Part shown: positions 1 to 64,000 of the stretch, piece after piece
Layout of the letters: the number at the start of each line of letters is the position of its first letter
How positions within the stretch are numbered: the stretch's first letter is position 1
Origin: Spirochaetales bacterium
GTDB taxonomy: Bacteria; Spirochaetota; Leptospiria; Leptospirales; Leptonemataceae
NCBI GenBank assembly: GCA_015075425.1
Contig: JABTUL010000001.1
Location: 1,984,001 to 2,048,000, forward strand
DNA: 64,000 bases
Reading direction: 5' to 3'
Translations under genes and position numbers: made by a program
The notes under the pieces: model-generated
The model's input: only the letters and a program-made list of their open reading frames with translations
Database searches by the model: none
Told to the model about the DNA's origin: nothing

Positions 1-293
1 TGCGCATCATTGCTCGCAATGCAGGCCTTGAGGGAGCTGTGATTGTAGAGCAGGCTCGTGGACAGAAAGAAGGTGTGGGTTTTAACGCTGCAACCATGCA
101 GTGGGAAGACCTGGCCGCTGCCGGTATCCTTGATCCGGCCAAAGTCGTCCGCAGCGCTCTGCAGAACGCCGCGTCGATTGGCAGCATGGTTCTCACTACA
201 GAAGTGGCCATCACCGACCTGCCGGAAAAAGATAAACCCGCCATGCCCGGTGGCATGGGTGGAATGGGTGGCATGGGCGGAATGGATATGTAA
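1..293 (+). CDS. groL: Chaperonin GroEL, C-terminal fragment
   Basis: The reading frame is open from the left edge of the window (first complete codon at base 3) and ends at TAA 291-293, so only the last 97 or so residues are visible. They match the GroEL equatorial-domain C terminus: an [11 protein letters not shown] stretch, then [19 protein letters not shown], then a Gly-Gly-Met tail ending MGGMDM. GroEL forms the ATP-driven tetradecameric folding chamber in the cytoplasm, and the GGM tail projects into the cavity. A strong intrinsic terminator follows 26 nt after the stop, so groEL is the last gene of its transcript. The upstream part, including any groES, lies outside the window. Confidence 0.97.
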
Positions 294-318
294 ATCCGTT
301 AGCGTTAGCCCTCAGGCC

Positions 319-348
319 AAAAAGCAGCCCGCAAGGGCTGCTTTTTTA
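319..348 (+). terminator. Intrinsic terminator after groEL
   Basis: An inverted repeat with arms AGCAGCCC (323-330) and GGGCTGCT (335-342) around a GCAA loop is followed directly by a run of T residues. It closes the groEL transcript and separates it from the downstream fusion gene. Confidence 0.9.
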
Positions 349-383
349 TTGTCTCGCCATCCAGACCGAATTTTTTCTCTTTC

Positions 384-2681
384 GTGCTAATCCCCGACTC
401 CGTACTCATCACCCAGTGTTTGCAAAATGACTTTGTGAAACGCCTGGATCGTTACGAACCGCTGCCCAATCAGCTGCATGTAGGTTACAGTGAGGCTCTA
501 CGTCTTCTCGGTGAAATCCCGGAGGAGGGCCCCGTCCACAGACTCATCGAGTGGGCTTACGATCAGCCAGCGGAGAAACTGGAAATTCTGCACATTCGCG
601 ACTATCACGATCCGCAGTCAGCATCGCAAAAAGCGCATCTGGAGCAGTTTGGATACCATTGTTTGCAAGGTACAGAAGGAGCCGATTTTGTCTTCCGCTC
701 GCGCATCCAGGATGAGTCGCGGCACACGATCTTTGATGCGACTGGCCTCAATGATTTTGCTGAAACCGCGCTCGCGCATGCATTTACAGGACGTGAAGAT
801 AAACCTTTGCGCATAGGCATCATGGGTGTGTGGACGGAAGCCAAGATTACCTTTCTGTGCTATGATCTAAAAACTCGTTTCAGCGGCTTTCGCATTGGCG
901 TGTGCAGCGCCCTGTGCGCTTCAAGTTCCAGAAGCATGCACTTTATTGCATTGGATCAATTGCAAAGTATTCTGGGCATTGAAGTATTTGCTTCTACCGG
1001 AGCGTTTGCTGAATTCCTGACAGGTGATATGCCTGTGGTCCGGCCCACCCCCCACCTGCGCGGGGGCAACCTTCGCATCCACAGTGAGCTGGAAGTCGGT
1101 TCCACCGACCGGGCATTACTGTCCTATTTGTTCCGTGATTGCCGCAGCGTCGAACTGAAGAGTCTGGACGGAGGCTTCTCCGGCAATCTGGTACTCAAAG
1201 CCGCCGGTCAGGATCAACTCGGACACCGGCAGGTACCGGTCGTGGTAAAAATCGGACCGCGCGACGCGATTGCCAGCGAAAGGCAGGCCTTTGAACGTAT
1301 CCAGGAGGTGCTGGGCAACGCAGCACCGGGAATTGTGGATGCCGCCGAAATCGATGAACGGGGAGCCATTAAATATCGCTACGCATCCATGCTCGATAGT
1401 TCCGTGGAAACCTTTCAAGATTTCTACCAGCGAGCGAGCATAGAAGAACTTCTGCCCGTACTCGATCGAGTGTTTCGCAACCAGCTCGGGCGGCTGTACG
1501 AAGCGGCAAGTCTGGAAAAACTGAATCTCCTTGAATATTACGATTTCCGCCCCGCTTATGCTGAGGGGGTGCGCCTCAGAGTAGAACAACTACTGGGAAG
1601 GATAAGCGGAAAGGAAGAAATTTTGCCCGGATTATCCGCAGCGAGCGTGGTTCCCTTTTATCAAAGCGAACTACCGACCCTCCAGGAATATGTACCCGGA
1701 CAGCATTATGTTAGCTACGTGCATGGCGATCTAAACGGAAAGAATATTCTTCTGGATGCGGCGCACAATGTATGGTTGATCGATTTTTTTCATACGCATC
1801 GCGGGCATGTTTTGAAAGACCTTATAAAACTGGAAAATGACATTCTTTATATTTTCTGTGAAATCAACAGCGATCAAGAACTTGCTCTGGCCTGTGAACT
1901 ATCCCGCCGGCTCTATGATGTTGTGGATCTGGCTGTCTTACCGGACCTGACGGATCTTAGAATGCCACCGGCCATAGAGAAAGCGGCAAAAATCGTCCTC
2001 CACTTGCGCTCCTATTACCCTGACTTGATTTTCAGTGATCGTGCACCCTACCAGCTTCATACCGGGGCTTTGCGTTATGCCATGCACACCCTGGGCTTTG
2101 ATGAGTCTTCCCCACGCCAGAAAAAATGGGCTCTCTTCAGCGGGTCCCTGTTTGTCGATAAAATCCTGGCTGCCCTCAAAGCATCGCGTGATCTGCGCAT
2201 TGATTTTCTGGCCGATCCACCGGTGAACCATGTGGGCATCACTCTTCTGCCGGGACGCAAGGATCAAAAGCGCGATCTTTCCGCCGATCTGGCCTGCCTG
2301 AAAGACGCAGGCATCACCCACGTGATCAACCTGGTCATGCCGGCAGAACTTGAGCGCTACGGCGTGCCCCATCTTAACGATGCCTACAGCAATGCCGGCC
2401 TGAAGGTCTTCGCCTATCCCGTTGCCGACCAGCATGCTCCGGGCCCTGGTCGTCTTAGAGAGCTCTACAGGTGGATCGATGAGGCAGGTCCGGACTCTCG
2501 TGTCCTTGTTCATTGCGTTGGCGGCCTGGGTCGCTCTGGAACCGTCGTCGCCGGATGGCTCATCCATCGCGGATATGCGCCCGATCAGGCCATCGCACTG
2601 GTACGGGAAGCCCGAACAGCCCGGGCCATTGAGACAGAAGAACAGCTGGCTTTTTTGCAAAAGGAGTCAAGTGCACCCTGA
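384..2681 (+). CDS. Three-domain fusion: isochorismatase-like / APH-like phosphotransferase / dual-specificity phosphatase
   Basis: A 765-residue protein starting at GTG 384, with no clear ribosome binding site. Residues about 5-215 look like a cysteine-hydrolase (isochorismatase) fold: LQNDFV at 13-18 matches the family's first strand, but the usual catalytic Asp position holds Cys and the usual nucleophile Cys position (TEAKIT, 151-156) holds Lys, so this domain is probably not a hydrolase. Residues about 255-600 resemble aminoglycoside/choline-kinase phosphotransferases: Lys in VVVKIG (286-291), catalytic HGDLNGKN (447-454), metal-binding Asp in LIDFF (465-469). Residues about 615-760 are a dual-specificity phosphatase: HCVGGLGRSG (710-719) is the HCx5R signature, with a likely general acid at D682. 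Kinase and phosphatase in one chain suggest reversible phosphorylation of a shared target or small molecule. The substrate is unknown. No signal peptide, so cytoplasmic. Confidence 0.8.
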   Translation: MLIPDSVLITQCLQNDFVKRLDRYEPLPNQLHVGYSEALRLLGEIPEEGPVHRLIEWAYDQPAEKLEILHIRDYHDPQSASQKAHLEQFGYHCLQGTEGADFVFRSRIQDESRHTIFDATGLNDFAETALAHAFTGREDKPLRIGIMGVWTEAKITFLCYDLKTRFSGFRIGVCSALCASSSRSMHFIALDQLQSILGIEVFASTGAFAEFLTGDMPVVRPTPHLRGGNLRIHSELEVGSTDRALLSYLFRDCRSVELKSLDGGFSGNLVLKAAGQDQLGHRQVPVVVKIGPRDAIASERQAFERIQEVLGNAAPGIVDAAEIDERGAIKYRYASMLDSSVETFQDFYQRASIEELLPVLDRVFRNQLGRLYEAASLEKLNLLEYYDFRPAYAEGVRLRVEQLLGRISGKEEILPGLSAASVVPFYQSELPTLQEYVPGQHYVSYVHGDLNGKNILLDAAHNVWLIDFFHTHRGHVLKDLIKLENDILYIFCEINSDQELALACELSRRLYDVVDLAVLPDLTDLRMPPAIEKAAKIVLHLRSYYPDLIFSDRAPYQLHTGALRYAMHTLGFDESSPRQKKWALFSGSLFVDKILAALKASRDLRIDFLADPPVNHVGITLLPGRKDQKRDLSADLACLKDAGITHVINLVMPAELERYGVPHLNDAYSNAGLKVFAYPVADQHAPGPGRLRELYRWIDEAGPDSRVLVHCVGGLGRSGTVVAGWLIHRGYAPDQAIALVREARTARAIETEEQLAFLQKESSAP

Positions 2682-2744
2682 ATTCTTCTTGGCCCGGGAA
2701 GTGGGGACAATTCCTTTCCCTCTATCAACCTGTCAGGAGAAAAT

Positions 2745-3089
2745 ATGGCTGGAGAAGCTCGAAGCCCCCTAACTGTAGTGCTGCTTTCACTGGTTACGTG
2801 TGGCATTTACTCTATTATCTGGACCTATCGCATCACGGAAGAAATGAAGGCAAACCTGAACGATGAATCGATCGAACCAACAAGAGAGCTTGTGCTTTCA
2901 CTGGTTACATGTGGCATTTACTGGATCTACTGGATGTACATCATGGGAGAGCGCATCCAGAGGCTCCATCAGAAAAAAGGCCTGACCACAGAAAACGAAG
3001 GAATGCTCTTTTTGATCCTTTCCCTGTTTGGACTTTCCTTCGTTTCCGTTTACCTGATGCAGGACCGTATCAACAAAGTTTACGCCTGA
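2745..3089 (+). CDS. DUF4234 family small membrane protein
   Basis: A 114-residue protein with a good ribosome binding site (AGGAG about 8 nt before the ATG). It has three hydrophobic segments. The first two are near duplicates built around LSLVTCGIY followed by aromatic residues, the signature of DUF4234 proteins, and the third is near residues 85-105. The family is found in many bacteria, usually as a small multipass membrane protein, and has no established biochemical role. The two halves are also nearly identical in DNA (see the repeat entry). It stands alone between the fusion gene and the TPP riboswitch. Confidence 0.8.
   Translation: MAGEARSPLTVVLLSLVTCGIYSIIWTYRITEEMKANLNDESIEPTRELVLSLVTCGIYWIYWMYIMGERIQRLHQKKGLTTENEGMLFLILSLFGLSFVSVYLMQDRINKVYA
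2784..2922 (+). repeat. Internal direct repeat in the DUF4234 gene
   Basis: Bases 2784-2811 and 2895-2922 are 28-nt copies differing at one position, offset by 111 nt (37 codons, in frame). Both encode LSLVTCGIY. The flanking sequence diverges quickly, so this is either an old duplication with a conserved core or a recent local conversion. Confidence 0.85.
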
Positions 3090-3141
3090 TTTTTCAAATT
3101 CGGGCTTGACCGGCAGACCACAGCCATTACCTTTCCTTGAA

Positions 3142-6278
<3,137 letters not shown>

Positions 6279-6282
<4 letters not shown>

Positions 6283-7421
6283 GCGGTAGCCTCAAGTTCC
6301 AGAGCAGAGAATATCTGATCAATCACCCGGGAAATTTCGAATCGCTCCCGGACTATGGCAAGGCTCCGCTCTCCCATCTTTCTGCGAAGATTTGCATTGC
6401 CGGCCAGCATTCGCATGGCCTGAACCAGAGAATCAACGTCCCGCACCGTAACAAGAATTCCGTTTTCACCAGGAATCACCGTTTCCCGGCAGCCCGGAAC
6501 GTCTGTTGTGATGACAGGCAGTCCCGTGGCCATGGCTTCCAGAGTGGAGATGGGCAGGCCTTCGCGGTAGGAGGGCAGGACAAAAACGTCGGCGCGCGCC
6601 AGTTCCGGACGAACATCAGCCATATGTCCCACGTACTCCACAACCTGCTCCCTGACCAGGCGATCCAGCTCGTTTTTCTTCAAAGAACGCGGATTCTCAT
6701 GCAACCCGCCCACGATGCGAAACACTACATCGTCTTTGAATTGGCTTTTTACCACACGGGCAGCAGCCACATACTCATGGATTCCTTTGTCTTTTAACAA
6801 GCGGCCCACAAACAAAAAGGCTACCGGACCTGGCTCCTTGCGGGGCCCCGGGGAAAACTTTTGTAGATTAACACCTTCACCATTCAGTATCGCCGCCTGA
6901 TAGGGACGCACAAGCTTATAATCGGTAAAAACCTTGAGGTCATCTGCATTTAGAAAGAATACCTTCCGATTCAAGGGAAGGACAAGTCGGTACATGATAA
7001 TTGCATAAAACCGAATCAGTAAATTCAATATATCTTTACCTATAAAAGCATAGCCGAGCCCTGTGATCATTGAGTAGATCCGCTTCACTCCAGCGCGATG
7101 AGCCGCAAGAGAGCCGTACAGGACGCATTTGACAGAATAGTTGATCTGCAAAGCCGGGCCGATTCTTTCCAGGAGACGCCTGACCTGCTTATAGAAACGA
7201 AGATCATTTAAGATGTTCAAACTGCCACGCTTCAAATCCACAGCTTCATATTCCACGCCCAGATCACGGATCTCACTCTCTTCCGCAAAGCGAGGACAGA
7301 GCAAAGTCACCCGGTAACCCCGCTCAATCATAGACATCATAAGCTCACGCCGGAAAAGTAGCATGTAGCGACCGTCGTTGCTGAGTAAAGTTACCGCAGG
7401 CTGTTTTTTTTTCATTTCCAT
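6279..7421 (-). CDS. Family 4 glycosyltransferase
   Basis: A GT-B fold retaining glycosyltransferase of about 380 residues. The N-terminal half carries the acceptor domain and the C-terminal half the donor-binding domain: FLFVGRLLKDKGIHEYVAA, then DVFVLPSYREGLPISTLEAMATGLPVI with the family's conserved EGLP..LEAMA-type glutamates, then GENGILV. It is coupled to the downstream sugar transferase by a 4-nt overlap, so it probably adds the next sugar to the lipid-linked unit. I chose ATG 7421. The frame also allows TTG at 7442 and ATG at 7415, and none of these has a clear ribosome binding site. It diverges from msrA, leaving about 40 nt for both promoters. Confidence 0.93.
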
Positions 7422-7461
7422 ACGGGATTGCCCGGGAGCCAATGCAGCAGGGAGAGATGAA

Positions 7462-7986
7462 ATGCCAAATCAAGCAACTTTTGGCGGTGGATGTTTCTGG
7501 TGCACCGAGGCCATTTTCAACCGTGTAGCTGGAGTGAAAAAAGTGATCTCCGGCTATGCCGGCGGACAGACCCAAAACCCCGATTACCGCAGTGTCTGCA
7601 GTGGAACAACCGGCCACGCTGAGTGCTGTCAGATCGATTTTGATCCGGCAGTCACTTCTTACGATGCCTTACTGACCATCTTCCTGGATACGCATGACCC
7701 GACGGCGCTCAATCGACAGGGAAACGATGTGGGGACGCAATATCGTTCCGTCATTTTTACACATGATGGCGAACAGGAGTCTTTAGCCAGACAGAAGATT
7801 CAGGAATGGCAGAAGAGATATACAAAGCCCATTGTGACGGAAGTGCAACCCCTGACAGTTTTTTACCCGGCAGAAGCTTATCATCAGAATTATTATGCTC
7901 TGCATCCGGATGAGGGCTACTGCCGATACGTGATCGCACCTAAAATCGAAAAACTGGAAAAGGTTCTCACTGAACGTTCAGGGTAA
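7462..7986 (+). CDS. msrA: Peptide methionine sulfoxide reductase MsrA
   Basis: A 174-residue MsrA that reduces methionine-S-sulfoxide in oxidised proteins. The catalytic motif GGGCFWCTEAIF lies at residues 7-18, followed by VISGYAGG, HAE and the DPTALNRQGNDVGTQYRS block. I chose ATG 7462 because GGAGAG sits about 6 nt upstream and because the active site then lies close to the N terminus, as in cytoplasmic MsrA. An in-frame upstream start at 7378 would run antisense through the divergent glycosyltransferase gene. The last 20 nt overlap the convergent lipoprotein gene. Confidence 0.96.
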   Translation: MPNQATFGGGCFWCTEAIFNRVAGVKKVISGYAGGQTQNPDYRSVCSGTTGHAECCQIDFDPAVTSYDALLTIFLDTHDPTALNRQGNDVGTQYRSVIFTHDGEQESLARQKIQEWQKRYTKPIVTEVQPLTVFYPAEAYHQNYYALHPDEGYCRYVIAPKIEKLEKVLTERSG

Positions 7987-8548
7987 TGGCTGCCGGCCAG
8001 CGCCGGCCGGCAGAATCCTGCAGCTCAAGCGGAATAACTCTGGTTCCGGAAGCGCTCAGAACAAAACGAAGTACTTCTTTATGATAGTCCGCTGTATTGT
8101 TCGTGGTCACACAGCTACCCAGGCTCCCCTCAAAGGGGAGCCCCGCACGCATGCACAGGGAATTGCCGGAACTCACGTCAGAGAGTGCGATCTCGGTCGC
8201 CGTCGCCTCAACACCGGATACACTGGTTGCCCGAATCCTGACGCCCTGGACAGTCCTTTGGCCACTATTGCGCAGCACCGGTGCCAGACGAATCGTTTCG
8301 CCACTGGCCGGCAGGCCATCGCCATTGCCCACGGTCTGGTAGCCAGACGCAGCATTGGTCTGATCGTAGATTGTGCTGGAGTGTAAAGTAAGCTCGATGA
8401 GTTCACCAAACAGTGCGTTGCGAACCAGGTAGTAAAATATCCCCTGGCCTTCTTTTGACTCAGGATCCAGGGGGCTGTGTAACGAGGACCTGGCATCCAT
8501 GCAAGAGAAAAACAGAATCAATAGCACAGGAGTAACTCTAAAATGCAT
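7967..8548 (-). CDS. Predicted lipoprotein of unknown function
   Basis: A 193-residue protein. From ATG 8548 it begins with a short signal peptide, MHFRVTPVLLILFFSC, whose Cys fits a relaxed spirochaete lipobox, so it is probably exported and lipidated. The rest is beta-rich with a repetitive, immunoglobulin-like feel (IRLAPVLRNSGQRTVQGVRIRA), and I recognise no family. The start overlaps the end of the CsgG-like lipoprotein gene by 11 nt, which implies coupled translation and a shared envelope role. A longer frame reaching 8878 would lie inside the upstream gene and is not credible. Its 3' end overlaps msrA by 20 nt. Confidence 0.7.
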   Translation of the reverse strand: MHFRVTPVLLILFFSCMDARSSLHSPLDPESKEGQGIFYYLVRNALFGELIELTLHSSTIYDQTNAASGYQTVGNGDGLPASGETIRLAPVLRNSGQRTVQGVRIRATSVSGVEATATEIALSDVSSGNSLCMRAGLPFEGSLGSCVTTNNTADYHKEVLRFVLSASGTRVIPLELQDSAGRRWPAAITLNVQ

Positions 8549-9656
8549 ACAAAACCCCTGCACGCAGAAAAGCCCGGCCATTGGTTTCATAATCGGGCAG
8601 GACAAACCACATCGCATTGCCCAGAGCCAGATCTGCACCACTGGATCTGTGGGCAAAAAAAGGAAGATCGGCACTGCGCTTTTGCGCCCATAGGTAAACA
8701 AAAGCGGCAGCCCAGACGGATTGATTGTAAGCTCGCGCCTGGCGGATCGCCTCACCTCGCCGACTTTCCACGAGAGAAGAAAAGTACAGGTAGTGTGCGA
8801 GAAAATCCGGAGAGATCCGGCCGGAAGGCAGGAGGCCTGAATAGTCCCCGCTCTGTCCTTCAAACATGGGCCGGTCACTCAAATAGAGGATCCCGGCCAT
8901 CGTCGCCAGATTGTAATTGTGCCTGGCCTGATCGTAGCGCATTCGCGCGGTGTACGCCGTATTGGCCGCCGCAGAAAAGGATCCCAGAAAAAAAAGGCCG
9001 GTAAGCAGGTGCCCGCTTTTAGCATGCTTGAACCCCGGTAGAACGTAGTTGATACGCGTTTTATGTTCTTCCAGAAAAGCACCTGGAACGGCGAGGACTT
9101 CGCGGGCACCTTCAGGAAGCCTGCCGGATAGTTCTGCATCCCGCACCTTCGCGTAGTTTTCGGAGATGACGACATCCGATTCTGACTTACCTTTGATACG
9201 GGCGATGAGTCGGCGTGTCATACGAAATATTTCCGCTTCCAGGGCCCCTTCATTGGGAGCCCGGGCCACACCACTGGTCACCACTTCCAGAGTCTCAATG
9301 TCGATCGCATTCAGAACAATAAAATAGGTATTGGTTTTTCGCAGCGTTCCGGTAAACATGAGTCGCGCATTCAAATTGCGCCCGACTTCGCCGAGCTCTT
9401 CACTCATCCCGGATTGCTGCAGTGTCAGTTCGCGCAGCGCAAGCTTGCGCCGCACCGTATCTCTTTCTATGACCCGGAACTCCTCCGTGCTGATCATACT
9501 GGCCCGGATCAAATCGGAATAGTGCTCCGCCTGAGCAGCGGTCGCCCCTGAGGGAACCAGGTCCAGAATGACGACTGGCGGCCGCTCCTTCAAGGCCCGG
9601 TTACGCAGCTGGCACTGACAGAACAGGACCAGCAGGCCTAAGGCAAAGAGCCGCAA
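8538..9656 (-). CDS. CsgG-like lipoprotein
   Basis: A 372-residue protein starting at TTG 9656 with a signal sequence ending LLVLFCQC, a plausible lipobox. Residues about 25-150 resemble the CsgG/curli-assembly and TolB-N-like fold: VVILDLVPSG, then an EEFRVIERDTVRRKL segment, then a LNARLMFTGTLRK strand. Such domains are common in spirochaete envelope lipoproteins. The C-terminal half (about 190-370) looks like a membrane-proximal repeat region with LLTGLFFLGSFSAAAN and contains no motif I can name. It follows the PPDK-like gene by 6 nt and overlaps the next lipoprotein, so all three are probably co-transcribed. Confidence 0.65.
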   Translation of the reverse strand: MRLFALGLLVLFCQCQLRNRALKERPPVVILDLVPSGATAAQAEHYSDLIRASMISTEEFRVIERDTVRRKLALRELTLQQSGMSEELGEVGRNLNARLMFTGTLRKTNTYFIVLNAIDIETLEVVTSGVARAPNEGALEAEIFRMTRRLIARIKGKSESDVVISENYAKVRDAELSGRLPEGAREVLAVPGAFLEEHKTRINYVLPGFKHAKSGHLLTGLFFLGSFSAAANTAYTARMRYDQARHNYNLATMAGILYLSDRPMFEGQSGDYSGLLPSGRISPDFLAHYLYFSSLVESRRGEAIRQARAYNQSVWAAAFVYLWAQKRSADLPFFAHRSSGADLALGNAMWFVLPDYETNGRAFLRAGVLYAF

Positions 9657-9662
9657 GCTCTT

Positions 9663-12260
9663 TTAACGGGCCCCGGAGGACCGATTCATGGTGAGCTGAG
9701 CCACAGCGAGAAGAGCGATGGGCACGCTGTAGGGTGAGCAGGATACGTAATTGAGCCCGGAGTCCATACAGAACTCAATGTTGGCCGGATCCGCGCCATG
9801 CTCGCCACAAAGGCCAAGTTTTAAGTCCGGGCGAGAAAGCTTGCCCCGTTGAGAAGAGAGCCGCACCAGTTCCTTCACCGGATCGCCCAGAACCTGAAAG
9901 GGGTTGGAAGCCAGTAAATCAAATTCCGTATACACCGGGAAGAAGGAATTCACGTCATCGCGGGACAGGCCATTGGTCGTTTGCGTCAGGTCATTGGTAC
10001 CGAAACTGAAGAACTCGGCGTAGCGGGCAATCTCCGTGGAAAGTAGCGCCGCAGCCGGAAGTTCAATCATGGTGCCGACTTTGTAGTCTACCGGTTGTCC
10101 GTTTCCTCTCTTGTAATCCCGGCCTATATCGGAGATTCCGATGATATGCTTGCCTTCAATCTTCTTACCATTGCGGATGAAACGCAGTTCATTGGGATTC
10201 ATAATCAAAGGAATCATAATTTCCGGAACCACATCAATGCCCTCAGCACTCAGTCGCACCGCTGCCTCGAAGATGGCCCGCACCTGCATCTCATAGATTT
10301 CCGGGTAAGAAACGGCAACGCGGCAGCCGCGATGTCCCAGCATCGGGTTGAACTCATGGAGTCTGTCGATCTGAGCCTGAATGGCCGCACGATCCCCGCC
10401 CGATCCTTTCTTTTTTAAGTATTCCATATAAGCATCAAGCATTTCCGGAGTGCGCGGCAGGAACTCGTGGAGAGGGGCATCCAGAAGCCGGATGGTCACT
10501 GGATAGGGTGACATGGTCTTAAACAAATCGTAGAAGTCACCGGCCTGCAGCGGGCGCAAATCATCCAGCGCCTTTTTCCTGTCTGCTGCGTCCCGGGCCA
10601 GAATCATTTCGCGGAAACGATTGATCCGATCCTCGGCAAAGAACATATGTTCTGTACGGCAAAGACCAATGCCATAGGCCCCCATCATTTTAGCCACCCG
10701 TGCATCCCGTCCAAGGTCGGCATTGGCGCGGACAACAAATGAGGGCTGGATGAACTTCCTGATGATCTCAATAAATTCAACAAGACCATTGGTCTGGATA
10801 TCCGGATTGATCAGCGAAGCCTTCCCCAGGGCGATCATGGGCGGCCGGTACACGGGCACATCCATCGTTACATAGTCCCCTTCTTTGATCACCGTTCCGG
10901 AAAGCTCAAATTGTCTGTCACCCATCTTGATCTCAGGATTCACAATACTTACTTTTCCTAAAGATCGCGCCACTACCGGCGCATGCGATGAATAACCACC
11001 TTCCACAGAGATCACACCCTGCCCGACTTCAATGGCTTTCACGTCTTCCGCAAAAGAGGCTTCAACCATAAGGATGAGTCGGGTATCTTCACCCTTCTGC
11101 AAGGCATCACGATGCGCTTCCATCAAGGCATCGGCGGAGAAGAATACACGGCCAACAGCTGCGCCGGGTGAACCACCCAGTCCTCCGGTGATGGCCTTGA
11201 TTCCATCCAGCGACTTGGGATCGACTACCGGATGCAGAAGGCTGGCCAGCTGACCGGGCGGTATCTGCTCCACGACCCACTTTTCCTCGACAGCACCGGA
11301 TTTCATAAGATCCAGAAGAGTGCGTAAATGAGCCTGGGTGGATTTTTTATCTACGGAAGTCTGATTGATCAGCCAGAGCTTCTTATTTTCAACAATGAAT
11401 TTTACCTCACGCAGCTCGCGGAACTTGCGCTCAAGAGCAGATCCAATCTCTTTGAGCTGGTTCAAATAGCCCTCTGAGAGCGAATGAATATCCTGGCCAT
11501 CACGATCCAGCGTATAACTCTTATAAAGAAAGCTACCGGACAACCGATTCTCGCCACTGATAATGTCCCGCGTAAAGTACATACCCACACTGCTTTCTTC
11601 GCCAATATTTCCAAAAACCATCCCCTGTACAATAATGGCCGGGTTATCATCCTCTTCCAGGTCCGGATCAAAGTAGCTGCGCGCGGTTTGCTTGATCACA
11701 GCCTCGAGCTGGGCAAAAGGCTCATCGGGAATTTTATCCGCCCCGATCAGGGCTTTCATTTCCCGCGCGCAGGACATGGTCCCCTCTGTTGTTTTTTCGA
11801 ATTTAGCTTCTATAGCATCAAACTGAGCCGGAGCCAGACCAAAGAGCTTGGTGCCGGCCGTACGTAACAAATAGCAATATTCAAACCACGCCTGTTGCTC
11901 ACCAATCATGGCAGCAAACCCGGCAATATTGGCTTCCGACAAACCGACATTGAAAACGGTTGGATAAATCGGCAAACTCAGGTTGGAACTTACAACGACT
12001 TTCAGGAGCAGCGGATTTGTCTGATCTCCATACTTACGGCCGACTCCGGCCTCAATCTGAGGCAGGGCCTGGCGTATCATGCCCATGACATCGGCTGCAT
12101 CCATCTTTCCTGTAAGGCGCGAATCCAGTATAAACCCGGGAACGATGGGCAACCGCATTTCTGCAAGTTCGAAGGCACGCTGTCCTCTTTTACCGCTGCG
12201 AGCCCAGACTTCTGCGTCTGTAGTGCAACCTTCCTGACTGAATGGATAGAATCCCGACAT
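9663..12260 (-). CDS. Pyruvate phosphate dikinase-like protein with degenerate ATP-grasp domain
   Basis: An 865-residue protein with the full PPDK layout. The central phosphohistidine domain keeps its His (GGYSSHAPVVARSLG). The C-terminal PEP/pyruvate barrel is intact: GIGLCRTEHMFF, TIRLLDAPLHEFLP, GTMIELPAA, FGTNDLTQ and the catalytic CGEHG. The N-terminal ATP-grasp half is not: the VRSGA loop reads VVVSSN (Arg lost), and the DxEF...LQTR region with the metal-binding Glu and Gln reads VKFIVEN...LINQTS. This protein should therefore handle phosphoenolpyruvate and a phosphohistidine but may not use ATP/phosphate as PPDK does. A strong GGGAGGAAG ribosome binding site precedes the ATG. Downstream lipoprotein genes follow closely. 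Confidence 0.88.
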   Translation of the reverse strand: MSGFYPFSQEGCTTDAEVWARSGKRGQRAFELAEMRLPIVPGFILDSRLTGKMDAADVMGMIRQALPQIEAGVGRKYGDQTNPLLLKVVVSSNLSLPIYPTVFNVGLSEANIAGFAAMIGEQQAWFEYCYLLRTAGTKLFGLAPAQFDAIEAKFEKTTEGTMSCAREMKALIGADKIPDEPFAQLEAVIKQTARSYFDPDLEEDDNPAIIVQGMVFGNIGEESSVGMYFTRDIISGENRLSGSFLYKSYTLDRDGQDIHSLSEGYLNQLKEIGSALERKFRELREVKFIVENKKLWLINQTSVDKKSTQAHLRTLLDLMKSGAVEEKWVVEQIPPGQLASLLHPVVDPKSLDGIKAITGGLGGSPGAAVGRVFFSADALMEAHRDALQKGEDTRLILMVEASFAEDVKAIEVGQGVISVEGGYSSHAPVVARSLGKVSIVNPEIKMGDRQFELSGTVIKEGDYVTMDVPVYRPPMIALGKASLINPDIQTNGLVEFIEIIRKFIQPSFVVRANADLGRDARVAKMMGAYGIGLCRTEHMFFAEDRINRFREMILARDAADRKKALDDLRPLQAGDFYDLFKTMSPYPVTIRLLDAPLHEFLPRTPEMLDAYMEYLKKKGSGGDRAAIQAQIDRLHEFNPMLGHRGCRVAVSYPEIYEMQVRAIFEAAVRLSAEGIDVVPEIMIPLIMNPNELRFIRNGKKIEGKHIIGISDIGRDYKRGNGQPVDYKVGTMIELPAAALLSTEIARYAEFFSFGTNDLTQTTNGLSRDDVNSFFPVYTEFDLLASNPFQVLGDPVKELVRLSSQRGKLSRPDLKLGLCGEHGADPANIEFCMDSGLNYVSCSPYSVPIALLAVAQLTMNRSSGAR

Positions 12261-12333
12261 ATCTTCCTCCCCGGAACTGGGTTTGGGTTTATCGGGTTAT
12301 TGTCTGGGAGTGCGCGGATTCCGGCAAGCCATT

Positions 12334-13389
12334 TTAACGACTTTCATAGAATTTCGCGCAATTGCGGCCGGCGTCTTTGCAGATGTAGAGCGCTTCATCG
12401 GCCAGGCGAATGAAGTCTTCCGCTGTGCTCAAGTGATCCTTATGCCGGGGATAACTGGCAATCCCTATGGAGATAGTGATATTTGCAAACTTGCCATCAA
12501 TGGGTATGGGATGGGACTCTATATTGGTGCGGATCTTCTCCGCAACTTCCAGAGCCCGGTCCGGCCCCGTGTCAGGCATGAGAACGCAAAACTCTTCGCC
12601 GCCGTAGCGCCCGGCCATATCATCGCCACCAAGCTCATACACCGTGTCCTTAATCACATGCGCAAGCTCGATGAGCGCAGCATCGCCGCCAAGGTGACCA
12701 TGCTCAGTGTTCACTTTCTTGAAATGATCGATATCTGACATGATCAGACTGAGTTGCCCGCCGCCCTGGCGTGTTCGCCTGAACTCTTCTTCCAGTCGGG
12801 CCAGAAAGTAATTCTTCAAATAAAGGCCGGTCATGCCGTCCACCGTGGCCAGTTCATGGAGACGGGCATTCTCTATGGCTATGGCTGCTTGATTGGCAAG
12901 AGCACTGAAAATCCGTAGATCCGTGCTGTTGAAGGGCTGCTGATCCTTTTTGTTGAGAACCTGCACCGTACCCAGAACACGCCGACTGATTTTGAGAGGG
13001 ACGCACATCATGGAGCGCGTCACAAAACTGCTCTTGGCGTCACCCTTGCGAGAAAACCTTGGATCCTGCGATGCATCCTCAACCAGAACAGGCTTACCTT
13101 CCTGAGCCACCCAGCCAGAAATTCCCTCGCCGACTTTTAGCCGCAGATCACGCAGCTTCTCACTTTCTTCGCCACCCTTGAGTGTATGAAAGTAAAGCTC
13201 CTGGGTCTCCTCATCCACAAGCATCAAGCTTGAGGCCTCGGCATTCATAACATCGCGGGCCTTTTCCATTAAAGTATCCAGCACCTGGCGCAGGTCCAGC
13301 CGGGCGGAGATAAGGGTCATTACCTCTAAAACTTCATAGAGGTGCCAGTTCTCGTTCTGTAGCTTTTCTATCCGGGCGGTTTCGTTCAC
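12334..13389 (-). CDS. GAF-GGDEF diguanylate cyclase
   Basis: A 351-residue cytoplasmic protein. A short coiled coil (1-25) leads to a GAF sensor domain (about 25-175) and a GGDEF domain (about 185-345) that makes cyclic di-GMP from two GTP. The active-site loop is RYGGEEF (261-267), and the first metal Asp lies in SLIMSDIDHFKKVN. The inhibitory RxxD site seven residues before the arginine of RYGG reads GGDD, so the Arg needed for product inhibition is missing and the enzyme may not be feedback-limited. The start is GTG 13389 without a clear ribosome binding site. The GAF ligand is unknown. The gene lies 18 nt downstream of the 649-residue unknown gene. Confidence 0.93.
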   Translation of the reverse strand: MNETARIEKLQNENWHLYEVLEVMTLISARLDLRQVLDTLMEKARDVMNAEASSLMLVDEETQELYFHTLKGGEESEKLRDLRLKVGEGISGWVAQEGKPVLVEDASQDPRFSRKGDAKSSFVTRSMMCVPLKISRRVLGTVQVLNKKDQQPFNSTDLRIFSALANQAAIAIENARLHELATVDGMTGLYLKNYFLARLEEEFRRTRQGGGQLSLIMSDIDHFKKVNTEHGHLGGDAALIELAHVIKDTVYELGGDDMAGRYGGEEFCVLMPDTGPDRALEVAEKIRTNIESHPIPIDGKFANITISIGIASYPRHKDHLSTAEDFIRLADEALYICKDAGRNCAKFYESR

Positions 13390-13407
13390 AGGAGTAACCG
13401 CAGTCTC

Positions 13408-15357
13408 TTACCGGGCCAGCATCTCACGCAGGCGCAGGACAAAGCGACGATACACAGAACGGACTTTAACCAGAAATTCATTCAGGGCCGGTGGCAGAGA
13501 TTTGTGAATGTAATCCGGCTCATCTACAATGAGCTGTATCCCCAGTTGTTCCAGGAGTCCATAAAATCTTTTGCGTTCGGCAGCCAGTCGCATTCGTTCC
13601 TGAAAGATTTTGGTTACAGCATCCAGAGAAAAAGACAGAGAATGGTCCCCTGATCGCAGAATGTCTTTCTCCAGTCGACGCAAAACGCGAACAAAGGAAC
13701 GTGAGTCCTTCTCCAGCTCTTCAATTCCGGGCGGCAGAGGAAAACGAACCGGCTCAAGCGGTGCGGCTGAGGTGAGCATATAGACGCGCCCTCGCAAAAT
13801 CACCAGCTCCATATACACAGCCGTCTTTGCCAGGTCCAGCCAGTCTCCAAAGCGCCACTTGCGCAAACTGAATTTCTTTTCCAGACGGCGCATCTGTTTG
13901 CGGGAATAGTCGTCGTAAAGGGTCTGATACTCTGGAAGCTCGCGTATGAATTTGAGCGCCATATGAAGCGCATTCTGGGAGCCCACATCCGTTGCTGGCG
14001 GAAGCTTCACCAGCTCACTGAGCAAATGGGCCAGACGGGCCGGATCGTATTCGAAACCGATGGATTGCAGCAAGATCTCATGAAGCAAATCGTGATGAAT
14101 GGAACCTTTCAGAGGGGCAGTAAAATGATCGACCAGATCCGCAGCAACTTCTGAGGAGTGTATGCGATACTCACGCCATTTCACCAGCGGATAAAAGTCT
14201 GCACTCAGCCGGAGCTTACGGAAGGCCTTTTCCCTGATCTTTCCGGGAACGACCAGCAACAGCCTCCCCGCCCGACTTTCCAGATCCGCTTTACTACTGT
14301 AGCGGAATATCTCAAAATCAAAAGGCGCCTTAAAGTACGAAAAAGACTTACTTACTTTCTTTCCGGCTCCCAGGGGAAAAAGCGCCAGGACATCCCGGCC
14401 TCCCTTATGGGGCTTGATGGCAAAGAGCATGTGCGAGCCGGATCGCGAAACAAAACTAACGGTACTGCGAGCAAAAGGCAGCGGCCGCATATCCTCGTAT
14501 TGCTTGAATGCGGCCTTATTATAGATTTTTTTTAGAATAGACAGGCGCTCCTGGTCCGGGCAAAAGATCCCCACTTCCTTGCTTTCAGCATTTTTTCTGC
14601 GCAGAATCTCCGTGAATCCTGGACCGTAAGGTGAGGCACTCGCTACCATGCTCGCCCGGTCCGGATCGATTCCATTCTGGAACAGAACGTAATGCGGATC
14701 GACCGGCGGATTCACGAACAATCCTTCGCGCTCAAAGTGCCAGTACAGACTTATCTGGCCGGCAATTGCTTCATCCGGAAAAAGAAAACCTACACCTTTC
14801 TCGCATTTACGCTCCCGCTTCTGTAGGGCCCTGTTGAACAATTCATACTCGCGATCGATGTGCAGAACTCCTCTTTTGAAAGAGGAGTAGTCCAGCACCC
14901 TTGCCCCACCCACAGTTACATTGACATTTCCGGTGGCAAAAAAAGTGAGCATGCTTTTGTCCCGCTCCGCTCCCCCGGAACCGATCTTGGCCCGGTAAGC
15001 CAGCGATTCAATGGGACCGGGTTCTCCCCTTTCTTCACGAATGCCGGCAAAGGAATTGATCTGGCTGATGCGCTCACGACTGCCCACGTAGCGAATGTGC
15101 TCGGAACCGGCACGAAGGGTTGCATCAATCCAGGCCACCTCAACACCGGCATTTACCGGGTCCTCTTCCGGAAGGACTACATTTTCAATATGCTTGAGGA
15201 GCCCCATGGGAACAGAGTTCGGGGAAGAGCCAAATCGAATAAAGGGACGAAAATCCCGCGGATGCAATCCTGTGTAAACAAGAAGTGTATCGCGATTGAG
15301 CTGAAAGGCCCGCTCCGCCCCGCGAATCTCGGTTGCCGGATCATTTTGCCTTTTCAT
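13408..15357 (-). CDS. Large protein of unknown function
   Basis: A 649-residue protein that I do not recognise. It has no signal peptide or membrane segment, so it is probably cytoplasmic or membrane-peripheral. The N-terminal 350 residues are beta-rich with short basic segments. The last 250 are mostly helical and highly charged, with arginine/lysine-rich amphipathic stretches near the C terminus (FLVKVRSVYRRFVLRLREML). The start overlaps the end of the VWA gene by 17 nt, so the two are translationally coupled, and the diguanylate cyclase follows 18 nt later. The context suggests a component of the same machine as the membrane VWA protein. Confidence 0.6.
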   Translation of the reverse strand: MKRQNDPATEIRGAERAFQLNRDTLLVYTGLHPRDFRPFIRFGSSPNSVPMGLLKHIENVVLPEEDPVNAGVEVAWIDATLRAGSEHIRYVGSRERISQINSFAGIREERGEPGPIESLAYRAKIGSGGAERDKSMLTFFATGNVNVTVGGARVLDYSSFKRGVLHIDREYELFNRALQKRERKCEKGVGFLFPDEAIAGQISLYWHFEREGLFVNPPVDPHYVLFQNGIDPDRASMVASASPYGPGFTEILRRKNAESKEVGIFCPDQERLSILKKIYNKAAFKQYEDMRPLPFARSTVSFVSRSGSHMLFAIKPHKGGRDVLALFPLGAGKKVSKSFSYFKAPFDFEIFRYSSKADLESRAGRLLLVVPGKIREKAFRKLRLSADFYPLVKWREYRIHSSEVAADLVDHFTAPLKGSIHHDLLHEILLQSIGFEYDPARLAHLLSELVKLPPATDVGSQNALHMALKFIRELPEYQTLYDDYSRKQMRRLEKKFSLRKWRFGDWLDLAKTAVYMELVILRGRVYMLTSAAPLEPVRFPLPPGIEELEKDSRSFVRVLRRLEKDILRSGDHSLSFSLDAVTKIFQERMRLAAERKRFYGLLEQLGIQLIVDEPDYIHKSLPPALNEFLVKVRSVYRRFVLRLREMLAR

Positions 15358-16411
15358 AAACGTACTCGAAGATATAATTTCCTATTTTAAATTTATCACC
15401 GGGAGAAATCATCCCTTTCTTTTTTTGCACTTTGTACTCAATCAAACTGGCAGGCTTGCCTCTGGGCTTCAACACAGGCTCGCCCTGCGAACGCCCACCT
15501 TTGAAGGAAAATTCCTGGGGCAATCCCAGCTGCTTGATCCGTAAATTATTGCCCATGCGCTGGCCGATTTTGAATTTTCCGCCCTGCTGACGATCCAGGT
15601 GAAAAGCAAGCTTATTGGGAAAATTCACTCCATCTTCATAGTATTTCAATTCACCCACCGGCTTGTGGCGGTACAACCATTTATGGATCAACCAGAAAAG
15701 GCCTCCCAGAAAAAGCAAAACGACGAGTGCAAGGAGCAGGTAAAGACCGTAAGATTCAAGCAAATCCATGATTCGGCTGCGGCCAATGTCCGCTGACACT
15801 TCCGTGAGTCCGGTTGAAGCGCCCGGATCGGTACTGCCTGGATCACCGGCTACGGTTTTGACGCGCGAAGACATATCCTTAAGGGTGGCTTCCAGAGCAG
15901 GATCCTGCAATCGGGCCAGGTTCACGTAGTAAATATAAGGATTATTGCCGGTCGCTTCTTCATCACGAATCTGGGATATTTCAAACTTCTTGCGCCGCTG
16001 CGCCGGATCATCGCGTCCATCAGTCAGGAGAACGACAACGACCCGCTTGCCTTCTGCCGTTAGACGTGAAGTTTCCGTCTGTAGAGTGCGCAACATCGTT
16101 GCCATATCTGTACTCTGACCGGATGGCTTTAAGCTGCGCACATACTCCACCACAGCCTGACGATCCGCATCTGTTTGAATCGCAAAGGACTTTCCGGGAT
16201 GTACTCTATCATCAAAGGGCAGCACCCGAACCTGGTCGTCCTCCCGGGCACTTTGCACCAGTTCCGGGACGCTCTCCTGCACTTTCTTGAGTGTCTGCCC
16301 CTTAATCATGGAACCTGACGTGTCCACCAGGTAGATATATTCTGTTGCCTGGCTACAGGACAACAGAAGCACAACCAGAATTGCTGGTAGTTTATTTACG
16401 ATCCGCACCAT
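15341..16411 (-). CDS. Membrane-anchored VWA-domain protein with C-terminal FHA-like region
   Basis: About 356 residues from ATG 16411, chosen because GGGGA lies a few nt upstream; an ATG at 16429 is also in frame. A signal sequence ending LLLSC gives a likely lipidated Cys19. The von Willebrand A domain (about 24-195) has an intact metal site: DTSGS (30-34), the GQSTD threonine and LLTDGRDD. One membrane helix follows (about 220-246), then about 110 residues with FKIGQRMGNNLRI and GDKFKIGNYIFEYVYE, which look like a degenerate FHA (phosphothreonine-binding-type) fold. The likely topology is VWA outside and the FHA-like domain in the cytoplasm. It is coupled to the following gene by a 17-nt overlap. 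Confidence 0.8.
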   Translation of the reverse strand: MVRIVNKLPAILVVLLLSCSQATEYIYLVDTSGSMIKGQTLKKVQESVPELVQSAREDDQVRVLPFDDRVHPGKSFAIQTDADRQAVVEYVRSLKPSGQSTDMATMLRTLQTETSRLTAEGKRVVVVLLTDGRDDPAQRRKKFEISQIRDEEATGNNPYIYYVNLARLQDPALEATLKDMSSRVKTVAGDPGSTDPGASTGLTEVSADIGRSRIMDLLESYGLYLLLALVVLLFLGGLFWLIHKWLYRHKPVGELKYYEDGVNFPNKLAFHLDRQQGGKFKIGQRMGNNLRIKQLGLPQEFSFKGGRSQGEPVLKPRGKPASLIEYKVQKKKGMISPGDKFKIGNYIFEYVYEKAK

Positions 16412-16450
16412 ACATTCCCCAATCGCCAAAGAGCCCGGCCCAGCCTTAAG

Positions 16451-17173
16451 CTACTCATACTCATTGTACGTCTTTGTGTTCTTGATATACTCCCTGGGAT
16501 TAAAGCGGATCTGCCCGTCTCTGTCAAGATATTCCAGGAGCAAAATGAAAAACCACATGAGCGTGTCCGGACCGGTTTCTATCACCTTGTAACGCCCGGC
16601 CTCCCAATCTTTGATAATCATACCCTGATCCAGAACACAGATTATGTCGGTTTGGTGGGTGGCCGCCACGGCCTTGTCCTGGGCATAATTATCGAGAACC
16701 TTCTTATGGGAGAGGAGCGGGAGAGCGGACTGATAGGCAAAGAAGAGGCTGAAAATCGGCAGGAAATTGCCGGGCGCGGATTCTGGCTGACTGTCCGCAT
16801 AGAGCGATTTGATGGCGTTGGTCATTCCGGCATGCGTAACAATGTGGTTGGATCGCAGGTCTGTTTCAATAGAAAGGAATGCATGGACCGACTCAGCGAG
16901 TACAAAGTTACCGGACATCTCAATGATGGAAGGACAGAATTTCTTGTAAATCACCATGTCGCAACTCCGACTGAGCATGTGCCTTTTGTTGCGCACCCGG
17001 CCGCTGGCCAGGGAAAACCCTTGTGGAATATGGTCGCGAATGAAATGAAAGAAGTCGCGGTAAATGCGCAGATCCTTCTCTTTGGCCGGCAATTCGAGCC
17101 CGCGCTTCTGGATCTGCTCTTTTAACTTTTCTTGAAGCTCCCGGCCTTTTTCCGCGAAATAATCGGTAAACAT
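16451..17173 (-). CDS. DUF6602-like protein of unknown function
   Basis: A 240-residue protein. The stretch around residues 58-107 (ASGRVRNKRHMLSRSCDMVI, later VLAESVHAFLSIETDL) resembles the DUF6602 family, whose members look like restriction-endonuclease folds with a D...ExK pattern. Here the Asp is present (CDMVIYKK), but the ExK position reads E-T-D, so nuclease activity is doubtful. The assignment is tentative. It has no signal peptide and no clear ribosome binding site, and sits 15 nt after the preceding gene in the four-gene group downstream of cfpA. Confidence 0.5.
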   Translation of the reverse strand: MFTDYFAEKGRELQEKLKEQIQKRGLELPAKEKDLRIYRDFFHFIRDHIPQGFSLASGRVRNKRHMLSRSCDMVIYKKFCPSIIEMSGNFVLAESVHAFLSIETDLRSNHIVTHAGMTNAIKSLYADSQPESAPGNFLPIFSLFFAYQSALPLLSHKKVLDNYAQDKAVAATHQTDIICVLDQGMIIKDWEAGRYKVIETGPDTLMWFFILLLEYLDRDGQIRFNPREYIKNTKTYNEYE

Positions 17174-17188
17174 GCTGCTATTATCGGC

Positions 17189-18127
17189 TTAGAAAAGCGA
17201 TAATACGCGGTTCACATCTTTCTTTAAGAAAGCTTCAAAGCGATTCGACGCGGCCTCAAACAGATACTTCTGTAAACGGCTGATATGCTTGATTTCCGGG
17301 CCTGCTGCCTGAAAAAAGATCAGGCCGCCGTGCTTCACCTTCCCCCACTTAAACAGTGAGTTGAGGTCCTGGATGAGTTCCCCTTCGTGGTAAACGATGA
17401 TCTTGCAGCCATGATGCGTGGTCTCATAGGCCTCAATCACATTCTTCCAGGCCTCCACGTTTCCATTGTGAAAGAGTTCGTTTGTCACCTGGACGCTGTA
17501 TTTGGGGCTGATCATACGCTTTCCGCCGGTGGCAGGCGCGGACCCGGCTGCCGGGGATGCTTTGCTGGCCGCCACCGGAGGCGGAGGGGGAGGTGGCGGC
17601 GGAGGGGCTGCAGCGGTGGCTTTGAATCCCTCCGTACTTCCGGGATCTTTTCCGGCAAGCAGTGCAAAAAAAGCGTCCATGCCCCGGCGAGCAACATCCG
17701 CATTCCCATCACGACTGCGGGCATAAAGAGTGATCAATTCATCACGCTTGAGCTCCATCACCGCTTCCCAGTCAGAAGCTACTGAGGGATTCACCAGCAT
17801 GGTTCCCAGGTTGGGATGCATATAACAGAGGACCAGATCCAGATTGGTCCATTCAGCACAGCGCGACTGAACCGGTCCAAAATTGGTAAAGGATTCACTG
17901 AGATTGATGGAACGGCAGGGAAAGTTGTATTTGTGTACCAAGGCAACGGACAGAATGGGCAGCACCTGGTCGCGATTCAACGTGCCGGCTTCAAGAAGTC
18001 CGTTCAGCAATGTTGCCGCATTTTGACCCTTACCGATTTCCTCGATGATCCCGGTCACGCTTACCAGGTGTCTTAGTGTTTTATTGAAAACCGGTCTTGT
18101 TCCCAGACCTGCCAGATCCATATCCAT
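17189..18127 (-). CDS. Protein of unknown function with polyproline linker
   Basis: A 312-residue cytoplasmic protein in two globular parts joined by a run of ten prolines (about residues 175-184) flanked by Ala/Ser-rich sequence. The N-terminal part is helical. The C-terminal part (about 205-312) has an alternating hydrophobic pattern and ends KKDVNRVLSLF. I do not recognise the family. A polyproline run of this length normally needs EF-P for translation and is often a flexible or SH3-like binding element. It is the first gene after the cfpA terminator, in line with the DUF6602-like, VWA and 649-residue genes. Confidence 0.6.
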   Translation of the reverse strand: MDMDLAGLGTRPVFNKTLRHLVSVTGIIEEIGKGQNAATLLNGLLEAGTLNRDQVLPILSVALVHKYNFPCRSINLSESFTNFGPVQSRCAEWTNLDLVLCYMHPNLGTMLVNPSVASDWEAVMELKRDELITLYARSRDGNADVARRGMDAFFALLAGKDPGSTEGFKATAAAPPPPPPPPPPVAASKASPAAGSAPATGGKRMISPKYSVQVTNELFHNGNVEAWKNVIEAYETTHHGCKIIVYHEGELIQDLNSLFKWGKVKHGGLIFFQAAGPEIKHISRLQKYLFEAASNRFEAFLKKDVNRVLSLF

Positions 18128-18162
18128 GAACGGAACCTGAATGAAGCGCTTCCTTTGACAAC

Positions 18163-18191
18163 AAAAAAACCCGCTGATTGCTCAGCGGGTT
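18163..18191 (-). terminator. Intrinsic terminator after cfpA
   Basis: On the minus strand a 10-bp stem (arms at 18182-18191 and 18168-18177, loop of four) is followed by a T run (complement of the A run 18163-18169). It lies 24 nt after the cfpA stop, so cfpA has its own transcript end and the next gene needs read-through or its own promoter. Confidence 0.9.
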
Positions 18192-18214
18192 TCAAAAGAG
18201 AGAGAAAAAGCTTC

Positions 18215-20233
18215 TTACAGCTCTTTGAGTCCCATTTCTTTGAGTTTATCCTCATAAGATTTGGGAGTAACGTCTGCAGAGCCTTTAATTCCCGATTCAG
18301 AGCCTCCTGAGGCTGCCGGAGCGCTCTGCGTTGAAGCAGCATGCGAAGGAAGCACATCAGAGAATGCAGAAGAAATGGTTGATTCCTTATGAATATCCTC
18401 TTCTGCCGCAAACGATTGCTCAATATCTGCCCGCACAGTGGACCGACGTCTCTTGAAGCTGGCAAACGCTGCATCGGCGAAGCCCTGCGAAATTCCTGAC
18501 AGAAATTCGTTCAGGACGTTAGCCATGCCCTTCATCATAAACTGCTTGCGCTTGACCGTGGTGATATCGACGTCAAGGAGAAGTCCTGGCTGGAGGTGAT
18601 GGGGGTTTACCTCATAGGCAAAACCATTGAAATTGTTTTCCAGAGAATTGAGTCTTTCGTCAATGACCACGCGCTCCACCGGATTCTGGTAATTGAACAT
18701 CTCCTGCAGCTTATTGCGCAGATATTTGATCTTATCCGAGATATTCTTGAGTTCCACGGTGTAGGTGTGGTTATTCTTCTCTACGAAAGTGTTTACAGGC
18801 TCACGGAACATGAGCTCGTTCCACTTAATCTCATCCGGATCCTCGTTGAGCTGCTTGCGGGACTTGTTCCAGGTCTTGGGCATGATGCTTTTTGCCAGAT
18901 CTTCAAAGTCCGTCAGCTTGCGCGAGAGACCGCCAAATTTCTTTTTGCGATTTTCATACAGCTGGTGGGTTACTTCCCAGCAGGCATCGACTTCGCGCAA
19001 GTAAGCGGCCATCCTGGCATCATAAACGCGCTGCAATTCGCGGATCTGGTTCTGATCATAGTACACGAGGCGCATAGCGTAACGCTCATCCGGTAGCTTG
19101 GCATACTCAGTATCTTCGTATTCCCGAATGAAACAATCGCGGCCATTCTTCTTATTATCACAGACCTGATAACCCAGTTTGGAAGTATCAAGGATTGACG
19201 TCAGAGTGTTTACGGCCGTGTTAAATCCGCGGTTGCGAATGTTTTCTGAGTCGATGATCTTCTTGATCTGCTCGCGCATATTGAGCGGGTCATAGTCATC
19301 CTGGTCAATTTCCGCACGGAGGCCTTCGATTTTGTCCAGGAAGCGCTTGGCCAGAATCTTGTAGCGCCGTGAGTTGGGGTCAGACAGGTTATCATCTGTA
19401 AAGTTCTCAGTCTGCTTGATTTTTTCAACCATCACCTCGCCATCAGTCATCTCCGCCCGGCCGGAATCGACAAGCTCTTCTTTGAGTTTCTCAATTTCCC
19501 GATCAATCAGATCACTGATATACTTGGACAGCGTGTCTTTGAGCAAATGCTCCACGGTTACCTGATAGTGGAAAATGGGGCTGATCAGCTCCGAATCCAG
19601 GATATTGATAGAAAGTTTAATATCCGTTACAGTCTTGGGCCGCATCAGATTATCTTTGAAGGCACACTTTACAATCGAGTAAGCATTTTCACCGCGAACA
19701 AAGGCGCCCACGTCTGTTTTCTGACGCAGAATGGAGTTGGTTTCATTCTCCAGGTCGTTCATACCGCGCTGAATATGGCCCTGCAAGTGACCGTACATGT
19801 TGACGACAGACTTTTCGAGTTCACCCGTGTTGAATTTATCCGCTCCACCCACTTTATCGAGCAATTCCACGATTTCCCGTGGAGTGTAACGCTGGAGAGT
19901 TTTTAGTTCTTCTTTATCAACAAAGTCACGAGTCTTTTTTACAATCTCATCTTCAACCGTAATCAGATAACGATTGAACATGTTGGGGTATGCCTGGTTG
20001 ATATAGTTATAAATCTTATCTTCCAGATTTGCCATGATGTCAATTTGTGATTTGACATTCTCCGGCATTTTGGTTTGAACAAACTTGGTTACATACTCTG
20101 CAGTATTATCAATGATGTTCTGCGCCTCTGCCTTTCGATTCCGCCCTTCCCATACCAGTGATGTACGCGAGGCAACAGCACTCGGCATCACTGGATCGAT
20201 TTTCATCGGGCTTTTAGGAAACTGCCCTGCCAT
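18215..20233 (-). CDS. cfpA: Cytoplasmic filament protein CfpA (probable)
   Basis: A 672-residue, highly charged, helix-rich protein with no signal peptide or membrane segment. Length, composition and blocks such as KMPENVKSQIDIMANLEDKI, NQAYPNMFNRYL and RYTPREIVELLDKVGGADKF match what I recall of treponemal CfpA (about 678 residues). CfpA is the structural subunit of the cytoplasmic filament ribbons that run under the periplasmic flagella in spirochaetes and affect cell division and chromosome segregation in Treponema. The C-terminal 90 residues are low-complexity Ser/Ala. A strong AGGAGG ribosome binding site and a dedicated terminator fit an abundant structural protein. The call rests on recall, without a database search. 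Confidence 0.75.
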   Translation of the reverse strand: MAGQFPKSPMKIDPVMPSAVASRTSLVWEGRNRKAEAQNIIDNTAEYVTKFVQTKMPENVKSQIDIMANLEDKIYNYINQAYPNMFNRYLITVEDEIVKKTRDFVDKEELKTLQRYTPREIVELLDKVGGADKFNTGELEKSVVNMYGHLQGHIQRGMNDLENETNSILRQKTDVGAFVRGENAYSIVKCAFKDNLMRPKTVTDIKLSINILDSELISPIFHYQVTVEHLLKDTLSKYISDLIDREIEKLKEELVDSGRAEMTDGEVMVEKIKQTENFTDDNLSDPNSRRYKILAKRFLDKIEGLRAEIDQDDYDPLNMREQIKKIIDSENIRNRGFNTAVNTLTSILDTSKLGYQVCDNKKNGRDCFIREYEDTEYAKLPDERYAMRLVYYDQNQIRELQRVYDARMAAYLREVDACWEVTHQLYENRKKKFGGLSRKLTDFEDLAKSIMPKTWNKSRKQLNEDPDEIKWNELMFREPVNTFVEKNNHTYTVELKNISDKIKYLRNKLQEMFNYQNPVERVVIDERLNSLENNFNGFAYEVNPHHLQPGLLLDVDITTVKRKQFMMKGMANVLNEFLSGISQGFADAAFASFKRRRSTVRADIEQSFAAEEDIHKESTISSAFSDVLPSHAASTQSAPAASGGSESGIKGSADVTPKSYEDKLKEMGLKEL

Positions 20234-20307
20234 AAAGATTCCTCCAGTTTTCTTTTTCTGTCACCTGTAGCATCGGTTGCTGCAAGCGCATTTTTGTCGG
20301 GTAGAAT

Positions 20308-20336
20308 AAAAAAAACCCGCCTGCACGCAGGGGGCG
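20308..20336 (-). terminator. Probable terminator after the penicillin-binding protein gene
   Basis: On the minus strand a GC-rich imperfect hairpin (CCCTG...CAGGCGGG region) runs into eight T residues (complement of the A run 20308-20315). It lies about 80 nt after the PBP stop and before cfpA, and separates the two transcripts. The stem is interrupted, so strength is uncertain. Confidence 0.6.
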
Positions 20337-20415
20337 CAAAGCTTCCATTCTTTCAAGTCAAAAAAACGCACAGCAAATGAAAAAACGAACCATCAAGCGA
20401 CATAATGGCCGGAAA

Positions 20416-22899
20416 TCAGAAGTCGTCCGGCCGTAGAATCTGGACGGGCTTCTTCATCTCCAGAGGGACCGCTGGCAATGGATCCCCTCCGCGATGATCG
20501 TCACAAATTTTCTCTGGCACAGTTCCTGGGGCAAACACCTCCGTAAGGCGTTCCCCGCAATGAGCGGCCGGCAAAAGCCCGGAAATCGCACAGATCTGTC
20601 GCGTTTCTACAGGCGCCCCGGCGAACGCAAAGGAACGACTTTTTTCTCCGGCGAGCGCCTTCTGCATGAAACGAGCCCATACGGGAGCGGCAAGACCACC
20701 ACCGGTGGCTCGCTCCCCGAGGCTTCGTCGCAGATCATAGCCGATGTGCGTGGCCGCAACAAGCTCCGGAGTGTAACCCACGAACCAGACATCGGCGGCG
20801 CTGTTGGTTGTTCCGGTTTTACCGGCGACTTTACGACCGGGAAGCCGCGCCGCCTGCCCTGTCCCCTTATTCACTGCATCCTCGAGCATAGATGTCATAA
20901 TGCGGGCCGTACTATCGGATAGAATCCGCTCACCGGCCTTAAAGGAAGGCCTGAAGTCCTCGAGCATTTTGCCCTGACTGTTTGTAATGTAAAGCAGGGC
21001 ATGGGGGTGTACGCGAAAGCCCCCTGATGCGAATGTGGCAAAAGCGCGGGCCATCTCCAGGCTGGACACCTCATAGCTGCCCAGGGCCACCGTGGCTTCC
21101 GGGGGCAAACGACGCCCGGTTTCATCGAGGGCCAGAATTCTCTCGGCAGTAGCATTCAGGCGCGTTGGCCCCATCATTTCATACACAGCCACAGCCACGG
21201 CGTTGCGGCTATTGATCAAAGCCTTGCGCAGAAGCATGGGACCTTCATAATCACCCGTATAGTTTTCCGCCGAGTATTCGCTCAGATCTCCCATCACAAA
21301 CTGCCGTGGCGAATCCTCAAGCAATGATGCCGCGGTAAGTTTTTTCCCGGAATCCGGGTTGCGGTAGGAATATTCTATACCGGCAGCGTAGATAATCGGC
21401 TTGAAAGAGCTCCCCGGCTGCCGGCGTGCCTGACGGAAACGTAGAAGCTGGTTGCGTGACTCAAAACCCGAACCACCAATGACAGCGGTAATCTCCCCGG
21501 TCTCTGGACGCAGTGCCACCAGGGATCCTTCTACATTCAAGGTTTCTTCCATTAAATCGCTCTGGCGTTGCAGCAAGTCTTCAAAACGGATGGCCATAGC
21601 TGGATTTCCGGCAATGAGAGAAAGGGCAGCAAGCCCGGCCGGGCCATGTTCATTGAGACTGCGGATAAACTGTCTTTCTTCCCGACCGATGTTAATGCTG
21701 AAATCATAGAGCGGAAAAAGGGAGCGGGCCAGCACCATGAAATCTCCATAACGCTCGTCAAATTCATCAAAGTGACGAAACGGTGGCCGCCGTCTTTCCC
21801 TGGTCAGTCGCTTGAGGTGAGCAATGAATTCTTCTTCTGCGGCTTTCTGGTGTTCGACATTGATGGAAGTGTAGATGCGCAGTCCCCCGGAATAAAGTTT
21901 GCGTAAAAAGCGAAAAGGCAGCACAGATTTCACGTATTCGCCCGCGTATGGATGTAAATTCAGACGCTGGTGAAAAGCTGAATCATTGGGAGAGCGATTG
22001 AGGGAGGCATAGTATTCTGATTCCAGAAGAGCGTACTCCTTCGCTGCCTCTGCCGGAGTCAGGACACCGCGCTCCACCAGTTTACGAAATACCACCTGGA
22101 CCTTTTCTCTGGACCCATCCCGATTCACCAGGGGACTGAGTTCCCCGGGACGCGTAGTCAGAGAGGCAATGACGGCAGACTCACCCCAGCTTAAATCCGG
22201 CAGGCTTTTCTCAAAGTAGAACCGGGCCGCTGCCTCCGCCCCGAGCGCTCCGTGCCCCATAGGTACCTCGTTGAGATACAGTTCAATGATCCGGGCTTTG
22301 CTGAGCTTGATCTCCAGAAGGAGTGCAAGCGAGGCCTCACGTACCTTACGGATGATATTTCTTTCTCGCGATAGGAAACGCAAACGGGCCACCTGCTGAG
22401 TGATGGTCGATGCTCCCTCTTTTACCCGGCCGGCGCGAGCATTGACCAGAGCTGCCCGTAAAATTCCTGGAAGGTCAAGACCTGGATGGGAGCGGAAATT
22501 GCTATCTTCCATAGCGATGAAACTCTGCACCGCCCGCGTGTTCCAGTCAATGTGCTCACCCATACGTACCACATTGCGTTTGCGCCGATAGAACTCGGCA
22601 AAGGGAACAGGTTGGCCCGTCCGATCCTGTCCATAAACAATGGAAGGTTCCTCATAGCCCCCATCCAGAAACACCATGATCGGATCCAGGAGCGTGGCGG
22701 AAAAGAAGAGTCCGCAGAGAAAAACAAGGATCCCGTTGAGGGCAAGCGCCTTCAGCAGACTGTGGCCGCGAATTTTCTTATCCAGGAGCCGATTCCAGCT
22801 GTAGAAGAGGATTCGAGATAAAATACCGCCTGGCGGCTCAAAAATGTAGCGGGAGTAGCGGCCCGTCGTTTCCCGGTCTTCCTGTTTACTTTTTCTCAT
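20416..22899 (-). CDS. Class A penicillin-binding protein (bifunctional peptidoglycan synthase)
   Basis: An 827-residue PBP1A-type enzyme that polymerises and crosslinks peptidoglycan in the periplasm. A membrane anchor (about 50-78) is followed by a GT51 glycosyltransferase domain with EDSNFRSHPG (131-140) and EGASTITQQVAR (161-172). The transpeptidase domain has the acyl-serine motif SSFK near residue 497, SRN as the SxN motif and AGKTGTTN near residue 690, all intact. Its start overlaps the end of the flippase gene by 14 nt. Co-transcription with a flippase places it in a cell-envelope operon. Confidence 0.95.
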   Translation of the reverse strand: MRKSKQEDRETTGRYSRYIFEPPGGILSRILFYSWNRLLDKKIRGHSLLKALALNGILVFLCGLFFSATLLDPIMVFLDGGYEEPSIVYGQDRTGQPVPFAEFYRRKRNVVRMGEHIDWNTRAVQSFIAMEDSNFRSHPGLDLPGILRAALVNARAGRVKEGASTITQQVARLRFLSRERNIIRKVREASLALLLEIKLSKARIIELYLNEVPMGHGALGAEAAARFYFEKSLPDLSWGESAVIASLTTRPGELSPLVNRDGSREKVQVVFRKLVERGVLTPAEAAKEYALLESEYYASLNRSPNDSAFHQRLNLHPYAGEYVKSVLPFRFLRKLYSGGLRIYTSINVEHQKAAEEEFIAHLKRLTRERRRPPFRHFDEFDERYGDFMVLARSLFPLYDFSINIGREERQFIRSLNEHGPAGLAALSLIAGNPAMAIRFEDLLQRQSDLMEETLNVEGSLVALRPETGEITAVIGGSGFESRNQLLRFRQARRQPGSSFKPIIYAAGIEYSYRNPDSGKKLTAASLLEDSPRQFVMGDLSEYSAENYTGDYEGPMLLRKALINSRNAVAVAVYEMMGPTRLNATAERILALDETGRRLPPEATVALGSYEVSSLEMARAFATFASGGFRVHPHALLYITNSQGKMLEDFRPSFKAGERILSDSTARIMTSMLEDAVNKGTGQAARLPGRKVAGKTGTTNSAADVWFVGYTPELVAATHIGYDLRRSLGERATGGGLAAPVWARFMQKALAGEKSRSFAFAGAPVETRQICAISGLLPAAHCGERLTEVFAPGTVPEKICDDHRGGDPLPAVPLEMKKPVQILRPDDF

Positions 22900-24124
22900 G
22901 AAAATAACTTAAGTAAAATATTACTAAAAAAATCCATCCTGCCACCTGGGCGCTGGCACCGGCAATAGCGGCACCGGTAATTCCGTAGCGTGGTATTAAC
23001 CACAGGTTCAATAAAAAGCCCGACACCAGCTTAATAAAAGTTTCTGCCGCGATCAAATGGGGACGGTCCAGGCTGTAAAGCGCAGTTCCCAGTGGCGCAA
23101 ATAGCAGCCGCAAAGCAAAAGCCGGATACAGAATGTACAGTACCGGAAGCGAGGCCATATACTCCGGTCCGTACCACAGAGGAAGCAGGAAAGCAAAGAG
23201 AAACACTCCTGGCAAAAGGAGGAGGACCAGTGGAATCAGCCAGCGGTACAGTCGGCGGAAGTACAGAGCCAGTTCCGCACGCTCACGCAGACGCGACATC
23301 TGGGGCAGAATGATACTCTGCATGGTAGCCAGAAGTATCAAGAAACCCTGCATGGGGAGTCGTGCTGCGTTATACAGACCGGCTTCTGTTTCGCGAGTGA
23401 GAAGCAGGACCTCCAGCCAGTCCGACACAATAGAAACAATGGACGCGGCGAGAATCCAGACGTTGTAGGATAAAAGTCGTAAAGTCCACTCCCGTACGGC
23501 ACCGGCTGGAGCCGATTTCAGGAAATCCCCGGCTCGAAAAAAAATGAGGAACAGGAGGGCCGCCAGATAAGGTGCCAGCGAAAAGGCAAAGAGCACATGG
23601 GCTGCGTCTATCCGCTCTTGTGCGTAAAAAAAAGCCAGGAGGCCCAGCCGAAAAAAGCCGGTCGTAGGCAACCAGAGTGCCAGACGACCGTACTGCCCGT
23701 AGGAAACGAGCAGGCTGTCCAGATAAGAAAGAAGGGAAAGCCCTGTCCCGCCGAGGAGCGCAAGCCACAGGAGGGTCTGCCAGGGGACACCCTGGATGTG
23801 CAGAACGCCTTGATAGACAAGAATGATTACAAAAGGCAGGGCCAATCCCGCCAGTTTCAGGATGGCACTGGCCCGCAGCAATGCTCCAACCAGCTTCTGA
23901 TTGCCCTTAAGTTCTTCCGAGAGGTAGCGGACCAGTGACAGTTGCAGGCCAAATTCGGCAACGGCCTGGATGATGACGATGGTTGCGAGAGTCCGTCCGT
24001 AGATCCCGTGTTCAGCCACGCTGAGCAGCCGTCCGGCAATCAGGGAGAAAGCCAGGGAAATGGCGGAATTGAAGCTGCGACCCAGAAAAACATAGGCCGT
24101 GGCCCGCACGGTCTCCTTCTGCAT
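22886..24124 (-). CDS. Polysaccharide flippase (MOP/Wzx-like family)
   Basis: A 412-residue membrane protein with about 12 hydrophobic helices and few charged residues between them. It begins with the amphipathic TAYVFLGRSFNSAISLAFSL segment typical of oligosaccharide flippases, which move lipid-linked sugar units across the inner membrane. GGGGTAA in the end of glpX serves as ribosome binding site just before the ATG. It sits between glpX and the class A PBP and overlaps the latter. A lipid II role (MurJ) cannot be excluded, but 12 rather than 14 helices and the divergent N terminus favour a surface-glycan flippase. Confidence 0.88.
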   Translation of the reverse strand: MQKETVRATAYVFLGRSFNSAISLAFSLIAGRLLSVAEHGIYGRTLATIVIIQAVAEFGLQLSLVRYLSEELKGNQKLVGALLRASAILKLAGLALPFVIILVYQGVLHIQGVPWQTLLWLALLGGTGLSLLSYLDSLLVSYGQYGRLALWLPTTGFFRLGLLAFFYAQERIDAAHVLFAFSLAPYLAALLFLIFFRAGDFLKSAPAGAVREWTLRLLSYNVWILAASIVSIVSDWLEVLLLTRETEAGLYNAARLPMQGFLILLATMQSIILPQMSRLRERAELALYFRRLYRWLIPLVLLLLPGVFLFAFLLPLWYGPEYMASLPVLYILYPAFALRLLFAPLGTALYSLDRPHLIAAETFIKLVSGFLLNLWLIPRYGITGAAIAGASAQVAGWIFLVIFYLSYFHEKK

Positions 24125-24126
24125 GT

Positions 24127-25077
24127 TTACCCCGGTGCCACGGGTTTGCGCCCTGTAGTCTCCTGGCCGCGCCGATGCTCAATGTAGGCCTGATTTCCGG
24201 TGACGACCAGGCTCTCCGTCTGATCTCCGTTTACACCGCCCAGCCAGGTCGAGGAGTGGATGCCGGTAATGGAAAGGACTCCATCGGATTTTACAATGTC
24301 TTCCGGCCGGAACACGACGCCGGTCAGCTCCCAGGAGCGGGCCAGGGCCTCGGTTGTTTCGTTGTGAGGTTTGATCCGCCCGAGGAAACCGCCTCCGGCT
24401 GCGCGAACCAGGTGAGCGAGGATCACAGCTTCTGGTGCGCCATAAACTCCCCAGAGAATGCGAGCACGGGAGGGAAAGTAGAGCAATTCACACGCTGCAG
24501 AAATGCTTCCGGATTCAATGAGGGCAATGCCCGCACCCAGCTCACGGAGGGCGCGAATGAGTTCACCGTGGCGGGGACGATTCTGGACTACCACTGTTAC
24601 CTGGCTTTCGCCAAGCGCACGGGTGATGGTCCTGTATGTTTCAGCCACGGGCCGGTCCAGACCACATTCATAGAGGGCTGCGCGGGCAGAAGCAGGTACA
24701 ATAATGTGCTCCATGTAGGTCCCGGGAAAACGGATGGCCTGTCCCTCAGACACTGCCAGCACGGCACTGACGCTATCCGGCAGGCCGCTGGCAAAGTTTC
24801 CAGTACACTCCAGGGGGTCTACAACGAGGTCATAAAGCGGGTCAAGAAGCCCCTGGCCAAGCATCTCTCCATAATACAGCATGGGAGCATTGTCCTTCTC
24901 TCCCTCCCCGAGCAGTATGCGAAAACGATAGGGAAGACCGTCGAGCATGGAGCGCATCGTTTCCACGGCAAGATGGTCTGCCTGTTCCTTGTCGCCCCGG
25001 CCCGACCAGGGCATAACGGCCTGGGCCGTGGCTGTAGTTACGCGCAAAAGATCATCTGCCAGCGCGGAGTGGATCAC
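24127..25077 (-). CDS. glpX: Class II fructose-1,6-bisphosphatase GlpX
   Basis: A 316-residue GlpX-type phosphatase that hydrolyses fructose-1,6-bisphosphate in gluconeogenesis. The family motif GEGEKDNAPMLYYGE (57-71) is intact. The second metal motif, usually VDPIDGT, reads VDPLECT (86-92), keeping the Asp and Thr but replacing DG with EC. A conserved GRGDKEQADHLAVE lies at 26-39. Its ATG overlaps the stop of the upstream lipoprotein gene by 4 nt and its own stop lies 3 nt before the flippase start, so the genes are coupled. The last 20 residues are a polar tail not typical of the family. Confidence 0.93.
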   Translation of the reverse strand: MIHSALADDLLRVTTATAQAVMPWSGRGDKEQADHLAVETMRSMLDGLPYRFRILLGEGEKDNAPMLYYGEMLGQGLLDPLYDLVVDPLECTGNFASGLPDSVSAVLAVSEGQAIRFPGTYMEHIIVPASARAALYECGLDRPVAETYRTITRALGESQVTVVVQNRPRHGELIRALRELGAGIALIESGSISAACELLYFPSRARILWGVYGAPEAVILAHLVRAAGGGFLGRIKPHNETTEALARSWELTGVVFRPEDIVKSDGVLSITGIHSSTWLGGVNGDQTESLVVTGNQAYIEHRRGQETTGRKPVAPG

Positions 25078-25598
25078 CGATTCAGCCAGAAAATCTCCAC
25101 CTGACCGGCCAGAAGGCCCAGATAGCGGTACGTTTCTTTTTGCAACACAGGCTCACCGGGTCCGGACAATCGCTGGAAGTGCACTTCTACACGGGCCACT
25201 TTTTCTGAACCAATGATCCGTTGCTGACCGGTGAGGAACATCTGGTTGCCATAAACCAGGCCTTTCACCGATTCCTCCGCCGATTGCTTCAGACTCACTT
25301 CGACATCAAGATTATCCATGTAATCCAGATTATAGATGACTTTCTGTGTGGCCGCCCCGACAAACCCCGCCTGTTTGTCCAGACACTCACCATGATTGGT
25401 AGCAAGAAGTGTGCATTCTCTCTCTATGGAGAAGGTGGCCACGGGATTGCCATTGCGATCCGCAGCGACACCGTAGCCGATTCGCGATCCCACAAACCAT
25501 TTTTCCGGGTCAAAAAAGCCAGACTTACGGGCCTGATCCAGGTTCAGGCCACCACAGGATAGACAGAGCAGCAGTGCGAAAATACGCATCCATTTCAA
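25074..25598 (-). CDS. Predicted lipoprotein of unknown function
   Basis: A protein of about 174 residues with a short signal sequence ending LLLCLSCGG, a likely lipid-modified Cys. The remainder is a beta-rich domain without a family I recognise. The longest frame starts at TTG 25598, and ATG 25589 three codons later is an equally good choice. AGGTCAGGA lies upstream of both. It is the first gene of a minus-strand unit running into glpX, the flippase and the class A PBP, and overlaps glpX by 4 nt. Confidence 0.7.
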   Translation of the reverse strand: MKWMRIFALLLCLSCGGLNLDQARKSGFFDPEKWFVGSRIGYGVAADRNGNPVATFSIERECTLLATNHGECLDKQAGFVGAATQKVIYNLDYMDNLDVEVSLKQSAEESVKGLVYGNQMFLTGQQRIIGSEKVARVEVHFQRLSGPGEPVLQKETYRYLGLLAGQVEIFWLNR

Positions 25599-25678
25599 AG
25601 TCCTGACCTGGTTTGCCCCGGCAATTGTTTTTTCACAAAAGGATTTGACGCGGCCCGGCCAGCTTTCCCCCTTTCCTC

Positions 25679-26026
25679 ATGCGATTGGCCTGCCTGGCTC
25701 TACTGCCCATTGCTTTCTGCTCTTCGCCGCCTGTAGCGGAAACGGGCCGGAAGGGGCTGGAAGCTCAGCTGAATCAAAATGTTCAACTTACCGGCCAGAT
25801 GTCCAGCCATATCATGCAACATCCCATCAGCGGACCGGCTGACCATATCCACTATATGGATTACGATGGCGTGCAAATCGTTCTGTACAGTGATAAACCC
25901 ATTCATTGTCAGGAAAAGATCATCGCCACGGGCAAATTGCAACGGGTGGATCTGGGAGGACGCCCTGGACGCAAAACATCGTACAGCGGCTACCGCCTGG
26001 ATGTTATGGATTTTATCTGCCCATGA
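25679..26026 (+). CDS. Small predicted lipoprotein, OB-fold-like
   Basis: A 115-residue protein whose N terminus MRLACLALLPIAFCSS looks like a short lipoprotein signal. The mature part has an alternating beta pattern (VQLTGQM, VQIVLYSD, IIATGKLQRVDL) suggesting a small OB fold. It has no ribosome binding site. A TTGACG box lies exactly 34 nt upstream of the ATG, so the transcript may be leaderless. Its stop overlaps the start of the following membrane-protein gene (ATGA). Confidence 0.65.
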   Translation: MRLACLALLPIAFCSSPPVAETGRKGLEAQLNQNVQLTGQMSSHIMQHPISGPADHIHYMDYDGVQIVLYSDKPIHCQEKIIATGKLQRVDLGGRPGRKTSYSGYRLDVMDFICP

Positions 26027-26499
26027 ATGCTCTGCACGCACACCTGGCGCTCAACCATTTTCCCATCGTTCTTGCTGTTCTCCTCATCGCGGTGGCCTTT
26101 GTGGCCATTGTCCTTGAGGCCCGCGAGTGGCGCGTCGCTGCAGCCAGCCTGGCTATCCTTGTTGGTCTAACGGCCGGGCTTGCCGTTTACACCGGAGAAC
26201 AGGGTGAGGATTTAACCCGGGAAATGGCCGGCTTTACACGCGAACTCGTGGAATCTCATGAAGCCGCGGCCAAACAGGCGCTGTACCTGTGTCTTTTGAT
26301 CGGTGCTCTGGGCGCAGGCGGGCTTTTCATTCCCGACGGTCGACTCCACCTGCGCCGCCTGGCATTTTCTTCTCTCTTCTTATTGACCCTTATAACGGTT
26401 TTCTTTTTGATCCGGGCTGGCTACACGGGGGGAAGCATTTCCCATCCAGAAATCCACGGCCACGGTTGGCTGCCCCGACTGGAAGCCGGGCCGGAGTGA
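26023..26499 (+). CDS. DUF2231-like four-helix membrane protein
   Basis: A 158-residue membrane protein with four hydrophobic segments (about 10-30, 37-55, 85-105, 115-135). The pattern LNHFPIVLAVLLI at the start, AVYTGEQGEDL after helix 2 and ESHEAAAKQAL before helix 3 matches DUF2231 proteins, which carry conserved His residues at the membrane face and are often thought to bind haem or metal. I chose ATG 26023 because it overlaps the preceding stop by 4 nt and because the longer frame (from 25906) lies inside the upstream gene. A strong terminator follows directly. Confidence 0.75.
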   Translation: MNALHAHLALNHFPIVLAVLLIAVAFVAIVLEAREWRVAAASLAILVGLTAGLAVYTGEQGEDLTREMAGFTRELVESHEAAAKQALYLCLLIGALGAGGLFIPDGRLHLRRLAFSSLFLLTLITVFFLIRAGYTGGSISHPEIHGHGWLPRLEAGPE

Positions 26500-26523
26500 A
26501 GCCGGCCCGCAGGCCGGCTTTTT
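26500..26523 (+). terminator. Intrinsic terminator after the DUF2231-like gene
   Basis: Perfect 7-bp GC stem, GCCGGCC (26501-26507) and GGCCGGC (26512-26518), loop CGCA, followed by five T residues. It begins immediately after the TGA. Confidence 0.93.
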
Positions 26524-26526
26524 CTT

Positions 26527-26952
26527 TCAGGATTTGGGCGGTGGAGAATACGAATCGCTACCGAATGCCAGCATCGGATAGCCGATAAATCCAAACAAAG
26601 CCAGGAGCACCACGCTCCAGCCAGCGGACTTACCGAAACGTTCACCAAGCGCAATGGAAAGCATAATGGCAAAGTAAAGATTCACACAGGGAATCAGCAT
26701 ACCCACAATCCACCAGGCCGGTTTGCCTGAAATCTCAAGCAGAAGGTACAGGTTATAGATGGGAACCAGTCCGGCCCATACCGGCTTGCCGGCTTTGCCC
26801 AGAACCTTACCAATGATGAGACCAAAGGCAACATAGACGACCAGATAAATGACAATCCCCATGAGTGATGCGCCGGCACCTGCTCCTTCCATTCCTTCCA
26901 TGCCAGACATACCTTCCATGCCCGGCATACTTTCTACACTTTCTTCTTCCAT
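26527..26952 (-). CDS. DUF5684-like membrane protein with Met-Gly-rich N terminus
   Basis: A 141-residue protein. From ATG 26952, supported by an AGGAGGAAG ribosome binding site, it begins with an acidic Met/Gly-rich stretch with repeating PGMEGM units (about 9-24), then has three to four hydrophobic segments. The block WAGLVPIYNLYLLLEISGKP followed by WWIVGMLIPCVNLYFAI is typical of the DUF5684/signal-peptidase-associated small membrane family of unknown role. A longer in-frame extension to 27183 has no supporting features and overlaps the methyltransferase gene. Confidence 0.75.
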   Translation of the reverse strand: MEEESVESMPGMEGMSGMEGMEGAGAGASLMGIVIYLVVYVAFGLIIGKVLGKAGKPVWAGLVPIYNLYLLLEISGKPAWWIVGMLIPCVNLYFAIMLSIALGERFGKSAGWSVVLLALFGFIGYPMLAFGSDSYSPPPKS

Positions 26953-27019
26953 ACTTCCTCCTGATTGAAGTATACGGGCCCTGGCATTCAACAATGATCT
27001 GTCAAGCGTTTCGCGCCGA

Positions 27020-28177
27020 TTACGCAGAAATCTTTCTGCACCAGTAGCCTTTGAGATAGGCTGTTTCCAACAGAGCCGGATGGGTGGGATGATCCGGTCC
27101 GGCAGCACCGGCTTCAAGGATCTGCACTTGACTCTTACTGCGCCCGGCGGCTTCAAGCAATACCCGGCGCAGATCATAAGCACTTAAGGAGGAAGAACAG
27201 GAAGCACTAAAAAAAAGTCCACCGACCCGGAGTCGTTTCAGGGCCTGGCTGTTCAGGGCAACATACTTTCGATAACCGGAATTGAAGTCCTTCTTCCGTT
27301 TGATGAGCGCCGGAGGATCGAGGATGACATGATCAAAAAGGGGCCCCTCAGACGTCAGATATTCCGACACATCGGCCACGACGAAATCGAGATCAAGACC
27401 CTGCTCCCTGGCGCTCATTCGGGCGTGCTCGATGGCCGGAACTGAACTATCCACACAGGTTACATTCGCTTGATCTGCCAGAAGCAGTCCAAATCCACCG
27501 GCATAAGAAAAAAGGTCGAGTACATCCCCTTCCCTGATGAGCGCACGGGCGCGTGCCCGATTGCTGCGCTGATCGTAAAACCATCCGGTTTTTTGCCCTG
27601 CCTTCACAGAAAAAAAATAGCGACGGTCATTTTCCCAAACGATGGCCTTCTCGAGGACATCTCCTCTTTCTTCTGTATATACAGGCAGTCCTTCTCTTTC
27701 ACGGGCGGTACTCACGTTACGGATGTACACGTTCTCCATGCCCTGTTTGCCAAGCCAGTCCAGGATGGGATTTTTCAAAGCGTCCACACCTGCCGCATTC
27801 AACTGAATGACAGCAAAGTCTTTATAGCGATCAATGATGAGACCCGGAAGTCCGTCACCTTCTGCATTGACCAGCCTGTAGTAGGGATCAGAAAACAGGG
27901 ATTCGCGTAAAGCGAGGGCTTGATTCAAACGCGCTTCAAGCAGCTGTTCCAGCTTCACATCGGGTAGAGTGCTGTGCAATCGAAAGGCAATCAGGCTGTG
28001 AAGATTGACGGTGCCCGAGCCAAGGATCTGCCCATCGCTACGACGCAGCTGCACGTCCTCTCCAGGAGAGAGGGCCGCCAGTGGAGAACGCTTTGTATCG
28101 ATTTCGTTGCTATAGGCCCAGATATGACCATCCTTAATACGACGGTCTTCATTTTTTTTGAGGTAAACAGACTGCAC
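27020..28177 (-). CDS. RlmI-type 23S rRNA (cytosine-C5) methyltransferase
   Basis: About 385 residues from GTG 28177. An N-terminal PUA RNA-binding domain (VYLKKNEDRRIKDGHIWAYS) is followed by a central domain and a SAM-dependent Rossmann domain: VLDLFSYAGGFGLLLAD binds SAM, VILDPPAL is the catalytic D-P-P motif and FSASCSSSLS carries the likely catalytic Cys. This is the RlmI/RlmK-like arrangement that methylates C1962 of 23S rRNA (E. coli numbering). I prefer the GTG at the PUA start to the longer frame reaching 28312, because that extension would overlap the divergent beta-lactamase-like gene and is not PUA-like. Confidence 0.9.
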   Translation of the reverse strand: MQSVYLKKNEDRRIKDGHIWAYSNEIDTKRSPLAALSPGEDVQLRRSDGQILGSGTVNLHSLIAFRLHSTLPDVKLEQLLEARLNQALALRESLFSDPYYRLVNAEGDGLPGLIIDRYKDFAVIQLNAAGVDALKNPILDWLGKQGMENVYIRNVSTAREREGLPVYTEERGDVLEKAIVWENDRRYFFSVKAGQKTGWFYDQRSNRARARALIREGDVLDLFSYAGGFGLLLADQANVTCVDSSVPAIEHARMSAREQGLDLDFVVADVSEYLTSEGPLFDHVILDPPALIKRKKDFNSGYRKYVALNSQALKRLRVGGLFFSASCSSSLSAYDLRRVLLEAAGRSKSQVQILEAGAAGPDHPTHPALLETAYLKGYWCRKISA

Positions 28178-28234
28178 AACCCAGAAAAATAGCGCTGGCC
28201 GCGGCGGCCGCCCTTTTCCAGGGTCCTCCGGTCC

Positions 28235-29041
28235 ATGAATATACAGCCTTGTATTGCCGCTGCCCTTGCTACTCTCTTGATTGCGGGCTGTTCGCGAAAA
28301 GCCGATCAGCAATACAAAGATCGCGAGACTTGCTTTCTTCTCTACGACCGCCTTCCCGGGCGCTACATTATGGAATACGGACGTTCTGAATGTGAACGCA
28401 GGCTGCCCCCATGTTCAACATTCAAGGTACCTCTGGCCTTAATGGCTTTTGAAGAAAGCATTCTCAGCCCTGAGCGGAAATTTCCCTGGGATGGGAAACC
28501 GGGCTTTCTCGCTGAATGGAATCGGAATCAGACGGCAAACGACTGGATGGCCCATTCCGTCGTCTGGGTGTCCAGGATTCTATCAAGCGAACTGGGGCCG
28601 GAAAAGATGAACCGCTACGTTGAAGAGTTTTCCTTTGGTGACGTGGATCGCGGTGCCGATCATACCAGGGCCTGGCTGGTTTCTCCCGGATCAGCAGAAC
28701 CGGCCTTACGGATAAATGCATTCGAGCAGGTGATATTTACGGATCGGCTATGGTCCCTGGATCTGCCCGTGAGCCAGGCAGCGATGATCAATACCCAAAA
28801 TCTTCTGGTTCGCCAGCAATCGAACGGCTATTGGCTCAGGGGAAAAACAGGTTCTGGTTTTTATGATCTGGCCCGCAAGAAGCGGCTGGGCTGGTTTGTG
28901 GGACGACTGAATGGCAGAGGGCAGGACCTGATTGTAGTCACCCGTTTCAGTGACCGGTCAGCTGGAGCTGGCCGGCCCTACGGAGGAAGAGAAGCTTTCA
29001 GCATGACCATAGACTTTTTGAAAAGTCGGGGACTCTGGTGA
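28235..29041 (+). CDS. Class D beta-lactamase-like lipoprotein
   Basis: A 268-residue protein with a lipoprotein signal ending LLIAGCS. The class D (OXA-type) order of motifs is clear: STFK at 61-64 (acyl Ser and the Lys that is carboxylated in OXA enzymes), SVV at 108-110, FGD at 134-136 where OXA enzymes usually have YGN, Trp147 where the carboxylate-stabilising Trp is expected, KTG at 204-206 and GWFVG at 219-223. It may hydrolyse beta-lactams or be a penicillin-binding relative. The FGD variant leaves activity open. It is chromosomal, is flanked by ordinary genes, and is coupled to a small lipoprotein gene by a GTGA overlap. Confidence 0.85.
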   Translation: MNIQPCIAAALATLLIAGCSRKADQQYKDRETCFLLYDRLPGRYIMEYGRSECERRLPPCSTFKVPLALMAFEESILSPERKFPWDGKPGFLAEWNRNQTANDWMAHSVVWVSRILSSELGPEKMNRYVEEFSFGDVDRGADHTRAWLVSPGSAEPALRINAFEQVIFTDRLWSLDLPVSQAAMINTQNLLVRQQSNGYWLRGKTGSGFYDLARKKRLGWFVGRLNGRGQDLIVVTRFSDRSAGAGRPYGGREAFSMTIDFLKSRGLW

Positions 29042-29391
29042 GGATGCAAAAAATTTTGTGCGCGGGGATCACCATGATCTCTCTTTTGCACTGCAGCAGT
29101 CGCATTATGGTGGACGCTGATTCCACCAATGATCTTCCCATTCAGCCGGCCAGAGCCCTTGAGCTGGCCACACCCTATCTTGAGCTTATATTTCAACTGC
29201 GTTGCCTGAGGCGCGAGGATAAAAGCTGGTGCTCACGCCCGGCAAGAAATTATATCACTCTTGAGGGTTCCTGGTACTGCGTGCTTCGCGAAAGTTATCC
29301 TTATAAAACCTTAAACGCCTACCAGGACCCCTGCGTCCGCGTTCATACGAAGACAGGCAGAATCGCGCTACCCTCTCTGCCCGATTTATAA
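29038..29391 (+). CDS. Small predicted lipoprotein
   Basis: A 117-residue protein with a signal sequence ending ISLLHCSS, a likely lipobox. The mature part contains four Cys residues in two possible disulphide pairs. I do not recognise a family. GTG 29038 overlaps the TGA of the beta-lactamase-like gene by 4 nt and has GGGGA about 7 nt upstream; ATG 29044 is the alternative. Co-translation with the class D enzyme suggests a shared envelope setting. Confidence 0.6.
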   Translation: MRMQKILCAGITMISLLHCSSRIMVDADSTNDLPIQPARALELATPYLELIFQLRCLRREDKSWCSRPARNYITLEGSWYCVLRESYPYKTLNAYQDPCVRVHTKTGRIALPSLPDL

Positions 29392-29398
29392 ATTTTCA

Positions 29399-31165
29399 TT
29401 AGAAAGGCCAGAGAACGGGAATAAGCGCCACGGAAAGAGCCGCAACAGCCAGCCAGAGCAGCCCGCCCAGTCGCAGAAAATCGCCAAAGGTATAACCACC
29501 GGGACCCCAGACCATCAGATTGGTAGCATAGCCGATCGGCGTAACAAAAGAAGAAGAAGCGGCAAACATCACCGCCATAGCAAAGGGCATCCAGGCCACG
29601 CCCAGCGTGTCCGCTGTGGCCAGGCCTACGGGCAACAGGAGAGCCGCCGCAGCATTGTTCGTAATAAGTTCTGTGGCCACGGCTGTGGAAAGATAGATCA
29701 TAGCAAGGGCCAGCCAGGGATTCTGCCCACCAAGGCCAGCCAGCAATCGGGCGAGCTGTGCTGCCGCACCGGTGGTTTCCAGTGCGCTTCCCAGGGCAAA
29801 GGAACTGGCGATGGCAATGACTATCTGAAGATCAATGCTCGACCGGACCTCACGAATGGTGATGATACCGGTGCCGGCAATCACCAGGGCTGCGACAAGA
29901 GCAGCCCAGAGCATGGGCATTAAACCGCTCGCTGCCGCAACACACATACTGGCAGTAATGCCCAGAGCAGCCCAGGTACGCCAGTTACGCCGCGCCGGAC
30001 CGTGCTCCCTTAAAGTCCAGAAATCCGACTGCACATCCGGGTGCTCCATAAAGTTGGATCCGGCCTCCACCAGCAAGGCATCGCCGGGTCGCAGACTCCA
30101 GTCAGCATTGCGCATCGCGGCCAGAGTTTCGCCATGCCGGGCGACGGCAACAATGGCTCCACCATAACGACGGCGAAACACGCCCGTACCCACCTGTTCA
30201 CCCACAAGAGGGCTGCGGTCACTGACAATGACTTCAAAAAGATGCCGGCGGCTGCTTTCCCCGCCAAACGAGAGATCGGCCGCCGGCCTCAGACCCCGGA
30301 TCTGCCCCAGTGCGGCAATCGCCAGGGCCGGTCCGGCCAGAACGAGGCGATCACCGGCACGGAGCAAAACATCGGGGCCCGGTGCCGGGATTTGATCATC
30401 ACCACGATCAATTTCGACAGGATTCATCCCTCCGGCATGCTCACGCAAAGCCGATACGGGCTGCCCGACAAAGGGTCCCTCCTCTTCTACCAGAACTTCC
30501 ACGGTGAATCGCCGCGGATCCGAAAACGTTCCATCGACATTGACTCGATCCGGTACGATGAGCGGCGCAAAAATTACGATCACCAGGACCCCGACAACAA
30601 CGAGCACAAGTCCGAGAAGCGTCGGTACAAAAAAACCCAGACTGCCGCGCCCGCTTTCTTCCAGAAGGCCTGAAACCACAAGATTGGTGCTGGTTCCGAT
30701 CATGGTCAGCATCCCGCCCAGAACTGTCGCATAACTGAGCGGCAAAAGCAGTTTGGATGGAGAAATCTTGAGTTGTCTGGCCCAGCCGGATACAAGTGGC
30801 AACATCATGGCCACAAGCGGAGTGTTGTTGATAAAACCGCTCAGCGCCCCGGAAGAAGTACACAATCGTAGCAAAGCACCGCGCAGGCTACCTGGCTGGC
30901 CCAGCAGTGGCCTTGCCACGAGAGAGAGGGCTCCGGTACGCTGGACGGCAAAAGCCACAACAAAAAGGACGGCTACGGTAAGCATGCCTTCATTGGAAAA
31001 GCCCCGCAGTGCCACTTCAGGCGAAATCACACCGACTCCTACGAGAAAGACGGCACCGGCAAGCAGGGCAAGATCGGGGGGAACCCGATTGCTGGCCAGA
31101 AGTGCAAGCACCGCCACGGTGGTTCCGAGAGCCAGCCAGCCCTCCAGGGTTAGAGTGTCCATCAT
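29399..31165 (-). CDS. SLC13/DASS-type transporter with two RCK-C domains
   Basis: A protein of about 588 residues, with two sets of membrane helices (about residues 8-210 and 400-588) flanking two soluble TrkA-C/RCK-C domains (about 215-380: VEVLVEEEGPFVGQPVSALR and FEVIVSDRSPLVGEQVGTGV). The repeats SGFINNTPLVAMMLP and TELITNNAAAALLLP are the paired SNT/TNN-type substrate and sodium-binding hairpins of the DASS family, which imports dicarboxylates, sulfate or other anions. The substrate is not readable from sequence. I chose ATG 31165; TTG 31177 and ATG 31162 are alternatives. A TTGACG box lies 40 nt upstream of the chosen start. Confidence 0.9.
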   Translation of the reverse strand: MMDTLTLEGWLALGTTVAVLALLASNRVPPDLALLAGAVFLVGVGVISPEVALRGFSNEGMLTVAVLFVVAFAVQRTGALSLVARPLLGQPGSLRGALLRLCTSSGALSGFINNTPLVAMMLPLVSGWARQLKISPSKLLLPLSYATVLGGMLTMIGTSTNLVVSGLLEESGRGSLGFFVPTLLGLVLVVVGVLVIVIFAPLIVPDRVNVDGTFSDPRRFTVEVLVEEEGPFVGQPVSALREHAGGMNPVEIDRGDDQIPAPGPDVLLRAGDRLVLAGPALAIAALGQIRGLRPAADLSFGGESSRRHLFEVIVSDRSPLVGEQVGTGVFRRRYGGAIVAVARHGETLAAMRNADWSLRPGDALLVEAGSNFMEHPDVQSDFWTLREHGPARRNWRTWAALGITASMCVAAASGLMPMLWAALVAALVIAGTGIITIREVRSSIDLQIVIAIASSFALGSALETTGAAAQLARLLAGLGGQNPWLALAMIYLSTAVATELITNNAAAALLLPVGLATADTLGVAWMPFAMAVMFAASSSFVTPIGYATNLMVWGPGGYTFGDFLRLGGLLWLAVAALSVALIPVLWPF

Positions 31166-31316
31166 GATCGGCGGCAAGATTCTTTTTGATGGTGCAATGC
31201 GTCAAGTGTGTTACTGTCCGTAGTTCTATGCGATGTGCGCGCCCGATTCTCACCGTGCATCAACGGACCGGACGTTTTTTGCTGGCCACGGGAAGGCGGA
31301 TCTTAGAGAAAGAAGC

Positions 31317-32303
31317 ATGATCCAACCCGCAACTGACTGGCAGGAAATCACCGGACCGGACGAAACCAGCAGGCATGAACGCTATGCAAAATTGATCACC
31401 ATCATCCAGAAGCGCAAATCTAAAGAATACGGTACTGGCCGGGCTCTACACCGCAAACAGATTCTGGGTCTGGAAGGCACTTTTAGCGTTCATGACAATT
31501 TGCCTGTCCATGCGGCCCAGGGGCTCTTTGCGCGCCCCGCAAGCTATGCCTGCCTCATCCGTTACTCCAACGGAGGCCTGGACCGGAAAGCGGACAGCGT
31601 GCCGGATATCCGCGGCCTGGCCCTGAAAATCCTGGGGCTTGACCATCCGGGTGCTCTGGGCGGCCAGACAAACAGCCAGGATTTCTTAACCATCAATCAG
31701 GAAGTGTTCTCCGCTAAAGACAGCAAAGAATTCATGGGTGTTGTCGAAGCCTCGGTAAAGGGCCATCTGGATGTACTCAAATACATGATCAGAACCCACG
31801 GTCTGTGGACGGGCCTCCTGCGCATGAAGACCGCCATCGGCATGCTTACCCGAACCTTCCGTGGATTTGCCAGTGAAACTTTCAACACCGTGCTACCGTT
31901 TGCCTGTGGCCCTTACGCCGCGCGCCTGCGCATTCTGCCTGCACGTAAAGAATCTTTTCCCGATGCGAAAAAAGACTGGGCCGCGGATTTAAAAAAGCAT
32001 CTGGGTCAGGGTCCGCTGGTTCATGAGGTGCAGCTGCAATTTTTTGTGTCGGAAGAGGCAACGCCGATTGAAGATGGATCCAGACCGTGGCAGGAAAAGC
32101 TGTCGCCCTGGATCACCGTGGGGACGTTGACGATTCCGCAGCAGCCCCTTGAGGGACAGACCGCCCTGGAGCGCGAGGCACGGATGGATCAAACCATATT
32201 TGACCCTTGGAACGCCCTTTCCGAACACCGACCTCTTGGCGAAATCATGCGCGCCCGCAAGGTTGCCTACTTTGCCAGTCAGAAGGCGCGCGGGGCTCGA
32301 TAA
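31317..32303 (+). CDS. Catalase-related haem protein
   Basis: A 328-residue protein of the small catalase-like family rather than a true 480-700 residue catalase. RALHRKQ contains the expected distal His, NSQDFLTINQEVF corresponds to the family's N-x-P-x-FF region, and FDPWNALSEHRPLGEIMRAR is the conserved catalase 'PWN...HRPLG' segment. Such short relatives include allene oxide synthase-like and peroxidase-like enzymes. Whether it destroys peroxide is unknown. I chose ATG 31317, with AGAGAAAGAAG upstream, over a frame starting at 31233 that has no supporting features. Confidence 0.8.
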   Translation: MIQPATDWQEITGPDETSRHERYAKLITIIQKRKSKEYGTGRALHRKQILGLEGTFSVHDNLPVHAAQGLFARPASYACLIRYSNGGLDRKADSVPDIRGLALKILGLDHPGALGGQTNSQDFLTINQEVFSAKDSKEFMGVVEASVKGHLDVLKYMIRTHGLWTGLLRMKTAIGMLTRTFRGFASETFNTVLPFACGPYAARLRILPARKESFPDAKKDWAADLKKHLGQGPLVHEVQLQFFVSEEATPIEDGSRPWQEKLSPWITVGTLTIPQQPLEGQTALEREARMDQTIFDPWNALSEHRPLGEIMRARKVAYFASQKARGAR

Positions 32304-32343
32304 CTCCGGCGAGTAAAGCCAGGGCCTCTTCTTCGGGGGAGTC

Positions 32344-32372
32344 TTGACACAGGGGCCAACCCTCCGGTTCTG
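32344..32372 (+). promoter_or_regulatory. Putative pheS promoter
   Basis: A perfect -35 box TTGACA (32344-32349) lies 35 nt before the pheS ATG. The -10 region at the expected 17-nt spacing (GTTCTG) is weak. With this geometry transcription would begin at or next to the start codon, which fits the lack of a ribosome binding site. The call rests mainly on the -35 box. Confidence 0.45.
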
Positions 32373-32378
32373 TCCGGC

Positions 32379-33401
32379 ATGTCCCTCTACCAGGAAATCA
32401 CCGCACTGGAGAAAGAGGCCCTGGCTGCGCTGGGCGCGGTTGAATCCATCGCCGGACTGGAGGAAATCAAAAATCGCTATACAGGCAAAAAAGGTGCCCT
32501 GACCGGCATCTTAAAAGGTTTAAAAGATTTAAGTGATGCGGACAAACGCACCCTGGGCAAACAGGCCCACAGCCTTTCCACTCTTCTGGAAGAATCCATT
32601 GCCAGCCGGCGCCGGGAACTCGAAAACCGGGAAATGCAGAATCGTCTGCTTGCGGAAAGGTTCGATGCCCTGCGCCCGCTCAGATCTCTCTCTGGCCACC
32701 TGCATCCGCTCAGCCGCATTCAGTATGAAATCGAAGATCTCTTCACCTCCATGGGCTTCCTGATCATGGACGGGCCGGAAGTGGAAACGGATGCAAACAA
32801 TTTTACGCATCTCAATTTTTCCGCCGATCATCCCGCCCGGGACATGCAGGACACCTTCTGGACAACTGACGGGTTTTTGCTGCGTACGCACACCTCCCCC
32901 GTTCAGGTCCGGGCCATGCAAAAACTCAAGCCACCGTTTCGTATCATCGCCCCCGGGCGAGTGTACCGCTACGAAGAAATCGATGCTTCGCATGAGCATA
33001 CTTTTTTTCAGGTGGAAGGCATGATGGTCGATGAAGACATTTCCGTGGCCCACCTGATCCATATCATGAAATCATTTTTAAGCCAGCTTTTTGACAGGGA
33101 GGTGGCTGTCCGCCTGCGGCCGGGGTACTTTCCCTTCGTGGAACCAGGCTTTGAACTGGATTTCAGCTGCCTCATATGTAACGGTCAGGGTTGCCGGGTC
33201 TGCAAGCAATCCGGCTGGGTGGAGAGCGGTGGCTCGGGGCTGGTTCATCCGGAGGTGCTTCGCGCCGGAGGAATTGATCCAGACCGGTTCAGCGGCTTTG
33301 CTTTTGGTTTTGGTCTCAATCGGCTGGCCATGATGAAATACGGGATCGAAGATATCCGCCATTTTATGCAGGGCAATTTGCGCTTTCTGGAACAATTCTG
33401 A
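32379..33401 (+). CDS. pheS: Phenylalanine--tRNA ligase alpha subunit
   Basis: A 340-residue class II synthetase subunit that, as an alpha2-beta2 enzyme with PheT, charges tRNA-Phe. It has an N-terminal coiled coil for tRNA binding (about 1-85), motif 2 (GRVYRYEEIDASHEHTFFQ), the CLICNGQGCRVCKQSGW cysteine cluster typical of bacterial PheS and motif 3 (GFGLNRLAMMKYGIEDIR). No ribosome binding site precedes the ATG. The stop shares one base with the pheT start (TGATG), so the subunits are translationally coupled. Confidence 0.98.
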   Translation: MSLYQEITALEKEALAALGAVESIAGLEEIKNRYTGKKGALTGILKGLKDLSDADKRTLGKQAHSLSTLLEESIASRRRELENREMQNRLLAERFDALRPLRSLSGHLHPLSRIQYEIEDLFTSMGFLIMDGPEVETDANNFTHLNFSADHPARDMQDTFWTTDGFLLRTHTSPVQVRAMQKLKPPFRIIAPGRVYRYEEIDASHEHTFFQVEGMMVDEDISVAHLIHIMKSFLSQLFDREVAVRLRPGYFPFVEPGFELDFSCLICNGQGCRVCKQSGWVESGGSGLVHPEVLRAGGIDPDRFSGFAFGFGLNRLAMMKYGIEDIRHFMQGNLRFLEQF

Positions 33402-35779
33402 TGCAACTTTCCTGGAACTGGTTAGCGGATTACGTCGATCTAAACAATGTAAAAGTCGAAGAAGCGGTGCACCGCCTCACCCTTGCCACCTGTGAGGTGG
33501 AAGAGTGGCAGGAATACTTTGCGCATTTTTCCGTTTTACGCATTGGTCAGGTGACAAAAAAAGAAAAACATCCGGACGCGGACCGCCTGAGCGTATGCAC
33601 GGTGGATCTTTCCTCTGAGGAACGGATCATCGTTTGCGGCGCGGCCAATGTTGCCCCGGGCCAATACGTCCCCGTTGCCCTGCCCGGGGTGACTTTGCCA
33701 GGAGATTTGACCATCAAGGAAGCTAAAATCCGTGGTGTTGCCTCTGCCGGTATGATCTGTTCTGCCGCAGAGCTGGGTGCTGGGGATTTTTTTGGTGAAA
33801 GCGATGGCATTCTGGTTCTCCCCGAGCAGGCGGCTCGATTCAAGGGGCGGCCGCTGCAAGAACTCTATCCCCTCCATGATACAATTCTAAGCATTGATAA
33901 CAAATCGATCACCCACCGACCCGATCTCTGGGGACATGCCGGCTTTGCCCGTGAACTGGCCGTGCTGCTCAAACGCAAATGGCGGTTCAATCCCTTCGAG
34001 GAAAAATCTCTGATGGCTCCTGACGGTGGTATCCTCATCGACCGCGGCCCGGCCCATGCCTACTACGGTGCTGTCGTGGAAGGAATCCGTGTCCTGCCCT
34101 CACCGGGCTTCATTGCGGCCCGCCTGTTCCTTCTGGGACAAAGGCCCATCAACAATGTGGTAGATGCTTCCAATTATGTAATGTTTGAACTGGCCCAACC
34201 CAATCACGCATTTGACCTGGCAAGTCTGCCATCCCGGGCCATCAAAGTGGAAACGGCAGAGCAGGCAAAAAAGACAGAGCTGGAACTTCTGGACGATAGA
34301 ACCATTCAGTTGCCGGGACATGCTATACTGATCACTGCTGACAGCGAGGCTCTGGCATTGGCGGGCATCATGGGGGGCCGGGGGAGTGCCATCGGACCGC
34401 AGACGCAGAGCCTCTTTCTGGAATCGGCAACCTTTCCCAGGGAAAGCATCCGCAAAACACTGCAGAGTTGCCCGCTGCGCACAGAATCGGCCATCCGCTT
34501 TGAAAAAGGACAGGATCCCGAAAAGGCCCTGGTGGCAATCTATCGGCTGGTGAAAATCCTCCGCCTGACCTGTCCGGACCTGAAACTGACCGGCTTAAAT
34601 GGAGACCACCACCGTCCGCCGCCAACGGTTATCCATACGCAATTATCCTTTATCAACAAGAGGCTGGGCCTTAACCTGAAAACTGCGCAAGTCAAAGCTT
34701 TGCTCGGCCCGGCAGGCTTTTTACTGAAAGCAAGCAAAGATGAACTTTGGGTAACGGTGCCTTCCTTTCGCGCCTGGTACGATGTAACCATCCCCGAGGA
34801 TCTGGTGGAAGAAGTGGGTCGGCTGAACGGCTACGATAAACTGAGTCCCGCGGCTCCGCTGACCCCGGCGCTGCCGCTCAAACAGAACCCGGCAAGGATT
34901 CTGGAACGCGAAGTCAAAACGTTTCTCCTGGGCCGTGGATTTACGGAAACGTACAACTACAGCTTCACCAGCCCTGAGCGCAACCGCCGCCTGGCAGAGG
35001 AAGCGGTGGTACTGGCCAATCCCGTGCATGCAGAGCACAATGAAATGCGCCTTTCTTTGATCCCCGGTCTTTTAGAGCAGCTGCGCTTGAATCAGGATCA
35101 GCTCAAAGAAGTTCGGCTTTTTGAGCTGGGCCGGGTGTATCCTTACCGCAAGGGGGCATTGCCGGAAGAACGGACCCTTATCAGTGCCGCTATCATGCCA
35201 GAAAAAAGTAAAGGAAACCCGGAAGAGTGGCTCTTTGCCCTGCGGCAGGTTCTCGAGGATCTGGCCCATCAGCACCGCCTGCACCTGCGCCTTGAGTATG
35301 GCGTCGCACCTTTCTTTCATCCCCGCGCCTGCCTCGACCTTTTGTGCCCGTCGGGACGATTCGGGCATGCAGGACTGATTTCACCGGTGGATCTTAAAGA
35401 ATTCGACCTCCGGCGGCCGGTCGCTCTCTTCTACCTGGATCTGGAAACGATGCAGCAAAATCGCCAGGGGGTTCTTTACCAGAAGGTGGAAACCCATCCC
35501 GATTCTCATTTTGAAGTCACCGTAACCATGCCCGTAGCTGCTGACACATCGGCTCCCATGAGGCTTATCCAGGCGCTGGGCCTTGAAGCAATTCGTGAAA
35601 TCACCCTGCTTGACATCTACAGGGGGAGCCCGCTGCAGGAAGGTGAACAGGCCGTGAGCTACCGGTTTGTCTGCCGCAGCAAAGACCAGACGCTGGAAAG
35701 AACGCAGCTTCAGTCTTTGCTGGATACGATCGTGGGTGAATTGCAAAAAAAAGGCTACCCCTTGCGGAGTAGCCCCTGA
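33401..35779 (+). CDS. pheT: Phenylalanine--tRNA ligase beta subunit
   Basis: A 792-residue PheT of normal bacterial length: an N-terminal tRNA-binding OB domain (about 40-150), the B3/B4 editing domain (about 210-370), B5, and a C-terminal anticodon-binding FDX-ACB domain (about 700-790: DSHFEVTVTMPVA...LLDIYRG). It completes the pheST operon. Its final codons overlap a hairpin that acts on the opposite strand as terminator of the convergent phasin-like gene. Confidence 0.98.
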   Translation: MQLSWNWLADYVDLNNVKVEEAVHRLTLATCEVEEWQEYFAHFSVLRIGQVTKKEKHPDADRLSVCTVDLSSEERIIVCGAANVAPGQYVPVALPGVTLPGDLTIKEAKIRGVASAGMICSAAELGAGDFFGESDGILVLPEQAARFKGRPLQELYPLHDTILSIDNKSITHRPDLWGHAGFARELAVLLKRKWRFNPFEEKSLMAPDGGILIDRGPAHAYYGAVVEGIRVLPSPGFIAARLFLLGQRPINNVVDASNYVMFELAQPNHAFDLASLPSRAIKVETAEQAKKTELELLDDRTIQLPGHAILITADSEALALAGIMGGRGSAIGPQTQSLFLESATFPRESIRKTLQSCPLRTESAIRFEKGQDPEKALVAIYRLVKILRLTCPDLKLTGLNGDHHRPPPTVIHTQLSFINKRLGLNLKTAQVKALLGPAGFLLKASKDELWVTVPSFRAWYDVTIPEDLVEEVGRLNGYDKLSPAAPLTPALPLKQNPARILEREVKTFLLGRGFTETYNYSFTSPERNRRLAEEAVVLANPVHAEHNEMRLSLIPGLLEQLRLNQDQLKEVRLFELGRVYPYRKGALPEERTLISAAIMPEKSKGNPEEWLFALRQVLEDLAHQHRLHLRLEYGVAPFFHPRACLDLLCPSGRFGHAGLISPVDLKEFDLRRPVALFYLDLETMQQNRQGVLYQKVETHPDSHFEVTVTMPVAADTSAPMRLIQALGLEAIREITLLDIYRGSPLQEGEQAVSYRFVCRSKDQTLERTQLQSLLDTIVGELQKKGYPLRSSP
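35745..35774 (-). terminator. Terminator of the phasin-like gene, embedded in the pheT 3' end
   Basis: On the minus strand, a 9-bp stem (GGCTACTCC with GGGGTAGCC, one G-T pair) with a GCAA loop is followed by eight T residues (complement of 35745-35752). It lies 27 nt after the stop of the phasin-like gene, yet all of it is inside pheT coding sequence. Confidence 0.9.
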
Positions 35780-35800
35780 GCGTAAGTCGGTCAGTCTTGC

Positions 35801-36253
35801 TTACGCTTTGCCCTTCACAGAAGAAGCGACATTGCTGGCAGCAGTTTTAGCTTTTTCAGCTACACCGGCTGCTGCAGTCTGCGCGCCGGCCACCTGAGTT
35901 TTGATATATCCGCTCAGCTCTTCAATCTTGCTGTTCAGATCATTCAAGCGCTCTTCACCGACCACAGTTTTCACCTGCTCAAAAACCTGAGCATAGTTTT
36001 TCTGGGCTTCAGCGAGGACTTTGTTGAAATTTTCTTCAGCCTGAGTGGTGACGTCCTTTACTCCACGGATGGTGTTCTCCAGAACTTCACGCAACTTCAC
36101 AGCAGATTCTGACATATCGGAAGCTCCTTTGCTTTTCAGATCAGCAAAGGCGCTCTCCAGATAACGCAGGGCGGTTTGCAGATTTTCTTCACCGGCCTTA
36201 AAGATTCCAAGGCCAGCATTCAAAATGTCCTGTAAGCTTTTTTCGATCATCAT
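35801..36253 (-). CDS. Phasin-like helical protein
   Basis: A 150-residue, almost entirely helical protein, with coiled-coil heptads through about residues 20-120 and an Ala/Lys-rich C-terminal tail. It resembles the phasin-related proteins annotated in Leptospira; phasins coat polyhydroxyalkanoate granules. No PHA gene is in this window, so a granule role is an inference and a general coiled-coil role is possible. I chose ATG 36253, with AGGAG 5 nt upstream; ATG 36250 is also possible. The longer frame to 36505 runs antisense over the DksA-like gene. A dedicated promoter and terminator suggest strong solo expression. Confidence 0.7.
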   Translation of the reverse strand: MMIEKSLQDILNAGLGIFKAGEENLQTALRYLESAFADLKSKGASDMSESAVKLREVLENTIRGVKDVTTQAEENFNKVLAEAQKNYAQVFEQVKTVVGEERLNDLNSKIEELSGYIKTQVAGAQTAAAGVAEKAKTAASNVASSVKGKA

Positions 36254-36281
36254 TGTTCTCCTGACGTTTTTGCGTTGCACC

Positions 36282-36310
36282 ATATTTTTATGCAGCGCAT
36301 AATCTGTCAA
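36282..36310 (-). promoter_or_regulatory. Putative promoter of the phasin-like gene
   Basis: On the minus strand a perfect TTGACA (complement of 36305-36310) is followed at 17 nt by an A/T-rich AAATAT (complement of 36282-36287). It is positioned about 30 nt upstream of the gene, leaving room for the AGGAG site. The -35 is convincing, the -10 moderate. Confidence 0.5.
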
Positions 36311-36334
36311 CACTTTTGCGGAAAAATATTCGAT

Positions 36335-36356
36335 TTGACGCAGAGGGGCTCCTCTG
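36335..36356 (+). promoter_or_regulatory. TTGACG box with adjoining palindrome upstream of the DksA-like gene
   Basis: TTGACG (36335-36340) is followed at once by a perfect palindrome, CAGAGG-GGCT-CCTCTG (36341-36356), that fills the spacer of the presumed promoter. A second small inverted repeat, CCCC-TGAAA-GGGG, lies near 36372-36384. The placement suggests an operator or an RNA hairpin controlling the DksA-like/gyrB transcript. No -10 box is obvious. Confidence 0.35.
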
Positions 36357-36404
36357 AAACCTGCATGGTTTCCCCTGAAAGGGGCTATTTGAGGCATGGG
36401 AAGC

Positions 36405-36746
36405 ATGACAAAAGACAAACTGGACAAATACCGGGAAATGCTACTTGCAGAAAAAGCGGCAATTCTCAAAGAACTGGAAATCGAACAGGAATACCTGGTT
36501 TTCAACGATCAGGGAGACCTGGTAGATATTGCCGACTCCATGATCGCCAATGATATCATCAACAGGCTGGGAGATATGGAGCGCGATAAGATCAAGCAGA
36601 TCGATCATGCCCTGGAAAAAATCGAGAATGGCAGCTATGGCACCTGTGAAGGTACGGGGAAAAAGATTCCCGAGGCCCGTTTGAACGCCATCCCCTGGAC
36701 ACCCTACACCGTAGAATACGCCGCCCAGCTCGAAAAGAACGCCTGA
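36405..36746 (+). CDS. DksA/TraR-like protein lacking the zinc finger
   Basis: A 113-residue protein with the coiled-coil hairpin of DksA/TraR proteins (about 5-70, including the acidic tip region DLVDIADSMIANDI), which reaches into the RNA polymerase secondary channel and modifies initiation. The C-terminal zinc finger normally has four Cys. Here only one remains (TCEGTGKK; the following positions are Gly, Pro, Thr and Tyr), though the surrounding EARLNAIPWTPY fold is kept. It resembles zinc-independent DksA variants. I chose ATG 36405 because GAGG lies at a suitable distance; ATG 36396 is in frame. It precedes gyrB by 30 nt. Confidence 0.85.
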   Translation: MTKDKLDKYREMLLAEKAAILKELEIEQEYLVFNDQGDLVDIADSMIANDIINRLGDMERDKIKQIDHALEKIENGSYGTCEGTGKKIPEARLNAIPWTPYTVEYAAQLEKNA

Positions 36747-38741
<1,995 letters not shown>

Positions 38742-38785
38742 GGCAGGAGTCTTCACAGAAAGCAGAACTATTTTTTTTAAGTCTT

Positions 38786-39160
38786 TCAGGAGCGGGCTAC
38801 CAGAACCAGTCCGGCAACGATCAGGAGCGTACCCCAGATGCGCATTGCCGTAATGCTTTCAGCGGCGTAGACTCCGTACAAAAGAGTGATCAGATAGCCC
38901 AGAGACATGAGTGGTCGGGCCAGACTTAAATCGGACCGGCTCAGCACTGCCAGCCAGAGCAAAAAGCTGATGCCGTAACTGCCGGCCGCAGCAAACATAC
39001 GCCAGCTGAGCAGAGCATTCCAGAAATAACGCCACAGAACGGCAAAGGACAATTCAAAGGGGACAGGACCGGCGGCTTTCATTGCTTCTTTCATGAATAT
39101 CTGCCCGAAGGCCCCGAGAATAATGCTGCAAAGCAGAAGCGCCCAGATTACCATCGTCAT
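38786..39160 (-). CDS. Small EamA/SMR-type membrane transporter
   Basis: A 124-residue protein with four membrane helices (about 4-25, 42-62, 70-92, 102-122). The spacing and the short loops fit the small multidrug resistance/EamA-half family of the DMT superfamily, which works as dimers. The substrate is unknown; the motif SRSDLSLARPLMSLGYLITL near helix 3 is like undecaprenyl-phosphate-arabinose flippase subunits as well as EmrE. It is last in a three-gene minus-strand operon and overlaps the gene before it by 4 nt. Confidence 0.8.
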   Translation of the reverse strand: MTMVIWALLLCSIILGAFGQIFMKEAMKAAGPVPFELSFAVLWRYFWNALLSWRMFAAAGSYGISFLLWLAVLSRSDLSLARPLMSLGYLITLLYGVYAAESITAMRIWGTLLIVAGLVLVARS

Positions 39161-39807
39161 ACTTCAAAACCAATGCGCACAACAAAAAGATCAACCGGGT
39201 CCTGCCCCCGGGCCAGTTTCTGGTGTAATTCGCGCAAGGGTAACTCCTTTCCCGCCTGGGCATGCACGACCAGGGCTGAACCATTTTCCAGTGCGTGCGC
39301 CTGAATCTCCACGGGGAGAGGACTCGGCAGTCCCCCGGGCAGTCCACTATGAAACGGTAAAGTATACATACCATCCCGCGACACAAGGGGCAGAGTAAAT
39401 CCGGCATGCAGCATACGGATGAGCGCATAGGTGGACGGCCCCTCTTCCTTTTTCATCGCGCGCTGCAGGCGGCGGGGAACCACAGCCTGCAAATCTTCCT
39501 CATCGATCCGATGCAACTCGCGCAGATCCATTTCAAAAAGGATGAAATGTACGTCGTCAAGTGCAGAGAGTCGTTCGGAGAGCAGGGCAAAGGAAGCATC
39601 ATCACGAAAAAAAAAATCCGGCACATCTGTTTGCGTTGCACTTTGTTCGACCATCAGGGCTGTCAGAATTTCCCGGAAACGATAGCAAAAGATCGCATTG
39701 CCGGAAGTGTAACAGCCTGCTTCTGAGGATTTCTCTATGTGCTGTAAAGCGGGACCGCTGGCGGCTAAGGTAAGTCGGGCCGGGCCACGCAGGAACTGCA
39801 TTTTCAC
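39157..39807 (-). CDS. Protein of unknown function
   Basis: A 216-residue protein without a signal peptide or membrane segments. It has a mixed alpha/beta pattern and no motif I can name. It overlaps both neighbours by 4 nt (ATGA at each junction), so it is made together with a periplasmic protein and a small transporter. The conserved arrangement suggests a shared envelope function, but none can be assigned. Confidence 0.6.
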   Translation of the reverse strand: MKMQFLRGPARLTLAASGPALQHIEKSSEAGCYTSGNAIFCYRFREILTALMVEQSATQTDVPDFFFRDDASFALLSERLSALDDVHFILFEMDLRELHRIDEEDLQAVVPRRLQRAMKKEEGPSTYALIRMLHAGFTLPLVSRDGMYTLPFHSGLPGGLPSPLPVEIQAHALENGSALVVHAQAGKELPLRELHQKLARGQDPVDLFVVRIGFEV

Positions 39808-40469
39808 AGATTCTCGCCTGCGATCATTTCAGCCTGAAGGCCTTCCGGCGCGGGCAGAGTACCGCTCTGGATTTTTTCTGCTTCCGCTTTCAGGGCCTTA
39901 TCGATGGTCTCACGCAATTTCAGTGTATCGCGCTTCTGCTCTGCTGAAAGCTCGATCGAATGAAATACTAACTTTTGTATGTATTTCTTTTCCCTGTAGC
40001 GCATGAGATAGGCACGCACCATGGTGCTTTGATTCTCCATGTCAAAGGAGAGATCCGCTTGATTGGCCATCTTTCCGTAGCGCTGTTCAAGATCGGGCAT
40101 AAGTTCTTTCTGGAATACGTCTTCGGCAAGGGGTGTTTCATAGGCTATTTCTACAGCATACAGGCGTGCCTGTTCCGGAGGGCCAGCAGGACGCAGCTCC
40201 ACCTTCTGGTCCGTAACGCGGCCCTCTCCATCTTTTTTCACATCAAGGCTGCCGATTTCCCGGGGCTGGTGGAAATGATAGGTAAATAACTGGCCATCGC
40301 GGTAGTAACGCAAAAATTCGCCGGCTCTCTCTTCCCGGAAATTGCCACCGGAAAGATTGGCCCGCAGATTTCCGTAGGTCTCTCCCCAGCTGAATTCCAG
40401 GTTCCCGGCCATAAGCCAGGCGGGGTACAGAAGTATTGATAGCCCAGAGAATCCGCGCATCAGAATCAC
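39804..40469 (-). CDS. Exported protein of unknown function
   Basis: About 221 residues. The N terminus (MRGFSGLSILLYPAWLMAGN region) is a signal peptide, followed by a periplasmic beta-rich domain and a helical C terminus (about 170-221). I chose GTG 40469 because GGGGGAAGG lies 6 nt upstream. GTG 40487 and ATG 40460 are also in frame. It is first in an operon with the 216-residue unknown and the small transporter, and diverges from mqnA. Confidence 0.6.
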   Translation of the reverse strand: MILMRGFSGLSILLYPAWLMAGNLEFSWGETYGNLRANLSGGNFREERAGEFLRYYRDGQLFTYHFHQPREIGSLDVKKDGEGRVTDQKVELRPAGPPEQARLYAVEIAYETPLAEDVFQKELMPDLEQRYGKMANQADLSFDMENQSTMVRAYLMRYREKKYIQKLVFHSIELSAEQKRDTLKLRETIDKALKAEAEKIQSGTLPAPEGLQAEMIAGENL

Positions 40470-40531
40470 TATCGACCTTCCCCCCACAGGAGCGATTGAT
40501 TTTCTGGGGCCCTGCCAGGGTCTGACCTGGA

Positions 40532-41278
40532 ATGAGGATCGGCCTGGTAAGCTTTCTCAATGCCCGTCCCCTGGACTATGGCATCCGCAAAAGTGGCGCT
40601 CATGAAATAACCGTGGCCACGCCATCGGCGCTGGTAGACCTGCTCCTTAAGGGAGAGATCGATACAGCGCTTATAAGCAGTGTAGAATGCCTGCGCCATC
40701 CTCAATTGTATACCTGTCCGGACGTTGGCGTGGCTTCTGCCGGTCCGGTCGATTCCATTCTGTATTTTGAAAAGCCCTCCCCCGCCTTTCTGTCCTCCCC
40801 TCCCGGGATCATTTATGTGGACCGTGGTTCCCGCTCCAGCGTTGCCCTGATCCAGACGCTTATGGCCCAAAAATTTGGCTTTCTTCCGCAAACAATCAGT
40901 GAAGATCCTGGCCTCATTCCCGGTCGTGTAAAAGAGCGCAGCTCCGCCGGCCTTCTCATTGGCGACAACGCTCTGGCCTTTGCCGACTCTCCACAGTCCG
41001 GTGGTTTTATCATCAAAGACCTGGGGGCCTGGTGGCAGGAAAGCGAGGGACTCCCTTTTGTGTACGCCCTTTGGGCCGGGAATCAAAGTCTCGATCCTGA
41101 TTTCTTTAAAGATTCTCTGACAGAGGGACTGGGGCACATCGAGGAGATCGCCTCCGAATCATCGTACAGCAAATCTTTACAGTACCTGAAAGAACGACTG
41201 CACTTTCAGCTGGCCGAAAGCGATCACGCTGGCCTTGAACGATTCAGGGAGCATCTGCGGCGCTGGCAGCTACTTTAA
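40532..41278 (+). CDS. mqnA: Chorismate dehydratase MqnA (futalosine menaquinone pathway)
   Basis: A 248-residue MqnA, a periplasmic-binding-protein-like fold enzyme that dehydrates chorismate to 3-enolpyruvylbenzoate, the first step of menaquinone synthesis by the futalosine route. The N terminus RIGLVSFLNARPLDYGI and the segments LISSVECLRHP, GPVDSILYF and GDNALAFAD match the family. No ribosome binding site is visible. A TTGATT box lies 36 nt upstream. The last 35 nt overlap the convergent lipoprotein gene. The other mqn genes are not in the window. Confidence 0.88.
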   Translation: MRIGLVSFLNARPLDYGIRKSGAHEITVATPSALVDLLLKGEIDTALISSVECLRHPQLYTCPDVGVASAGPVDSILYFEKPSPAFLSSPPGIIYVDRGSRSSVALIQTLMAQKFGFLPQTISEDPGLIPGRVKERSSAGLLIGDNALAFADSPQSGGFIIKDLGAWWQESEGLPFVYALWAGNQSLDPDFFKDSLTEGLGHIEEIASESSYSKSLQYLKERLHFQLAESDHAGLERFREHLRRWQLL

Positions 41279-41903
41279 GTTCTGTGACAAAAACAAGTGA
41301 AGAACCTTCCTTCAGTGTGGCCGTAAGTGGCACACTGAGACTTGCCAGTTGACCGGTCAGCTGGCCTGTTGTTTCCACCTGCATCTGGGGCGGAAAAGCA
41401 ACCTGCCAATCCAGGCGATGCCCTTCCAGACTCGCATGCGCCCGTTCCGCATAACTGGCCAGCAAAGGAAGCTCATTTTCTGCAGGGATGTCCGCGCGGG
41501 CCAGCTCGCGCCCAATACGCAACCGATTGCGTCGCAGCGAGACCGTCGCTTTGCCCGGCAAGATTTGTGCCAGTTCCCCCGGGCCATCAAAGGCTATCTT
41601 AAAAGACACCCGGGCGCGGTCTGTTAAAGGGCCGCTCGGCGCTTGCATATAATATACCCGATAGTCCTCAATGCGACGCGTAAAAAGCAATCGCGAAAAG
41701 TGACTTTCGATATCCGATTTTCTGACTGGCAGAAAACCTATCATGCTCTGACCGCTGGCAGAAAAGACGGGAACCGAGTAGGTCATTTCTACATAGCCGC
41801 TCCAGGCCCTCAGAAAAACGATTCTCTCTTTATAATCAAAGCACCCGCTGACCCAGGGCAGAAGACATAGAAAAAAAACCACACGCAATCCGCTTGACCC
41901 CAT
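41244..41903 (-). CDS. Predicted lipoprotein of unknown function
   Basis: About 219 residues. From ATG 41903 the N terminus MGSSGLRVVFFLCLLPWVSGC is a clear lipoprotein signal with a canonical VSGC lipobox. The mature protein is beta-rich and has no family I recognise. The longer frame to 42011 would overlap the divergent HAD-fusion gene and lacks a signal at its N terminus. Convergent with mqnA, with 35 nt of overlap. Confidence 0.7.
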   Translation of the reverse strand: MGSSGLRVVFFLCLLPWVSGCFDYKERIVFLRAWSGYVEMTYSVPVFSASGQSMIGFLPVRKSDIESHFSRLLFTRRIEDYRVYYMQAPSGPLTDRARVSFKIAFDGPGELAQILPGKATVSLRRNRLRIGRELARADIPAENELPLLASYAERAHASLEGHRLDWQVAFPPQMQVETTGQLTGQLASLSVPLTATLKEGSSLVFVTELKVAASAADAP

Positions 41904-41954
41904 CCAGACCGGAAAACCCGTTACGGGCAGGAAGATCAAGCACTCCCTCTTTTT

Positions 41955-43901
41955 ATGTCTGGAAAATACACTATCGGGCCCGACAAAGACTTGATCATTG
42001 TGGATGCGCACGACACCATCCTCAAGCGTGATCTATCCCGGGATCCCCTGCAAATCTTTGGTGACCCCCGTCAACCGGAGCGCCTTGAATGGGGAATGCG
42101 CGATGGTCTTCTCAATTTCATTGAATACTTTACCCAGATCCGTAAGGCAAAAATCGTGATCAGTTCGGACGGCAACGTGGAGCGCCTCCGCGATGTCTTT
42201 GAACGATTCGGCATTGCCAGGCGTATTGCCCGGATCTACGGCCGCGAACACCTGCACAAAGAAACCTATCTGAAGCAGTTGGACCGGATCCTCCTTGATG
42301 CCGGAGTGGAAAAAGAGCGGGCCGTTTTTATCGGAGATAGCAAAATCGATGGCTACTCTGCTGAACGCTACGGCGTGGAATTCATCGCTGTGCCAGGAAC
42401 TCTTGATGATCCTGCTTTCAGCTTCAACGAATTCTTGCGCGAGGCTTTGCGCGGCCCTGACCACGGACTTTTAGTGCAACGGATCACCAATCTACGGCGG
42501 GTACAGCGCAACCTGAGCACACCGGAACTTGTAGAAGCGGCAACCCGGAATAAGGAAGGCTCCCTTGTGCACCTGGGGGCCCTGGCCGTCCGGGCAGACT
42601 CCCGGGAAGCCCGGAGGAACCTTTATGCAGTCGATGAACCCTCAAGCCAGGCCAGGATCTACTGGCAGGGGACCTTTGCTCGTTTTCCGGCACAGGCATT
42701 TGAAACCCTGTATCTGCGATTGCTCGCTTTTCTCCAGGATCGCGAACTGTACATTCAGGATTGTGCCATGGGCTCAAGTGACGCCAGGCAGTACCCTTTG
42801 CGCATCATCACCCAGACCGCATGGCATTCCCTGTTTGCGCGCAACACCTTCATCCAGCTACCTGATAGTAAACTTTCCGATTTTTTACCGGAATTTACTA
42901 TCATTCACGTACCGAACTTCCGGGCCATCGTAGATTTTGATGGAACAGAAGATGAAACCTTTACGATTCTGCATCTGGCACGCAAGCTCGCCGTCATCGG
43001 TGGAACGTCGCATGCCGGACAAATCCGGACAGCTGCCTACAACTTGACCGGCTACTTCTACGCACAGGAAGATCTACTCCCGGTAAATTGCTCGGCCAAC
43101 TCACGGGAGGAACGTCTGCTGCTGTACTTTGGTCTGCCCGGCCCTCTCAAATCACGAGCAACTCTGGCGGATGGTACTGTCTTTTTTGGAGATGCTCACC
43201 AGCTCTGGTCTGCGGACGCCATCTACAATCTGGAATGGGGCTGTTATGAACCTCTCTGCGGAAAAAATCACAATCTTCCTCTGCCGGTCAGGGAAGCCAC
43301 CAGGCGATTTGCCACCATCCTGGAAAATGTTCCCCTCCTGCCTGGCCGGCGCGTGGATGCCGGGGCCATGGGAGAGCAGGCAATGGCCTCGTTTCCCATT
43401 ACCCACTTAAACCAGGTCAATCGCAAAGGACAGAGCCCGCCGCCTGCGGCCGTGCTTTTGCTTCTGCGTGACGCTCCGGGATTTTTTCCCACGCCAGCGC
43501 GGCTCACACCTGCCCAGTGGATCGTTCTTCTCTTTTGTGGGTACGACGCACCGGACCCCACGATGGTTCTTCCGGTGATGCGCCCGTTCTTTGATTCTTA
43601 CCCGCTACTTTTCCACCCTGCCAGATACGCTATGCTTCTGTATGAGCGTCTCCTGCGTTCCGCGACCACCTGCTGGCTGTTGTGTGAAAGGAAGAACGAG
43701 CTGCCCATTGCAGATATCGAAGCCATTCAAAACAATGCACTCGATCAAACCGACTGGCAAGAGGACCCGGTCTGGAAGATGCAGAGCCCCGCCACTGCCC
43801 TGAGTGAACGGGCATCTGCCCTGAAAGCCGACTGTCTTCTTGAACTTAAGAAATATAAAGAAATTTTTGATCCCGCCCTGCTCAGCGCTTTTGATGGATA
43901 G
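41955..43901 (+). CDS. HAD domain fused to a catalytically stripped ATP-PEP-carboxykinase-like domain
   Basis: A 648-residue protein. Residues about 10-165 are a HAD phosphatase-like domain: VDAHDTIL at 16-23 (the usual DxDxT reads D-x-H-D-T), Ser70 in KIVISSDG, and GDSKIDG at 127-133. Residues about 200-580 follow the fold of ATP-dependent PEP carboxykinase: LYIQDCAMG, AWHSLFARNTFI, FTIIHVPNFRA, GGTSHAGQ, CSANS, YFGLPGPLK, GDAHQLW, NLEWGCYEP and PARLTPAQ...FCGY. Nearly every catalytic residue is changed: P-loop GxSGTGKT reads GLPGPLKS, GDD reads GDA, the HCSAN His is Asn, and the GExKK lysines and TENTR arginine are gone. It is therefore probably a pseudo-PEPCK. The stop overlaps the next gene by 8 nt. 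Confidence 0.82.
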   Translation: MSGKYTIGPDKDLIIVDAHDTILKRDLSRDPLQIFGDPRQPERLEWGMRDGLLNFIEYFTQIRKAKIVISSDGNVERLRDVFERFGIARRIARIYGREHLHKETYLKQLDRILLDAGVEKERAVFIGDSKIDGYSAERYGVEFIAVPGTLDDPAFSFNEFLREALRGPDHGLLVQRITNLRRVQRNLSTPELVEAATRNKEGSLVHLGALAVRADSREARRNLYAVDEPSSQARIYWQGTFARFPAQAFETLYLRLLAFLQDRELYIQDCAMGSSDARQYPLRIITQTAWHSLFARNTFIQLPDSKLSDFLPEFTIIHVPNFRAIVDFDGTEDETFTILHLARKLAVIGGTSHAGQIRTAAYNLTGYFYAQEDLLPVNCSANSREERLLLYFGLPGPLKSRATLADGTVFFGDAHQLWSADAIYNLEWGCYEPLCGKNHNLPLPVREATRRFATILENVPLLPGRRVDAGAMGEQAMASFPITHLNQVNRKGQSPPPAAVLLLLRDAPGFFPTPARLTPAQWIVLLFCGYDAPDPTMVLPVMRPFFDSYPLLFHPARYAMLLYERLLRSATTCWLLCERKNELPIADIEAIQNNALDQTDWQEDPVWKMQSPATALSERASALKADCLLELKKYKEIFDPALLSAFDG

Positions 43902-45147
43902 ACAGGAAAGACGCTCCACTCTTCTTTGCTCACCCACCATCTTAAACATGGATGATTTTCTCTCTCTGGAAGTCCGTCCTTCTGACTATGGCAGGAGCCG
44001 GGCAGGCTCTCATGTCCATGACATTTCCTGCGTTCTGTCAGGTCCCACCCACTACTTTGCCAAGGCGGAAAAAGCCTGCATCAAGTTACCTTCTCCACGT
44101 ACGGAAAGCTATGACTCTTTTGGTTCTTTTGTAGAATCCCTGTTCAACGGAATGGAGGGCCGCAGCCCTTCGCGCACATTCTCTTTTGAAGATGACCCGG
44201 AAATCAGTCCTCTTACTCTGCATGAGTCGGACTTCCAGGATGTGGATGTATCAGCGATCCATGACACTATGGACCCGGCGCTCATTTCACTCCCTGCGGT
44301 TCGGGCAGCCTTCATTCTCTATCTGGGAAGAAAAGAATCTCTGGAAGGACCGGAAAAAACATACTTGAATGTATTCAATCATCACGGCCGCGATATCATC
44401 TGTGAGTATCTATCATTTGCAACCGGCCGACTTCTGGGTGTGCCCATCCCCCGGATCTTTCCAGGCCTCAGAAAAGAGAGTAATAGAGAAGTGCGCTACG
44501 TTCTATCAAGGTCCCTGGGTCAGAGGCCTGCGGAGCTTTCCGGGGAATTGTCCCACCTGCTCATAGAAAAACAAGACCCGGATCTGGCGCGGCAGGTCCG
44601 CAGAAGCCAGGGCTGGCCCAATCCCCTGGGTATTCGGGCAAGAGAGAACAACTGGCCAGCGGAGATTCCGGAGCTTTTACTGGCCGATTTCCCCCACCAT
44701 ACCGATCTGATCCGTTCCGACGTACTGGACATCATTCTGTCCTGCGATGCGGATCGCAAGCTCGAAGAATTCCTGCTGCCACGAGGGCGCAGCGGGCCAA
44801 TATACACCGTTGACTATGGCGAAGCTTTCTATTCCGAACTGCAATTCGCACCCGATGATGGTCATCTGCTCGCGCGCCTGGCCGAGCACAAATCGCGACT
44901 GAAGCATCTGCTCATGTCTATCAAGGAACGGCCGCGCTCTCCTGTTGAGGAACGGTATGCAGGGATAGCACACGAAACCCTTACGGCCTTTGCCGGTATC
45001 AAGCTGGATTTTTTCCGGCAAATACTGCATGGTTTTCCGCAGATTTTTTTTCACTATGAATCCAGCAGTCCCCGCCTGGCTCTGCGAGCGGAAACGCTGA
45101 CCTTTGTCCTGATGCAGTTGGGGCAGCTGTGCCGCAAGCACCTTTGA
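43894..45147 (+). CDS. Unknown protein, possibly a diverged kinase-fold protein, coupled to the HAD/pseudo-PEPCK gene
   Basis: About 417 residues from ATG 43894, which overlaps the preceding stop by 8 nt; a frame from 43840 would lie inside the HAD fusion. No signal peptide. Residues about 157-190 (YLNVFNHHGRDIICEYLSFA then GVPIPRIF) and 280-312 (ILSCDADRKLEEF, later YTVDYGEAF) recall the Glu helix and the D-R-H-x-x-N plus I-D-H-G elements of HipA/PI4-kinase-like enzymes. The Asn is replaced by Glu, so even if the fold is right, the activity is uncertain. Translational coupling makes it the likely partner of the HAD/pseudo-PEPCK protein. I would treat the kinase idea as a hypothesis only. Confidence 0.5.
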   Translation: MDRQERRSTLLCSPTILNMDDFLSLEVRPSDYGRSRAGSHVHDISCVLSGPTHYFAKAEKACIKLPSPRTESYDSFGSFVESLFNGMEGRSPSRTFSFEDDPEISPLTLHESDFQDVDVSAIHDTMDPALISLPAVRAAFILYLGRKESLEGPEKTYLNVFNHHGRDIICEYLSFATGRLLGVPIPRIFPGLRKESNREVRYVLSRSLGQRPAELSGELSHLLIEKQDPDLARQVRRSQGWPNPLGIRARENNWPAEIPELLLADFPHHTDLIRSDVLDIILSCDADRKLEEFLLPRGRSGPIYTVDYGEAFYSELQFAPDDGHLLARLAEHKSRLKHLLMSIKERPRSPVEERYAGIAHETLTAFAGIKLDFFRQILHGFPQIFFHYESSSPRLALRAETLTFVLMQLGQLCRKHL

Positions 45148-45194
45148 TGAGTAAGACTTCCGGCCAATTTTTTGGCAACAAACCGGGATTTCTG

Positions 45195-45226
45195 GACCCG
45201 CCTTCTATGAACCCGCAGGGCGGGTC
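45195..45226 (+). promoter_or_regulatory. Hairpin abutting the ssb ribosome binding site
   Basis: GACCCGCC (45195-45202) and GGCGGGTC (45219-45226) form a perfect 8-bp stem with a 16-nt loop. The loop holds ACCCGC (45211-45216), which could pair instead with the same 3' arm, giving two mutually exclusive hairpins. The 3' arm ends 2 nt before the ssb AGGAG site. There is no T run, so it is not a terminator. It may modulate ssb translation. Confidence 0.5.
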
Positions 45227-45237
45227 AGGAGAATCGT

Positions 45238-45579
45238 ATGCAGAATTTAGCGCTCGTTGTAATGGATGGCAATTTGACTGCCGATCCAGAGAGCCGGAAA
45301 ACCAAATCGGAGAAGACGGTGACTGTGTTTACCGTCGCTCTCAATCATGAGTGGGGTGCAAAGGAAGGCAAGAACGCCGTGTCTTTCATTCCTGTCGAAT
45401 GCTGGGATAAGCTCGGGGACAATTGTGGCCGCTTCTTAAAAAAAGGAAGCCGGGTCACCGTTCAAGGGCAACTGCGCCAGGATCGCTGGAAGGACGATAG
45501 CGGTCAAAACCACAGCCGGGTCAAAGTGATTGCCCGGGATGTGCGCTTTGATCAAAGGCCTGCGGCTGAGGCGGCCTGA
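45238..45579 (+). CDS. ssb: Single-stranded DNA-binding protein
   Basis: A 113-residue SSB with one OB fold: VMDGNLTADPESRKTKSEKT, then VTVFTVALNH, FIPVECWDKLGDNCGRFLKKG and VTVQGQLRQDRWKDDSGQ. It coats single-stranded DNA during replication, repair and recombination. The usual flexible tail and its terminal DDDIPF-type acidic hexapeptide, which recruits repair proteins, are missing; the protein ends soon after the OB fold in PAAEAA. It may therefore be a secondary, specialised SSB. AGGAG precedes the ATG, next to a regulatory-looking hairpin. The last 28 nt overlap the convergent radical-SAM gene. Confidence 0.93.
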   Translation: MQNLALVVMDGNLTADPESRKTKSEKTVTVFTVALNHEWGAKEGKNAVSFIPVECWDKLGDNCGRFLKKGSRVTVQGQLRQDRWKDDSGQNHSRVKVIARDVRFDQRPAAEAA

Positions 45580-48161
45580 AGTGTCAGAGGGGGCTCGCTG
45601 TATGCGGGCCCCCATTTTGTTACCGTCACATCAACGTTCCATCTTTCCACGGGCAATCCAGCACTGCTTAAGAGTTCCTGAATGGAAGCAAACTCCTTCC
45701 CCGTGCGCAAGGTGATCTGGATCGACCGCCCCGGATCCTCACAGGACACAATCGCCTCTTGTAGAAAACGTTCGCGCATGGATTTCTTTTTCCGATGGTA
45801 AAAAGATCCGGTGCGCGGCAGGGATTCCAGGGCCCTGAGGGTATTTTGTTTGCACACTTCATCGTGAAACGCAAGCTGGTAGGTTTCCTCCGGCACCACC
45901 GTCATCCGGGCATGGTCCACCTTTTCAATGCTTAACAGTTCCATTCCTGGAGGAATTTGCTGTTCAAGCAACTCCCTGGCCAGGACAGGATCCATGGCTT
46001 CGTAGAGCTCACAAATAACAATCTCGTTACGCGAAAGCATGTAGAGCGGCACAGGGCGGTCAAAATGCAGCTTCTCATGCTTGTTGAAACCCTGAGAAAA
46101 ACTTAAGGGCCAGCGGGCTCGCCGCAAGGCCTTGCGCAGGGCGGTCATAAACTCCAGGTGCCCTACATATTGCATGGGATGACTTTTCCCGAGGACCAGC
46201 TTGAGGAGTATGACGGTCTGGAATTTGTAAGCGGGCATCTCCACCGGACGGAGGAGATCTTCCGGGAATTCTGAATTACTCAAAGCCTGAGGATGAGGCG
46301 GATTCATGTTCTCTTTATTGACACCGCGGTATTTTTCGTAGTCACGGACCAGCTTTTCCAGAGGGAAGCCGTCCACCAGACTGTGCCAGGGAACATACGT
46401 ACCGCCAGCTCGCTCTCCCAGCCAGAGCTGCAGCAAACTTTCCGGAACGTGGCTTAATACATCCTGCCAGATCGAACGGGCAAACGCATTGTCCCAGGAG
46501 CAAAATCGGGCACCGCGATGATAGGCCTGGGCCAGGTAAGCACCGACACGATGATCCCCGCGCGATAGGAAACCTTCCACATAAGCCATCCAGGGATCGG
46601 GATATTTCAGGTGAACCCGCCTGCTCTTTAAGCCCGCTTTGATCCGGGCTATTCCCGACGCAAAAAAATCCGGAAGCTGTTGCTTTTCCCACTGGAAGGT
46701 GGTAAAGGGCTTGGGAACAAAAAGAGACACGCTGACATTGACGTTCTTTCTCTGTCCCGATTCCTCCGCGATACGGCCCAGCGCGTTCAAAGAGCGAATC
46801 AGATCTTCGACTTCCGTCCCTTCCAGATCCGGTAGGCCCAGCATAAAATAGACTTTCACCAGATCCCACTTCCGGGAAAAAACTTCGCGGATGAGGTAGT
46901 GCAAATTTTCCTCGGAAGATTTTTTATGAATTCTCTCTCTTTGCAGTTCACTGCCCGCTTCCAGAGCAAAAGTAACACTGCTGCGGCGGATGCCGGCGGT
47001 CATTTCCAGCACAGGAATCGTCTTCACCTGCACGCGCAGACTGGGCAGTGAAATGGAAATACCCTGGGGGCCAAACTTTCCGGCCATGGCAACCACCAGC
47101 TCTTCAAGCCAGGGATAATCCGCTATGGATAGAGCGTGCAAGCTTACCGAATCATTACCGGTCATGGCAAGCAGACGGTCGGCCGTTTGTACCAGGGCAT
47201 CCACCTCACTGTTACGAACAGGCCGCTTCCAGAAGCCCGCGTGACAAAAACGGCAGGCCTGACCGCAGCCGCGGGTAACTTCAACAACGACCCGGTCCTG
47301 GGTAACGGCAATGGATGGAACGATGGCATGCTTTAGATCCGCAAAGACCGGCGCACGATGTGTTCTCTTTTGCACAGCAACCGTTTGATACTGCGGGTAG
47401 TGACCCGGGTCTCCCGGATGGGTAATTTGTACTCCGTTAAACACAAGAAGACCGCTGACAGAAGCCAGCTCATTTAGAATGGTACTGCGGTCCTTTCCTT
47501 CCTCTTTGCACCGGGCGACAATCGTCAGAATCTCAAGAATCGCCTGCTCACCGTCGCCCAGAAATACAGCATCCACAAAATCATACAGAGAAAGGGGATT
47601 GGTAACGGCCGTTCCACCAACAATGACGATGGGCTCACTCTGATTGCGGTCGCGGCGCAGCAGGGGCAGACCGGCCAGATCCAGGGCATACAGTATGTTG
47701 GAAAAATGAAGCTCATGGGCCACATTAAATCCCCAGACATCAAAGCTACTGGCCAGAAGATAGTGTCCCAGACTGTAGAGCTTGACACCGGCCTGCTGCA
47801 TGAGGCTACCCATGTCCGTCCAGGGGAGGTAGGCGCGGTCGGCGAAAAAATCCCCATGCCGCATGACAACATCATAAAGAATCTTGAGTCCCTCGTTGCT
47901 CATTCCCAGTTCATAGGTGTCCGGGTAGGAAAGCAGGATACGCGCCCGGGCTGAAACAGGATCACACTGAGGAATGCCAAATTCTCCACCGGTGTAACGG
48001 CCCGGGCGCTCCACTTGCTGGAGCAACGGTGCCAGTTGCTCAAAAGAGAGAAATTTTGGTTCAGGTTGGAAGGGCACAAAAAAAGATCCGGGAACAAGGG
48101 TGGCGGTCAATGCTTTTCTATTCTCAGGGAAAATGATTTTCCAGGAAGATCCGTTTTGCAT
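45552..48161 (-). CDS. Radical SAM protein (TIGR03960 type) fused to DUF2344 domain
   Basis: An 869-residue protein. The N-terminal part (about 45-260) includes a B12-binding-like region. The radical SAM domain (about 285-530) has the cluster motif CGQACRFC (Cys-x3-Cys-x2-Cys), and the C-terminal 220 residues are a DUF2344/TIGR03936 domain (LVLGKSHPMQYVGHLEFMTALRKA then FSQGFNKHEKLHF). In many bacteria these two parts are found fused in this order, usually near RNase E/G and ribosomal genes, and an RNA-modification role is suspected but unproven. AGGTCAGGA precedes the ATG. The start lies only 11 nt from the divergent TetR start. Confidence 0.92.
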   Translation of the reverse strand: MQNGSSWKIIFPENRKALTATLVPGSFFVPFQPEPKFLSFEQLAPLLQQVERPGRYTGGEFGIPQCDPVSARARILLSYPDTYELGMSNEGLKILYDVVMRHGDFFADRAYLPWTDMGSLMQQAGVKLYSLGHYLLASSFDVWGFNVAHELHFSNILYALDLAGLPLLRRDRNQSEPIVIVGGTAVTNPLSLYDFVDAVFLGDGEQAILEILTIVARCKEEGKDRSTILNELASVSGLLVFNGVQITHPGDPGHYPQYQTVAVQKRTHRAPVFADLKHAIVPSIAVTQDRVVVEVTRGCGQACRFCHAGFWKRPVRNSEVDALVQTADRLLAMTGNDSVSLHALSIADYPWLEELVVAMAGKFGPQGISISLPSLRVQVKTIPVLEMTAGIRRSSVTFALEAGSELQRERIHKKSSEENLHYLIREVFSRKWDLVKVYFMLGLPDLEGTEVEDLIRSLNALGRIAEESGQRKNVNVSVSLFVPKPFTTFQWEKQQLPDFFASGIARIKAGLKSRRVHLKYPDPWMAYVEGFLSRGDHRVGAYLAQAYHRGARFCSWDNAFARSIWQDVLSHVPESLLQLWLGERAGGTYVPWHSLVDGFPLEKLVRDYEKYRGVNKENMNPPHPQALSNSEFPEDLLRPVEMPAYKFQTVILLKLVLGKSHPMQYVGHLEFMTALRKALRRARWPLSFSQGFNKHEKLHFDRPVPLYMLSRNEIVICELYEAMDPVLARELLEQQIPPGMELLSIEKVDHARMTVVPEETYQLAFHDEVCKQNTLRALESLPRTGSFYHRKKKSMRERFLQEAIVSCEDPGRSIQITLRTGKEFASIQELLSSAGLPVERWNVDVTVTKWGPAYSEPPLTLQAASAAGL

Positions 48162-48172
48162 TCCTGACCTTT

Positions 48173-48787
48173 GTGGGAATTCAGGAGCGTAAAGAAAGAG
48201 AAAAGGAACGCAGGCGCAAGGATATTCTCGATGCTGCCCGCAAACTCATCCGGGAAAAATCGTATGAGGAGATCACCATGGATGAAATCGCCCGTGAGCT
48301 GGAACTGGCCCGGGCCACGCTCTATCTGTACTTCAGCAACAAAAATGAAATCTATACAACTCTATTAACCGATGGGCTTATTGATCTCATGGAACGCTAT
48401 GAGAGCGCTCTTTCCGGGATTGATGAGTCTGATCCATTCAGCAAAATGCGGTCGCTGGCCGCAGCTTTCTTTGCTTTTTACAAAGAAAATCATTCCTTTT
48501 TTGATCTTCTCGTTACCAAGCGTGACGAACTGTTGCGTGATTCTTCGCAAGCTGTGCAGGAACGGTTTTCTGCGGCAGGCCGTCGGGTCATCCGGCCCAT
48601 AGCAGATCTTTACCGTAGTGGAGTTCAGGCCGGACACTTCCTGCCTGCTGATCCGGAAAAAATGGCCTATCTGCTCCGCGCCATCGCCATCGGCATGGCC
48701 GTTGGTTTTCGTGAAGGAAACCTACAATTTCCCGCCGATCTCGCACTGCTTGAAGGACTGCTCAAAAACGGTGTGCTGCGTCATTGA
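48173..48787 (+). CDS. TetR-family transcriptional regulator
   Basis: A 204-residue TetR regulator. The N-terminal DNA-binding domain contains ILDAARKLIREKSYEEITMD and the helix-turn-helix IARELELARATLYLYFSNKN. The helical C-terminal domain binds an unknown ligand. The start is GTG 48173, without a recognisable ribosome binding site, and only 11 nt separate it from the divergent radical-SAM start, so its promoter must overlap that gene. Its target is unknown. Palindromes of the size TetR proteins bind occur upstream of glpD, about 0.85 kb away, but nothing links them directly. Confidence 0.93.
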   Translation: MGIQERKEREKERRRKDILDAARKLIREKSYEEITMDEIARELELARATLYLYFSNKNEIYTTLLTDGLIDLMERYESALSGIDESDPFSKMRSLAAAFFAFYKENHSFFDLLVTKRDELLRDSSQAVQERFSAAGRRVIRPIADLYRSGVQAGHFLPADPEKMAYLLRAIAIGMAVGFREGNLQFPADLALLEGLLKNGVLRH

Positions 48788-48826
48788 CGCAAGGCACACC
48801 TGTCAATTTTGCGAGATGGCCCTGAA

Positions 48827-49531
48827 TCACTCGTCCCGCGAGCCCATGAGCAGCCGCAGAGCAAAATAGACCAGCTGTGCGAGAGCGGCCAGAGCAGCAG
48901 CCACATAGGTCCAGGCAGCTGCATTAAGCACTTCATTGACGGCAACGGTCTCATCTCTTGAGGCCATGCCCATTTTTTGCAGAATTTCTTTAGCGCGACG
49001 TGAGGCATCCAGCTCAACCGGGACCGTGATCAACTGGAAAACGACAACGATGCTGAAAAGGACCACTCCGGCCGCGGCAATGTACCAGCCCAGAGGACCC
49101 ATGAACATCATCAGCAGAAAGCCGGCCATGATCAGGATGGTGCTGATTTTGGAGCTGAACGATGCCATGGGAACGACGGCACTGCGGAAGGCAAGCATGG
49201 GGTAGCGCACTTGATCCTGAATGGCATGACCTGCTTCATGGGCAGCAACTCCGGCGGCAGCGATGCTGTTGGAACTGAAAGTATCATCGGAGAGGCGCAG
49301 CGTCTTGGAAGAAGGATCATAATGGTCCGTCAGAGAACCCGGTACATGCTCAACCTTTACACTGGCAAGGCCTGCCTGGTTCAAAATCCGCCGGGCAATC
49401 TCCGCTCCGGTATAGCCGTAGCTGTTGCGGAACCCAGCCCACTTCTTAAAGGACGAATTCACCCGGTAGCTGGCCCACATGCTCAGTAGAAAAAAAGGCA
49501 TCACAAGAATGAAGTACAAGGGATCGAACAT
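48827..49531 (-). CDS. YugP-type membrane zinc metallopeptidase
   Basis: A 234-residue protein of the Zn_peptidase_2 (YugP) family. An N-terminal helix (about 5-22) is followed by the catalytic motif AAHEAGHAIQDQ (about 97-108, HExxH) and three more membrane helices (about 120-145, 150-175, 205-228). The conserved SYGYTGAEIARRIL and DHYDPSSKTLRLS blocks are present. Its substrates are unknown. I chose ATG 49531, with AGGAGGAA upstream; the longer frame from 49585 has no support. It is divergent from glpD, and together they define a 121-nt shared intergenic region. Confidence 0.92.
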   Translation of the reverse strand: MFDPLYFILVMPFFLLSMWASYRVNSSFKKWAGFRNSYGYTGAEIARRILNQAGLASVKVEHVPGSLTDHYDPSSKTLRLSDDTFSSNSIAAAGVAAHEAGHAIQDQVRYPMLAFRSAVVPMASFSSKISTILIMAGFLLMMFMGPLGWYIAAAGVVLFSIVVVFQLITVPVELDASRRAKEILQKMGMASRDETVAVNEVLNAAAWTYVAAALAALAQLVYFALRLLMGSRDE

Positions 49532-49617
49532 GGTTCCTCCTGAAAAATTGCAGGAATAAAAATAAGAAACAGGGGAATCGGCCACCCTTTTTAGTTCCGA
49601 TGGACTTTAAAATTGTG

Positions 49618-49652
49618 TTGACATGGCGTCATTTCAGTGACATGATGTCACT
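49618..49652 (+). promoter_or_regulatory. glpD promoter with two tandem TGACAT..GTCA palindromes
   Basis: The -35 box TTGACA (49618-49623) lies 35 nt before the glpD ATG. Two related 13-mers, TGACATGGCGTCA (49619-49631) and TGACATGATGTCA (49638-49650), are spaced 19 bp apart. The second is the core of a perfect inverted repeat AGTGACAT-G-ATGTCACT (49636-49652) that abuts the ATG. The first covers the -35 and the second the -10 region (CATGAT), the geometry of a repressor operator. No ribosome binding site lies between the repeat and the ATG. Confidence 0.65.
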
Positions 49653-51245
49653 ATGCAAACTGCAACCCGCCGCCGCACCCGTAGCGCCAGAACCACGGCC
49701 CGGCAAAATTACGACCTGTGCATCATAGGGGGAGGCATCAGCGGGGCCTGCCTGCTCCGCGATGCAGCCCTGCGCGGGCTTAAAGCGATTTTGCTCGAAA
49801 AAAACGACTTTGCTTCCGGAACCACGCAGGCTACATCCAGGCTCATCCATGGTGGCTTGCGCTATCTCAAGCAGGGTCGGTTGGGTCTGGTGCGCGAAAG
49901 CCTGCGAGAACGCCGCATACTGGCGCGGATTGCCGCGCATGCTCTCCGACCCGCCCGGTTTTTGGTACCCGTGGGTGAAGGACCCACCTGGCCTCTAAGA
50001 CTGGGCCTTACGCTGTACGATTTTTTGAGCCTGGACCGGAACAGACATGTTCCCGAGTCCAACCACATCCAGGCTCACCAGAGATTGAAAGCAGAGCGCC
50101 TGCCCGGATCCTGGAAAGCAATTTTTTCTTACCACGACTATGCCAATACCAATCCCGAATGGCTCACTGTGGAGATGATCCTCGATGCCGAACGGCATGG
50201 AGCCGTCGCGCATAACTATACTCCGGTAGAAGCTCTGGAAAGGAAAGACGAAGCCTACAGTGTTCAGTACAGGGGAGAGGACGGAGAGCGGGCCACCATT
50301 CAGGCGAGCATGGTCATCAATGCTGCCGGGCCCTGGGCTGACCTGATCGAAGGAAAGCTGGCTAAAAAACCGACCGCTCAACTCACGCGATCCCGGGGCA
50401 TCCACATCGTCACCCGTCCCGTGGGTCCGGGTGACGCATACCTGGCTCTCTTACAAAAGAATGGCAAGCATTTCTTTGTTCTGCCCTGGCGGGGCTGCTC
50501 GATTATCGGAACGACGGATACTGCCTACCGGGGAGATCCTGACCGCTTTGCCGTCCTGGAAGAAGATATTGCTGAAGTTTTACAAACAGTCAATGAACTG
50601 TGGCCCGACTCCCGTTTGGCCCGTACTGACGTTCTTTACTATTACGGAGGAATGCGACCCCTTCTTGCCGGCGAAGAAAGCAGCGTATCTACCTATGAAA
50701 GCTCTCGCAAAAGCGAGGTGATTGATCTGGCCACTCAGGGATTTCCCCATTTTTACACCGTCGTCGGGGGCAAGTACACTACATCCAGACACCTGGCAGA
50801 AAAGGCCATCGATCTGGCCTTACAGAAGAGTAAAAAGAAAGCGCGCGACTGCCGGACAGCGGAGACGCTTTTACCCGGCGCCCTTGCCTTCCGCGAAGAA
50901 TGGTTGAGCGGCATCAAAGACCGCAGCACTGCCCTTATCCTCTACGGACGGTATGGTTCACTGGCCCGTGAAATCCTGCTGACGGCCGGACCGGATGAAA
51001 TATACACCGGGCGCAATGGTGAGTCTTACACAGCAAAAGAATTTCTCTTCCATGTCCGGCACACCCATGGAAAGACCCTTTCAGATCTTTATCTACGCCG
51101 CACGGGAATGGGAACCACCGGCCTTCCCGATGCGACAACCAACAGGGCCATTGCACGCCTCGTGGGTCAGGAACTGGGCTGGTCCAGGGAAGAACAGAAT
51201 CGGCAAATCAGGGAACTGGAACAACACTACAAACTGTGCAGATGA
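49653..51245 (+). CDS. glpD: Glycerol-3-phosphate dehydrogenase (FAD-dependent)
   Basis: A 530-residue GlpD that oxidises glycerol-3-phosphate to dihydroxyacetone phosphate and passes electrons to the quinone pool at the inner membrane. The N terminus is basic (RRRTRSARTTARQ), followed by the FAD-binding IIGGGISGACLLRDAALRGL, then TSRLIHGGLRYLKQG, and later FVLPWRGCSIIGTTDTAYRGD and the FYTVVGGKYTTSRHLAE dinucleotide-fold end. No ribosome binding site is seen, and a palindromic operator touches the ATG. The enzyme would link glycerol or lipid breakdown to the menaquinone made through mqnA. The last 19 nt overlap the convergent GHKL gene. Confidence 0.95.
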   Translation: MQTATRRRTRSARTTARQNYDLCIIGGGISGACLLRDAALRGLKAILLEKNDFASGTTQATSRLIHGGLRYLKQGRLGLVRESLRERRILARIAAHALRPARFLVPVGEGPTWPLRLGLTLYDFLSLDRNRHVPESNHIQAHQRLKAERLPGSWKAIFSYHDYANTNPEWLTVEMILDAERHGAVAHNYTPVEALERKDEAYSVQYRGEDGERATIQASMVINAAGPWADLIEGKLAKKPTAQLTRSRGIHIVTRPVGPGDAYLALLQKNGKHFFVLPWRGCSIIGTTDTAYRGDPDRFAVLEEDIAEVLQTVNELWPDSRLARTDVLYYYGGMRPLLAGEESSVSTYESSRKSEVIDLATQGFPHFYTVVGGKYTTSRHLAEKAIDLALQKSKKKARDCRTAETLLPGALAFREEWLSGIKDRSTALILYGRYGSLAREILLTAGPDEIYTGRNGESYTAKEFLFHVRHTHGKTLSDLYLRRTGMGTTGLPDATTNRAIARLVGQELGWSREEQNRQIRELEQHYKLCR

Positions 51246-51865
51246 CGCTCACGGATGGGAATGTAATTCTGGTTGAGCGGAAATTCCACCCGGGCAATCG
51301 TCCTTGATTCTTTGCGAAACACCCGAAAATTGGAGGGGTTGAATCCAGATTCCCGAATGAGAAAAACAATCATGGCCAGGCCCAGGCCCTGCCCTTCTGT
51401 ATCATCGCCATAGTTGGCGTAAAAGTCGGCAAGCTCCGTTGAGTTCATCGCCGTTCCCAGTTTCTGGCGGATGCGCGTCTCCTCAGCGGGAAAGAGTACC
51501 GTGTTATTCTCCACCAGCGTGATCAGGCGGTCGTTATCGTAATCAATATCCACACAGACTTTCAGGTCCAGCTCACGCAACGCTTCTTCATAGTCACGAC
51601 TGAGCGTAGCGTATTCTCCTTTGAAAGCGATGAGACCCTCTTCATACGAAGACATCTCTGTCAGAGAATAACCATTCTTAACAAAAAAGGCCCGCTTCTG
51701 ATTGGCCTTAACCGCATTGCCGATAAGTTCTAAAATTACCGTGGAAAGAGCGAAGGCCAGCCCTTCCCGTCCAACTCCACGCTCAACTTCCTCAAAAACC
51801 TCCAGCAGCCGCGTTCGAAAAGCAGAGTCAAGGATGCTCAACTCAAAATGGTTCTTTACAGCCAT
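51227..51865 (-). CDS. Orphan GHKL-type (histidine kinase-like) ATPase domain protein
   Basis: A 212-residue protein that looks like an isolated HATPase_c domain. LSTVILELIGNAVKANQKR is the N box, ITLVENNT takes the place of the usual DxGxG (G1) box, and DDTEGQGLGLAMIVFLIRE is the G2/GLGL box. No histidine phosphoacceptor or receiver domain is present. Such single-domain proteins can be anti-sigma-factor-like kinases or diverged sensors. The G1 change (Glu-Asn-Asn for Asp-x-Gly) makes ATP binding uncertain. It is convergent with glpD (19-nt overlap) and divergent from mtnA. Confidence 0.75.
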   Translation of the reverse strand: MAVKNHFELSILDSAFRTRLLEVFEEVERGVGREGLAFALSTVILELIGNAVKANQKRAFFVKNGYSLTEMSSYEEGLIAFKGEYATLSRDYEEALRELDLKVCVDIDYDNDRLITLVENNTVLFPAEETRIRQKLGTAMNSTELADFYANYGDDTEGQGLGLAMIVFLIRESGFNPSNFRVFRKESRTIARVEFPLNQNYIPIRERHLHSL

Positions 51866-51907
51866 GCCAGGCTACAATTACCGTCGCCGCACGGTTTATC
51901 AATAAAA

Positions 51908-52933
51908 ATGCGATCTTTTCTTCCCATCGAAGGCATGGCCATACGCTGGCAGAGTCAGCTGGAAATCCTGGACCAGCGCGAACTGCCGCTCCGGGAAGAC
52001 TGGATTCGGATTGACAGTCCAGCCGATATGGTGGTCGCCATCAAAGAGCTGGCCATCCGCGGAGCACCACTGATTGGCGTGGGGGCAGCACTTGCACTGG
52101 CGCAGGAAGCACAGCAAAATTTCGATACACTGAGACTATCGTCCATGGCTCAGGATTTGCGCCAGGCCAGGCCCACGGCTGTTAATCTCATGAATGCCAT
52201 GGACCGGCTGCTCACAACGCTTGCTTCCGGAGCGGATCAGCAGACGTTTCTTAATGCTGCCTTCTCCATTTACCGGGAGGATATTGAACTTTGCGAACAA
52301 ATAGCCGCTCATGGTGCAAATCTTTTGGCCGGCAAAAGCCGCCTTCTTACCCATTGCAATACTGGCAGTCTGGCAACGGCCGGAGTGGGCACGGCCCTCG
52401 GTATCATTCGCGCCGCTCATAAAAAACTCCCCTGCCATATCTATGTCGATGAAACCCGTCCGCTCCTCCAGGGGGCACGCCTTACCGCTTATGAGTTGCA
52501 TAAGGATGGTATTCCGGCAACTTTGATTTGCGACAATATGGCGGCTTCGCTCATGCGTGCCGGAGAAATTCAGGCCATCCTTGTGGGAGCCGATCGCATT
52601 GCCCGCAATGGCGACTTTGCCAATAAGACCGGCACCTACAGCCTGGCCGTGCTCGCGCAGTACCACAACATTCCCTTTATAGTCGCAGCACCGCGCACCA
52701 CTCTGGATCTTGCCTGCCCGGATGGAGCGGCCATTCCTATAGAAGAACGCCGCGCCGCAGAAATCCATGGCGTTGATTCTGGTAGCTATCGCCTCCGCTG
52801 GAGTCCGGCGATTCCCGTTTACAATCCGGCCTTTGACGTTACCCCGGCTGATCTGGTCAGTGCTCTTGTGCTCGATACCGGAGTTTACACCAGAGAAGAT
52901 TTACTTTCCGGCCGACTGTCACAAATCCGCTGA
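51908..52933 (+). CDS. mtnA: S-methyl-5-thioribose-1-phosphate isomerase
   Basis: A 341-residue MtnA of the eIF2B-like fold. It converts methylthioribose-1-phosphate to methylthioribulose-1-phosphate in methionine salvage. The active-site Cys lies in THCNTGSLATAGVGTALG, the catalytic Asp in LVGADRIARNGDFANKTGTY, and the N-terminal AIKELAIRGAPLIGVGAA is typical. I chose ATG 51908; an ATG at 51935 and the longer frame from 51848 are alternatives. A TACAAT -10-like box lies at 51873-51878. The last 49 nt overlap the convergent class II aldolase gene, whose family includes the next enzyme of the pathway (MtnB). Confidence 0.95.
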   Translation: MRSFLPIEGMAIRWQSQLEILDQRELPLREDWIRIDSPADMVVAIKELAIRGAPLIGVGAALALAQEAQQNFDTLRLSSMAQDLRQARPTAVNLMNAMDRLLTTLASGADQQTFLNAAFSIYREDIELCEQIAAHGANLLAGKSRLLTHCNTGSLATAGVGTALGIIRAAHKKLPCHIYVDETRPLLQGARLTAYELHKDGIPATLICDNMAASLMRAGEIQAILVGADRIARNGDFANKTGTYSLAVLAQYHNIPFIVAAPRTTLDLACPDGAAIPIEERRAAEIHGVDSGSYRLRWSPAIPVYNPAFDVTPADLVSALVLDTGVYTREDLLSGRLSQIR

Positions 52934-53595
52934 TCCCGGCCGCCGAGTATCATCCGCGCCCGTACCAGCGCGTTTAAGAGACGCGAGCCGGCTTCCTGGG
53001 CTGTTTCACCAAAAGAAACTATGCCATCTTCGTGCCCGCCCATAGAAAAGATACGCTCCTCCGGCAGGTTCGTTTCACGATAGAGCCGCCGAACCTCCTG
53101 CGCCATTGCCGGAGTTCCGTAGGGCACGCTGGCTCTGGATGTGGCCATGGAAAGTTCAGCGGAAAGCGGCCAGATCAATCGGGCATGACCGTGAAACACA
53201 AAACGAATTCTACTATCAAGATCGTATACGGTCCCGTGCGTCATGCTCTCTGAAGAAGGAAGGGACGGCCCGCCGGAGCGCACCTGGTTCTTATTTGTAT
53301 CGTAAGAATCAATGACACAGAAGTGTTCGGCAGCAGTACAGGCAAGGCCCCCTGTCTGCGTTCCCGTAATTACAAATCTGCGTTCGCCACGCTCTGCCTG
53401 GTACGGAGGCAGTCTCGCGCTCACGTTGCCATAGCCAGCTTCATCATAGAGCCCGGCCTCCTGGCCGATCAGGGTGAGTTCACGCAAAACGGCCCGCCAG
53501 GCCATGAGCTCAAGAAGGAGATCGCGGGGTGCCTTTAATGGACCGGGAAAGTGTTCATACTGGAACTTGATTACACCTTCCTGAGCTTCCTGCAT
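52885..53595 (-). CDS. Class II aldolase/adducin family protein
   Basis: A 236-residue zinc-dependent class II aldolase family member. PSSESMTHGTVYDLDSRIR carries the acid residue and VFHGHARLIWP the HxH zinc ligands; a third His is in SMGGHEDGI. Family members include fuculose-phosphate aldolase and methylthioribulose-1-phosphate dehydratase (MtnB). Convergence with mtnA makes MtnB attractive, but the gene is translationally linked to the fatty-acid operon, 2 nt after the PTPS-like gene, so another substrate is possible. The last 49 nt overlap mtnA. Confidence 0.85.
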   Translation of the reverse strand: MQEAQEGVIKFQYEHFPGPLKAPRDLLLELMAWRAVLRELTLIGQEAGLYDEAGYGNVSARLPPYQAERGERRFVITGTQTGGLACTAAEHFCVIDSYDTNKNQVRSGGPSLPSSESMTHGTVYDLDSRIRFVFHGHARLIWPLSAELSMATSRASVPYGTPAMAQEVRRLYRETNLPEERIFSMGGHEDGIVSFGETAQEAGSRLLNALVRARMILGGRDQRICDSRPESKSSLV

Positions 53596-53597
53596 AC

Positions 53598-54062
53598 TTA
53601 GCCTGGATCGGGATAGAATATGGCCACGTTCCCCGGACCTTCATGCACGCGAACCTCGATCATCCTTCCCTCGCTCTGCCTCACACTCTCCTTGAGACCG
53701 GCATAAAACCAGCGGGCAATGTTCTCGGCAGTGGGATTCACGGATGCAAATTCTGGCAGATCATTCACACAACAGTGTCCAATACGACGAAGAAGCATGT
53801 TTAACCGTTCATGGAGCGGCACAAAATCCAGAGCAATGCCAGAATCTGTAAGACCACCATCCAGACGCCCGAGTAAAATTTCCACCTTCCAGGTATGCCC
53901 GTGCACTGGCTCATCGGAACCATCCGGGAAGTAAGCCCGCAAAAAATGCGCCGAATGAAATACTCCCTCCACACAGACAGCAAACCGGCCGCCGGCTGCA
54001 AAAGGAGGAAAATCAGCGCCAGCGTTTGAAGATAAGGCAGCCATTGACATCGCCAAAGCCAA
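53598..54062 (-). CDS. 6-pyruvoyl-tetrahydropterin synthase / QueD-like protein
   Basis: A 154-residue PTPS-fold protein. FHSAHFLRAYFPDG and EPVHGHTWKVEI carry the three zinc-binding His, and NPTAENIARWFY and the C-terminal VRVHEGPGNVAIFY match the QueD/PTPS family, which makes carboxytetrahydropterin for queuosine or pyruvoyltetrahydropterin. The longest start (ATG 54062) overlaps fabF by 50 nt and has no ribosome binding site. ATG 54047 or 54041 is equally possible. Its place at the end of a fatty-acid operon is unusual, and no other queuosine gene is in the window. Confidence 0.85.
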   Translation of the reverse strand: MALAMSMAALSSNAGADFPPFAAGGRFAVCVEGVFHSAHFLRAYFPDGSDEPVHGHTWKVEILLGRLDGGLTDSGIALDFVPLHERLNMLLRRIGHCCVNDLPEFASVNPTAENIARWFYAGLKESVRQSEGRMIEVRVHEGPGNVAIFYPDPG

Positions 54063-55278
54063 ACGAAGATTTTGCCAGAATTTCTACATCCAGCTCCATA
54101 GCTTTCTGCACAATACTGCCCGCATAAGGTAAAATCTCCGGGTGTAAATCCTCACAATTGATTGAGGGATGCAAAAATCCTTTATAAATCTGAAGAACTG
54201 CGGCAACACACTCCAGTCCCCCGGCTGCCCCGAGGCCATGGCCAATCATGGACTTGGTGGAATTCACCAGTGGAAAGGCATCCGGACCACGGTCGAGAGC
54301 CCGACTCCAGTTATTGATCTCGACGGGGTCAGCAAATGTGGCCGTTAGATGGCCATTGATGGCGGTAATATCCGCAGCCTGAATACGAGACCGCTCCAGA
54401 GCCGCTTTCACGCAACGCTGCACCCCAACAGGATTGGGTGCAGTCATGCTACCGCCCTGGCGATGGCCGCCGCAATTGAGGGCTCCGCCCAGGATCTCCG
54501 CATAGATGCGGGCACCCCTTTTTTCTGCTGATTCCAGACTTTCCACCAGAAGAAAGCCCGCGCCCGATCCAGGAATAAAACCGGCTGCCGAGGCGGACAT
54601 AGGCCTCGATGCTTTTTGTGGCTCCGCATTGCTGCTTGAGTTGAGTACACGCATGGAATCGAAACCGGCCCAGCTGTACAGACTCGCTCCGTCAGCACCG
54701 CCGGCTACCATGCGTTCGGCAAGACCGACTTCAATGCGCTCACAGGCCATGATGATCGCCTCTGTGCCCGTAGTACATGCCGATGAATTCGTGGTCACCT
54801 GATTGCCTAAGGCCAGAAGGCCGGAGAGCTTAGCCGACGTTGCGCTGGCCATGGTCTGTTCCACAATCGTAGAACCCAGACGGCGCACTTTACCAGCATC
54901 GACGCGTGGAATCACACTGGCTATCGTATCCATTCCTGTTGCTCCCGTCCCGATTACGGCACCGGCGTCCCAATCCGGCTCTCCGTCGGCCGGAGCCACG
55001 GGAAGACCGGCATCCTTCCAGGCATCCACGGCAGCGATGCCCGCGTAAATCATGGATTCATTCATGGCCAGCAGTGACTCTTCATCAAAGTAGCGATTCT
55101 TAAGTTCTTCAACGCCCTGGGGAATGCCGCCTACCTGACAGGCAAAACCAAGCTCCTGCATACGCGGAATAAAACGAATGCCGCTTGTTCCGGCACGCAG
55201 GGCCTTTTCATAATCCTCCAGACCATGAGCATTGGGAGCGAGTATCCCGAGGCCTGTTACAACAATTCTGCGTTTCAT
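54013..55278 (-). CDS. fabF: Beta-ketoacyl-ACP synthase (FabF-like)
   Basis: A 421-residue condensing enzyme that elongates acyl-ACP with malonyl-ACP. The catalytic triad is present: Cys168 in TTNSSACTTG, His310 in INGHLTATFADP and His347 in SMIGHGLGAAGG. The first His motif is usually NAHGT, and here reads NGHLT, a small deviation. A good AGGAGA site precedes the ATG, one of the few strong ribosome binding sites in this operon. It sits between fabZ and the PTPS-like gene. Confidence 0.93.
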   Translation of the reverse strand: MKRRIVVTGLGILAPNAHGLEDYEKALRAGTSGIRFIPRMQELGFACQVGGIPQGVEELKNRYFDEESLLAMNESMIYAGIAAVDAWKDAGLPVAPADGEPDWDAGAVIGTGATGMDTIASVIPRVDAGKVRRLGSTIVEQTMASATSAKLSGLLALGNQVTTNSSACTTGTEAIIMACERIEVGLAERMVAGGADGASLYSWAGFDSMRVLNSSSNAEPQKASRPMSASAAGFIPGSGAGFLLVESLESAEKRGARIYAEILGGALNCGGHRQGGSMTAPNPVGVQRCVKAALERSRIQAADITAINGHLTATFADPVEINNWSRALDRGPDAFPLVNSTKSMIGHGLGAAGGLECVAAVLQIYKGFLHPSINCEDLHPEILPYAGSIVQKAMELDVEILAKSSFGFGDVNGCLIFKRWR

Positions 55279-55291
55279 ACATTCTCCTTTA

Positions 55292-55762
55292 TTAGCGCTG
55301 GATGGCTACACCGGACAGTGCTCCGGAAGCCACCAGGGTGCCGTCTTCAAGCTCCATATTGCAGAGCGATTTGAGCTTACCCCGCCGCAAGTACTCCTTT
55401 TCCCCGCTAACAATGAGAACGGTTTCCGGTAGCACCATCTGCGAAAATTCCATTTCGCATTCTGCAAAAACGGATAGCTGATTTAAGTCTTCATTCATAA
55501 GTATGAAATTGTAAACTCCGAGAGCAACGACGGCCGTCTGTGCCATAATTTCAATCAGGATCACACCGGGGGTAATGGGTCGTTCCGGGAAATGTCCCCG
55601 GTAAAACCAGGCCTCTGCCCCAGGAAGACGATAGCGCGCGCGGATACTGTCGGCATTCAGGCTGGTGATCTCATCGATGAAATGGAAGGGAGGCTTTTGT
55701 GGAATGAGCTGACGTACTCGCTCACGCGCGGCAGCATCGGCTTCAGCCATACATACCGCCAT
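55292..55762 (-). CDS. fabZ: 3-hydroxyacyl-ACP dehydratase (FabZ-like)
   Basis: A 156-residue hot-dog fold dehydratase. PPFHFIDEI begins the fold and GHFPERPITPGVILIEIMAQ carries the catalytic His and Glu. It removes water from 3-hydroxyacyl-ACP. The start overlaps the end of fabG by 20 nt (ATG 55762) or 8 nt (ATG 55750, also in frame), so translation is coupled. The operon also has a FabA-type dehydratase, so the two probably act on different chain lengths or at a branch to unsaturated products. Confidence 0.92.
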   Translation of the reverse strand: MAVCMAEADAAARERVRQLIPQKPPFHFIDEITSLNADSIRARYRLPGAEAWFYRGHFPERPITPGVILIEIMAQTAVVALGVYNFILMNEDLNQLSVFAECEMEFSQMVLPETVLIVSGEKEYLRRGKLKSLCNMELEDGTLVASGALSGVAIQR

Positions 55763-56468
55763 TCACATGGATTACGGAACCGGTTATGTAGCTACCGGAG
55801 GTTGCCAGAAACGTAACCACCTGAGCCACCTCATCCGGCAGACCCATGCGACCCAGAGGAATTCCTGATAGTATCTTTTCTTTATATTCCTCCGGGATGG
55901 CCGCTGTCATATCCGTATCAATGAATCCCGGTGCCACGCTATTCACCAGAATATTGTAGTCGGCCAGTTCCAGCGCAGCCGAACGGGTAAAGTTATCAAT
56001 GGCTGCTTTGGTCATTCCGTAAACGGATTGCGCTTTATTCCCCGTATGGCCTACAATACTTGATATATTGATGATGCGACCTTCTTTTCTGCGAATCATG
56101 AGGCGGGCCAGCTTCTTGCTCAGATACCAGACACTTTGCATATTGGCGGCCACGCTCTTTTGAAATTCCTCCACGCTGGCATTAAAGAGCGGATTGTCCA
56201 GCGCCACCCCGGCATTGTTCACCAGTACTTTTAGCTGGCCATCGTAGTCTTTTTTCAGAATTTCATAAAGCGCATCGCACCCTTCCACTGTGGCCACATC
56301 CGCTTGCACGGCCGCACTGCCCGGGAATTGCCCTGCCAGCCCTTCGGCTTCTTTTGCGCTGGAACGATAATTGATAAGCAGGCGAAATCCCGCCTCCCCC
56401 AGAGAACGGGCAATCGCTGCACCGATTCCGCGGCCTCCTCCGGTGATCAAACAGAGCGGCTGCATCAC
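55743..56468 (-). CDS. fabG: 3-oxoacyl-ACP reductase (FabG-like)
   Basis: A 241-residue short-chain dehydrogenase that reduces 3-oxoacyl-ACP with NADPH. The cofactor loop is TGGGRGIGAAIA, then NNAG, the catalytic Ser in INISSIVG and Tyr-Lys in YGMTK, and the C-terminal VIHVNGGMYG is typical of FabG. Its start overlaps the end of fabA by 4 nt and its end overlaps fabZ. Confidence 0.93.
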   Translation of the reverse strand: MMQPLCLITGGGRGIGAAIARSLGEAGFRLLINYRSSAKEAEGLAGQFPGSAAVQADVATVEGCDALYEILKKDYDGQLKVLVNNAGVALDNPLFNASVEEFQKSVAANMQSVWYLSKKLARLMIRRKEGRIINISSIVGHTGNKAQSVYGMTKAAIDNFTRSAALELADYNILVNSVAPGFIDTDMTAAIPEEYKEKILSGIPLGRMGLPDEVAQVVTFLATSGSYITGSVIHVNGGMYG

Positions 56469-57061
56469 ATGCCACCGCGCTCAAGAATTCCGCCCACGCT
56501 ATTGGCAGAACGATTGGGGTAGTCCGGATAGGCAATGCCGGTAAAAACGCCCACGCGTGCTCCATTGACTCTGTAGATTTGCTCCCCATCAACGGACAGC
56601 CGGCCATCTCCAATGGCTATCGCTGCACCCTGTTCCGGCATATAGGTAAAACGACGGATGTCAATTTCGTAGCGCACAACTTTGTTGAAAGGTCTGATCT
56701 GACCGATGAACTCCACCTCACTGCAACCCAGAGCTCGCCCGGAACCGGGCACACCACAGGTGCAAATGTAAAAGCCAATCATCTGCCAGATGGCATCCAC
56801 ACCAAGACACCCGGGCTGAACCGGATCGGCGGTGAAGTGACACTGGAAGAACCATTCGTCGGGTCTTACATCCTTTTCCGCAACGATCCGCCCTTTGCGC
56901 CCGTCTTTGCTCACTTCAAGCACCCGGTCCACCATCAGGAAAGGTGGAGCGGGCAAACGCGAAAATTCTGCTGGCGGATCCTGGACCAGAGTACCCCAGG
57001 CAAAACCCAGAAGCTCCTCTTTTGTGAAATGTTTGCGTTCCTGAAATTCTTGATACTTCAT
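56465..57061 (-). CDS. fabA: FabA-type 3-hydroxydecanoyl-ACP dehydratase
   Basis: A 198-residue hot-dog dehydratase of the FabA class: PPFLMVDRVLEVSKD, then WFFQCHFTADPVQPGCLGVD with the catalytic His and Asp, and LGCSEVEFIGQIRP. FabA dehydrates hydroxydecanoyl-ACP and can isomerise the product toward cis-unsaturated fatty acids, normally together with FabB. No FabB is seen here; the FabF-like synthase may take that role. It follows the enoyl reductase by 3 nt and overlaps fabG by 4 nt. Confidence 0.9.
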   Translation of the reverse strand: MKYQEFQERKHFTKEELLGFAWGTLVQDPPAEFSRLPAPPFLMVDRVLEVSKDGRKGRIVAEKDVRPDEWFFQCHFTADPVQPGCLGVDAIWQMIGFYICTCGVPGSGRALGCSEVEFIGQIRPFNKVVRYEIDIRRFTYMPEQGAAIAIGDGRLSVDGEQIYRVNGARVGVFTGIAYPDYPNRSANSVGGILERGGM

Positions 57062-57064
57062 ACC

Positions 57065-58012
57065 TTATCCTGAAATGTGTTCGCCGCCATCCACGCGAAT
57101 GACCTCACCATTGATCCAGCCTGCCTGGTCAGAAAGCAGAAGAGTTATAACGCCGGCCACGTCTTCAGGACGTGTGAGGCGACCTGCGGGATTACGCCTG
57201 AGAGCCTGGGCCATCAATTGCTCACTTCCGGGAATGAGCCGGAGCGCCGGAGTGTCCGTTACCCCGGCCTGAATGATGTTGGTACGAATGCCATAGGGCG
57301 CATATTCCAGGGCCATGGAACGGGCCAGAGCTTCCAGAGCTACTTTGGCAGCGCTCACGGCAGCGTAACCGCGCCAGGCAACTGTATTGCCTTCACTGGT
57401 CAGTCCCATTACCCGGGAGCTGGAATGAAAAAGGTTGTTATCGAAGCAAAGCCGGGCCCACGGCAGAAGGCTCGTACCCATAGCATAAATGGTGCTGGCA
57501 AAATCTTCATCCTCAAGGAAAAGTTCAGAATCATAAGCGACGGGAGTTGCCAGATCTGCCAGCCGATGGTTCCCGGCAGCAAAGGCCGCATCAATGGCAG
57601 AAGAGATTCGCTCTTTTGACAGACCCAACGCCGTGGACAGAGATTGCAATGCCTGCTCCTGGCCTTTTGCATAATCGGCACCCGTTGGAGCGAGAAGCTT
57701 CAAATTGCCAATGGCTATGGAATGCAGCAAAAGGCGCAATTTCCCGGCCGCCCTGGCCTTGAGTTCCCTCACGACACGACTTTGTTCCGCACTTTCCAGG
57801 GCATTGGTGTTGTAGGTGAGGAGTTCCACGCCGGTAGAACGCAGCTCATTGAAAAAAGACTCTATCCGTTCCATCGATCCTTTGCGATCACGATGAACCA
57901 GACACAAATTCACGCCAGCCAGGGCCAGGGCACGCGCCGTAGCCGCACCAAAGCCACTCGATCCACCAAGGATAAGCGCCCAGTAATTTTCCCCATGGTA
58001 GCGAATCGTCAT
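57065..58012 (-). CDS. SDR-type enoyl-ACP reductase, atypical length
   Basis: A 315-residue short-chain dehydrogenase. The N-terminal LGGSSGFGAATARALA binds the dinucleotide. Tyr216 and Lys223 (YAAVSAAK) have the Y-x6-K spacing of FabI-type enoyl-ACP reductases rather than the usual Y-x3-K. At 315 residues it is about 55 longer than FabI; the extra sequence lies in the middle (about 110-175). The C terminus GRLTRPEDVAGVITLLLSDQ and INGEVIRVDGG is typical. Probably it reduces the enoyl-ACP made by fabA/fabZ. Its start overlaps fabD by 4 nt. Confidence 0.82.
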   Translation of the reverse strand: MTIRYHGENYWALILGGSSGFGAATARALALAGVNLCLVHRDRKGSMERIESFFNELRSTGVELLTYNTNALESAEQSRVVRELKARAAGKLRLLLHSIAIGNLKLLAPTGADYAKGQEQALQSLSTALGLSKERISSAIDAAFAAGNHRLADLATPVAYDSELFLEDEDFASTIYAMGTSLLPWARLCFDNNLFHSSSRVMGLTSEGNTVAWRGYAAVSAAKVALEALARSMALEYAPYGIRTNIIQAGVTDTPALRLIPGSEQLMAQALRRNPAGRLTRPEDVAGVITLLLSDQAGWINGEVIRVDGGEHISG

Positions 58013-58926
58013 TTCAGGGCTTTCTCCGCAGTGCGCACGGAAAGAATGGAGCGCACCTCGACGCCCATCGACCGGAAGAAGGCCCCCAGAGGACGATTGG
58101 GACCGATCTCAATGACGCCGTAGCCTGCCGCTTTGAGGCACTGCATATTATCAACCCAGCGTACACTGCCCGATATTTGCTGCACCAGACTGTCGATAAG
58201 AGTGGCTGAGTCATGAAAAGTCCCGGTAAAATTTGACAGCACCCTGGGCGCTTCTTTAAGATCAAAGGCAGATTGATGCTCTGCAAGGACTGCCCGGAAA
58301 TCAGGCAAAATACCCGCCATCAAACGCGAATGAAAGGGAGCACTTACCGTTAAAAAGATGGCTTCCAGCCCCTCGATCAGCGCGGTGAGTTTTTCTACGG
58401 CCCCTTCAACTCCAGACGCTGGACCGGAAATCACCACCTGATCGGGGGAATTGATATTGGCAAGATCCACAGCAGAGGCCTCACAGACCTGGAAGACCTC
58501 TGGCCTCTCGATCACTCCGGAAAGCTTGAGGGCAGCCATCTTCCCCTCTCCCGGGGGTACAGCCTTTTGCATCAGCAGTCCCCTCTGGCGCACAATTTGC
58601 ACCGCCGATTCAAGAGGCAGCACATTTGCGGCAACCAGAGCCGTATATTCACCCAGACTGTGGCCTGCCGTCGCGGCAAAGGAAAGATCAAAATGGGCGC
58701 GCAAACTTTCCAGCATGGCAATTTCGCAGGTTAAAATGCAGGGCTGGGTGTACTCCGTTAAATCAAGTTTTTCATTTTCCGTGAAACAGAGTTCCGCTAT
58801 ATCAAGACCTGTTGCCTTTGACGCCCTTTCAAAAACCTGGCGTGCCTCCGCAAAGGACTGGAAAAAATCCTCACCCATGCCTGGCTTCTGCGAGCCCTGA
58901 CCGGGAAACACAATTGCATCTGGCAC
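58009..58926 (-). CDS. fabD: Malonyl-CoA-ACP transacylase
   Basis: A 305-residue FabD that loads malonate from CoA onto acyl carrier protein. GQGSQ (9-13), the catalytic Ser90 in AGHSLGEYTAL and the His in VSAPFHSRLM are in place. It is the first gene of the minus-strand fatty-acid operon. GGGAGG lies somewhat far (about 14 nt) upstream of the ATG. No acpP gene is visible in the window, so the carrier protein must be encoded elsewhere. Confidence 0.95.
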   Translation of the reverse strand: MPDAIVFPGQGSQKPGMGEDFFQSFAEARQVFERASKATGLDIAELCFTENEKLDLTEYTQPCILTCEIAMLESLRAHFDLSFAATAGHSLGEYTALVAANVLPLESAVQIVRQRGLLMQKAVPPGEGKMAALKLSGVIERPEVFQVCEASAVDLANINSPDQVVISGPASGVEGAVEKLTALIEGLEAIFLTVSAPFHSRLMAGILPDFRAVLAEHQSAFDLKEAPRVLSNFTGTFHDSATLIDSLVQQISGSVRWVDNMQCLKAAGYGVIEIGPNRPLGAFFRSMGVEVRSILSVRTAEKALK

Positions 58927-59028
58927 AGATCAGCCTCCCTGCCTCTGGCCTGGAGGGCAACAAAATAAAAGACCGGAGTGCTGTGCAAATTTCATTGAAG
59001 CCACAGAACCTTTCAGGGACGCGTCAGT

Positions 59029-60885
59029 ATGCCGGCTCTGCCAGCTTTCCTTCGTCGCCTGGAGATACTGTGGGCTCTTCCGCTGCTGGCTCTGCATGCA
59101 TTCCTGATTCATCACTACTTCTTTTTCACGGATGATGCTTACATTTCCTTTCGCTACGCGCGCAATCTCATGCTGGGACGCGGACTTGTCTGGAATGCCG
59201 GTGAATTCGTAGAAGGATACACAAACTTCCTCTGGACTATTCTTTTAGCCGGCGGAATGAAGGTGGGATTCGATCCCCATCTTCTCTCCGGGACCCTTAG
59301 CATTCTGTGCAGTTACCTGACGCTGTATGTGGTCTATCGCACGTCCCGTGTAATACTCGAAACCGGGCTCGGCCGCAACCTTGCCCGCCTGGCCGGCTGG
59401 TTCACTGTTTTTTTCCTGAGCCTGAATCGCTCTTACAACGTCTGGGCCTCTGGCGGCCTTGAGACGCGATTCTTTACGCTGCTCATCGCCCTCTCCCTCT
59501 ACTACTTTTTCCGCCGGCGACCCTTCTTTGCCGGGCTGAGCATGGGATTGGCCACACTCACAAGGCCGGATGGACTCCTCTTCACTGTTCTTCTGGGGGC
59601 CCTTTTTGTTTTACGGGAGTGGGATGTGCGCCGGGAGTACTGGCGGCGCTTCTTCCGGCGACAGTATCTGGAACGGGTCTTCGGTCCGGCTCTGCGCTAC
59701 GCTCTGCCGGCCACAATGATCACCGGCAGCTTTCTTGTATTTCGTTACTATTACTACGGACAGTGGCTTCCCAATACCTATTATGCGAAAGTCGATGCAT
59801 CCTGGCCGGATATGGGTCTTCGCTTTTTCATGGCCTTCAGCTATGAATTTGGTTACTGGTTACTTGTTCCGGCAGCCCTCGCCTATCTTCTTTATAAAAA
59901 ACAGGCACTCAAACCTTATCTGGCACTGGCGTTGTTCTTTTTGCCGCAGATTGTTTACTATTGCTATCGTGTGGGCGGTGATCACTTTGAATGGCGCATT
60001 TTCGATGCGTTTCTGCCCTGGCTGACCCTTTTTCTGGCCCACGCCCTTGTGGTCTTTCTCTTTGAGATAAAAATCCGGGCCCGTCGCGGTGAGCAAATCG
60101 CGTCCATTACCCGTCAGGCAGACCGTGAAGCCGACTATCTTTTTGAGGAGGAGGCCGGAAAATTCCGGATCGCTCTGAAGCCAGGCAGAATCCTCCTGCG
60201 CGTGGGAATCAGTATCTATTTTTTTATTTTATATACATTCATTCCTTTCTGGCCCGTGTACAGCCAGGCCGTGATGCTGGAAAAAACAGGCGTTCCCGAC
60301 GGTAACACCCGCTCTGTTGTGGGCCTCTGGCATCTATTGCCACTGCTGGAAAGACAATTTGACCTCTGGCGCTCAACGCTTGGTGTACTCACCATTCACC
60401 TGATAGCCATCCGCCAGGAGTTGCACAAAAATTTTTGGGAGGAACGCCGCGAGCAATTCCAGAACATGGGCCATATACGCTTCCCGACAGATGCCGTGAC
60501 CGAAGACGGCGGCATTGGCATCCTGGGTTACTACGTGGACGTTGTGGTTGTCGATCGCCTCGGTCTTACGGATCCTGTTGTCGCCCGAATGCCGCGCGCT
60601 GGCCTGGAAGAACGACGAATGATGGCCCATAACCGTATGCCGCCAGAAGGCTATATGGAAAGACGTGGTGTGAATTTCTATCCCGTCTGTACGCTTTATG
60701 GCCTCCGGGAAAACATTAAGGAGGTGGAGGCGGACTGCCCGCAGGCCAGGCGCTTCAGCGGATCAGGCGGAGGGTATGCGGTAAAGTATGGCGCAGATTA
60801 TCTTTTCATCCTGCCTTTCCGCGATGGATCGCGAACCTGGATTGAGGCCGCCTTCCCCGAACATCGTCAGATCACTTCCGATTGA
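59029..60885 (+). CDS. AftB-like integral membrane glycosyltransferase
   Basis: A 618-residue membrane protein with about ten N-terminal hydrophobic helices and a C-terminal soluble region. TDDAYISFRYARNLMLGRG and FVEGYTNFLWT are the catalytic loop signature of lipid-phosphate-sugar-using GT-C enzymes of the mycobacterial AftB type; later VVVDRLGLTDPVVARMPR is a conserved C-terminal block. It probably transfers a sugar from a polyprenyl-phosphate donor to a surface glycan outside the inner membrane. No ribosome binding site is visible, and TTGAAG lies 34 nt upstream. The giant repeat protein gene follows 20 nt later. Confidence 0.8.
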   Translation: MPALPAFLRRLEILWALPLLALHAFLIHHYFFFTDDAYISFRYARNLMLGRGLVWNAGEFVEGYTNFLWTILLAGGMKVGFDPHLLSGTLSILCSYLTLYVVYRTSRVILETGLGRNLARLAGWFTVFFLSLNRSYNVWASGGLETRFFTLLIALSLYYFFRRRPFFAGLSMGLATLTRPDGLLFTVLLGALFVLREWDVRREYWRRFFRRQYLERVFGPALRYALPATMITGSFLVFRYYYYGQWLPNTYYAKVDASWPDMGLRFFMAFSYEFGYWLLVPAALAYLLYKKQALKPYLALALFFLPQIVYYCYRVGGDHFEWRIFDAFLPWLTLFLAHALVVFLFEIKIRARRGEQIASITRQADREADYLFEEEAGKFRIALKPGRILLRVGISIYFFILYTFIPFWPVYSQAVMLEKTGVPDGNTRSVVGLWHLLPLLERQFDLWRSTLGVLTIHLIAIRQELHKNFWEERREQFQNMGHIRFPTDAVTEDGGIGILGYYVDVVVVDRLGLTDPVVARMPRAGLEERRMMAHNRMPPEGYMERRGVNFYPVCTLYGLRENIKEVEADCPQARRFSGSGGGYAVKYGADYLFILPFRDGSRTWIEAAFPEHRQITSD

Positions 60886-60905
60886 CAGCACACCAGACTA
60901 CTTAA

Positions 60906-63900
60906 ATGGCTATGCTCATGGTCCGGACAGCCCAATTCATTTCTGCGCTGTCGATCCTGTTTCTGAGTGGCTCAGCCCTTGTGGCAAAGCCTTCCATCTG
61001 GCCCGATCTTTTCGCCGCAGACCGTGATTTCTACGGCAGTGAGAAGGAAGAAAAATATACCAGCACCTTTCCCCTGTACCAGGTTGAAAACTGGAATGGT
61101 CATTTCAGCCGGCGTGTATTTTTTCTTTATAAATACACAGATTATCCACTGTACCGGCGGACCACATTCTATGGATTTTTTGACCATATCAAAAGCAAGA
61201 AAGACGAGCGCGAGCGGACCTTTCTACCGGTGTATTACAGTCGACTGGAAAAAGATTTCAGCTATCGCTCTTTCTGGCCTGTCATCCCGATCCTCTACGC
61301 TTATAGAGAAAAATCAACCACCCGCAGTCGACATGGACTCTTTCCTTTTTACTGGTCAGATGATCGGGGCAGTCACCATAAAACGTTTGGCTTCCCCTCT
61401 CTCCCTTTTCTGTACTACCGCAAAACCAGTGGAGAGACAAAGAGTTACAATACCCTGGCCGGACTTGCCAACATCACCTTTTCCAGGGGAAAGCTTGATG
61501 GCTTCTACCTCTTTCCTTTCTTTTTTTATCAGAGTGGAGAACACGGTCATGCGACACTCTTTCCTTTAGTTTATTACAACCGCCGGGGCAAAGGCAGTTA
61601 TAGCTTGAATCTTCCCATCCTGCCGCTCTACTACCGGCGGGTCCACCCGGAGCAGGAGCGCTACAACAGCCGCACTGAGGAATCGGAAACCTATCTGGAG
61701 GTGGTCGACGGATCTTTTTTTCACCGCTGGCAAACACGGAGAGTCGTCCGTACCCGGAAGTCCGGCCAGGAACCGGTAGCGGCTCAGGAGGCAGCTGAGA
61801 TTGAGCGGATGGTCGGTATTCTCTGGTTCATTCCCTTTTACCGCTACAAAAAGAACCCGAATCTGGAATACTCGAATCTCCTTTTCCTCTGGGGCAAGAA
61901 TTACAACAGACAGTCACGTCTGAGTTACTCACCGGTACACAAAACATACAGATCATTAAATCCAGAGAATAATCTGCAAAGCGTGGACCAGATCCACCTT
62001 TTTCACCTTCCGCTCTATCGACACACTGTCTATCGGAAGGAAAGCGAAGTAATGGCTGCTTTCTGGCTGTACAGCCACCGCCGCTCTACCGCTGGCGATA
62101 AAAAAAGCTACCGGCGCATCTTCAATACGATTGTCGAGCATGATGAAACGGGAAAGCGCAGTCGCCTTCTTTTTTTTCCGCTGGTATTCTGGAAAGCAGC
62201 GCCCGATGGCTATTTTCATTTCCCGGTTGTATTTCATAGCAACCATAGCCCCGGAGAGAACGGCTGCAGTCTGGCTTTGCTTGGCCTGGCCTACGCCAGC
62301 TGCAAAAATCAGAATCGAGAATGGACGGCCGGAGCACTGGGTCTCTATTTCCGCCACAGGAGGGCTGACAGCGAACGTTTCTGGGTGATGCCCGTTTACA
62401 ATCGCTTCAGCAGCCCGAAGAAACGTACAGTCTATCGCTTCCCTCTGTTCTATGAACGGGAAACAGAAACAGAACACTACAGATTGAATGTTGCGCTCAG
62501 CACCACAACAGGCGTGACCCTGGTTTCTCCGGAACTTCAGCTGGGCACGGAAGAAGGCGGCCTTTATTTTGATTATTCTTTAAGTTTTTTGGGGAATCTA
62601 TTCAGCTGGGAGAGCCGTTTGTATCTGCGGCAGCCGCCGGCACGAAAATTACGGGAACTGGAAAAAGTGCATCGCTCCGGGCAGCTTAAAACGGATGCGC
62701 CGCAAGAATCGATCCGGCCGCCCAGCTTGCAGCAGAAATTCATCTGGAAGAAAGAAAACTACCGGCATTACTACGGCTGGTCTGCCCTCTTTGGACTGGT
62801 GGCCAAAAAATACGCCGATGGCTACCATCATATGCGCATTCTACCAGGATACTGGCATACCTACCATGAAAGCCAGAAGGATGTGGTTACATGGACGCCT
62901 GTGTTTTATCGCTTCAAGTATGAAAAGCTGGAATCGCTTTATGTGTATCCGATACTGCCATTACCACTCTACAGCTACCAGCGCACAGAAACGGAGATCC
63001 GCGACAGCGTTTTTTTGTGGTTTTACAGTTCCCGGCAAACAGTGGACGGAAAGGAAAAAAGCCTGAGCCTTTTCTGGTCTCTTTTTCGTTTAGAAAAAAA
63101 TCCAGCCGGATCAAGCCACCGGCTACTCCCATTCTATGCAATGCGTCGCTGGCAGGAGTCGGACGGAGAAAATATCACCCGAAACAAGCGAATACTATCG
63201 CCTTTTTACTATTCACGATCCATAGAGAGGCCTGATGGTAGCCGCACAGAAAAACGAATGGTTTTGCCGCTTCCCGTTTACTATGTCAGTAAAAACCTGG
63301 ATAGAGAGGGAAACGTTCGCGAGGAAAGCAGCTTCGTTGCGGGTAGCTATTCTTACAGAAAGGGTAGCGACTATGGATCGGCTTTCCTGCCTTTCTATCG
63401 CAACAGCAGCCGCAAGCTGGAGAATGGAACGGTGCATACTTCCCGCTGGAATCTGCTGCACTACCGCCGCACATCAACTACAGTGGCCGGCTACCGCTAC
63501 GAAAAACGGGCCGTCCCTGGCTTTCTGCCGCTTTACGGAAGCCGGGAAGAACAAAGCACGGATGGCAATTTCAGGAAGAGCCATTACTTTTTTCCCCTTT
63601 ATTACGTAGAACGTGGCAATAAATACTATGAGTCCCTTTTCTTACCCGGAATTTTTATTCACCAGTCAGAGCACTACAGCCGTTTCAATGCTCTGTATCT
63701 CTATGACCGTCAGGAGTATAAAGAAAGCCAGCTGGTAGTCCAGGGCTATTTGTTTCATCTCTGGCAATCCACGCAGGGGAAGGACTTCAGCCGCTACAGG
63801 CTGGGCTGGGGGTTGCTTTTTTCCCGCACCAACTATGCCGGTGAGGATTACCGCCAGAACATACTCTGGGCATTCAATTCCAGGCAGGGATCGGATTACC

Positions 63901-64000
63901 ATCACAGCTTCTGGCCCTTTTACTGGTTCGATCGCACGGGATCGCGTGAAGTCACTGCCCTCCTTGCTCCCCTGGGTTATTACAGGAGTCTGGATGCCGA
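60906..64000 (+). CDS. Giant exported aromatic-rich repeat protein (runs off the window)
   Basis: An open frame from ATG 60906 to the window edge, at least 1031 codons with no stop. ATG 60912 and 60918 are also in frame. Residues about 1-27 are a signal peptide ending near ALVAK. The rest is built of irregular repeats of 20-45 residues, each centred on an aromatic strand such as LFPFYW, LPFLYYR, LFPLVYYN, LPLYYRR or FPLFYE, separated by polar, Arg/Lys-rich turns. The pattern suggests a long beta structure, perhaps an outer-membrane or surface beta-solenoid. It resembles large Leptospira proteins of unknown role (recall only). It follows the AftB-like gene closely. Confidence 0.75.
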   Translation, partial: MAMLMVRTAQFISALSILFLSGSALVAKPSIWPDLFAADRDFYGSEKEEKYTSTFPLYQVENWNGHFSRRVFFLYKYTDYPLYRRTTFYGFFDHIKSKKDERERTFLPVYYSRLEKDFSYRSFWPVIPILYAYREKSTTRSRHGLFPFYWSDDRGSHHKTFGFPSLPFLYYRKTSGETKSYNTLAGLANITFSRGKLDGFYLFPFFFYQSGEHGHATLFPLVYYNRRGKGSYSLNLPILPLYYRRVHPEQERYNSRTEESETYLEVVDGSFFHRWQTRRVVRTRKSGQEPVAAQEAAEIERMVGILWFIPFYRYKKNPNLEYSNLLFLWGKNYNRQSRLSYSPVHKTYRSLNPENNLQSVDQIHLFHLPLYRHTVYRKESEVMAAFWLYSHRRSTAGDKKSYRRIFNTIVEHDETGKRSRLLFFPLVFWKAAPDGYFHFPVVFHSNHSPGENGCSLALLGLAYASCKNQNREWTAGALGLYFRHRRADSERFWVMPVYNRFSSPKKRTVYRFPLFYERETETEHYRLNVALSTTTGVTLVSPELQLGTEEGGLYFDYSLSFLGNLFSWESRLYLRQPPARKLRELEKVHRSGQLKTDAPQESIRPPSLQQKFIWKKENYRHYYGWSALFGLVAKKYADGYHHMRILPGYWHTYHESQKDVVTWTPVFYRFKYEKLESLYVYPILPLPLYSYQRTETEIRDSVFLWFYSSRQTVDGKEKSLSLFWSLFRLEKNPAGSSHRLLPFYAMRRWQESDGENITRNKRILSPFYYSRSIERPDGSRTEKRMVLPLPVYYVSKNLDREGNVREESSFVAGSYSYRKGSDYGSAFLPFYRNSSRKLENGTVHTSRWNLLHYRRTSTTVAGYRYEKRAVPGFLPLYGSREEQSTDGNFRKSHYFFPLYYVERGNKYYESLFLPGIFIHQSEHYSRFNALYLYDRQEYKESQLVVQGYLFHLWQSTQGKDFSRYRLGWGLLFSRTNYAGEDYRQNILWAFNSRQGSDYHHSFWPFYWFDRTGSREVTALLAPLGYYRSLDA

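Follow-up and report, generated by a model that had tools for sequence, protein, structure and literature searches.

An 865-residue open reading frame in the window, i.e., the entire 64,000-nucleotide stretch of Spirochaetales bacterium DNA analyzed here, is a full-length homologue of pyruvate phosphate dikinase (PPDK) in which, judging by the residues present, the phosphoenolpyruvate (PEP) and phosphohistidine sites are intact and the ATP-grasp domain is degenerate. Instead of making ATP, this pseudo-PPDK, as we call it, probably has a signalling or structural role in the cytoskeleton formed by cytoplasmic filament protein A (CfpA). The original prediction, made from the DNA letters alone, was that such a protein may pass phosphate from PEP to something other than ATP or phosphate, or act as a regulator. 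That interpretation is partly supported: the evidence favors it, and its catalytic half is what the conserved residues suggest. It missed, however, that the protein is a phylum-wide paralogue tied to cfpA, that a neighboring gene product has predicted HPr-like domains, and that the annotated 'PPDK' of Treponema pallidum is in the same clade. In domain searches, the NCBIfam PPDK model (TIGR01828) matched residues 16-857 with 665.5 bits, short of its equivalog cut-off of 843; the Pfam PPDK_N match was sub-threshold (18.5 bits; cut-off 27), while the PEP-binding domain PF02896 scored 217.7 bits. The AlphaFold2 model (pLDDT 86.7) had the PPDK fold along its whole length, and solved PPDKs aligned to it with a Z-score of 46 over 817 residues in VIA-align, in agreement with an overall PPDK fold. 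A sequencing error, frameshift or pseudogene was ruled out, as the frame is single, open, and conserved across the phylum. The next open reading frame on the minus strand (8541-9656), which begins 6 bases past the pseudo-PPDK stop codon, has weak similarity to LpoB/FlgO/CsgG.

Table 1. Positions, within the window, of the pseudo-PPDK, its parts, and the genes of the cfpA cluster
Feature	Position	Strand	Remarks
Pseudo-PPDK (clade A; c0), 865 aa	9663..12260	-	ATG start
Degenerate ATP-grasp domain, residues ~1-341	11238..12260	-	K22R, R92V, P-loop deletion, D321E, E323K, R337S
Phosphohistidine swivel domain, residues ~354-468	10857..11201	-	PF00391 and AlphaFold2 model
Catalytic His426 codon (H455 of C. 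symbiosum PPDK)	10983..10985	-	Invariant, 69/69
PEP/pyruvate-binding barrel, residues ~492-865	9666..10787	-	PF02896; all catalytic residues kept
Clade-specific insert GKKIEG, residues 698-703, in PEP barrel	10152..10169	-	69/69; absent from ordinary PPDKs
GAF-GGDEF diguanylate cyclase, directly upstream of pseudo-PPDK	12337..13389	-	Mostly in the window's bacterial family
649-aa protein without Pfam or NCBIfam match, same gene run	13411..15357	-	Relatives beside cfpA in families f9, f27, f42
VWA-domain protein, same gene run	15344..16429	-	Near cfpA in many families
DUF6602 protein, same gene run	16454..17173	-	Near cfpA in other families too
c1, 312 aa (TP0747/TDE0843 orthologue)	17192..18127	-	Two predicted HPr-like domains
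c1 domain 1, residues 69-160, predicted HPr fold	17648..17923	-	No His at active position; VIA-align
c1 domain 2, residues 207-296, predicted HPr-like	17240..17509	-	VIA-align
Invariant c1 motif NELFHNGNVEAWK, domain 2	17444..17482	-	His220 at 17468-17470
cfpA (c2), cytoplasmic filament protein A, 672 aa	18218..20233	-	NCBIfam NF040882, 873.7 bits (cut-off 500)

The reference for residue comparison was the Clostridium symbiosum PPDK sequence, which was rebuilt from the alignment rows of 1dik and its numbering verified on 13 catalytic residues. As predicted, every catalytic residue of the PEP site and the central His is kept, namely H455 (H426 in the window protein), R561 (R535), R617 (R591), D620 (D594), E745 (E733), N768 (N756), and C831 (C818), and all seven are retained in 69 of 69 members of the clade described below. 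The neighbor of the catalytic His, T453, is changed to S424, and is Ser or Ala across the clade. In the ATP-grasp domain, K22, R92, D321, E323 and R337 correspond to R25, V89, E285, K287 and S302, respectively, and the P-loop GMMDT has become IYPT, with one residue deleted. The Val at 92 and the Lys at 323 had been read correctly from the DNA. The Arg at 337 is also lost as claimed, but its replacement is Ser, the reported Thr being due to a one-residue shift; a one-residue slip likewise produced the reported Asn at 335, where the Gln is in fact present (Q300), as it is in 68 of the 69 relatives. Q335 excepted, the 132-sequence alignment described next showed that the ATP-grasp residues have been replaced and not merely shifted.

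Relatives of the protein were sought in 198 genomes of the phylum Spirochaetota, and many families yielded close ones, sharing 45-72% identity; most of the genomes concerned additionally encode an ordinary PPDK at 36-41% identity. In an alignment of 132 sequences, which included 69 spirochaete clade members and 62 ordinary PPDKs, not one clade member keeps any of K22, R92, D321, E323, R337 and the P-loop G101, whereas all 62 ordinary PPDKs keep every one of them. Since the pattern recurs in 69/69 of the Spirochaetota orthologues and in 0/62 of the ordinary enzymes, a chance origin was rejected. The replacements are themselves regular: K22R, S90K (K87 in the window protein), R92V/I and Q320R occur in all 69 sequences, together with E323K/R, and the GK.IEG insert in the PEP barrel is likewise universal in the clade. 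An Arg at 336, one place ahead of the lost R337, is found in 36 of the 69 members, the window copy not among them. The ATP-grasp region contains 34 invariant columns in this clade (clade A) as against 101 in the ordinary PPDKs, while the PEP barrel contains 114 as against 96. Clade A was monophyletic with a support of 1.0 in separate trees built from the C-terminal and the N-terminal halves, and its stem was 2.5 times longer in the ATP-grasp half (1.61) than in the C-terminal half (0.64). In our reading, selection on the ATP-grasp half has been redirected or relaxed, while the PEP half has stayed under strong conservation. From the residue patterns, it appears almost certain that the ATP chemistry has been lost, and likely that the transfer of phosphate from PEP to the histidine has been retained. 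Two pseudo-PPDKs, L075 and L076 of families f7 and f20, have about 100 additional residues within the ATP-grasp domain; this N-terminal enlargement was examined as a possible fused partner and turned out to be an insert.

The regularity of the replacements could also be explained by an altered-specificity dikinase, in which the N-terminal domain binds some other small acceptor or ligand through R22, K90, R320 and K/R323, making the protein a metabolic enzyme or a sensor. The clade invariants K22R, S90K and Q320R, plus E323K/R, would fit such a remodeled nucleotide pocket, as would the retained Q335. Nonetheless, we consider this explanation quite improbable, given that the Mg ligands D321 and E323 are lost, that position 337 varies freely, that the ATP-grasp domain is the least conserved part of the protein, and that the genomic linkage is to cfpA and not to metabolism. 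The pseudo-PPDK is also not a replacement for a lost PPDK, which was ruled out by the gene content of the source genome: a second, normal ppdK, as the original prediction had suggested looking for, is present with all its ATP-site residues, in addition to a separate PpsA-type protein (C2, 803 aa). The genome also encodes two pyruvate kinases.

Neighbor clustering of 24 loci revealed a conserved gene order of cfpA (c2), c1, and pseudo-PPDK; in the window, four same-strand genes stand between c1 and the pseudo-PPDK. All 18 of the c1 and pseudo-PPDK pairs that were examined lie on one strand, and in families other than that of the window most of the gaps measure 12-100 bp. Among the 198 genomes, 81 contain both cfpA and the pseudo-PPDK, 1 the pseudo-PPDK alone, 4 cfpA alone, and 112 neither, i.e., 81 of the 82 pseudo-PPDK carriers possess cfpA (Fisher P of 2e-49, a value that ignores phylogenetic relatedness). 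The distribution of c1, found in 84 genomes, nearly matches that of the other two. Family f22, which includes the Treponema genomes, is mixed, its genera g41 and g63 having both genes and g68 and g76 neither. A wider scan covered one genome per species from 84,980 species, and wherever the contig extended far enough its members adjoined cfpA and c1. The one exception was L127, in which the parts of the cluster are separated by other genes, as in the window. The titles of these members were spirochaetal, apart from L127 and one SAR324-labelled metagenome-assembled genome. On this gene linkage and co-occurrence, we hold that the pseudo-PPDK is very probably part of a CfpA module. The adjacent diguanylate cyclase was considered as a local partner and rejected for any general role, being mostly confined to the window's family; within that family, the GAF-GGDEF gene separates the pseudo-PPDK from the cfpA part, and a c-di-GMP input is possible. 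The T. pallidum counterpart of the VWA gene also adjoins cfpA, but is encoded on the other strand and has a gene for a pallilysin-domain protein as its neighbor.

The gene order of the two treponemes, TP0748-0746 and TDE0842-0844, is also cfpA, c1, pseudo-PPDK. By this order, we take TDE0844 of T. denticola ATCC 35405 to be the cfpA-linked copy, of the same ATP-site-degenerate kind. The T. pallidum Nichols open reading frames encode a TP0746 of 901 aa and a CfpA of 678 aa, with P655, A869, E501 and CfpA C31 at their published positions, and the TP0746 residues at 22, 92, 321, 323, 335 and 337 are R, V, E, R, Q and P, which argue against ATP formation. The literature treats TP0746 as an ATP-forming PPDK (PMC10013896, PMC8525777), most likely forming ATP from PEP, AMP and diphosphate (PMC10013896). 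In this respect, an ordinary PPDK with unusual ATP-site residues, still converting PEP, AMP and PPi to ATP, has the annotation and these statements in its favor. It also has the gene content of T. pallidum: a pyruvate kinase search that matched six other genomes gave no match in this one, so that some enzyme should fill the PEP-to-pyruvate step. The only PPDK homologues found in this genome were TP0746 and an EI-like protein, with no ordinary PPDK. The alteration of K22, R92, D321, E323, R337 and the P-loop together, with one of the Mg ligands reversed in charge, and the retention of all these residues by the normal PPDKs of the same genomes, make this reading most improbable. The K22A and R337A proteins of C. 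symbiosum PPDK (1jde, 2dik), which are catalytic-site mutants, were also counted against it. If TP0746 is indeed not an ATP-forming PPDK, the PEP-to-pyruvate step of T. pallidum is left open, and the stated basis for an ATP-forming conversion of PEP to pyruvate in the syphilis spirochaete would be removed.

The c1 protein matched no family in Pfam or NCBIfam, the HPr family PF00381 included. Its predicted model (pLDDT 83) comprises two β-α-β-β-α-β-α domains, for which the best Foldseek matches were HPr phosphocarriers. In VIA-align, domain 1 of the model aligned with E. coli HPr at a Z-score of 9.6 (rmsd 1.7, 79 of 83 residues). The match of domain 2 was to S. carnosus HPr, with a Z-score of 6.2 (rmsd 2.9, 83 of 88 residues), a value that may reflect just a common arrangement. 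The NELFHNGNVEAWK motif of domain 2 is invariant in all aligned sequences, and its His220 caps the N-terminus of helix 221-237, the first of the domain, approximately where HPr has its His15, as judged from the aligned ranges only. An hhalign profile comparison of c1 with HPr was not significant and an HMM search of the PDB with c1 found no HPr; homology at the sequence level was, therefore, set aside, and the predicted HPr-like fold of c1 is treated as a structural lead only. As for the ordinary phosphotransferase system (PTS), neither the EI N-domain nor HPr was found in the source genome, which is 96% complete, and the PTS HPr is thus an unlikely phosphate acceptor there; HPr is present in four relatives of the organism's family. 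On the strength of its modeled fold, c1 itself may tentatively be put forward as the acceptor, with somewhat less than an even chance of being so.

The coexistence of a nucleotide-free PEP/His module, an HPr-like neighbor, and a filament gene makes a path from PEP to His426, from there to His220 of c1, and on to the filament the most economical proposal. The pseudo-PPDK would retain the half-reaction in which PEP and His426 yield pyruvate and phospho-His426; its ATP-grasp domain, no longer handling Mg-ATP, would probably serve for docking, a function that in PTS Enzyme I falls to the N-terminal domain, which docks HPr; His220 in the second HPr-like domain of c1 would most likely accept the phosphate; and in this way the CfpA filament would be informed of the PEP (energy) status of the cell or controlled in its bridging and anchoring. 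Autophosphorylation by PEP, transfer to c1, and the effect on CfpA are steps that we infer from the conserved residues, the model and the gene neighborhood. We give an even chance to the core of this proposal, i.e., a PPDK paralogue devoid of nucleotide and phosphate chemistry that acts as an Enzyme-I-like, PEP-charged relay for the CfpA filament. The full version, in which the pseudo-PPDK and a double-HPr-like c1 form a PEP relay on the cytoskeleton of spirochaetes, T. pallidum included, that arose from PPDK independently of the PTS, the PEP level sets the state of the filament and, by way of it, chromosome partition and division, and TP0746 forms no ATP, is speculative and rather more apt to fail than to hold.

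The main rival is a non-catalytic scaffold, in which the pseudo-PPDK bridges or anchors the CfpA ribbon and transfers no phosphate, PEP acting allosterically if it binds at all. TDE0844 and CfpA were both major proteins in the envelope material of T. denticola that sediments at 100,000 x g (PMC3931704), and such co-sedimentation, although it does not prove binding to CfpA, counts in favor of the scaffold as well as of the relay; so does the strict co-occurrence with cfpA. Moreover, a title cited in PMC13398306 names bridging and anchoring components of treponemal filaments as unidentified. A further point comes from the SAR324-labelled genome (L137, JACZVE010000018.1), where cfpA, c1 and a dikinase-like protein occur in a different order, apparently outside Spirochaetota, although misbinning is possible. 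This homologue has lost R561, N768 and C831 and has degraded PEP motifs (GLFPVDQMM, IDTTMLTQ, GLSGDH), whereas its His motif is retained, as is an insert of the form GR.IEG, and its c1 keeps its His. Since the cluster is kept with the PEP motifs broken, PEP chemistry may be dispensable for the role in the filament in some cases. Nevertheless, a pure scaffold would have no need for the seven PEP/His catalytic residues that are conserved in 69 of 69 members, or for a PEP barrel whose conservation equals or exceeds that of ordinary PPDKs, and we regard it as unlikely. The analysis makes TP0746/TDE0844 and TP0747/TDE0843 candidates for the components that bridge and anchor the CfpA ribbon. Other published observations that agree with a role in the CfpA module are the co-repression of TDE0842-0844 in T. 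denticola (PMC3914990) and the phenotype of a cfpA mutant, which was without cytoplasmic filaments and showed cell filamentation and condensed chromosomes (PMC3398590). Cytoplasmic tubule bundles are described in Leptonema illini, a relative of the source organism (PMC3746420).

Overall, the PPDK fold, CfpA and the HPr fold are known parts, and in the literature searched we found neither a filament role for c1 or the dikinase-like protein, nor a pseudo-PPDK or PPDK as a filament component, nor a description of an ATP-dead PPDK tied to a filament gene. The analysis corrects an annotation across the phylum, and the relay, if true, would to our knowledge be the first PTS-like phosphorelay on a bacterial cytoskeleton. 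Compared with known systems, the window protein resembles PPDK (EC 2.7.9.1, TIGR01828) in its full-length fold, PEP site, catalytic His and domain order, but differs in having lost the P-loop, the Mg ligands and the residues needed for catalysis in the ATP-grasp domain, in falling below the TIGR01828 cut-off, in its GK.IEG insert, and in its location in a cfpA cluster. With PEP synthase (PpsA) it has the PEP and His domains in common; however, its domain order and scores are of the PPDK type, and the PpsA-type protein of the genome is separate. It resembles PTS Enzyme I in combining a PEP barrel and a swivelling His domain without ATP chemistry, next to a protein with predicted HPr-like domains; unlike Enzyme I, it had no N-terminal HPr-binding domain (PF05524) among its Pfam matches, and unlike HPr, c1 has two HPr-like domains, other motifs, and no HPr sequence signature. 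In gene arrangement, the likeness is to the treponemal CfpA system, the window having a CfpA coding sequence recognized by NF040882 and the cluster order of TP0748-0746 and TDE0842-0844.

Follow-up and report, generated by a model that had tools for sequence, protein, structure and literature searches.

A HAD domain joined to a predicted inactive ATP-type PEPCK fold, and its overlapping partner gene, in one bacterial genome

Closest described systems and the gene pair

ATP-dependent PckA (PF01293), represented by T. thermophilus 1J3B/1XKV and E. coli 1AYL, resembles the second half of the protein P0001 described here over about 430 residues, with 30% identity and the same predicted fold. P0001 differs from it in that its catalytic, metal and substrate positions carry other residues or are deleted, a HAD domain is added at the N-terminus and the C-terminal lobe is shortened. 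With the capless (C0) HAD hydrolases, that added domain has in common the motif I nucleophile and motifs II, III and IV, but its second Asp is a His (DAHDT), and the standard phosphatase acid/base is missing.

An inactive PEPCK fold has a precedent in the Euglena complex I subunit NDUEG2, which is homologous to PEPCK, was considered non-functional because ATP sites are missing and had no detected activity (PMC10884005). NDUEG2 is like P0001 in its PEPCK fold judged inactive and acts as a protein subunit (PMC10884005); it differs in being eukaryotic, in its mitochondrial complex I context and in having no HAD fusion. Residues 254–424 of P0001 match NDUEG2 weakly (E 0.009), and a link of descent between the two as pseudoenzymes is not shown. 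The HipA_2 kinases (PF20613), one of which forms with DUF3037 a toxin/neutraliser pair for phage defence (PMC12548924), share a faint, non-significant colinearity with residues 153–318 of P0002, the partner of P0001, but here there is no DUF3037 partner and the key metal Asn is not kept in P0002. A literature search found no bacterial PEPCK pseudoenzyme and no HAD-PEPCK fusion under the terms tried; to judge from its sequence, P0001 is a previously undescribed pseudoenzyme architecture, known from one genome.

The window, the whole stretch of 64,000 nucleotides that was analysed, contains the two genes on its forward strand:

41955..43901, + strand: P0001, HAD / pseudo-PEPCK fusion gene, 648 aa, ATG start, a single open frame
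43894..45147, + strand: P0002, partner of P0001, 417 aa, no family match

The start of P0002 overlaps the end of P0001 by 8 nt, and the two proteins may be made together through this translational overlap. The coordinates, lengths and overlap given in the original prediction were all correct on re-check. No clear Shine-Dalgarno sequence precedes the ATG of P0001, and a promoter scan gave no signal above chance.

The P0001 frame runs through 648 codons without stop or frameshift, and its codon use and its GC at the three codon positions resemble those of the neighbouring housekeeping genes. Composition gives no support to a recent horizontal gain. In a tree of PckAs, P0001 sits on a terminal branch of 4.8 to 9.5 changes per column; the median branch has 0.3–0.4, which makes that of P0001 roughly 10 times as long or longer. 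Since the open frame is intact despite this very long branch, and the codon use is native, the function of P0001 appears to be maintained and not decayed, which argues that selection still holds the protein.

The two domains of P0001

The PEPCK domain and the segments of its active site are located as follows, the last five by alignment:

42495..43796, + strand: pseudo-PEPCK (ATP type) domain, residues 181 to about 614 (PF01293, phmmer, AF2, Foldseek)
43011..43031, + strand: segment of Y207/K212/K213 (metal and CO2/PEP site), here H353...R358-T359
43086..43088, + strand: metal ligand H232, here N378
43131..43157, + strand: P-loop GLSGTGKTT, here G393-L-P-G-P-L-K399-S400-R
43191..43202, + strand: kinase-2 motif DDEH, here D413-A414-H415-Q416, with the metal ligand D269 lost
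43383..43385, + strand: substrate R333, here M477

Residues 181–614 match PF01293 (PEPCK_ATP) with 239.8 bits (E 6.5e-71; cut-off 26.5), and phmmer gives 215.6 bits against T. thermophilus PckA (1j3b); the 251 bits reached against the NCBIfam pckA equivalog lie far under its cut-off of 636. The AF2 model of P0001, for which 22 PckAs from viral contigs were aligned with it, has a pLDDT mostly above 80 across residues 181–610; when the PEPCK domain is cut into blocks of ten residues, the mean exceeds 90 in most of the first 16. Over the HAD half, which has no alignment behind it, the pLDDT is below 50. The best Foldseek match of the model in the PDB is 1xkv (E 1.1e-46; TM normalised by target 0.79), and the first 35 matches are all ATP-PEPCKs. 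The ATP-PEPCK fold originally claimed for the second half of the protein is thus upheld by the PF01293 and phmmer matches and by the structure predicted with AF2 and compared with Foldseek.

The active site was mapped on an alignment of P0001 with 96 canonical or phage PckAs, in E. coli numbering (a first pass used 20). Y207 corresponds to H353, K212 to R358 and K213 to T359. In the P-loop, S250 and T252 are replaced by prolines and G253 by leucine, the Lys is retained (K254, here K399) and a Ser (S400) is present; the resulting GLPGPLKS does not fit the pattern G-x-S-G-T-G-K-[TS]. In the kinase-2 motif D268 is kept as D413, D269 is A414 and E270 is H415. R65 is kept as R220, R449 is E582 and T455 is deleted, and the lid loop is partly deleted, with the loss of T394, E395, F405 and S406. 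Ten residues that are identical in 96/96 canonical PckAs (Y207, K212, K213, H232, S250, T252, G253, D269, R333 and R449) are changed in P0001, the metal ligands K213, H232 and D269, kept in every canonical protein, being T359, N378 and A414 here.

Since P0001 has lost H232, D269, the substrate Lys and Arg and much of its lid loop, the alignment predicts that it cannot run the PEPCK reaction, and the PEPCK half is, on this evidence, a real pseudoenzyme. Among the positions for which the original prediction had proposed a comparison (Y207, K213, H232, K254, D269 and R333), five are changed and K254 is kept. Its losses of the kinase-2 Asp, the metal-binding His and Lys and the substrate Arg were confirmed in the 96-protein alignment, and its claim for the P-loop held for the three substitutions that break the motif, but not for the Lys. 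The losses in the lid loop and at R449/T455 in the substrate loop are additional to those it had listed.

P0001 keeps 35/90 (39%) of the columns conserved at 95%, while no canonical row keeps fewer than 91%. The conserved columns that remain are 16/48 at the active site and 19/42 elsewhere, without significant excess of losses at the active site (Fisher p 0.28). Because the losses are not significantly concentrated there, the PEPCK domain seems to have relaxed or drifted as a whole.

The domain in front of it contains these features:

41955..42449, + strand: N-terminal HAD domain, capless, residues 1 to about 165 (Pfam HAD_2, alignment to other HADs)
42003..42017, + strand: HAD motif I, D17-A18-H19-D20-T21, with the nucleophile Asp kept and the second Asp replaced by His (alignment)
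42333..42350, + strand: HAD motif IV, G127-D128-S-K-I-D132, intact (alignment)

Pfam HAD_2 matches residues 63–146, over motifs II–IV, with 29–32 bits (cut-off 23.8), and motif I was located by aligning the domain in MAFFT with further HADs from the phylum. Motif II (S70) and motif III (K102) are present in this alignment, and motifs II–IV together with the Rossmannoid homology place the N-terminus in the HAD superfamily. About 53 residues separate motifs I and II, which leaves no room for a C1 cap. Motif I reads DAHDT against the canonical FDLDGT, the other HADs aligned reading DxDGT or similar, and it fails the DxDx[TV] pattern of hydrolytic HAD phosphatases. Both the HAD domain in front of the PEPCK fold and the His at the second Asp, as originally described, are therefore supported by the HAD_2 match and the alignment.

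The second Asp of motif I is the acid/base of HAD phosphatases; other residues are found at this position in dehalogenases, phosphonatases and ATPases. Since this usual acid/base is replaced by H19, a phosphatase activity of the P0001 HAD domain is doubtful. It may be a slow or non-hydrolytic domain for phospho-handling, or a second binding domain, and could be a second pseudoenzyme.

Distribution, ancestry and genomic context

No orthologue of the fusion or of P0002 was found among 48 genomes of the class, 21 other family members included, which yielded canonical or variant PckAs only. A 393-genome sample of the phylum likewise gave no orthologue of the fusion; in it P0002 had no homologue and the HAD part of P0001 matched generic HADs only. 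Neither the fusion nor the partner appeared when plasmids and phages were searched with tblastn, or when 85,000 species and the viral contigs were scanned with patterns, a type of scan that reaches close relatives only. Within the sets searched the fusion and P0002 are known from one genome, and distant homologues may exist elsewhere.

A second PckA gene, intact and separate, lies 180 kb from P0001 in this genome of 4.13 Mb and 4 contigs (C1:1843855; 712.8 bits), so P0001 cannot be explained simply as a decayed housekeeping copy. Nor does it look like a single damaged copy of an otherwise intact fusion, since no intact homologues were found and the housekeeping PckA is a separate gene. The sequences closest to P0001 are alphaproteobacterial and Thermus PckAs, and trees uniting it with the PckA of the family were rejected (AU test, p-AU 0.015, with a caveat for long branches); on these two grounds a recent duplication of that PckA was rejected as its origin.

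Upstream of the pair lies a block of EamA, an MqnA-like gene (PF02621) and a lipoprotein gene, which the relatives keep beside UbiA/LON/UbiX. Downstream are ssb and a gene for a radical SAM protein; in most relatives these adjoin a UvrD-like helicase. The two blocks, 41244–42011 and 45238–48161, are separate in family relatives and meet here with P0001 and P0002 between them. As UbiA (C1:1064743) and the UvrD-like helicase (C1:1623424) are elsewhere in this genome and the two blocks are joined, the pair stands at a lineage-specific rearrangement junction. Neither flanking block points to the function of P0001 or P0002. The lipoprotein gene (41244–42011, - strand) has no Pfam match and is found beside the MqnA-like gene across the family, with 23–32% identity.

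The partner protein and possible functions of the pair

P0002 has no match in Pfam, NCBIfam, PHROGs or PADLOC. Searches of PDB sequences, phages, plasmids, viral contigs, genome contigs and the 393 phylum genomes returned only P0002 itself or matches with E >1. AF2 from the single sequence gave no usable model (pLDDT 34). In hhalign with a 12-member profile, residues 153–318 are colinear with HipA_2 over 126 columns, including an E-P-I-P-R segment, DPD...RRSQG..LGI, DADR and VDYG. P0002 ranks 2/296 among the queries, behind only a true HipA protein, and scores above 150/150 shuffles and 142/143 other proteins, the exception being that true HipA. Enlargement of the profile raised the score from 22.2 to 26.4 (best of 150 shuffles, 25.6); the match is not significant, with a probability of 4.5% and an E of 0.009 for a single comparison. 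With hmmsearch --max and the HipA_2 profile, P0002 ranks among shuffles. By this alignment a Glu would stand in place of the Mg-binding Asn, and no ATP-binding Lys can be recognised. The likeness to HipA_2 is a suggestive lead only. Residues 226–247 of P0002 (about 44569–44634 of the window), DPDLARQVRRSQGWPNPLGI, resemble a DPE..DLLRSS.G.NLGI element in the HipA_2 kinases of the relatives.

We consider the chances about even that P0001 combines a dead ATP-type PEPCK fold with a capless HAD domain and that its PEPCK half serves as a binding or scaffold module, working with P0002. The PEPCK half would be non-catalytic; its ligand could be a phosphate-bearing molecule near the kept patch of K399, S400, D413 and R220, or a protein surface. 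The pseudo-PEPCK might position or control the HAD domain, and P0002 would be the physical partner of P0001. NDUEG2 offers a precedent for an inactive PEPCK fold as a binding subunit, which tempers the claim of a new system: the HAD/pseudo-PEPCK fusion with a coupled partner is supported, but with one genome and this precedent the pair is at most a candidate for a new system.

The faint HipA_2 signal admits a phospho-switch, in which P0002 is a diverged HipA-like kinase that the HAD domain reverses or restrains, with the pseudo-PEPCK as sensor or scaffold, the pair resembling a toxin-antitoxin or defence pair. The colinear alignment, its rank, its rise with the larger profile and the example of HipA_2 with DUF3037 speak for it; the low probability, a shuffle that nearly equals the score, the hmmsearch result, the absence of any family match, the unmatched Mg- and ATP-binding residues and the lack of identified defence genes near the pair make it rather unlikely. 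Similarly doubtful is a two-gene system in which the pseudo-PEPCK with its modified HAD senses a central-carbon metabolite and controls a HipA-like or new partner. A changed chemistry, with the PEPCK domain still binding a nucleotide or phosphorylated ligand for another transfer and the HAD domain acting on the product, would make use of K399, S400, D413 and R220, which are on the phosphate side of the active site, and of a P-loop that still reads GxxGxxKS; with H232, D269, Y207, K213 and R333 gone, two prolines and a leucine in the P-loop and much of the lid lost, this seems a little less plausible again.

Some ATP-PEPCKs, such as that of T. cruzi, are dimers. This dimeric state and the intact PckA of the same genome would allow P0001 to act as a regulatory paralogue, in mixed dimers with that enzyme or otherwise controlling it, but P0001 and the family's PckA are not sisters (under the same long-branch caveat), the sequences closest to P0001 are alphaproteobacterial and Thermus PckAs and the genes are 180 kb apart, so we regard it as improbable. 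Its occurrence in one genome, where two blocks meet that are separate in relatives, would suit a decaying, functionless gene captured at a rearrangement junction; against this, the intact codons and native codon use after so long a divergence, the confident core of the AF2 fold and the intact coupled partner make decay very improbable.

Should P0001 bind PEP, oxaloacetate or a nucleotide but not convert it, a gluconeogenic enzyme would here have given rise to a sensor of metabolites. P0001 and Euglena NDUEG2 would then testify to repeated recruitment of the PEPCK fold for a non-catalytic role.

Long PckA-like frames (615–654 aa) of class relatives were considered as orthologues of the fusion and rejected, as the two whose whole sequences were read, L022 and L023, keep GLSGTGKS and have no HAD domain. 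L022, L023 and L024 are divergent PckAs of 612–654 aa with an N-terminal extension and about 260–270 bits to PF01293, and sit on a long branch away from every other PckA; in L022 and L023 the P-loop and DDE motif are intact. Weak PF01293 matches of 580–670 aa elsewhere in the phylum may, by their length, be GTP-type PEPCKs. PckA homologues also occur on at least 80 IMG/VR contigs (L142–L221), several above 100 kb, and the P-loop is kept in 79/79 of the viral-contig frames tested, which points either to gluconeogenic enzymes carried by phages or to viral bins that contain cellular DNA.
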